From assembly GCA_938045295.1 (NCBI GenBank), contig CALINO010000009.1, positions 1-33,316 of the forward strand: 33,316 nucleotides of DNA, given 5' to 3'. A model generated the notes under the pieces. The model was given only the letters and a program-made list of their open reading frames with translations, was not told where the DNA came from and searched no databases. Positions 1 through 33,316 of this stretch are shown piece by piece. Position numbers and translations under genes: made by a program. This stretch comes from an uncultured Arenicella sp. Lineage in GTDB: Bacteria > Pseudomonadota > Gammaproteobacteria > Arenicellales > Arenicellaceae. Numbering within the stretch: the first letter of the stretch is position 1; each line of letters starts with the position of its first letter.

Positions 1-1287
1 GAACATGCGGTACGGCTCTTTGGTGCCCATGGTAATTAGGTCGTCCACCAACACACCAATATAGGCCTGGTCTCGTGTTGGGTACCACGACTCTAGATCT
101 TGTGCCTGACGCGCGGCATTCAAACCGGCCAACAAACCTTGCCCACCGGCTTCTTCGTAACCGGTGGTGCCATTAATTTGGCCAGCAAAAAACAAGCCAT
201 CGACGTATTTAGTTTCCAGTGTTGGCTTCAAGCCCCTAGGGTCAAAAAAGTCATACTCAATGGCATAACCGGGCCGCACAATACGCGCATTTTCAAACCC
301 AACAATCGATTGAATAAAGTTCAGTTGCACATCGTAAGGCAGAGACGTGGAAATACCATTAGGGTAAACCTCATAGGTCTTTAAACCTTCAGGCTCAACA
401 AAAATTTGGTGCGAGTCTTTATCAGCAAAGCGCACAATTTTATCTTCAATCGACGGGCAATAACGAGGGCCCACGCCTTCAATCACGCCACCGTACAACG
501 GTGATCGATCCAAGCCGCCGCGAATAATATCGTGCGTATGAGCGTTGGTGTGCGTGATGTAGCAATTAACCTGAGTAGGGTGCTGTGACACGTCGCCTAA
601 AAATGAAAACACCGGCTCTGGTGTGTCGCCAGGTTGCGCCTGCATTTTACTAAAGTCGAGCGTGCGTGCGTCCAGCCTTGCTGGAGTACCGGTTTTTAAG
701 CGATCAACCGTAAACGGCATTTCGCGTAAGCGCTGGGCAAGGGCGTTAGACGGCGGGTCGCCAGCGCGCCCACCTTGAAAGTTTTCCATGCCAATGTGCA
801 ACACCCCGCCTAAAAAGGTGCCCGTGGTTAACACCACGGTTTTAGCCCGAAACTTAAGCCCCATTTGCGTGACAACGCCCGTCACACGGTCGTTTTCAAT
901 AATCAGGTCATCGCACGATTGTTGAAACAGCGCCAAATTATCTTGGCTCTCGACAATGTCTCGAATGGCCGCTTTATACAACGCACGATCAGCTTGCGCG
1001 CGCGTGGCTCTAACCGCCGGGCCTTTGCGGGCATTTAAAGTACGAAATTGAATTCCACCTTTGTCGGCGGCTTCAGCCATAGCACCACCGAGAGCGTCTA
1101 TTTCACGCACAATATGGCCTTTACCAATACCACCAATGGCCGGATTGCACGACATCTGGCCAATGGTTTCTATGTTGTGAGTGAGTAACAGTGTGTTGGC
1201 ACCGGTACGCGCCGACGCCAATGCAGCCTCGGTACCTGCATGGCCACCGCCAATCACAATCACATCATAGGTTTCAGAATGGAACAT
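1..1287 (-). CDS. mnmG: MnmG (GidA), tRNA uridine-5-carboxymethylaminomethyl modification enzyme, N-terminal part
   Basis: This is the FAD-binding partner of MnmE; together they install the (carboxymethyl)aminomethyl group at C5 of wobble uridine 34 in certain tRNAs. Reading the minus strand from ATG at 1285-1287 gives 429 codons that stay open to the left edge, so the C-terminal third or so (family about 630 residues) is outside the window. Visible hallmarks are the dinucleotide-binding motif [10 protein letters not shown] at residues 9-18, the [12 protein letters not shown] segment, and the motif TGTFLGG. The last residues seen (TKEPYRMF) match the family's conserved middle. It lies leftward, about 8.5 kb from mnmE. 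The identification is secure; the start is the usual one, directly before the flavin motif. Confidence 0.97.
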
Positions 1288-1423
1288 AATTTCGTTTACT
1301 AATTAACTCGACGCGATTCTAACGCTTTGCAACAAAAATCACTATCCAATGCTGAGTAATTTTTAAGCAAAATCGGCTATTTTTATATATGCAAATACCA
1401 AACAGCGCCTTCATTTAATAAAG

Positions 1424-1452
1424 TTGATAAGTAACACCGTTAATATTAGCAT
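1424..1452 (+). promoter_or_regulatory. Candidate sigma70-type promoter for the YD/RHS cluster
   Basis: TTGATA at 1424-1429 and TAGCAT at 1447-1452 are separated by 17 bases, about 40 bases before the first cluster gene. The -35 box matches the consensus at five of six positions and the -10 box at four of six. The surrounding 1288-1490 spacer is AT-rich and must also hold the leftward mnmG promoter. This is a pattern match only. Confidence 0.3.
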
Positions 1453-1490
1453 CGAATAATACAAGAGACTTTTATTAACACGTCAAGCAC

Positions 1491-1763
1491 ATGGATAGAT
1501 TTAAAAAAACAGGGATGCTTTTAGCGAGTATTCTTTTACTTATTACTGCGTTATACGGATACGCACACGCTAAAGCGATCGTTATTGTGCGAAGCAATGG
1601 TTACCTTATTATTACTATTGGGGTAAAAGCATCTAAACCTGAGAGTATTAACTACGAATACGATGCACTGGGGCGCCTTGTTGAAGTAGAAACAAGTAAT
1701 AACGCCAATCAAAGCTACGACTATGACGACGCTGGTAACAGAACAGTTATTCGAATATTTTAA
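1491..1763 (+). CDS. Small exported protein with YD repeats
   Basis: A 90-residue protein with a hydrophobic N-terminal segment at about residues 8-27 (ending in AHA, a possible signal-peptidase site) followed by a second hydrophobic stretch and two tandem YD-type motifs, EYDALGRLVEVET and YDYDDAGNRTVI. YD repeats build the shell of RHS and teneurin proteins, but two copies are too few to form a cocoon. It lies 15 bases upstream of the first large RHS gene on the same strand, so it is probably co-transcribed with it. No good Shine-Dalgarno precedes ATG 1491. An unrelated open frame on the opposite strand (1551-1970) is judged a shadow. The role is unknown; a docking or folding partner of the large RHS proteins is only a guess. 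Confidence 0.75.
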   Translation: MDRFKKTGMLLASILLLITALYGYAHAKAIVIVRSNGYLIITIGVKASKPESINYEYDALGRLVEVETSNNANQSYDYDDAGNRTVIRIF

Positions 1764-1778
1764 TTTAAGGAAGTTTAA

Positions 1779-3776
1779 GTGGTTAGGGAAATGATTTTTA
1801 TAAGATACGGCTTCACGTTTCGTAGCGTTAGAGTGTTCAACGTCAACATAGCCTGCAGTTTGCTTGTGTGCCTTTTGGGAACAAACACAGCTTTGTCGTA
1901 CGAAATAGCACCACCAAAATACAATATTGTAGACCGAATGGGCGTCAACATGGCAACCGGTCAAGTTCAAGTGTCACAAACCGACTTGGCCATTGGCGGC
2001 GAGCAAGGCCTCAGCCATACGGTGTCGCGCCACAGCAGTGAGTTTTTTGGTGGATTTAACGACAATTTTAAAGGGCTGGCAGCATCAAAAATACATTTAG
2101 CTGGTGGTGATGTGTCTTCTCAGTTCGGTATTGTACGAGTGAGTGGCAATGGGGCTACCGAAGATTTCCGCTATACGCTTTCGGGCAACACTTATATTTA
2201 TACCGCTCTCAACGACCCACGAAATAGCTTGGAGTTTTTGTCAGGCACCGGATTGGTGTTTACACAAGCGGATGGAACCAAAAACATTTATGCGCAGGCC
2301 TACAGAGGCGGAGCAACAATAACCTCCTATCGCCCAACCAATGCTGCCACTTTAAGGCTAAATCGAATTGTTTACCCCACTGGCTTGCAAGTTACGATCA
2401 ATTATAAAAATAGTGCACTAGTAAATGATTACCCCGCCGTGTCAAGCGTGAGAACCAATACCGGCTTCCAACTAAAATATCAGTATGTGGACGACAACCG
2501 ACCATTAAGCAGCGCCAAACGAAATAGCACCATGGAAGCCAGCATGACTGCCAACTCTTTATCATGGTCTAGAGGTAATCCAAAACACATTGTTGCGTTG
2601 AACAATGCGTATGAGCATTGTGATGTATCGTTGAGTTTTTGTAACACCAACCAAGCATGGCCCACGGTTACTTACCAATGGCCAGCAGGAATGCCACGCG
2701 CCATGGCAGTAGGGCAAAGCACATTCAGCATTACCGACCCCGAGGGCAGAACCACATATTATCACCATACTGGCATTGATAAATCATTACAGTTACCAAA
2801 CGGAACCTGGTTGGCGGGTATTTTACCAAACACAAAATCAGAACCTCGAATTACCTCGATTGACTCACCCGACAATAGCCCTGTTGTTTATGAATATGAA
2901 AACCGTGTTCTTTCTGGGTGTACTCCTAGCTGTGAAGGCGGTGGGCTTGGCTTTAGTTTGCCACGTTGGTTCCCGAATGGTTATGGCATTCTTACTGATG
3001 CCAGTCATGATAGCGAAACTCAGAATTACACGTTAGTTCAAAGCGCAAATGGTAGTGACACTATTAATGCAAGCGGCGGTTATAAAGCCATCAATCGCAC
3101 TCTTCACAATAACCAACTGGGCACTATTAGAGAAATAGATACTTTTGATCTTACTGTTCGGCGAGAAGACACATTCTACAACCGAATACGAGACATCTAT
3201 AATAAACGTACCGGGCTGTATACCGAGTATGAATACGATAGCCGTTTAAACATCACCGCAATCAAAGAAAACGACGTAGGCTACTTTGGTTCACCCAACC
3301 ATGAAGTAACACTGTCTGCAGCCAGTTATCCAAGCGCCTGTAATACGGCTAACCGAAAGTACTGCAACAAGGCCACTTGGGTTAGAGATGCCAACGGCCA
3401 TCAAACCGACTACACCTATCATGCAGCATCTGGCATGGTCGCCAGCGTAACTCAACCCGCTGATAAGCGGGGGGTAAGACCTCAGAGGCGCTACTATTAC
3501 GTTCAAAAAGTACCCACCCACTCTGGCGCGGATCATTCACCTATTTGGGTGCTAGATAAAGAAGAGTTTTGTCGTAACAGTTCAGCTTCAAACGGGAATT
3601 GTTCTGGTAATGATGAAACCGTTATTAAATATCAGTATGAGTTAAAGAATTTGCTTCTCATTGGCAAGGCCATTACCGCTGAAGGCAAAACGCTTCGTAC
3701 CTGCTATGAATACGATCGTTTTGCTCGCAAGATTGGTGAAACCCAGCCAAACGCCAATTTAAACAGTTGCAGTTAG
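1779..3776 (+). CDS. Large exported RHS/YD-repeat protein, first half of a split RHS
   Basis: A 665-residue protein with a hydrophobic segment at about residues 22-39 that looks like a signal sequence with an extended N-region. The early part (YNIVDRMGVNMATGQVQVS, then a GGEQGLSHT segment) resembles the N-terminal plug/shell region of secreted RHS proteins. The later part has diverged YD repeats, for example YTEYEYDSRLNITAIKEND and CYEYDRFARKIGETQ, and it ends without an RHS core or toxin tail. I keep the GTG start at 1779 because AAGGAAG (1767-1773) lies five bases upstream; ATG 1791 is an alternative with poorer spacing. The stop is nine bases from the next gene, whose Shine-Dalgarno overlaps this stop codon, so the two are translated from one message. 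Several Cys pairs fit an exported protein. Confidence 0.85.
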   Translation: MVREMIFIRYGFTFRSVRVFNVNIACSLLVCLLGTNTALSYEIAPPKYNIVDRMGVNMATGQVQVSQTDLAIGGEQGLSHTVSRHSSEFFGGFNDNFKGLAASKIHLAGGDVSSQFGIVRVSGNGATEDFRYTLSGNTYIYTALNDPRNSLEFLSGTGLVFTQADGTKNIYAQAYRGGATITSYRPTNAATLRLNRIVYPTGLQVTINYKNSALVNDYPAVSSVRTNTGFQLKYQYVDDNRPLSSAKRNSTMEASMTANSLSWSRGNPKHIVALNNAYEHCDVSLSFCNTNQAWPTVTYQWPAGMPRAMAVGQSTFSITDPEGRTTYYHHTGIDKSLQLPNGTWLAGILPNTKSEPRITSIDSPDNSPVVYEYENRVLSGCTPSCEGGGLGFSLPRWFPNGYGILTDASHDSETQNYTLVQSANGSDTINASGGYKAINRTLHNNQLGTIREIDTFDLTVRREDTFYNRIRDIYNKRTGLYTEYEYDSRLNITAIKENDVGYFGSPNHEVTLSAASYPSACNTANRKYCNKATWVRDANGHQTDYTYHAASGMVASVTQPADKRGVRPQRRYYYVQKVPTHSGADHSPIWVLDKEEFCRNSSASNGNCSGNDETVIKYQYELKNLLLIGKAITAEGKTLRTCYEYDRFARKIGETQPNANLNSCS

Positions 3777-3785
3777 GGGAGCGAA

Positions 3786-6338
3786 ATGAAACTATCACAA
3801 AATAAATTCAGTCATTCTTCGGTCAGTTTTCTCGTATTATTGATCAGCTTGTTAGTTGCTGGGCAAAGTTGGGCTGTACAAAACGCCTCTGCTTATAAAA
3901 CCGGCACTCGTTATAATTTAAACGGCCAAGTCACGGGCATAATATCACCGGCCAACACCCATACCACCGGCAACAATTACCCCGCAATAAGAAACACCTA
4001 CAACAACAGCACCGGCCTTTTGACGCGTGTTGAAACTGGTGTGTTGTCGTCATGGAAGAATGAAAATATCACCCCAAGTAATTGGAGCGGCTTTACAGTA
4101 CTAACGCGAACCGATTACACCTATGACAACCATGGGCGAAAACGCACTGAAAAAAACAGCGCTACTAATGGCAGTAAATCAACACTAACGCAATATTCTT
4201 ATGACGATTATGACCGCGTAGTATGCATGGCGGTTCGCATGAACCCAAGCAGATACAATAGCCTGCCAAGCAGCGCCTGCACACTCGGCTCACAAGGCAG
4301 TTACGGGCCTGACCGCATCACCAGATACGACTACCAAACTCGCAGCCAAAATATTGCCACTTACCATTTTGATTTGGTTGTAAGTCAAAAGCGAGCGGTC
4401 GGCACGAGCCTTCAGCAAGTGTATCGAAAGAACGAATACGACCAATATGGCCGCGTTCAATACGTCACCGATGCTAACGGCAATCGTGCTCGTATGAGCT
4501 ATGATAATCGCAGCCGATTACGTCGTTGGTATTTTCCAAACAAAACCAACCCCGGTGTTATCAACACCAGCGACTATGAACAGTACACATATGACCACCA
4601 TGGCAACCAAACCTATTTACGTAAGCGTGATGGGCGAAGTATTGGCTACCGGTATGACAAGCTTAACCGAGTAATAAAGAAAGACATACCTAACTCTTCT
4701 AGCCTAGATGTATATTACAACTACGACCTAAGAGGTCTAGAACTGCATGCACGGTTTGGGTCTGATAACGGTGCTGGCATAACTCGCACGTTCGATGGCC
4801 ATGGCAGAAAAAAATCAGAGAGTAATAATACCAGCGGCACAAACCGCACTCTCACTTACCGATACGACAATAATGGCAACCGAACGCGGCTAACCTATCC
4901 TGACAATAAATACGTTGTTTATGGCTTTGATGGGTTAAACCGGTTGGCACACATCAGCTTGCCAAACTCAACAGGCAGTATTGTTAATAGGTTTGATGCG
5001 TTTGCTCGGCCAGCGTCAACAGAGCGTGCCAGCAACGCCAATACAACCTATAGATACGATGAATTATCGCGCCTTAATCAGATCGCCGATGATTACCAAA
5101 GCAAAGGCTACGACAACACGTTTGACTACGCTTACAGCCCGGCCAACCAAATGGTGCGCCAAGACATCAGTAATGGTAATTACCATTACGACCTAAGCGC
5201 AGAAAAAGGCCTTAACCACAGCTATGGCAGCAATGGTTTAAACCAATACACCAGTGTTGCTGGTAAACAGTACCGTTATGATTCAAATGGCAACCTTACT
5301 CGAGATGCCGACACCACCTACACATACGACGTTGAAAACCGATTAACACGCGCCACAGGCGCTAAAAACGCAGCTCTCACCTATGACCCAATAGGGCGAT
5401 TAAGCAAATCAGTGGCTAATAACGTAACCACGCATTTTGTTTATGACGGCGATGCACTAGTACTCGAATACACGGGCAACAACCTAAGTAAACGGTATGT
5501 GCACTCAGTGGAAATCGACCACCCCGTTGCTGAATACAGCGGCAACACCATCAGCGCCAGTAACCTCTCGTACTTGCATCGCAATCATCAAGGTTCAATC
5601 ATCGCAGCCAGCAGCAATACCGGCAAAGGTGATTATATCAAGCAATATGACGCCTTTGGTAAAATGCAAGGCAGCAAACAAGGGCGTTTTGCGTATACCG
5701 GGCAAATATACCTGCCTGAGTTAGATTTGTACCATTACAAAGCCCGTACCTACAACGCTAATATTGGGCGTTTTATGCAAACGGACCCAGTAGGCTATGA
5801 AGACCAAATGAATCTTTATGCGTATGTACACAATGACCCCATGACTTACAACGACCCAACGGGTGAATTTGGGGTTATAGGGTTCTTTATTGGTGGTGGT
5901 GTAGAAGTTGGTATACAGCTCCTTAAAAATGGGGGTGATTTCAGCAAAGTTGATTGGACTGATGTTGCGGTTAGTGCGGCGGTTGGAGCTGTTGCTCCTG
6001 GTATGTTGGGTACTGGTAAAACTGTCTTAAAATCAAGCCAAGCGGCGAATACATTATCTAAGCAAACCAGACACGCTCGCACAAAAAATCGCCGAAGAAA
6101 ATTAACTCAACGAGTAAATGCTCACAAAAAGAATATTAAAACTGCGGTAAAAGTTCAAGCAAGCTTCCAAGCCGCAAAAGCAGTTGGAAAGGAACTAGCT
6201 GATGGCGTGGAAAGGGCTGTGAATATAGAAAGACCTGATAGGTCTAGCTCTGAGACTCAAGAAAATAAAAACGATACTATGGATCACAAAGAACCTACTC
6301 TTGATTCAAACCGTATGGGGAGAAATCGTGATATTTAG
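3786..6338 (+). CDS. Large exported RHS-core protein with variable C-terminal tail
   Basis: An 850-residue protein with its own signal peptide (hydrophobic residues 13-27, likely cut after SWA near residue 30). About residues 35-630 are YD repeats such as [16 protein letters not shown] and [15 protein letters not shown]. The RHS-associated core is at about 635-690 ([23 protein letters not shown], then [10 protein letters not shown] and the closing DPTGE). After the core, about 155 residues form the family's variable region: a Gly/Val-rich hydrophobic stretch, a [13 protein letters not shown] segment, then a very basic part ([10 protein letters not shown]) and a polar end. I do not recognise a toxin domain there, so it may be a novel, truncated or inactive tail. 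A strong AGGGGAG (3775-3781) precedes ATG 3786. The product probably assembles with the 665-residue protein into one shell. Confidence 0.88.
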
Positions 6339-6408
6339 AGTACTCAAATATGATGAAAGCTCCTATATTGAACCATTGTTGTTACCACTTTATTCTTAGG
6401 AGGTATAA

Positions 6409-6567
6409 TTGAAAAAAAATTATATTTTTTTAGGGGGAGTCATTTTTCTTGGTTTGGTGTACCCCCTTGCTAAACGTTATACTGAAAGCGATTTATTACT
6501 TATAGCATGTGTTGTGATATACCTACTTTTAATTAGAGGTGCTGCTAATTATTTTGGAAAAGATTAA
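6409..6567 (+). CDS. Small two-helix membrane protein, TTG start, downstream of RHS tail
   Basis: A perfect AGGAGG (6398-6403) sits five bases before TTG 6409, which opens a 52-codon frame ending at TAA 6565-6567. The product starts MKKNYIFLGGVIFLGLVYPL, turns through the polar loop KRYTESD, and re-enters the membrane with LLLIACVVIYLLLI before a short tail ending FGKD, so two transmembrane helices with a tiny loop. It follows the variable RHS C-terminus by 70 bases, the place where immunity genes for RHS-type toxins usually lie. That position is the only evidence for an immunity role. The ribosome-binding site is the best in the window and strongly supports translation. Confidence 0.6.
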   Translation: MKKNYIFLGGVIFLGLVYPLAKRYTESDLLLIACVVIYLLLIRGAANYFGKD

Positions 6568-6599
6568 TCTTAATACTAATTCCAAAATACAGGAAATTG

Positions 6600-7125
6600 A
6601 TGAACAAAAACACCTAATAGCACTACTGCTATTGATTTCATTAACTATATTTTCATGTAAATCAAACTGATTTAGTGGGAATAAAATCACTATAAGTAAT
6701 TCTATCTGTAAGATACACATTGGCCATGATTCATTAGTTGTTAAAGCGTCTTCGGACAAAGCACTAACCCATACAGAAAACGGTGAAGATTATTACTATA
6801 GGGGTCTAGTATGTACCTCTAACATACTTAGTAGAGGTAGGCCTTCTGGATGAGTTGGTTGATAGAATTTCCATAATTGATTCTAATTTTTGCCATCGAG
6901 ATATTTGTATTGGAGATTCATTTAAAAGCATTAGATTAATTTTACCGAACTCAAAGCTCATCTTTAGTGGCGAAGAAGGTGGGGTCTTTGCTCTTATTAG
7001 ACTCTAATGGGCTTTCATATGCTTTCTCAACAGATGGCATAGATATATCGTGCTATATAAATAAAGAACAATGTAGTGGGTTAATTAATAACGCTAAATT
7101 GGCTTCAATAGTGATTACTGATTAA
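6600..7125 (+). pseudogene. Degenerate lipoprotein gene (frameshifts and an in-frame stop)
   Basis: AGGA (6591-6594) precedes ATG 6600, but the frame closes after five codons. Adding one A to the A5 run at 6606-6610 restores a textbook lipoprotein signal, MNKKHLIALLLLISLTIFSC, with lipobox TIFSC. The restored frame meets TGA at 6668-6670, then stays open to 6853 (reads include SGNKITISNSICKIHIGHDSL). A jump near 6830 enters the frame reading VEVGLLDELVDRISIIDSNF and CHRDICIGDSFKSIRLILPN. A further jump near 6985-7000 enters the frame reading LLLLDSNGLSYAFSTDGIDI and ends LASIVITD at TAA 7123-7125. The pieces join into one plausible protein of about 170 residues with a GDS...LP.SK...G pattern. 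I infer a recently decayed cargo or immunity-type lipoprotein gene. Confidence 0.65.
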
Positions 7126-7170
7126 CCAAAGAGTTTATGAAAAATTAAACTTTATGTGATCATTAACGCA

Positions 7171-7200
7171 CAAAGCCCAGCAGTGCTGGGCTTTGTTTTG
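7171..7200 (+). terminator. Rho-independent terminator closing the RHS cluster
   Basis: CAAAGCCCAGC (7171-7181) and GCTGGGCTTTG (7185-7195) form an 11-bp perfect stem with a three-base loop, followed on the plus strand by TTTTG and TTTG. It sits between the lipoprotein pseudogene and the convergent lipase gene. The other strand lacks a T tract, so it mainly serves the plus strand. Confidence 0.75.
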
Positions 7201-7216
7201 TTTGCCGCTTAAAAAC

Positions 7217-8257
7217 TCAGTTATTCAGAGTGTCGTACACATTGGCCGACAAGCTCTTGCGACTGCCGTTTTTAATTAAGCGTACTTTTCTCCACAAGCT
7301 CCACCAACGACGTTTGGTTTCGTCGTTAAAATCGACCCGAACCCCATTGAATGTTCGGTCATTAATGATGGTGGCGTAGTCGCCACTGCGGCGATTGCTG
7401 ATCACTTCGCTGTGGTCGGCGTCATCGCCCATTAATAATGGAAAGTGGTTGGCATAAAATGAAGATGGCGCGCGGGTAGAGCGTAATACGCCATTGGTTT
7501 GAATGCTTCTGTTGCACGACTGGAAGTCACCACGGCTGCGCGACCCGCAGGCACTGTGAAACGGCACAACACTGTCGTCATAGCCTTGAATAAATCCTTT
7601 GGTGGCTCGTAAGTACTGGTCACCCGAGCCAACAAAGCGTAACCTGGGTGTTGCATTATTGTTGGTGGCAATTGAGCGCGCATTCGATGGGCGTAAGTCA
7701 TTGAGTACACCAATGCTTGATGATGATAGATCAAAGCCTAAGAATAAATTAACCGCCGCTCGTTGTATTGCGTTAATGGCGCCACTTCCGGTGGCAACAT
7801 TATACGCCACGTCAGCCAACTCTGTGCCGCCGCCAGCGCCGGCAAAGTCTAATACCGCCAGAACTCTGAAGTTATTACTGTTTACCCCCCATTGCCCCAA
7901 ACGGGTGAGCGCGTCTCGCAACACTAAGTCGCCGGTTGAGTGCGTGACAAACACACAACCGTTGGAGCACACGCGTTGTGCTTCTAGTTGTTTTATTTGG
8001 GTGCGAATGGAGTCTTTAATACCGCCGGTGACACGATCGGCTGAAGACCAATACAAAATGGCTTCTGAACGCGCTGCCCAATAATCATTCCAATAGGCGT
8101 TGGCGTCTTGAGTTTGCTGATTAACGCTCGGCGGGTTTGTCAGTTGCTGTGGTTGAAAGCCGTGCACCAGAACCACGTTTTTGCCTGCCAACTTAGCTTG
8201 TGCTGTGTTGGTGGCAATCAATAGCGACATTAGCGCCAATAATATTGTTTTTTTCAT
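7217..8257 (-). CDS. Exported alpha/beta-hydrolase, lipase-like
   Basis: A 346-residue protein with a clean signal peptide (MKKTILLALM..., cut after AQA near residue 21). The mature chain opens with the lipase-type strand and turn VVLVHGF (28-34). It carries the nucleophile elbow THSTGD (Ser107, where lipases usually have GHSxGG), a GYDDSVVP motif (acid residue Asp227 or Asp228) and DHSEVI (His282) as the likely catalytic His. Four Cys (98, 101, 237, 248) could form two disulfides. The substrate may be an ester or acyl-lipid, but this cannot be told from sequence. It is convergent with the RHS cluster and lies 93 bases downstream of the 380-residue protein on the same strand, so the two may be co-transcribed. 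Confidence 0.8.
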   Translation of the reverse strand: MKKTILLALMSLLIATNTAQAKLAGKNVVLVHGFQPQQLTNPPSVNQQTQDANAYWNDYWAARSEAILYWSSADRVTGGIKDSIRTQIKQLEAQRVCSNGCVFVTHSTGDLVLRDALTRLGQWGVNSNNFRVLAVLDFAGAGGGTELADVAYNVATGSGAINAIQRAAVNLFLGFDLSSSSIGVLNDLRPSNARSIATNNNATPRLRFVGSGDQYLRATKGFIQGYDDSVVPFHSACGSRSRGDFQSCNRSIQTNGVLRSTRAPSSFYANHFPLLMGDDADHSEVISNRRSGDYATIINDRTFNGVRVDFNDETKRRWWSLWRKVRLIKNGSRKSLSANVYDTLNN

Positions 8258-8350
8258 TCTGCATTCCTCATTGGTTTTATTATTTTATGCTTCGAGTCTT
8301 TGCGCTCGTTTAATGCGGCTAAGCTTATTATTAATAGTTACTATTCTCGG

Positions 8351-9493
8351 TTATTGTTCTTGGTCATTACCCAAAGCACCAAGATCTCGTAAAAAGGTGA
8401 TGCGTTCCTGCGCTTGTTTATCAACGTGGGCGTCGTTGCTGTAAGACGAAAAAGGGTGGCCTTGTATGGCGATTTGCGGCTGCAGGCTTGAGCCCGGTGA
8501 ATCAAACTGCTCTTGCGCTTCCGCACCACGGTACAACTTAAAGCTGCGCAATAAATAGGGCCCTTCTGAGCCTTGCCTTTTAAGCGCCGACGCGTGCGCA
8601 TGTAGACTTAGAATGCCATTGCCCGCTTGCAAACGACCCTCGTTTTGCAGTTCAATCAGTGGCTGGCCGGTGGTGGCATCATCCATAATGGCGCGCACAA
8701 AATAATACCCGCTTTGACCAACGTTAACTTGCAGCGGAACCACCAAGTTTGCGCCGTTCACATACGAGGGCTGAGCGCCAACTATTTGAGCTGACGGAAC
8801 CGCGTAACGAAATGCCACCGAGGTAAACAACTCTCTCTCATCCACTGTAACCGTTAATTTCACCTGCATTTCTGTGGTTAATAGGTTGGGCGGCACTAGT
8901 TTTGTATCCAGTTGCGCACCCAAAACAAAAGGGTTGTCGTTGATGGGGTGAAAGTTTAGTGGCAGTGGTATATCACCGTTTGCGCCCGATAATATGGCAT
9001 CAACGGAGACAAACGCTTGCTTTTCAGCCCCCATGACCTGCAAGCGCGCTTGCAGCACATCGCCTTGAAAATATTGATATGTGTCGGTTGCTGCGGCTAA
9101 TCGCAACGGCGTGTCGTCACCCGCCTTTTCAGGGAAGGGCAGGTCAACCTCCGTGAACTCGAATGGTTCAGGTTCTGCAACGGCGCTGGAGTCAAAAACC
9201 GGTTGTGAGTTAATTGGGTATTTACTCGACTCTTCATATAGATCAGCCACTTGCTGAATTTGCGCCTTAAAGGCCTCAGACTCATAAGGATCCGGCTCTT
9301 GATTTAACTCAGCGGGCAAGTCTTGCTGTTTTACAGCAGCACTAGAAGCGGGCTCTTTGGCTTTTTGCGCAGCAGGCTTAGCACTAATCTCTTTAACGAC
9401 ATCAGGGCTTGGCTTGTTGTCGTAGAACCACCAAGCGAATAATGCCAACCCAATGGCCGCGGCTGTGCAAATGAAAACCGCCGGCTTTTTCAT
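8351..9493 (-). CDS. Membrane-anchored periplasmic protein of unknown function
   Basis: A 380-residue protein I do not recognise. Residues 5-22 form one transmembrane helix (FICTAAAIGLALFAWWFY). A Lys/Ala/Pro/Glu-rich linker follows to about residue 80. The rest looks like alternating polar/apolar beta strands (for example FQGDVLQARLQVMG, AQIVGAQPSYVNGANLVVPL and GYYFVRAIMDDATTGQPLI), suggesting one or two immunoglobulin-like domains. The topology implies a periplasmic body tethered to the inner membrane. It precedes the lipase-like gene in the same direction, and a lipase foldase was considered, but I see no RxxFDY-type chaperone motif. Function unassigned. Confidence 0.75.
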   Translation of the reverse strand: MKKPAVFICTAAAIGLALFAWWFYDNKPSPDVVKEISAKPAAQKAKEPASSAAVKQQDLPAELNQEPDPYESEAFKAQIQQVADLYEESSKYPINSQPVFDSSAVAEPEPFEFTEVDLPFPEKAGDDTPLRLAAATDTYQYFQGDVLQARLQVMGAEKQAFVSVDAILSGANGDIPLPLNFHPINDNPFVLGAQLDTKLVPPNLLTTEMQVKLTVTVDERELFTSVAFRYAVPSAQIVGAQPSYVNGANLVVPLQVNVGQSGYYFVRAIMDDATTGQPLIELQNEGRLQAGNGILSLHAHASALKRQGSEGPYLLRSFKLYRGAEAQEQFDSPGSSLQPQIAIQGHPFSSYSNDAHVDKQAQERITFLRDLGALGNDQEQ

Positions 9494-9510
9494 GATGTGT
9501 GCTCAATTTT

Positions 9511-9534
9511 GCTGGTGGTTTTTTTACCACCGGC
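9511..9534. repeat. Hairpin-forming inverted repeat in the leader of the 380-residue protein gene
   Basis: GCTGGTGGT (9511-9519) and ACCACCGGC (9526-9534) pair over nine positions, one of them G-U in RNA, around a homopolymer loop. It lies 18 bases before the leftward start codon. No T tract follows on either strand, so it is probably not a terminator; a leader structure is possible. Confidence 0.4.
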
Positions 9535-9548
9535 CTTATTAAGGGTGT

Positions 9549-9638
9549 TTAAAAAACGGCAAGAGCAATCAGGGCGATTAAAATAAAAAAAAGTGTGCAT
9601 GTACTAACAAAACTCCGGTTGATAACAGAATCAGTCAT
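9549..9638 (-). CDS. Possible 29-residue single-helix membrane peptide
   Basis: ATG at 9636-9638 opens a frame reading MTDSVINRSFVSTC and then one hydrophobic helix, TLFFILIALIALAVF, ending at TAA 9549-9551. The composition is that of many small bacterial membrane proteins. Against it: the nearest good Shine-Dalgarno (AAGGAG) is 19 bases from the ATG, further than normal, and the gene is very short. It occupies most of the otherwise gene-free 9494-9760 spacer between the 380-residue protein and mnmE. Confidence 0.25.
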   Translation of the reverse strand: MTDSVINRSFVSTCTLFFILIALIALAVF

Positions 9639-9760
9639 TACTGCTGTGACTTTGATGCTCCTTTTTAACAGACCGACGCAAAACATACCAGACCAAATGT
9701 CCAGCAAGTGATTTTAAAGTCCGTTTTTCTTACACTATATGTGCCTAACACTGTTCAGTG

Positions 9761-11104
9761 TTATTTTCCTATGCAAAAGCCGCTGAAGATTTCGCCCAGC
9801 AAGTCATCAGAACTGAATTCGCCGGTGATTTGATTAAGCGCGTTTTGCGCTTGTAACAGTTCGTCGGCCAATAACTCACCGGCATTGTGCGTTTTAAGCT
9901 GATCTAAACCACGAGCCACGGCGTCGCGCGCTTCGGTTAACGCGCTAATGTGTCGGCGGCGTGCGGTGAATACGGTTTCATTTTCTTGTGCAAAGCCGGC
10001 CACGTCTTTGATGGCTTGTTTTAACGCGTCAATGCCGTGACCTGTTTTGGCTGAGATTGCTATTCCTTGAATGCTTTCTTCTTCGTTTTTTAGCGCATTC
10101 GTCGATTCGAGCAAATCAACTTTATTAAACACCACGGTTAATTTAGCTGGGTCTACTTCTGGGTAATCGCTTACATTTACCTCAGATGATTCGCTGGCAT
10201 CTAACAACAACAAGATATGATCGGCGTCGACAATGGCTTTACGAGCACGCTCAATGCCAATTTTTTCCACCACGTCATGGCTGTCGCGCAAACCGGCGGT
10301 ATCTATGATGTGCACTGGCAAACCGTCAAGATCAATGGTTTCACTGACAATGTCTCGCGTGGTTCCGGCAATGTCGGTGACAATGGCGGTGTCTTGACCC
10401 GCTAAGGCGTTTAACAAGCTCGACTTACCCGCGTTTGGCTTGCCGGCAATCACCAGCCGTAAACCGTTGCGCAATATGGCGCCTTGGCCGGCTTGTTTAA
10501 TGGTGTCAGCCAAACTTTGTTGCAAAGATTCAATGCTGTTGCGTACTTTTTCGTCGGCCAAAAAGTCAATTTCTTCTTCCGGGAAATCAATGGCAGCTTC
10601 GACGTACATGCGCAAATAAATAAGCTGCGCCAGCAGCTCATTCACTTTGTGTGAAAACTCACCCTGCAAAGAACGCATGGCGCCTTTGGCCGCTTGCTCG
10701 GTGCTGCTGTCGATTAAATCGGCAATAGCCTCGGCTTGCGCTAGGTCAATTTTGTCGTTTAAAAATGCGCGCTCAGAAAACTCGCCAGCCCGCGCTTGGC
10801 GGGCACCCAAAGAGATCAGTGTTTTGAGTAATACGTCTTGAATCACCGGCCCACCGTGGCCCTGCAATTCAACCACGTCTTCGCCGGTAAATGATTTGGG
10901 GCCAGCAAAATACAGCACTAGGCCACTGTCAATCACTTCGCCATCTTGGTTTTTAAAATGCGCGTACACCGCTTGGCGAGCGGTAAGCGGCTTGGCCGCT
11001 ATCTGCTCACCAATGCGTTTGGCGTGTTCACCAGATATTCGAATAACCCCCACACCGCCTTTTCCGGGCGGGGTGGCAATGGCAACAATAGTATCTTGTG
11101 TCAC
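9761..11104 (-). CDS. mnmE: MnmE (TrmE), tRNA modification GTPase
   Basis: A 447-residue GTPase that works with MnmG on wobble uridine 34 of tRNAs. It has the N-terminal tetrahydrofolate-binding domain (TIVAIATPPGKGGVGVIRISG), a helical middle, and an inserted G domain: G1 GKPNAGKSS at 221-229, GTTRD at 247-251, DTAG at 268-271 and NKVD at 327-330. It ends with the invariant FCIGK containing the catalytic-loop Cys444. Length is normal for the family. It is the last gene of the leftward rpmH-rnpA-yidD-yidC-mnmE run, 33 bases after yidC. A short hairpin (AACACTG/CAGTGTT, 9747-9762) overlaps its stop but lacks a T tract. Notably mnmG does not follow it; about 8.5 kb of other genes lie between. 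Confidence 0.98.
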   Translation of the reverse strand: MTQDTIVAIATPPGKGGVGVIRISGEHAKRIGEQIAAKPLTARQAVYAHFKNQDGEVIDSGLVLYFAGPKSFTGEDVVELQGHGGPVIQDVLLKTLISLGARQARAGEFSERAFLNDKIDLAQAEAIADLIDSSTEQAAKGAMRSLQGEFSHKVNELLAQLIYLRMYVEAAIDFPEEEIDFLADEKVRNSIESLQQSLADTIKQAGQGAILRNGLRLVIAGKPNAGKSSLLNALAGQDTAIVTDIAGTTRDIVSETIDLDGLPVHIIDTAGLRDSHDVVEKIGIERARKAIVDADHILLLLDASESSEVNVSDYPEVDPAKLTVVFNKVDLLESTNALKNEEESIQGIAISAKTGHGIDALKQAIKDVAGFAQENETVFTARRRHISALTEARDAVARGLDQLKTHNAGELLADELLQAQNALNQITGEFSSDDLLGEIFSGFCIGK

Positions 11105-11137
11105 GGGTGCTTTATTCGAACCTAATAAACAACCAGC

Positions 11138-12811
11138 CTAGGCGGCGTACTTTTTATTGATGTACCACTGTTGAGCCATCGATAAAATGTTGTTTACCAC
11201 CCAGTAAAGTACCAAGCCTTGCGGGAACGTGGCGAAGATAAAAATGAAGACGATCGGCATGATCATAAACACTTTTTTCTGCATGTCGTCCATCGGCGCT
11301 GGGTTTAAGCGAAACATAATAAACTGCGTTACGCCCATCAGTACTGGCAAAATATAGTACGGGTCTGGCGCTGATAAGTCTTGCAACCATAAGGCAAACG
11401 GCGCTTGCCTTAGCTCCACACTTTCTAACAACACCCAGTAAAGCGCGAAGAAGACTGGCATTTGCACCAATATGGGCAAGCAACCGCCGGCCGGGTTAAT
11501 TTTCTCTTTCTTATAAAGTGCCATCATTTCCATTTGGAATTTTTGACGGTCATCTTTGTATCTCTCTTTTAAGGTTTGCAGACGCGGCTGAATCTTTTTC
11601 ATGGCCGCCATGGATCGGCCACTCTTGTCTGACAACTTAAAGAATGCGGCTTTAATCAATACCGTTAAAATAATGATGGCCCAACCCCAGTTGCCAACAA
11701 TATCGTGAATTTTATCTAACAACCAAAACAGAGGGTCGGCGATTACGGTGAATATGCCGTAGTCCACGGTCTTAGCCAAACCGGTTACGCCTTGCTTTTC
11801 CAACGCTTTTAAACGGCTTTGCGTTTTCGGGCCAACGTATAATCGGCTTGATATTACACCTTCACTGTTGGCCGCCACTGAGGTAGCCGCCTCATCAATG
11901 TAACCAAAGCGATATACTGGGTTGGCTTCGTTGCCAGCCAATGAATAGATTCTTTTTTTATGGTCGGCGGGAATAAACGCACCAACAAAATAGTGTTGAA
12001 GCATGGCCACCCATGACTTATCAACATTCTTTGCTAACGCGGCATCGCTCATGTCACCAAAGTCAAACTTGGTGTACTTATCTTCTTCGGTGTAATAGAC
12101 ACCGCCGGTGTAGCTTGGTAATTGACCAAAGCCACCGCCGTTTGAGGCTGGTTCAGTGCGGCGAAATTGCCCGTAAAAGAAACCGTTCCAGTCGGTGGCG
12201 CCGGTGTTAATCACTTTATAGTCGATATTAATGACATAGCTGTCGCGGTTAAATGTGATTGTTTTGGTAAATTTAACCCCATCTTCACCGGAATAGGTCA
12301 GTGGCACTGACACAGAGTCGGCCGAGCCTAATTCATAGCTACTGCTAGCGTGCTGATACAAACTACGATGGGTGGGCGCAACGCCGGTGTTTGTTTGCAA
12401 ACCGTCTTCAACCGCAAACTGCTCATCAACGTCATTCTTTAGTAACACAAAGCCTTGGTCTGGCGTTTCTTTTGAAGCAGGCTCTTGCTTTAATTCAAGA
12501 CGTTCAATGGTACCGCCCTGAGTGTTGATGGTGGCAATCACAATGTCGGTTTCAACTCGAATCAACGTGCCTTCGCCCGACGACACTGTATTCGCTTGAC
12601 TAACGGCGGCGCTGTTTACTGGTGCGCTGGGCAGTTCAGCGCTGGCGGCGTTGCCCAAGCTTGAGTTACTGGGAACCGCAGGTAGGTTTGACTGCTGCTC
12701 AACAGCAACCGCTGGCTCAGCCGTTGGCTTGGAAAATTCCAGCCATTTCAAATACAGCACGACCGAGATCGTGAATAAGCCTATAAACAACAGGTTGCGT
12801 TGGTTTTCCAT
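11138..12811 (-). CDS. yidC: YidC, membrane protein insertase
   Basis: A 557-residue inner-membrane insertase that helps membrane proteins fold, alone or with SecYEG. An N-terminal helix (about 7-24) is followed by a large periplasmic domain to about residue 345, the Gram-negative form. The conserved core has five helices: TM2 (about 373-393) carries Lys387 at the place where E. coli has the key Arg, then a cytoplasmic coiled region (LQTLKERYKDDRQKFQMEMM), then the three C-terminal helices with GGCLPILVQMPVF and VELRQAPFALW. The C-terminal tail is short (WYINKKYAA), lacking a long basic ribosome-binding extension. It lies 126 bases after yidD. Confidence 0.98.
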   Translation of the reverse strand: MENQRNLLFIGLFTISVVLYLKWLEFSKPTAEPAVAVEQQSNLPAVPSNSSLGNAASAELPSAPVNSAAVSQANTVSSGEGTLIRVETDIVIATINTQGGTIERLELKQEPASKETPDQGFVLLKNDVDEQFAVEDGLQTNTGVAPTHRSLYQHASSSYELGSADSVSVPLTYSGEDGVKFTKTITFNRDSYVINIDYKVINTGATDWNGFFYGQFRRTEPASNGGGFGQLPSYTGGVYYTEEDKYTKFDFGDMSDAALAKNVDKSWVAMLQHYFVGAFIPADHKKRIYSLAGNEANPVYRFGYIDEAATSVAANSEGVISSRLYVGPKTQSRLKALEKQGVTGLAKTVDYGIFTVIADPLFWLLDKIHDIVGNWGWAIIILTVLIKAAFFKLSDKSGRSMAAMKKIQPRLQTLKERYKDDRQKFQMEMMALYKKEKINPAGGCLPILVQMPVFFALYWVLLESVELRQAPFALWLQDLSAPDPYYILPVLMGVTQFIMFRLNPAPMDDMQKKVFMIMPIVFIFIFATFPQGLVLYWVVNNILSMAQQWYINKKYAA

Positions 12812-12937
12812 AATAAATAAATCAGTTAGAGCAAGATGTGCTTGAATATGGGGGCGTATTCTACCTTTTTATAGTGTCAACTGAAGTCGAAACCGTACGA
12901 TTAGCCCTAATCTTTTACTTTGCTGCCGTTTTAGCGC

Positions 12938-13189
12938 TCAGTTCTTGCGATCTTGGTCTGTGTTTTGCGCCTGTTGACTGCCAGGAACGGGGTCAAAGCC
13001 ATGACCACCCCACGGGTGGCAGCGGCAAATTCTTTTCACGCCAAACCACCCGCCTTTTACTGGCCCGTGCAACTCAATAGCAATACGCGTGTATTCAGAG
13101 CAACTGGGGGCATAACGGCAATTAGTGCCTAGCAATGGGCTAATAAGCACATGATAAAGGCGAAACAGGCTGTTAAAAAATGCCTTCAT
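12938..13189 (-). CDS. yidD: YidD, membrane protein insertion efficiency factor
   Basis: A small protein of 83 residues encoded between rnpA and yidC, as in most bacteria, assisting insertion by YidC. The family signatures [22 protein letters not shown] and [15 protein letters not shown] are present, with the three conserved Cys. The open frame extends upstream to 13276, but that part overlaps rnpA. I choose ATG 13187-13189 ([13 protein letters not shown]), which starts two bases after the rnpA stop and matches the usual protein length. Tight spacing implies translational coupling to rnpA. Confidence 0.95.
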
Positions 13190-13191
13190 TA

Positions 13192-13572
13192 CTAATCGGG
13201 GTTTCGTTGTTGTTGGTGGGCATTCCAGCGTTGCCACTTTAATATTTTTTGCCAGAGCTGTTCTAATTCGTCGCAAAACTCTTTGTTGCTTGCATTTCTG
13301 GCCGCGGGCTTAACCGTGATTACCAATTTCGCGTGAGTGAGCTCGCTTTGTTTATTGCGGTAAAATTCTCTGATCAGCCTCTTTAGGTGATTACGTCGAA
13401 CCGCTAAGTTTGATACCTTTTTTGCCACTGTCACGCCCAACTGACTCGGGTGATCAACCGACAACACATTAAAGGTAAGCAGGCGCGTGTTGCCCCACTG
13501 CTTGTTGTTATAAACCACCTTAAACTCGGCTGGTTTTTTTATGCGTTGTTGTTTACGAAACCGGTATGACAC
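13192..13572 (-). CDS. rnpA: RnpA, ribonuclease P protein component
   Basis: A basic protein of 126 residues that binds RNase P RNA and helps mature tRNA 5' ends. The diagnostic RNR-type helix [15 protein letters not shown] is present, as is the N-terminal aromatic cleft pattern [17 protein letters not shown]. Length is usual. The start is GTG at 13570-13572 with no clear Shine-Dalgarno. A small hairpin (CAGGCA/TGCCTG, 13598-13614) lies in its leader. It follows rpmH at 231 bases with a terminator between them, and runs directly into yidD. Confidence 0.97.
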
Positions 13573-13672
13573 GTTAAATATGTATGATGGGCGTTTGCAG
13601 GCACTTGTTGCCTGTGGTGTTTAAGAACCGCGCGTATTAGCGAGCGGAGTGGTTGAATTATAGCGCGGTTAA

Positions 13673-13710
13673 ATACAAAAAAGCCGTTTGTGCTACCACA
13701 AACGGCTTTT
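13673..13710 (-). terminator. Terminator/attenuator between rpmH and rnpA
   Basis: AAAAGCCGTTTGTG and its exact complement (13679-13692 and 13697-13710) form a 14-bp stem with loop CTAC. On the minus strand it is followed by TTTTTTGTATTT, a good terminator form. It lies inside the rpmH-rnpA gap, so it probably limits read-through from the abundant rpmH message into rnpA. On the plus strand the T tract is shorter. Confidence 0.8.
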
Positions 13711-13803
13711 ATCTATCAGGCAACTTGTTTGGCTTTTTAACAGCTCAAACAACTGCTTAGGTGATAGAGCAACTGCTTTTAAATAATACGTAAGCCGTAT
13801 TAA

Positions 13804-13938
13804 TTAAACAGTCAGTGCTGCGCGACCTTTTGCACGACGTGCATTGATAATGGCGCGGCCATTTTTAGTAGCCATACGAGCACGGAAACCGTGAGTACGC
13901 TTGCGCTTAATTTGGCTTGGTTGAAAAGTACGTTTCAT
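13804..13938 (-). CDS. rpmH: Ribosomal protein L34
   Basis: A 44-residue, very basic protein of the large ribosomal subunit. The sequence [20 protein letters not shown] and the following [20 protein letters not shown] are the classic L34 pattern, and the length is exact. AAGG lies about nine bases before ATG 13938. It is the first gene of the leftward arm and faces dnaA, the standard arrangement in gammaproteobacteria. Confidence 0.98.
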
Positions 13939-14442
13939 TGTTAGGAACCTTTTTTAATACTCAATGTGTGATCTAACGTTTTCATTAATCACTGAGCGTT
14001 AGTAAACTAGTTTTCCGAATTATTGCGCTGTGGCTTGCTTAAATTGAGGGGCAAATATCAAGTCACTAACAGCGACTGTGATTGGCCCTGTAAGCTAAAT
14101 AACTCTAAAAATGAGTTACTCAACGTCTCAACCTAAAGTTCTAAGTAGCCCGAACAGTTAATTAGGCTGTTACCAGCATCAGTAAAACGGGCTGCAAAGG
14201 TACTCACTTTGCCGTCGCCAGTCAACAACTTATGCGCATTCTTTATACTTTTTTGTCAGTTAGTTTTTTCACCCTGCTCATTTTAAAAAATGCGTTTGGG
14301 GGTTATATTATGCTGCTGCCTGCCTAATACTGGGCTGTGCTCTGGTGCTGATAATTATAATCAATGCAGCACATTTCATATTGTTGTAACCATCGCATTA
14401 TTAAACGTTCGGTTAATAATGCCCAACCGTCATTAAAAAAGA
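13939..14442. other. rpmH-dnaA divergent regulatory gap
   Basis: About 500 bases with no supported gene. It must hold the leftward rpmH promoter and the rightward dnaA promoter, but I could not pick out either with confidence. I searched it by eye for TTWTNCACA on both strands and found no exact DnaA box; TTATGCGCA near 14230 has two mismatches and TTTTTCACC near 14265 has one. In several gammaproteobacteria this gap carries an origin, which seems unlikely here. CTAACG/CGTTAG repeats lie in the rpmH leader near 13974-14002. Confidence 0.6.
14395..14422. promoter_or_regulatory. Perfect 10-bp inverted repeat in the dnaA leader
   Basis: GCATTATTAA (14395-14404) and TTAATAATGC (14413-14422) are exact complements around an 8-base spacer, ending 20 bases before the dnaA start. 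It could be a protein operator or an mRNA hairpin controlling translation, which matters because no strong Shine-Dalgarno precedes dnaA. It is not a DnaA box. Confidence 0.5.
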
Positions 14443-15786
14443 ATGGAAAACACGCTCCTTTGGGATAAATGCTTAGAAAAGTTAGAAGATGAAATTGAAG
14501 ATCGTGATTTTCATACTTGGGTTAGGCCACTTAGCGTCAGCAATAATGACAACAACCTGGTTTTATACGCACCCAACCGGTTTATCGTTGACTGGGTAAA
14601 CGACAATTTATTCGACACGCTGTTATCCACCGCACAACACTTTGCGGGCAATGAGGTTGTGGTGTCGATATCGATGACACAAAACAAAAATAAACCTCAA
14701 AGCAATAAACAAAACGTTTCAATAGAAGAACCCAGTGAGACAACCGATTTGGCATCTGAGTTTGGTACTAATGTGCTTAATTCAGCCTTCAGTTTTGAAA
14801 ACCACATTGAAGGTAAATCAAACCAAATTGCACGTGCCGCCACCAAACAGGTAAGCGAGAACCCAGGCACGGCTTACAACCCCTTATTTATTTACGGTGG
14901 GGTGGGTTTAGGGAAAACGCATTTAATGCATGCCGCGGGTAACTTAATTCACAAGAACAAAAAGAACGCCAACGTCGCTTACGTTCACTCTGAACGATTT
15001 GTTTCTGACATGGTGAAATCCATTGAACGAAACTCCATGGAAAAGTTCAAAAAGTACTATCGTTCGCTGGACGCATTACTGATTGACGATATTCAATTTT
15101 TTGCCGGCAAAAACCAATCGCAAGAAGAATTCTTCCATACGTTTAACACGCTGCTTGAAACGGGCGCGCAAATCGTATTGACAAGCGACAAATTCCCAAA
15201 GGAAATCAATAACTTACAAGAAAGATTAACTTCCCGATTTGAAAGTGGTTTGACGGTTCGAATTGACCCGCCTGAATTGGAAACCCGTGTGGCTATCCTT
15301 AAAAACAAAGCGCGCAAGAACGAAATCGAGCTCAATGACGAGGTTGCGTTTTTAGTGGCAAAGAAAATTCGCTCGAATGTGCGCGAGTTGGAGGGCGCCT
15401 TACACCGCTTAGTCGCAAGCTCACGTTTCACTCATCGTGATATTGATCTGGATTTAGCAAAAGACACCCTGCAAGACTTAACCCTGTTTCAAGAGCGAAA
15501 GATATCCATCGAAAATATTCAGAAGACGGTGGCTGATTTTTACAGCATTCGCGTGTCAGATCTAAAATCCAAACGCCGTAATCGGCAAATTGCACGGCCT
15601 CGACAAATCGCCATGGCTCTGGCCAAAGAGTTAACCAGCTTAAGTTTACCCGACATTGGCGATGCTTTTGGTGGGCGAGACCACACTACAGTGATTCACG
15701 CCTGTAAAAAGGTGGATGAGCTGACCCGCACAGAGCCAAAAATTAACGAGGACTATAAAAGTTTGTCGAAAATATTATCGGTTTAG
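14443..15786 (+). CDS. dnaA: DnaA, chromosomal replication initiator
   Basis: A 447-residue AAA+ protein that binds DnaA boxes and opens the origin. Domain I is residues 1-80 (LLWDKCLEKLEDEIEDRDFHTW). Domain II is a short polar linker, about 80-115. Domain III has Walker A GGVGLGKT at 152-159 and Walker B LLIDD at 212-216. Domain IV carries the DnaA signature FGGRDHTTVIHACKKV near 409-424, the DNA-binding helix-turn-helix. Length is slightly below E. coli because of the short linker. ATG 14443 begins the canonical N-terminus, although only a weak ribosome-binding sequence precedes it. It is followed by a box-rich spacer and dnaN. Confidence 0.98.
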   Translation: MENTLLWDKCLEKLEDEIEDRDFHTWVRPLSVSNNDNNLVLYAPNRFIVDWVNDNLFDTLLSTAQHFAGNEVVVSISMTQNKNKPQSNKQNVSIEEPSETTDLASEFGTNVLNSAFSFENHIEGKSNQIARAATKQVSENPGTAYNPLFIYGGVGLGKTHLMHAAGNLIHKNKKNANVAYVHSERFVSDMVKSIERNSMEKFKKYYRSLDALLIDDIQFFAGKNQSQEEFFHTFNTLLETGAQIVLTSDKFPKEINNLQERLTSRFESGLTVRIDPPELETRVAILKNKARKNEIELNDEVAFLVAKKIRSNVRELEGALHRLVASSRFTHRDIDLDLAKDTLQDLTLFQERKISIENIQKTVADFYSIRVSDLKSKRRNRQIARPRQIAMALAKELTSLSLPDIGDAFGGRDHTTVIHACKKVDELTRTEPKINEDYKSLSKILSV

Positions 15787-15814
15787 CTGAGCTCAATTCA
15801 TACTCAATTTCACT

Positions 15815-15823
15815 TGTGGATAA
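15815..15823 (-). promoter_or_regulatory. DnaA box 1
   Basis: Exact TTATCCACA on the minus strand, 28 bases after the dnaA stop codon; it faces the other two boxes. Confidence 0.85.
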
Positions 15824-15859
15824 GTTCTGTATAAATACGGTATTATTCTTTAACAAAAG

Positions 15860-15868
15860 TTATCCACA
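15860..15868 (+). promoter_or_regulatory. DnaA box 2
   Basis: Exact TTATCCACA on the plus strand, 36 bases after box 1, preceded by AAAAG. Confidence 0.85.
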
Positions 15869-15904
15869 TTTCATCAACAGTTTATTATTTTGTTTCAAAA
15901 GTAC

Positions 15905-15913
15905 TTATCCACA
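15905..15913 (+). promoter_or_regulatory. DnaA box 3
   Basis: Exact TTATCCACA on the plus strand, exactly 45 bases (start to start) after box 2, close to four helical turns, followed directly by the A/T-rich tract. Confidence 0.85.
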
Positions 15914-16015
15914 GCCAAAAAACAAAATAAGTTTTTGATTTTAAAGGGTTTTCAATACTTCTTATAGTTATGTACAGCCCTAAAAACAATAACAACAACT
16001 CTATACGTAAATAAC

Positions 16016-17122
16016 ATGAATATTAATATACAAAAAGAGACACTGGAAAAACCACTTTCGCAAGTAATCGGAGTGGTGGAGAAAAGGCAAACACTCCCCA
16101 TTCTAGGAAACGTATTTATAGAGTTAAACCAAGGAACATTAACCTTAGTCGGTTCTGATTTAGAAACAGAAATAACCACGAGAGTGCATAACGTCAGTGG
16201 GCAAGACGGTAAGACAACGGTTTCTGCTCGTAAGTTGTTTGATATATGCCGATCGCTTAAAAACGAGGCTTTGTTAACATTAACCACTGAGTCCGACAGT
16301 AAAATGGTTGTCTCAGCGGGTAAGAGCCGGTTTACATTACAAACGCTGTCGGCTGACGATTACCCTAGATTAGAAGAAACCCATTGGAAGCATGAGTTTC
16401 AAATCCAACAGAACCAGTTAAATAGTTTATTAACCAAAACGTCTTTTTCCATGGCTCAACAAGACGTTCGTTATTTTTTGAACGGTCTGTTAATTGAAAT
16501 ACATAACGACCATATTTTATCGGTAGCCACTGATGGACATCGTTTGGCTAAAACTCAAGTTCATGTAGAAAATACCGACATTGAGTTTGTACAAAGCATT
16601 GTTCCAAGAAAAGCGGTGTTGGAAATTGGTAAATTTCTTGATGCTGGTAGTGAAGAGCCCGTGGATGTAAAGCTTAATGCCAGTCATATTTCGATTAGGT
16701 CTGGCGACTTTATGTTTATATCTAAGTTGATTGACGGTCGATTTCCCGATTATGAAAAAGTAATACCGGCCAATTTAGATAAGCACATCATTATTAACAG
16801 AGAGAATTTAATTGAAATTCTTAGCCGTGCTGCGATCTTAAGTAATGAAAAGTTCCGAGGTGTGTCACTTAAAGTGGAAAATAATCTGTTACAAGTGCGT
16901 TCGCACAACCCAGATCAAGAACACGCTAAAGACGAAATGGAAGTTCAATATGACAACACCTCCATTGAGATTGGGTTCAATGTGAGTTATTTACTGGAAG
17001 CTTTAAGAGCTTGTGATTCAGAAAACATTGATTTGGGCCTACTTGATCCGAATACAAGTTGCACATTCCATGCACAAGAATCAAACGACACTTTGTATTT
17101 AATCATGCCAATGCGTCTTTAA
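16016..17122 (+). CDS. dnaN: DnaN, DNA polymerase III beta sliding clamp
   Basis: A 368-residue clamp that rings DNA and tethers polymerases; active as a dimer. The three repeated clamp folds are complete. The family features LPILGNVFIEL, LKVENNLLQVRSHNPDQEHA and the C-terminal LYLIMPMRL, which forms part of the partner-binding pocket, are all present. Length matches the E. coli protein (366). ATG 16016 follows the origin spacer without a strong Shine-Dalgarno. A terminator follows the gene within 25 bases, so it is not co-transcribed with gyrB, and no recF follows. Confidence 0.98.
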   Translation: MNINIQKETLEKPLSQVIGVVEKRQTLPILGNVFIELNQGTLTLVGSDLETEITTRVHNVSGQDGKTTVSARKLFDICRSLKNEALLTLTTESDSKMVVSAGKSRFTLQTLSADDYPRLEETHWKHEFQIQQNQLNSLLTKTSFSMAQQDVRYFLNGLLIEIHNDHILSVATDGHRLAKTQVHVENTDIEFVQSIVPRKAVLEIGKFLDAGSEEPVDVKLNASHISIRSGDFMFISKLIDGRFPDYEKVIPANLDKHIIINRENLIEILSRAAILSNEKFRGVSLKVENNLLQVRSHNPDQEHAKDEMEVQYDNTSIEIGFNVSYLLEALRACDSENIDLGLLDPNTSCTFHAQESNDTLYLIMPMRL

Positions 17123-17142
17123 AGCGGTATTTTCACTTGACC

Positions 17143-17174
17143 AAAAAAAGCCACCGAGTCGGGTGGCTTTTTTT
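17143..17174. terminator. Bidirectional-looking terminator after dnaN
   Basis: GCCACC (17150-17155) and GGTGGC (17162-17167), extended by A7 and T7 flanks, form a strong stem with a six-base loop and a T tract at 17168-17174. It separates dnaN from gyrB. Confidence 0.85.
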
Positions 17175-17175
17175 A

Positions 17176-17191
17176 TGTTCCACGTGAAACA
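17176..17191 (+). other. parS: parS site 1 (ParB centromere site)
   Basis: TGTTCCACGTGAAACA equals the classical ParB/Spo0J binding sequence, with the palindromic CACGTG core. ParB loads here and spreads, and ParA moves the origin region. The parAB genes are not in the window; in many relatives they lie just beyond mnmG and rsmG, that is just off the left edge. Confidence 0.85.
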
Positions 17192-17202
17192 TAAAATTAA
17201 AA

Positions 17203-17218
17203 CGTTTCACGTGGAACA
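17203..17218 (-). other. parS: parS site 2, inverted relative to site 1
   Basis: Read on the minus strand it is TGTTCCACGTGAAACG, one terminal base different from site 1. Together the two sites sit in 19-bp perfect inverted arms (17172-17190 and 17204-17222) with a 13-base AT-rich spacer. Centre-to-centre spacing is 27 bases. Confidence 0.82.
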
Positions 17219-17257
17219 TAAATGAATCGAATAGTTTAATGTGCAGTAGTTAGGTGA

Positions 17258-19696
<2,439 letters not shown>

Positions 19697-19743
19697 AAAA
19701 TAATTTAAAAACAATAACTTATATTGATTTTAATGGGTTTTTT

Positions 19744-19809
19744 ATGAAAAAGGTAAGCGCTCTCGCGAATAGTTTTTTATTAGGAGCCCTAATGATCAGC
19801 GTAAAGTAA
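19744..19809 (+). CDS. Doubtful 21-residue peptide after gyrB
   Basis: ATG 19744 opens MKKVSALANSFLLGALMISV followed by Lys and a stop that abuts the terminator. It looks like a signal sequence without a mature part, so it may be the stump of a lost exported gene. No Shine-Dalgarno is visible. Low confidence. Confidence 0.15.
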   Translation: MKKVSALANSFLLGALMISVK

Positions 19810-19849
19810 AAAAAAGGCCTATTTTGCAGCTACAAAATAGGCCTTTTTT
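19810..19849. terminator. Bidirectional terminator between gyrB and apaG
   Basis: AGGCCTATTTTG (19815-19826) and CAAAATAGGCCT (19833-19844) form a 12-bp stem, lengthened by A/T flanks, with T tracts on both strands. It lies between two convergent genes and can serve both. Confidence 0.9.
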
Positions 19850-19864
19850 CTTTATTAAGTTAAC

Positions 19865-20278
19865 TTAGTGAACCACTCTGGGCACGGTTAATAAAAACTT
19901 AGGAATCAAAACTTCGAACTCACTATTACTATCTTGCTTACTGCTTTCATTCGGTGAGGTGAAAAAATAACGCCCCTCCATGGTTCCCATGTCAGTTTCT
20001 AAAACAGCACCGCTGGTGTAAGAAAAATAGCCCCCAGGTTCAATAATCGGTGTTTCACCAACAACCCCATCACCCGCCACTTCTTCAACTTTCATGTTCG
20101 CATCTTGAATCACCCAGTGACGAGATAATAATTGATACGGCTTTTCTGATTTGTTTTCAATTTTAATGGTGTAAGCGAAAACATAACGGTTTTGTTCAAA
20201 GTCTGACTGCTGAGGAATAAACTCGCTCTCGGCATTCACAATGATATTGGGGGCTAGAGTATTGAAAGGTTCGTCCAT
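19865..20278 (-). CDS. apaG: ApaG (CorD) family protein
   Basis: A 137-residue protein with the fibronectin-III-like ApaG fold. Conserved stretches are RYVFAYTIKIEN, LLSRHWVIQDAN, GVVGETPIIEPGGYFSYTSG and the C-terminal IPKFLLTVPRVVH. Its exact role is unknown; in E. coli it is linked to cobalt/magnesium handling and sits beside apaH, as here. It lies 35 bases after apaH on the same strand, so the two are probably co-transcribed. Length is slightly longer than usual (about 125) because of a polar insert near residues 110-118. Confidence 0.93.
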   Translation of the reverse strand: MDEPFNTLAPNIIVNAESEFIPQQSDFEQNRYVFAYTIKIENKSEKPYQLLSRHWVIQDANMKVEEVAGDGVVGETPIIEPGGYFSYTSGAVLETDMGTMEGRYFFTSPNESSKQDSNSEFEVLIPKFLLTVPRVVH

Positions 20279-20313
20279 TATTATGTGTTCTAATTATAAT
20301 TTATTGTATTTTG

Positions 20314-21135
20314 TTAAGCTGGTTGAGTGTAAAGCGTAACCGGCTTATCCAATGATTTAGGTATGCGGGCCATGGTCATTTCACGGCCCCACACACAGCC
20401 TGTGTCTAAGCTTAAGAAGTTTTTGGTGTTCATCAATCCCAAAGCAGACCAGTGACCGAAAATAATGCGATGATTTTTTATAGACTGATTTTCTATATGA
20501 AACCAAGGTAGTCTATTTTTTCTGGATTTTCCACTATAACCGCTTTCCACTAAATTTAAATGACCCTTAGGGCTGCAAAATCGCATTCGGGTGAATGCAT
20601 TAATAGTGAATCTGCGTCGTTGTAGCTTTCCTAAATCATGACTCCATTTACTGGGTTTGTTGCTGTAGATTTTTTTTAATAATTTAATGCACTTGTCTTC
20701 ATTGCTGAACACATCGTGAATATCTTGAGCTTGTTCTAGGGCGTATTCTAAGGTCCACCACGGGTAAATACCCGCATGACATAGCACAAACTTGCGTTTC
20801 TCGTTAATCACCATTAACGGCTGTTGACGTAACCACAGGGCTATTTCCGTGACATCGTGAGCTTCAATAACTTTACTAACCGTGTCATTTTGGCGAGGAG
20901 TGCGAATACCATAAATCATCGACAGTAAATGAATGTCGTGGTTTCCAAGAACGGTAACACATTGATTTTTAAGTGATTTTAATAGTCTTAGTGTTTTTAA
21001 AGACTTAGGGCCTCGATTCACTAAATCGCCCACACACAATAAAGTGTCCTTATTCGTATCAAAGTTTACTTTGTCTAATAGACGAGCCAGCGGGTCGTAA
21101 CAACCTTGAATATCGCCCACGGCATAGTAAGCCAT
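20314..21135 (-). CDS. apaH: ApaH, symmetrical bis(5'-nucleosyl)-tetraphosphatase
   Basis: A 273-residue metal phosphoesterase that splits Ap4A into two ADP, and can also remove Np4 caps from RNA. The calcineurin-like metal motifs are present: GDIQG at 7-11, GDLVNRGP at 36-43, GNHD at 64-67, CHAGIYPWW and FGHWSALG. Length matches the family. It is followed closely by apaG. The family's other usual neighbour, rsmA (ksgA), is not in this window. A terminator after the upstream mlaA gene separates the two. Confidence 0.97.
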   Translation of the reverse strand: MAYYAVGDIQGCYDPLARLLDKVNFDTNKDTLLCVGDLVNRGPKSLKTLRLLKSLKNQCVTVLGNHDIHLLSMIYGIRTPRQNDTVSKVIEAHDVTEIALWLRQQPLMVINEKRKFVLCHAGIYPWWTLEYALEQAQDIHDVFSNEDKCIKLLKKIYSNKPSKWSHDLGKLQRRRFTINAFTRMRFCSPKGHLNLVESGYSGKSRKNRLPWFHIENQSIKNHRIIFGHWSALGLMNTKNFLSLDTGCVWGREMTMARIPKSLDKPVTLYTQPA

Positions 21136-21170
21136 TTTTTATTCCTATTGTTTTGGTTCAGCCTTATTAC

Positions 21171-21204
21171 AAAAAAAGCCTCACACCACAAGGTCTGAGG
21201 CTTT
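21171..21204 (-). terminator. Terminator downstream of mlaA
   Basis: AAAGCCTCA (21175-21183) and TGAGGCTTT (21196-21204) pair over nine bases. On the minus strand a run of seven T bases follows. It separates leftward mlaA from apaH. Confidence 0.8.
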
Positions 21205-21228
21205 GTGTTTTAGCAAGATTTTGATTAA

Positions 21229-21960
21229 TTAAAAATCAAAATCTTCATCACTCTCAACTGAGCGGCCATCGTTAATCGCGTTGGTTCGAGTATCATCGAT
21301 GGTCGTTTTAATAAACAAATAAGGGTCTAGCTGCTTCTCAAGCGTGGAATCAAACCCCAAAAGCCCCGCTCTGGTGTCGACCAAATCTAAAACGGTTAAC
21401 CCTAAACGGGCTGAATTAGAATCTGATAACTCATTGATTGGGTAGTAAACAGCCGACGAAACGCTTCGCCCAAGACCATCGCGCAGAGTTGTGGGCCCCA
21501 AAAAGGGAAGCATGATATAAGGGCCAGGTTTTACCCCCCATACAGCCAGGGTTTGGCCTAAATCTTCAGGGGCACGCTCTACGCCTTGTTTTTTAGCGAT
21601 ATCCATTAAGCCCAACACACCAATGGTGCTGTTTACCACAAAGCGGTAAGTACTGCCTAAAGCACGATCAACCTTACCTTGGAGTAAATTATTAACCACA
21701 CTCAAGGGCTCACCTAAATTAGAAAAGAAATTAGAAACTCCTTTCTTAGCCGGGGTTGGTAGGGCGGCGTTATAACCTCTAGCAACAGGCCGCAGTACGT
21801 ATTTGTCTGCGGTGGTGTTAAAGGCATAAACAGAACGGTTTAACCCTTCCAGCGGGTCAGAGCTGGTGTTCCATTCGGGGCTTACTGTTTTATTATGTGT
21901 ACTGCAGGCTTGAAATAAACAGCAAAAGCTCAAAAGCACTAATAATCGACCGTATTTCAT
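21229..21960 (-). CDS. mlaA: MlaA (VacJ), outer-membrane lipid asymmetry lipoprotein
   Basis: An outer-membrane lipoprotein that removes phospholipid from the outer leaflet and hands it to MlaC. I choose ATG 21958-21960, giving 243 residues: MKYGRLLVLLSFCCLFQACS is a normal lipoprotein signal with lipobox FQAC. The frame extends ten codons further to 21990 (other ATGs at 21978 and 21990), which would give an unusually long N-region. Family motifs include DPLEGLNRSVYAFN, RPVARGYNAALP, GVSNFFSNLGEPLSVVNNLLQG, STIGVLGLMDIA and GVKPGPYIMLPFLGPTTLRDG. The C-terminus is acidic (SDEDFDF). The other Mla genes are not in the window. Confidence 0.95.
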   Translation of the reverse strand: MKYGRLLVLLSFCCLFQACSTHNKTVSPEWNTSSDPLEGLNRSVYAFNTTADKYVLRPVARGYNAALPTPAKKGVSNFFSNLGEPLSVVNNLLQGKVDRALGSTYRFVVNSTIGVLGLMDIAKKQGVERAPEDLGQTLAVWGVKPGPYIMLPFLGPTTLRDGLGRSVSSAVYYPINELSDSNSARLGLTVLDLVDTRAGLLGFDSTLEKQLDPYLFIKTTIDDTRTNAINDGRSVESDEDFDF

Positions 21961-22065
21961 TAGAGTACCTATTTCCATTAATATTCCCATATAAGACCAT
22001 TATATTCCGTTAAATATCACAACGCTGTATATTTACACAGAGTTTATGCCAGGCTCTTACAAGGT

Positions 22066-22113
22066 TGGTATAAACGCAAAACCCAATCAAAGTTAATTGA
22101 TGCGTTTATACCA
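22066..22113. repeat. 13-bp perfect inverted repeat between mlaA and secB
   Basis: TGGTATAAACGCA (22066-22078) and TGCGTTTATACCA (22101-22113) are exact complements around a 22-base spacer, 21 bases beyond the secB stop. No T tract follows on either strand, so a classic terminator is unlikely. It could be a small dispersed repeat or an operator for leftward mlaA. Confidence 0.55.
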
Positions 22114-22134
22114 TTTTAGAACTGTTATTTAGAG

Positions 22135-22617
22135 CTATTGCACGGGCTCAGTTTGATCGCTAACTTTTTCAGCGGCCGCTTTCTGCATCTGTGCTTGTTT
22201 TTGCTGAAATAACGATTCGAAGTTAATGGGCGAAATCAACAATTGAGGAAACCCAGCTTTACCAACCAAATCAGAAATGGCTTCACGCGCGAATGGCAGT
22301 AATACATTCGGGCAGGCTATTTCTAAAGCCAACGGCAGGTCTTCGTTACTAAGGCCCACAATTTGGAATACACCAGCCTGCATGACCTCTACCAAAAACG
22401 CCGTTTTTTCACCGATCTTGGAGGTTACGGTCATGCCAAGAACCACTTCGTAAAAATCTTCTTGCTCTAGTTTGGCCGTTTTGATCGTTGCTTCTATCGA
22501 CACTTCAGGCTTTGATGGGTCATCAAGGAAAATGCCAGGAGCGTTAGGCGACTCTACAGATGAGTCCTTAAGGTAAATTTTGCGTATATCAAACGCATGT
22601 GCTTTTTCTTCAGCCAT
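22135..22617 (-). CDS. secB: SecB, export chaperone
   Basis: A 160-residue cytosolic tetrameric chaperone that keeps precursors unfolded and passes them to SecA. Family segments FDIRKIYLKDSSVESPNAP, FYEVVLGMTVTSK, AFLVEVMQAGVFQI, CPNVLLPFAREAISDLVGKAGFPQLLISPINFE and a Gln-rich tail (QQKQAQMQ) are all present. Length is usual. It lies 27 bases after the rhodanese gene on the same strand. In many relatives a grxC gene lies between them; here it is missing. Confidence 0.97.
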   Translation of the reverse strand: MAEEKAHAFDIRKIYLKDSSVESPNAPGIFLDDPSKPEVSIEATIKTAKLEQEDFYEVVLGMTVTSKIGEKTAFLVEVMQAGVFQIVGLSNEDLPLALEIACPNVLLPFAREAISDLVGKAGFPQLLISPINFESLFQQKQAQMQKAAAEKVSDQTEPVQ

Positions 22618-22644
22618 CTTATTTTTTAGTGTTTTAAGAGTAAA

Positions 22645-23073
22645 TTATTGAGTGTTGGCGCTGGCAACGGGCAAGTTCTCTTTAGTCCAAGCCATTAAGC
22701 CGCCGCGTAAAATATTAACGTTTTCAAAGCCCATTTCCACAAGCTTTTTGGCGGCCGTTTGACTTCGGCTACCTGATTGGCAGGTTAAAATAACAGTTTT
22801 ATCTTTATATTTTAGCAACTTAGAGTTATCTTTAGTGATATCTTCAAGTGGGATGTTGGTGGATTTAGGGATGTGTGAGACTGAAAAGTTTTCAGCCTTA
22901 TTCACATCAATAACTACCGACTTCCCGCCGCGTTGTAACGAAGGCATTTCTAATGCCGAGACTTGCGATGCACCTTTTGTGCCACCGCGTAGATAAGAAA
23001 ACACCAGCACGTTAAACAAAACAGCCCATGCAACAAACCAAAAAATATTTTGATTAATAAAATCAGCGAACAT
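22645..23073 (-). CDS. Membrane-anchored rhodanese (YibN-like)
   Basis: A 142-residue single-domain rhodanese with an N-terminal transmembrane helix (about 9-27, IFWFVAWAVLFNVLVFSYL). The sulfurtransferase loop CQSGSR carries the catalytic Cys98; DVN and GHI-like segments (VIDVNKAENFSVSHIPKSTNIPL) match the family. It would use a persulfide on that Cys, but the donor and acceptor are unknown. E. coli YibN has the same anchor, and its gene lies next to grxC-secB; the same link to secB is kept here. It is divergent from envC. Confidence 0.9.
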   Translation of the reverse strand: MFADFINQNIFWFVAWAVLFNVLVFSYLRGGTKGASQVSALEMPSLQRGGKSVVIDVNKAENFSVSHIPKSTNIPLEDITKDNSKLLKYKDKTVILTCQSGSRSQTAAKKLVEMGFENVNILRGGLMAWTKENLPVASANTQ

Positions 23074-23175
23074 AATAAGGTGTGGGAGTACTCAGCCCGA
23101 GCTATAATTGAAACCGCGAATTATACAGTAGAGACCACGGATTTGAACGGTTAAACCCAAGAAAACCAAACCTTA

Positions 23176-24492
23176 ATGCAAAGTTTAAAATCAAGGCTCA
23201 CCAGTTCAGCCAATAAACCACACTCTACCAGTACAAAACAAAACCCAGTGCGCCACAGTCATAAGCACTGGGTTGTTATTCTGTTTGCCCCTTTTTATTT
23301 GTTGCACGCTTGCGTAGCGCTGGCGCAAAGCAACAGCGAAGAACAATACAAAAAGTCGCTGAACAACATTAGCAAAGAAATAAACACTATTAGTAAGCGC
23401 CTTAATGTCAGTAAATCAAAGTTAGAAGCTGAACAAACGCAATTACTCAAAGCTGAAAAGGAGTTATATCAAATAACCCAAAAGCTCGAAGAAGCTAAAC
23501 GAGGCATACAGGCCAGCAAAAAGCTAATAGAAGAGCTGGCAATCCAACAAGAACAGTTAAAAAAAGAACAGCAAATTAGCCGAACGGCGTTGGCCGAATT
23601 GATACAGGCCAATCACAAAAACGGCCGCGTGAGTCAGTTAAAGCAAGTATTAAGCCAGGAAGACCCATACGCGGTTGGTCGTCTAAATAATTATCAAGGT
23701 TACTTTGGTGTGGCTATTGAGCAAAAATTTGCCGAACTGGAAGCTCAGGTGCAAGCGCTGGGACAGGTGCACAAGCAACAGAAGAAAAAAATCATTGAAC
23801 TGCAGGTGTTGGAGCAAGAACAAGAGTTTTTAAAACGCACTCAAGAAAACAAACGTAGTGAACGAAAACGCGCGGTAGAAAAGCTAAACGCTCAAGTGCA
23901 AGCGGGCGAAGGCAAACTAAAAAAACTAAATCAAGATCGCGCCCGCCTTAACAGTTTAATTAAAAAGCTTGAGCAACAGCGAAAAGAACTCGAGCGAATA
24001 GAGCGAGAGCGCAAAGAAGCCGAGCGATTGGCACGCGAAAAAGCCAAACAAGAAGGTAAAAAACCACCCAAGAAAGTAGTGCGAGCGCCGGTTAAAGGTG
24101 GGTTTTTAAAGCAAAAAGGCCGGTTAACATGCCCGGTGTCTGTAACGCCTAAAACCAAGTTTGGTCAACGCATTGTAAGTTCTGGTATGAAATCAGAAGG
24201 GGTGTTTTACCAAACCAAAACCACACAAGATGTGCGTTCTATTTTTCGTGGGCAAGTGCTGTTTGCTGACTTTTTAAAAGGTTTTGGCTTGTTGTTGATT
24301 GTGGATCACGGAGATGACCACATTAGTTTGTATGGCCACAATAGGGTACTCTACAAGAAAGTTGGTGATGCTGTGGCGACAAATGAAGTCATTTCACAAA
24401 CAGGCACCACGGGTGGTTTAAAATCAAATGGCTTGTATTTTGAAATAAGAAATAACACAACACCGGTCAATCCAAGTAAATGGTGCCAATAA
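23176..24492 (+). CDS. envC: EnvC-like murein hydrolase activator with LytM domain
   Basis: A 438-residue exported protein. The hydrophobic segment is about residues 33-50 after a long basic N-region. About residues 52-290 form a coiled coil rich in Lys/Glu/Gln (repeated LEQ..., RERKEAERLAREKAKQ). Residues 310-438 are an M23/LytM domain ending GTTGGLKSNGLYFEIRNNTTPVNPSKW. The zinc ligands of active M23 enzymes are not all kept (the region around GVFYQTK lacks the HxxxD, and LYFEIR replaces HxH), so it is predicted to be an inactive peptidase that activates amidases at the septum, like E. coli EnvC. The stop is one base from the next start. gpmI, the usual upstream neighbour, is missing. Confidence 0.93.
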   Translation: MQSLKSRLTSSANKPHSTSTKQNPVRHSHKHWVVILFAPFYLLHACVALAQSNSEEQYKKSLNNISKEINTISKRLNVSKSKLEAEQTQLLKAEKELYQITQKLEEAKRGIQASKKLIEELAIQQEQLKKEQQISRTALAELIQANHKNGRVSQLKQVLSQEDPYAVGRLNNYQGYFGVAIEQKFAELEAQVQALGQVHKQQKKKIIELQVLEQEQEFLKRTQENKRSERKRAVEKLNAQVQAGEGKLKKLNQDRARLNSLIKKLEQQRKELERIERERKEAERLAREKAKQEGKKPPKKVVRAPVKGGFLKQKGRLTCPVSVTPKTKFGQRIVSSGMKSEGVFYQTKTTQDVRSIFRGQVLFADFLKGFGLLLIVDHGDDHISLYGHNRVLYKKVGDAVATNEVISQTGTTGGLKSNGLYFEIRNNTTPVNPSKWCQ

Positions 24493-24493
24493 G

Positions 24494-25840
24494 ATGTCAG
24501 ATATGATGAAGAAACGATGCAGTTTTTTGAGTGTTACCTTTTTATTGATGCTACCGATTGGTTTGGTGGCGCAAGAGGCTGAAGAAGTGAAACCAGTGCT
24601 TGAAACCGAGCCGGTGCTAGAACAAGTACAAGAAGAAGCACAAACGCCACTGCCTCTGGATCAGGTAAAAACTTTTGCCGACATCTTCACCAGAATTAAA
24701 CAGAGTTATGTGGAGCCGGTGAGTGATGAACAGCTTCTTGAATATGCCGTTGAAGGCATGTTGTCAGGGCTTGATCCTCATTCAGCGTATTTAAAGGGTG
24801 AGCGTTATGAAGAACTGGATAAAGACACCCGGGGTCAGTTTACCGGCTTAGGGTTGGAAGTGGTGATGGATGGGGGCTTTATTAAAGTGGTGGCGCCAAT
24901 TGACGACACCCCAGCTGATAAGGCAGGGATACAAGCCGGTGACCTAATCATTCGCATTGACGGTGAGATTATTTCAGGTTTAACGCTTAATGAAGCCACG
25001 GAAAAAATGCGCGGAGAGCCGGGCACAGACATTGTCTTAACCATTTTAAGAGAAACAGAGCCAGACCCGTTTGATGTTTCAATCACACGAGCGGTGGTTA
25101 AGCTTAGCTCAGTAAAACGCAAGCAGCTTAGTAATGAAATTGGTTACTTAAGAGTCACTCAATTTCAGCAAAACACCGGCGAAAATTTTCGTAAGCAATT
25201 AAGCAAATTAAGAGACCAACCGGATTTTTCTGGGCTGATTCTTGATTTACGAAATAATCCTGGTGGCTTACTCACCAGTGCGATCTCGATTAGCGACACT
25301 TTTGTTACTAAAGGCAGCATTGTCAGCACCCAAGGCCGGTTGCAAAAAAGCCGTCAAGAGTACCAAGCCACCGCATTAGACTTAATTGACGGAAAGCCGA
25401 TTGTGGTGTTGGTGAACGGTGGTTCTGCCAGCGCGTCTGAAATTGTTGCTGGCGCCTTACAAGATCATAAACGCGCAATCATTATGGGCACAGAGACCTT
25501 TGGCAAAGGTTCGGTTCAAACGGTGATCACTATTAATGATAGCGATGCGATCAAGCTAACCACAGCGCGCTACTTCACACCCAGCGGCCGCTCAATTCAA
25601 GCCGCAGGTATTGTGCCTGATGTGTTGGTGGAGCAGCGCAGTTTTAAAGATAAAAAAACGAGCTTTAAGCGCATTAAAGAAAACGACTTGCCCGGTCATT
25701 TAGACAATAAAAATAACGCTAAAACCGCCAAGGCCGCCAAAGATGTTGATGAATTACTGGCCGCTGACTACCAGTTAAACGAAGCGTTTAACTTAATGAA
25801 AGGCATGGTGTTGTATGCCAAAACAGGGGTTGTTAATTAA
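24494..25840 (+). CDS. ctpA: S41 C-terminal processing peptidase (CtpA)
   Basis: A 448-residue exported serine protease with a signal peptide near residues 6-26. A PDZ domain follows at about 110-195 (GLGLEVVMDGGFIKVV, AGIQAGDLIIRIDG). The S41 catalytic domain has NGGSASASEI at 308-317 (the Ser nucleophile lies in this motif) and FGKGSVQ with the general-base Lys338. CtpA-type enzymes trim or degrade periplasmic proteins, including cell-wall hydrolases, which fits its coupling to envC. The start follows the envC stop by one base. M4 and M5 are alternative starts. The C-terminus has a Lys/Ala-rich region. Confidence 0.95.
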   Translation: MSDMMKKRCSFLSVTFLLMLPIGLVAQEAEEVKPVLETEPVLEQVQEEAQTPLPLDQVKTFADIFTRIKQSYVEPVSDEQLLEYAVEGMLSGLDPHSAYLKGERYEELDKDTRGQFTGLGLEVVMDGGFIKVVAPIDDTPADKAGIQAGDLIIRIDGEIISGLTLNEATEKMRGEPGTDIVLTILRETEPDPFDVSITRAVVKLSSVKRKQLSNEIGYLRVTQFQQNTGENFRKQLSKLRDQPDFSGLILDLRNNPGGLLTSAISISDTFVTKGSIVSTQGRLQKSRQEYQATALDLIDGKPIVVLVNGGSASASEIVAGALQDHKRAIIMGTETFGKGSVQTVITINDSDAIKLTTARYFTPSGRSIQAAGIVPDVLVEQRSFKDKKTSFKRIKENDLPGHLDNKNNAKTAKAAKDVDELLAADYQLNEAFNLMKGMVLYAKTGVVN

Positions 25841-25902
25841 AGCGGGGGCTGAGCAATTAAAGGGGCTGGCCAAGCTAGTAGAAGCAAAAAAATGGGGTAA
25901 GC

Positions 25903-26115
25903 CTAGGCGTGTAAATCTGGAATCAGCTTGCTTTCTAAGCGGGCGATGGCGTCTTTGAGTTTAAGTTTTTGACGCTTTAGGCGGGTGACATCGAGCTGGT
26001 TGCTTTTCAACATAAGCGCCATTTCAGCGATTTTTATGTCAAGTTCGCGATGATCTTGTTTTAGCTGAGCCAACTCCTGTAAAAGAGTGTGTTTTTCGTC
26101 ACTACTGAAGGTCAT
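25903..26115 (-). CDS. DUF465 (YdcH-type) small coiled-coil protein
   Basis: A 70-residue helical protein whose pattern LKQDHRELDIKIAEM, DVTRLKRQKLKLKDAIARLE and final IPDLHA is the DUF465/YdcH family signature. Function is unknown. It is leftward between the convergent ctpA and the divergent RNA-ligase gene, so it has its own promoter in 26116-26209. Confidence 0.9.
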   Translation of the reverse strand: MTFSSDEKHTLLQELAQLKQDHRELDIKIAEMALMLKSNQLDVTRLKRQKLKLKDAIARLESKLIPDLHA

Positions 26116-26209
26116 GATGTCTTTAATATACCACTCAATGAAATAAAAAACGATTTGCCTTAACAGGGCAGTGTTATCCTAACAGTCTGGAATGTAATAC
26201 CAATAAACT

Positions 26210-26791
26210 ATGACTATAAGAAGCTTTATTGCCCTAAGACTACCACAGGAAGCCGTCAACGAACTGGGTGATGTGGCGGCAAAGATGTCTTATCAAGACA
26301 AAAGCGGTGCCTTACGTTGGGTCGACCAAGAAAACTACCACATAACCTTGGCATTTCTAGGTGAGCAACAACAGTCTGATTTAGAGCGCTTAGCGGAAAA
26401 TCTAGACGCCGCTGTAATGCAGCCTGAATTTGCATCACACATCAGCCATATAAGCCCGTTTCCCGAAACAAAGCCCAAACTCATGGCCGCTTTGCTAGAA
26501 AAAAACGATGGGCTTTTTGAGCTGCATAAGCAAGTGGTGTCGGCGGTTAACAGCACTGGGTTGGTTATGGATAAACGAAAATTTATTCCACATATTACCC
26601 TGGCGCGCTACCGACACAGCCGAAATGAGTTTGCGGGCGGCATACCAACCGCAATAGATTGCCCACTGTATTTTGATGAAGTGACTCTATTTGAAAGCGT
26701 ATTAACGTCTTCAGGGGCAGAGTATGAGCCTATTTTTCATTTTCCTTTAGACTTAGTGGATTACCCGCAGTCTCAAAACGCGCTCGATTAG
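26210..26791 (+). CDS. thpR: ThpR, RNA 2',3'-cyclic phosphodiesterase (2'-5' RNA ligase family)
   Basis: A 193-residue member of the 2H phosphoesterase family. Both catalytic HxTx motifs are present: HITL at 44-47 (NYHITLAFLGE) and HITL at 128-131 (FIPHITLARYR). The N-terminal RSFIALRLP is also typical. Such enzymes open 2',3'-cyclic phosphates on RNA and can join 2'-5' half-tRNAs; the cell role is unclear. It ends 15 bases before the PHP gene, with which it is probably co-transcribed. Confidence 0.94.
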   Translation: MTIRSFIALRLPQEAVNELGDVAAKMSYQDKSGALRWVDQENYHITLAFLGEQQQSDLERLAENLDAAVMQPEFASHISHISPFPETKPKLMAALLEKNDGLFELHKQVVSAVNSTGLVMDKRKFIPHITLARYRHSRNEFAGGIPTAIDCPLYFDEVTLFESVLTSSGAEYEPIFHFPLDLVDYPQSQNALD

Positions 26792-26806
26792 CGCCGTTTT
26801 CAGGTT

Positions 26807-27640
26807 ATGGACACAAAATACGATTTGCACAGCCACTCTTACTATTCTGATGGTGACTTAAGTCCAGAACAACTGGTCATAAAAGCAGCCGAAGCTCAGA
26901 TTAGCCACCTAGCATTGACCGACCATGACACGGTGGAAGGCTTAAATGAGGCGCGTTTGGCGGCCAGTAAGCATGGCGTTGAGTTAATTAATGGCGTTGA
27001 GTTGTCGTGCACCTGGGAAAACCAATTGGTGCACATTGTGGGGTTGAATATATCCTCCTCCGATCCTCTCTTGCGTGCCATTATTGAACAAAATAAGCGC
27101 CGCCGGCTAAACCGTGCCGAAGCCATGTTTGAAGACTTTGAGCAAAATGGCATAGAGCTGCGTGATAGCGTGCAGGAATTGCTGGTTGACCGGTGTGTGC
27201 CTACTCGGCCTCATTTCGCTGAAGCCTTGATTAACCAAGGGTATGCCAAAGACAAAAAGCAGGCGTTTAAGCGTTTTTTAGTGCGCGGCAAGCCGGGGTA
27301 TATTCCCATGCTGTGGCCTAACTTAAATGAAGTTGGCAAAGCCATTGTTGCTAGTGGCGGAGTGGCGGTGTTAGCTCACCCCATGCGTTACAAACTAACC
27401 CGAACCAAGCTGTGTCGGTTGATTGCGGATATGGTGAGCGCTGGAATAAAAGGCATGGAAATTTCCACGGCGTCAACCGACCGGCAGCAAGTCATCATGC
27501 TAAGTAAATTGGCCGAGCAGTTTAATTTGTACTCATCGCTGGGGTCCGATTTTCATTCAGAACACCAACCTTGGGCAAGGCTTGGCCAAGCCGCACCGTT
27601 ACCTAAAACATTAACCCCCGTATGGGAAGCGTTTAATTAA
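26807..27640 (+). CDS. rnm: PHP-domain 5'-3' exoribonuclease (RNase AM / YciV / TrpH family)
   Basis: A 277-residue PHP phosphoesterase. Metal motifs are all visible: DLHSHSYYSDG (His8, His10, Asp15), LTDHDT, NGVELSCTW, AHPMRY and the C-terminal GSDFHSEH. The E. coli homologue (RNase AM) trims 5' ends of rRNA and digests short RNA and pAp; the same role is inferred. It is followed by pepN at two bases, implying translational coupling. Confidence 0.9.
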   Translation: MDTKYDLHSHSYYSDGDLSPEQLVIKAAEAQISHLALTDHDTVEGLNEARLAASKHGVELINGVELSCTWENQLVHIVGLNISSSDPLLRAIIEQNKRRRLNRAEAMFEDFEQNGIELRDSVQELLVDRCVPTRPHFAEALINQGYAKDKKQAFKRFLVRGKPGYIPMLWPNLNEVGKAIVASGGVAVLAHPMRYKLTRTKLCRLIADMVSAGIKGMEISTASTDRQQVIMLSKLAEQFNLYSSLGSDFHSEHQPWARLGQAAPLPKTLTPVWEAFN

Positions 27641-27642
27641 TT

Positions 27643-30252
27643 ATGTTAGAAAATGATTTAGCCCCAACAGTTAAACCAAGCACGGTCTACTTAAAAGATT
27701 ACAAAGCCCCTGAGTTCTTAATTCCCAGTGTGGAGTTAATGGTTGAATTGGGCGAAGTGTTAACAACCATCACCGCAAAACTGCGTATTCAGCGTAACGG
27801 CGCGCACCAGCAAGCGCTGGCGTTGGATGGTGAAAAAATAACGCTGCTGAAAATAAGTATAAACGGCAAAGAGCTGAGCCACGATGACTATCAACTGGAA
27901 ACAGAACGTTTGGTTTTAAACACGCAGCTGGATGAGTTTGAACTGGAGTTGGTAACACAAAGTGAGCCCAAGCTAAACACAGAACTCTCAGGTCTGTATC
28001 AATCTAGCGGCAATTTTTGCACACAGTGTGAGGCCGAAGGCTTCCGCCGCATCACTTATTTTCTTGATCGCCCCGATGTGCTCAGTGAATACACAGTGAC
28101 ACTCTCAGGCAGTAAATCACAGTGCCCAGTATTACTTTCCAACGGTGACTTAATAGACTCTGGTGTGTTGGAAAACGACCGACATTGGGCTAAGTGGCAC
28201 GATCCGCACCCGAAGCCATGCTATTTGTTTGCACTGGTTGCGGGCGACTTACAGCACATAACGGATTCGTTCACCACGCTGAGTGGGCGCGATGTTGAGC
28301 TTAATATTTACACTCAAGCGCACAACATTGATCAGTGCGAACACGCCATGGAGTCATTAAAAAACGCCATGCGTTGGGATGAACAAACCTATGGCCGTGA
28401 GTATGATTTGTCGGTTTACAACATTGTTGCCGTCGATGATTTTAATATGGGGGCAATGGAAAACAAGGGGCTTAATGTATTCAATTCTAAGTACGTGTTA
28501 GCGAATCAACAAACCGCGACTGACACCGACTTTGAGGGCATTGAAAGTGTGATTGGGCACGAATATTTTCATAACTGGTCGGGTAACCGAGTAACGTGCC
28601 GAGATTGGTTTCAGCTCAGTTTGAAAGAAGGGTTCACGGTATTTCGTGATCAAGAGTTCAGCGCTGATATGTCATCGCGAGCGGTGAAGCGAATTCGAGA
28701 CGTACAGCTATTAAGAGCGTACCAATTTAAAGAAGACGCGGGGCCAATGGCGCACCCAATAAGGCCGGATTCGTATCAGGAAATTAATAACTTTTACACC
28801 GTCACCATTTATGAAAAAGGTGCGGAAGTCATTCGAATGATGCACAGCTTATTAGGGGCAGAAGGGTTTCGCAAAGGGGCCGACTTGTACTTTGATAAAT
28901 TTGATGGCCAAGCGGTAACCACTGAAGATTTTGTGCAATGCATGGAGCAAGCCAATGGCGTGGACTTCACCCAGTTTAGGCATTGGTACACCCAATCAGG
29001 CACACCGGTGGTTGACGCAAAGGCGCATTATGATGACTCTGGCACCTACACTCTAACCTTAACGCAGAGTTGCCCTGACACACCGGGGCAAAAAGACAAG
29101 CAGCCGTTCCAGATACCGGTAAAAGTAGCGTTGTTTTATCAAAGCGGTGAAAAAGCCATTGAGCAAACCTTGTCGCTCACTCAAGTTGAGCAAGAATTTA
29201 GCTTTAATGGTCTTACTGAAAAACCTGTGTTGTCGGTATTGCGCGACTTCTCGGCACCGGTTATTTTCAATCTTGAGCGAACAACGTCAGAGTTAGCCAC
29301 ATTAATTCGCGTGGATGACAATGGTTTTTCACGTTGGGAGGCCATGCAGGAGTTAAGCCTGAACCTTATTTTGCCAGCCATTAAAAGCGGCAGTATTAGC
29401 GACGAACACTATCAGCACTTGTTAGAAGCATTTAAAGGGCTTATTGCCAGTAACCCAGAAGACAAAGCGATATTTTCTGAAATGCTTACATTGCCGTCAA
29501 ACGCTTACATTGCTGGCTTAGTGAACCCGATTAACCCATTAACAATTGCGCAAATTAGAGAAGAGTGCGTTAGCCGGTTGGCGCGGGACTTAGAGTCGCA
29601 ATTTCACGCGTTGTACGCCAACAATAATCATCAAAACGAGTTCTCGTTATCTGGCGAGGCCATGGCCGAGCGGGCGCTAAAAAACAAAGCATTGTCGTAT
29701 TTGGTGGCAACCGATCAAGCGGCATACCACGCTTTGGCGAGCCATCAATACAATATAGCGAATAATATGACCGACCGTTTGGCGGCATTTTCGGCGCTTC
29801 TGCACTCAAATTACCCAGACAGAGCCGCCTTAATTGATGATTTTTATGAGTCTTGGAAAGACCAAACCTTGGTAATTGATAAATGGTTGACCCTACAGGC
29901 ACTCAGGCCAACTCCCAACGCCTTGGCCGATATTAAACGCTTGTGTGAACACCCAACGTTTTCAATCAGTAACCCCAATAAAGTGCGTTCTTTAATTGGG
30001 GCCTTTACCTCAAATTTGGTGGGTTTTCATCAAGACGACGGAGCAGGCTATCAATTTTTGGCTGACAAAGTCATTGAATTAAATGGCATTAATCCGCAAA
30101 TAGCGGCTCGGCTGGTGGGCACATTTAATACATGGCGACGTTACGCGCAACCGAACAAAGGCTTAATGAAAGCGCAATTAGAAAGGATAAATGCGCAAGA
30201 AAATTTGGTGAAAGATGTGTCAGAAATTGTCACAAAGGCACTGAGTAATTAG
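27643..30252 (+). CDS. pepN: PepN, M1 family aminopeptidase N
   Basis: An 869-residue cytosolic zinc aminopeptidase that removes N-terminal residues from peptides. The substrate-binding GAMEN is at 270-274 and the zinc motif HEYFHNW at 306-312, with the downstream Glu in LKEGFTVFRDQEF. Domains follow the usual order: beta N-terminal domain, catalytic domain, small beta domain and a C-terminal helical superhelix. Length matches E. coli PepN (870). It follows the PHP gene with a two-base gap. Confidence 0.97.
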   Translation: MLENDLAPTVKPSTVYLKDYKAPEFLIPSVELMVELGEVLTTITAKLRIQRNGAHQQALALDGEKITLLKISINGKELSHDDYQLETERLVLNTQLDEFELELVTQSEPKLNTELSGLYQSSGNFCTQCEAEGFRRITYFLDRPDVLSEYTVTLSGSKSQCPVLLSNGDLIDSGVLENDRHWAKWHDPHPKPCYLFALVAGDLQHITDSFTTLSGRDVELNIYTQAHNIDQCEHAMESLKNAMRWDEQTYGREYDLSVYNIVAVDDFNMGAMENKGLNVFNSKYVLANQQTATDTDFEGIESVIGHEYFHNWSGNRVTCRDWFQLSLKEGFTVFRDQEFSADMSSRAVKRIRDVQLLRAYQFKEDAGPMAHPIRPDSYQEINNFYTVTIYEKGAEVIRMMHSLLGAEGFRKGADLYFDKFDGQAVTTEDFVQCMEQANGVDFTQFRHWYTQSGTPVVDAKAHYDDSGTYTLTLTQSCPDTPGQKDKQPFQIPVKVALFYQSGEKAIEQTLSLTQVEQEFSFNGLTEKPVLSVLRDFSAPVIFNLERTTSELATLIRVDDNGFSRWEAMQELSLNLILPAIKSGSISDEHYQHLLEAFKGLIASNPEDKAIFSEMLTLPSNAYIAGLVNPINPLTIAQIREECVSRLARDLESQFHALYANNNHQNEFSLSGEAMAERALKNKALSYLVATDQAAYHALASHQYNIANNMTDRLAAFSALLHSNYPDRAALIDDFYESWKDQTLVIDKWLTLQALRPTPNALADIKRLCEHPTFSISNPNKVRSLIGAFTSNLVGFHQDDGAGYQFLADKVIELNGINPQIAARLVGTFNTWRRYAQPNKGLMKAQLERINAQENLVKDVSEIVTKALSN

Positions 30253-30481
30253 TTTTTGTCGCTATAACACTGCTTTCACACACATTTTATAATTTTTGGT
30301 AATGCCACTTTTTGACAGTTGAGGCCATAGTGTATAAGGGCTATCTTGTAGTTGGGTTGGTAAGGTTGGATATAAAAATTAATAAAATAATAATGGTTGG
30401 TGATAGCCGTCTGCTTTTGTTGTGAGTTGATGTACACACATTGGGAGTTAGAACATATTCGCCGACTGAACCGACGATACT

Positions 30482-32938
30482 ATGTTCATGACTCACTCCA
30501 AACTTTTGCTGCTTTCTGTGTTTGCGCTTTGCGTGATGCTTTCAAGCAAGCTTGCATATGCCCAAACTGACGCCCAACGCGCAGCGGCCATTACAGCCAT
30601 CATTAGCACTATATTGTTCGAGGAAGAGGTCACGGAGATTGATCTCGGCCTTAATGGTTTTGATTCGGTTCCTAAACCTGTTCGCGAGGAATTTACGGTT
30701 TCATTTGAAGCTCAAACTCGAGATATTGAGTTTTGTTTTCACCTAACGGCCAGCCAAAGTGTTTCGTCAAATAACCTAAGCCTTACAATCAACGGTGTAG
30801 TGCAAACGGGTAACAATGCCCCCAGAGTTGGTGAAAATTGTTACACCATTCCAGTTAGTCAGCAATTGGCAGAAAACCAGATTATTTTTAATGTGTCTGA
30901 TAACCAGTTTCTTACGTTACGAGACATTGGTGTGACATTAGCAAACCCAACCTCCTTAACCTTACCGGTTCTCACTAGAAGTTCGTGGGGTGAGCGAGAG
31001 GTAAGAAAAGTTCTTAAAATTTTTGCTTTTGGTGGCCATGCAACCGATTCGCAAATTCGTGTCTGGGCGAATATGCGGCCCAATGTTGCAATACGAGAAA
31101 TGCTGAATTTTAACCAGCATAACCCCAAGCTTTCGCCATTGGCTCCGAATGAAAAATACCGCGAAACCGCTTCTTCGCATGGCACCTTTGGTGAATTTAT
31201 TGATCATATAAGCTCACCGTCATCCGATATCCCGGTCGATATCAATGAGCGAGATCATCTTGATCGTGACGGTTACCGTTTTGCTTCCACCTTTGGCCGC
31301 ATGGCCACCATACGAGGTTTAAACCCGTTTAGGCAGCGCATTGGCTTTTGGGAAACGAACTATCATTTGGCCACCAATTTAAACGCTGGTGTTAGCCGTC
31401 CTCAAATGGTGGTGTATTACGACGCCATCATGCAAGCACATGAGCAGCGCTTGCCCTACCATCAAGTCATGGGGGTGGCCGCTAAATCAGCGGCGGTGGC
31501 GATGCAATACGGGCATCGCCGTAACCAGTGGGTACGGCGTTGGATTGATGAAGACGGTGACGGTGATCTTGAGTTAGTTTATGTGCTTGAAGGTAATGAC
31601 GACTTTGCACGAGAAATTCACCAATTGTTCTATGGCATTTTTGGCATTGATAATCCGGACAATCACGAGAATGTTACTATCCGTAACACAGCAAAAATGC
31701 TCACAGACATGCGAGTGCCTTATATTGACGGGGTTGGTTTTGACACTGTGGTTACTTTTGAAACCGACGACCACCACCGTGATGAGTTTGGGCCACTGAA
31801 TATTTTGGGTCGAAATATCACGGGTATTGATGCCGCAGCTAAAATTGATAATTTAATGCCGATATCCATTCAGCATCCGGAAAGTTTGGCTAATTTACCC
31901 GTTTACATTATTAACACACTGGCCGATGACAGCTTAAATGACGCTAAGCGCACACAAATACGCCGAGCTTGGGCAAGGCTAGGACCCAATAAAGACTTTC
32001 TTACTTTTATCCATACGTATGCCACTTCTGAAATGTTTCACAGTGCTGATCACGTGAAATACTTAACCAGCTTTGAGCGTGCGTATTACATGGCTAACAA
32101 GTTCAATATTGATAATATTGAGGCCTATCTGAGCAATGACTATAACGAAGGTAGGGCTGGTCTTGAAATTGATGATGTCATCGAAGACGACAATGCTAAC
32201 CAAGTGTTCAGGCCATTGCACAATGTATTTGGTGGCCAAACGTCGCTCGAAGCAGCGGATTCAGCGGTCGCGTTTGAAAAAAACTACAACCGCAGTGCCG
32301 CTCAAGAGCGGTATCGGTTTATGAGAAATTTGCCAGTGGAGTGTGAGGGCTGTGATCAGAGTCAAGCCTGGACTAAAGACTGGAGCAAGGTTATTCCAAG
32401 GCCCAGTGGCGGGTATACCGCCGAATACGTGGCACGCTGGTTGTGGAAACATGTGGTTGGTAATACCGACAATTACACCACGCTTGAGCGAGCGCATATG
32501 GTGGCTATGTTAGGCGCCAAACGCTTACCTAACAGCAATGGCACAGAACACCCTTGGCAGATTAATAACACCTACCCCTATTTTGATTTGAACTACTTGC
32601 TGTGTTTACGAGAAGACCGCCTTGCTGATGGCCAAACTAATAACAGTTTGGCTAATATTATGGCGTTCGATTCTTGGGACGATTACTGTCGGGAAAACAA
32701 CGGAGAGTATTCACAAGTTGAAATAGACGCGTTTAATTTTACGTTTACAGGCCAACAGCTTGAAAACAATAACGCAGACCCATTCCCTTATTTACGGGGG
32801 TTAGTAGAAGAATTGGCTCAATCCGAGGTAAACCTGAATGACACAGACGCCATACAACGCCGAAGAGCAAATGAGCGCGTGCAAGCCGCATTGGCATTTG
32901 TTTTTGCCACCCCATTTGTTTTTGCGGAGGGTCGGTAA
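30482..32938 (+). CDS. Exported DUF1800 family protein
   Basis: An 818-residue protein with a signal peptide (residues 1-27, cut near AYAQ). About residues 55-165 form a beta-rich N-terminal part with a Cys pair (EFCFHLT..., NCYTIPVS). The rest is a DUF1800 domain with the conserved FAREIHQLFYGIFGI segment near residue 374, HxxxR-type blocks, and the C-terminal ALAFVFATPFVF. The DUF1800 function is unknown. It is longer than common members. The start could also be ATG 30488. A DUF1501 gene begins two bases after its stop, the usual partner. The leader 30253-30481 shows no clear promoter. Confidence 0.88.
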   Translation: MFMTHSKLLLLSVFALCVMLSSKLAYAQTDAQRAAAITAIISTILFEEEVTEIDLGLNGFDSVPKPVREEFTVSFEAQTRDIEFCFHLTASQSVSSNNLSLTINGVVQTGNNAPRVGENCYTIPVSQQLAENQIIFNVSDNQFLTLRDIGVTLANPTSLTLPVLTRSSWGEREVRKVLKIFAFGGHATDSQIRVWANMRPNVAIREMLNFNQHNPKLSPLAPNEKYRETASSHGTFGEFIDHISSPSSDIPVDINERDHLDRDGYRFASTFGRMATIRGLNPFRQRIGFWETNYHLATNLNAGVSRPQMVVYYDAIMQAHEQRLPYHQVMGVAAKSAAVAMQYGHRRNQWVRRWIDEDGDGDLELVYVLEGNDDFAREIHQLFYGIFGIDNPDNHENVTIRNTAKMLTDMRVPYIDGVGFDTVVTFETDDHHRDEFGPLNILGRNITGIDAAAKIDNLMPISIQHPESLANLPVYIINTLADDSLNDAKRTQIRRAWARLGPNKDFLTFIHTYATSEMFHSADHVKYLTSFERAYYMANKFNIDNIEAYLSNDYNEGRAGLEIDDVIEDDNANQVFRPLHNVFGGQTSLEAADSAVAFEKNYNRSAAQERYRFMRNLPVECEGCDQSQAWTKDWSKVIPRPSGGYTAEYVARWLWKHVVGNTDNYTTLERAHMVAMLGAKRLPNSNGTEHPWQINNTYPYFDLNYLLCLREDRLADGQTNNSLANIMAFDSWDDYCRENNGEYSQVEIDAFNFTFTGQQLENNNADPFPYLRGLVEELAQSEVNLNDTDAIQRRRANERVQAALAFVFATPFVFAEGR

Positions 32939-32940
32939 TC

Positions 32941-33316
32941 ATGGATAGGCGACAATTTTTACAAACATCACTCTACAGCTCCTTACTATACGGTGCGGGC
33001 AGTTTACCAAGCCTGGTTAACGAAGCGTGTGCGGGTTTTGAACCGGTGCAAAATCGTTTATTGGTAAAACTGTTCTTAGATGGCGGCCCTGATTTTAGAC
33101 ATTTAATTGTGCCTGCTTTTGATAGCCAGCCCGACAGTTTTGGTTATAAGTATTGGAAGCACCGTTGGCGCGCTCACGATATTGCTAATAATGCTTCGGC
33201 TTGGCAGCAGCGCTGGCAGAACGACTATTATCCAATTACAGTGGGGGGGCAAAATTGGTCAAATGGGCTTACTGATGTTGGTGGCACTAATGGTGGCGTA
33301 ACCTTCGGTGTATGGA
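32941..33316 (+). CDS. DUF1501 family exported protein, N-terminal part
   Basis: Open to the right edge, with 125 whole codons visible. It starts MDRRQFLQTSLYSSLLYGAG, a Tat-like twin-Arg signal, followed by LVKLFLDGGPDFRHLIVP, the usual DUF1501 opening, where a metal-binding fold related to sulfatases begins. ATG 32941 sits two bases after the DUF1800 stop, with GGAGG about 10 bases upstream, inside that gene. DUF1800-DUF1501 pairs are recurrent; they are thought to be exported together, but their job is unknown. Confidence 0.88.
   Translation, partial: MDRRQFLQTSLYSSLLYGAGSLPSLVNEACAGFEPVQNRLLVKLFLDGGPDFRHLIVPAFDSQPDSFGYKYWKHRWRAHDIANNASAWQQRWQNDYYPITVGGQNWSNGLTDVGGTNGGVTFGVW

Follow-up and report, generated by a model that had tools for sequence, protein, structure and literature searches.

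The window, the whole stretch of 33,316 nucleotides that was analysed (contig CALINO010000009.1 of an uncultured Arenicella sp., assembly GCA_938045295.1), contains the genes mnmE, yidC, dnaA, dnaN and gyrB. Two parS sites are found in the spacer between the last two of these genes, behind the terminator of dnaN and ahead of gyrB. The features of the region are as follows:

14443-15786, plus strand: dnaA (TIGR00362, above the cut-off)
15815-15823, 15860-15868 and 15905-15913, no strand assigned: three TTATCCACA boxes in the dnaA-dnaN interval (putative oriC)
16016-17122, plus strand: dnaN (TIGR00663, E 2.4e-105)
17150-17174, plus strand: intrinsic terminator of dnaN (hairpin 17150-17167 with the stem GCCACC/GGTGGC, T-run 17168-17174)
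17172-17190, plus strand: left arm of a 19-bp inverted repeat, by direct reading
17176-17191, plus strand: parS site 1, TGTTCCACGTGAAACA, an exact match to the consensus; the pair is kept in relatives
17191-17203, no strand assigned: 13-base AT-rich spacer between the arms, by direct reading
17203-17218, minus strand: parS site 2, TGTTCCACGTGAAACG, with the last base off consensus
17204-17222, minus strand: right arm of the inverted repeat, by direct reading
17270-17280, plus strand: conserved extended -10-like element TTTGTTACAAT, the putative gyrB promoter, from an alignment of 18 spacers of the genus and family
17318-19696, plus strand: gyrB (TIGR01059, above the cut-off), with no recF between it and dnaN

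Further upstream of the origin region, positions 3786-6338 encode an 850-aa protein that has a match to an RHS repeat; the 665-aa open reading frame that precedes it gave no Pfam match at E 1e-5.

The loose DnaA box pattern occurs five times in the window against 5.68 expected, which is not above chance, and the only box evidence that speaks for an origin, putative as it is, is the clustering of boxes between dnaA and dnaN. With dnaA, dnaN and the three clustered boxes all within 1.4 kb, the parS sites lie close to this putative oriC. The earlier sequence-only reading of the DNA had placed the pair some 1.3 kb beyond the putative oriC, with which the cluster at 15815-15913 agrees, and directly behind the dnaN terminator in front of gyrB, which is borne out by the hairpin at 17150-17167 immediately preceding the arms; the end of the terminator T-run overlaps the left arm. 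The terminator was detected by a purpose-made terminator scan, while a consensus scan of 17080-17400 reported neither it nor a gyrB promoter.

Measured against the 16-bp consensus TGTTYCACGTGRAACA, site 1 is exact and site 2 has one mismatch, at its end base. The two sites are in opposite orientation and 27 bp apart from centre to centre, and the arms that contain them are perfectly complementary across 19 bp, so that the geometry described earlier (two parS sites, 19-bp perfect inverted arms, a 13-base spacer, 27 bp) is exact on re-reading. Arms of 14-16 bp arise automatically, because parS is itself nearly palindromic and the copies are oppositely oriented. What goes beyond this is some three to four extra AT bases, which are partly the T-run of the dnaN terminator. 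As RNA, 17172-17222 folds at -26.8 kcal/mol. The right arm is followed by TGAATCG and not by a T-run, and by the criterion of a stem plus T-run the arms of the window do not qualify as an intrinsic terminator; the separate terminator of dnaN is intact. With up to three mismatches allowed, the parS pattern matches four times in the window (at two places, once per strand), where 0.36 ± 0.59 matches would be expected by chance, and none of 100 shuffles of the window reached four. Genome-wide (2,994,915 bases, 92 contigs), these two are the only exact 14-mer cores, and two more places match the 16-mer with two mismatches.

The genome also encodes a matching binding protein, on a contig other than that of the window. 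This ParB of 289 aa scores 191.9 bits with TIGR00180 against a cut-off of 58.45, and its best matches among solved structures are ParB structures, for example 7bnk and 6t1f. The sequences GERRWRAA and ENIQRE are visible in its translation, which we take to be motifs that support a chromosomal-type ParB. By-eye reading places a 256-aa ParA-like open reading frame with KGGVGKTT immediately upstream of parB, an RsmG-like one also ahead of it, and an aquaporin-like one after it (2534-3226 of locus L005). Among relatives, ParB was found in 39 of 41 genomes at E <= 0.001, and above the cut-off in 38. The earlier identification of the sites as centromeres thus holds, since a chromosomal-type parB was found in the genome, beside parA, and the CACGTG cores are kept in close relatives. 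It is well supported, by sequence comparison, that the element is the chromosomal centromere of an Arenicella-type gammaproteobacterium. In chromosomes with such a system, ParB dimers load at each 16-bp parS, bind CTP and close into clamps that slide into the adjoining DNA; ParA moves these apart, and the origin region is thereby segregated. By analogy, ParB would load on both sites of the window, and ParA-driven separation would then segregate the origin region.

The pair is not peculiar to this genome. In 11 of 11 loci that were found by DnaN alone, with parS disregarded, the dnaN-gyrB spacer contains two exact cores. The records of these loci are titled Arenicella (seven), Gammaproteobacteria bacterium (two), Proteobacteria bacterium (one) and Marinomonas (one); the last (L044) has a DnaN 78% identical and was counted in the genus. 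Fourteen of the 18 genomes of the genus have sites, with gyrB adjoining in each, and the other four are among those with no gyrB match. Across the order, 83 of 100 genomes (own genome included) have an exact core: a by-eye row count gives 64 with exactly two, 14 with one and five with more than two. The 17 genomes lacking an exact core comprise 13 with no gyrB match at E 1e-35, three (G065, G073 and G094) with two deviant-core sites before gyrB, and one (G062) with neither a parS site nor dnaN upstream of gyrB.

The 14 one-site genomes are mixed. In two (G057 and G068), a second site is present but carries one mismatch; in two others (G023 and G066) the dnaN-gyrB spacer holds just the single site; among f11, six genomes have one exact site genome-wide and no site at up to two mismatches in the 1.5 kb before gyrB; two (G028 and G078) have no site before gyrB and no dnaN upstream of it; G088 is truncated where its contig ends, and no gyrB was seen in G098. 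In two of the f11 genomes (G030, contig C18; G038, contig C55), the single parS lies about 3 kb from parB.

The spacing of the pair ranges from 27 to 106 bp in the genus (15 pairs, L044 included) and from 23 to 871 bp at other loci of the order (50 pairs). All order pairs wider than 106 bp belong to f9, whose range is 69-1568 bp, with G037 at 1568 bp. By eye, no single period is apparent that would suggest tuning to the DNA helix. Dropped before the counts were repeat genomes (L001, L002, L051, L052, L036-L043, L045 and L046), the tandem array of L062/L241 described below, core-mismatch sites and sites with incomplete flanks. A tight pair had been thought unusual, a view that these data do not support: in this order, and in relatives lacking recF, two parS sites close together between dnaN and gyrB are the usual state, with varying spacing and orientation.

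In the three genomes with deviant cores (L257 of G094, L259 of G065 and L260 of G073), both copies share one deviation, which is CATGTG, CATATG, or, in G073, CACGGG with its reverse complement. A common deviant core in both copies is a sign of concerted change.

The nearest known arrangement is that of Pseudomonas aeruginosa, where parS1 and parS2 lie inside recF (PMC3909081 and PMC5521831; the site sequences are in PMC4368675). The window resembles it in consensus, in position within the dnaA-dnaN-recF-gyrB cluster and in the number of two sites. However, the sites of P. aeruginosa are intragenic in recF, whereas the window lacks recF and has its sites in a spacer, at a distance of 27 bp; P. 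aeruginosa additionally has parS3, parS4 and weaker sites. Compared with other ParABS chromosomes, as reviewed in PMC7022226, the window shares the 16-bp near-palindrome near oriC and the encoded ParA and ParB, but differs in number and spacing, its genome having just two exact cores in a tight doublet.

To place the pair in a wider frame, 108 gammaproteobacterial genomes outside the genus were sampled by gyrB and not by parS. In all, 110 of 140 genomes were examined (30 search loci and 80 in listing order), G178 was skipped for its short gyrB frame, and the other 30 of the 140, mostly the lowest-scoring, fell outside the survey. In this survey, recF was called wherever tblastn with one RecF query gave a match at E < 1e-5.

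By this measure, recF lies upstream of gyrB at 85 of the 108 loci, and the exact sites there number two at 70 loci, one at ten, none at four and three at one. The two sites are typically far apart: 66 of the 70 two-site loci (66 of all 85) have a spacing of 600-660 bp, with a median of 621. The spacing is divisible by three in 68 of the 70, and in the 67 wide pairs at 600-670 bp both sites stand in the recF codon frame and read F-H-V-E/K; the second site ends before the recF stop in 65 of them. The nine loci where recF is absent and dnaN is adjacent look different, six having two sites 26-38 bp apart and three having one site. The association of tight or wide spacing with recF status has a Fisher p of 1.3e-7, a statistic that ignores descent. 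Two loci bear recF and are nevertheless tight (L130 at 60 bp, L182 at 50 bp). At the remaining 14 loci, both recF and dnaN are missing upstream of gyrB, and these loci were placed in neither group; 11 of them have no exact site, L223 has one, L143 has two at 987 bp and L241 has an array.

This array (L241, 1244-1858 of contig C48 in G199; also L062) repeats a 43-bp unit that contains parS about 14 times in tandem, with 12 exact cores, and immediately precedes gyrB on a 113-kb gammaproteobacterial contig. It resembles plasmid sopC arrays. In sopC of plasmid F, several centromere sites are set close together in a tandem array of many repeats; the window likewise has close-set sites, but only two of them, and the spacer is unrelated.

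Within the order, recF is rarely found. No candidate in the window's own genome scores above the cut-off, and with 18 candidates scored per genome, recF is above the cut-off in two of the 100 genomes and was not found above it in the other 98. In these two (G034 and G070), the sites on the recF contigs (C361 and C272) are widely spaced, at 612 and 639 bp, while a closer pair (80 and 155 bp) is found on another contig; the recF contigs are likely to be contamination. A quick DnaN tree was built from 91 rows. In it, all but one of the 19 order members form one clade (SH-aLRT 99) with f83, f65 and f106, all of them lacking recF at dnaN-gyrB; the order member outside is the long-branch L026. The tree is weakly resolved, with 48 of 88 inner branches open, and of the eight changes in the recF label that it shows, the starred branches force only one. 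One old loss of recF is well supported by these comparisons, and further losses accompanied by tight pairs are likely at L237, L066, L177 and L233.

Taken together, these observations make it very probable that the tight doublet of the window is the recF parS pair retained after the loss of recF, and that the sites are ordinary chromosomal centromeres. An ancestor of the order would have lost recF, the host of two intragenic parS sites about 620 bp apart; both would have stayed beside gyrB, and they would be tightly paired because recF was lost while two sites were kept. The arrangement would then be a lineage-wide variant of ordinary centromere sites, for which the loss of recF is the best explanation. 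It presupposes that ParB binds here, that selection has kept two sites, and that both tight sites descend from those of recF, each of which we infer. The sites probably need neither the opposite orientation nor the long arms in order to function.

Bacteria without recF might thus serve as a natural experiment: they suggest that parS is kept when its host gene goes, often as two sites and down to 23 bp apart, and it becomes testable why a chromosome should retain several parS sites and not just one. The constraint on two FHVE/K stretches of RecF may come from the DNA and not from protein function. Searches found no paper on Arenicella and ParB, on parS pairs, or on parS and recF in gammaproteobacteria, and among the matches listed for other parS searches, the titles and abstract beginnings contain no mention of recF-loss doublets or parS terminators. 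Livny and co-workers reportedly published a comparative survey of parS sites in 2007, which may already have described how general parS sites in recF are.

It is tempting to go a step further and propose that a pair beside gyrB is selected independently of the gene that hosts it, a proposal whose chances are put slightly short of even. It would bring together the dual coding of FHVE/K in recF, the tight doublet after the loss of recF, the concerted changes, and, in some Arenicella, a stem that serves dnaN as terminator, with centromere and terminator in one palindrome. This last element rests on the flanks of the sites. Within the genus, 11 of 30 sites continue past the 16-mer with at least four complementary bases (re-pairing control 0.65 ± 0.78, maximum 5 in 5000), against 8 of 109 other sites of the order (control 0.48) and 0 of 46 in a first class set. 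Among the gyrB-chosen class sites, such extensions occur in 3 of 153 with recF (control 0.56, p 0.017) and in 0 of 18 without it. The longest is that of site 2 in L010, where all 14 flank bases examined are complementary; in the window, site 1 is extended by five bases (TTTTA/TAAAA) and site 2 by none. Since flanks differ between species, what is extended is the symmetry rather than the motif. Among the other perfect palindromes of these genus loci, 19 of which have a half-length of 6 or more, none exceeds 9.

In four genomes of the genus (L008, L009, L013 and L044), no intrinsic terminator was found behind dnaN other than a parS stem followed by a T-run, and these are all four of the genus genomes in which site 1 lies less than 30 nt after the dnaN stop. 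The 11 other genus loci, searched by the same scan, comprise nine with a separate terminator before site 1 and two (L010 and L018) with none; one of the nine, L017, has a weak parS stem besides. With L017 counted, the association of a parS-stem terminator with a short distance from dnaN has a Fisher p of 0.004; L008 and L009 share flank letters, and the cases therefore represent about three events. Apparently, the parS palindromes of L008, L009, L013 and L044 serve as dnaN terminators. Such an overlap of centromere and terminator in relatives of the window is possible and provides the freshest lead; parS stems doubling as terminators would, if true, link centromere loading with shielding from transcription.

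The extended palindromes might instead be mainly mutational, arising by template switching at near-palindromes, and not functional. This is a serious contender, although on balance doubtful. In its favour, many extended sites have no T-run, and flank letters differ yet remain complementary; the concerted core changes, one of them in inverted form, and the small excess among class sites with recF (the 3 of 153 above) fit as well. Moreover, in 52 other loci of the order, a parS-stem terminator was called only in L087, and 41 had no terminator at all. Mutation does not readily account, however, for the strong bias towards one lineage (11 of 30 in the genus against 3 of 153 in the recF-bearing class sites), nor for a parS-stem terminator in every one of the four genus genomes with less than 30 nt between the dnaN stop and site 1.

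Another explanation concerns the origin of the doublet itself: a single parS may have been duplicated locally after the loss of recF, or a lost site may have evolved anew. The tblastn search with one RecF query found no recF match between the two sites in the order, so that the second site may be re-evolved and not inherited, and three of the nine outgroup loci lacking recF have a single site. The shared deviant core in both sites of three g22 genomes fits copying, and equally joint adaptation. Against this, two sites are already present in the same dnaN-gyrB stretch at 70 of 85 recF loci, which renders duplication or re-evolution rather unlikely and favours retention of the recF pair.

The suggestion of the sequence-only reading that the inverted pair also regulates gyrB, by folding as a cruciform or, in the leader RNA of gyrB, as a hairpin, is very improbable and was set aside on the position of the putative promoter and the variable spacing and orientation. 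The arms do fold strongly (at the energy given above) and lie upstream of gyrB. However, the -10-like element at 17270-17280 is downstream of the arms, and the dnaN terminator is directly upstream of them. In the alignment of 18 spacers, TTTGnTAnAAT is the single conserved block ahead of gyrB besides parS, about 40 nt before the start codon, and site 2 of the window ends about 50 bp upstream of it. If gyrB is transcribed from this element, for which a start near 17287 is predicted, its transcript does not include the arms; on this comparative evidence both parS sites probably lie outside the gyrB leader, although a promoter upstream of the arms may exist as well. Nor are the inverted arms a fixed feature of relatives: only 4 of the 15 genus pairs, whose spacing spans 27-106 bp, are asymmetric and inverted, and the outer flanks of the pair match no better than by chance in the genus (p 0.59) and slightly above chance in the rest of the order (p 0.01).

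What does speak for the regulatory reading is the orientation of asymmetric pairs in the order: among 64 two-site loci, nine such pairs are inverted and none direct, where some 2.5 of either kind would be expected. Those of G024, G039 and G074 are also inverted, and the three-site L025 is direct. By comparison, among the 67 wide pairs in recF the asymmetric ones are direct in 11 cases and inverted in one, in keeping with the orientation that the codons favour, and another class set has four inverted and three direct. The inverted bias in the order is suggestive across related, non-independent species; it could be produced either by hairpin-mediated correction from copy to copy or by selection for symmetry. 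A different influence on gyrB is conceivable by analogy with P. aeruginosa, where an excess of ParB lowers the expression of nearby genes including gyrB, as reported in PMC5521831: ParB bound at the pair in the window could likewise lower gyrB expression.
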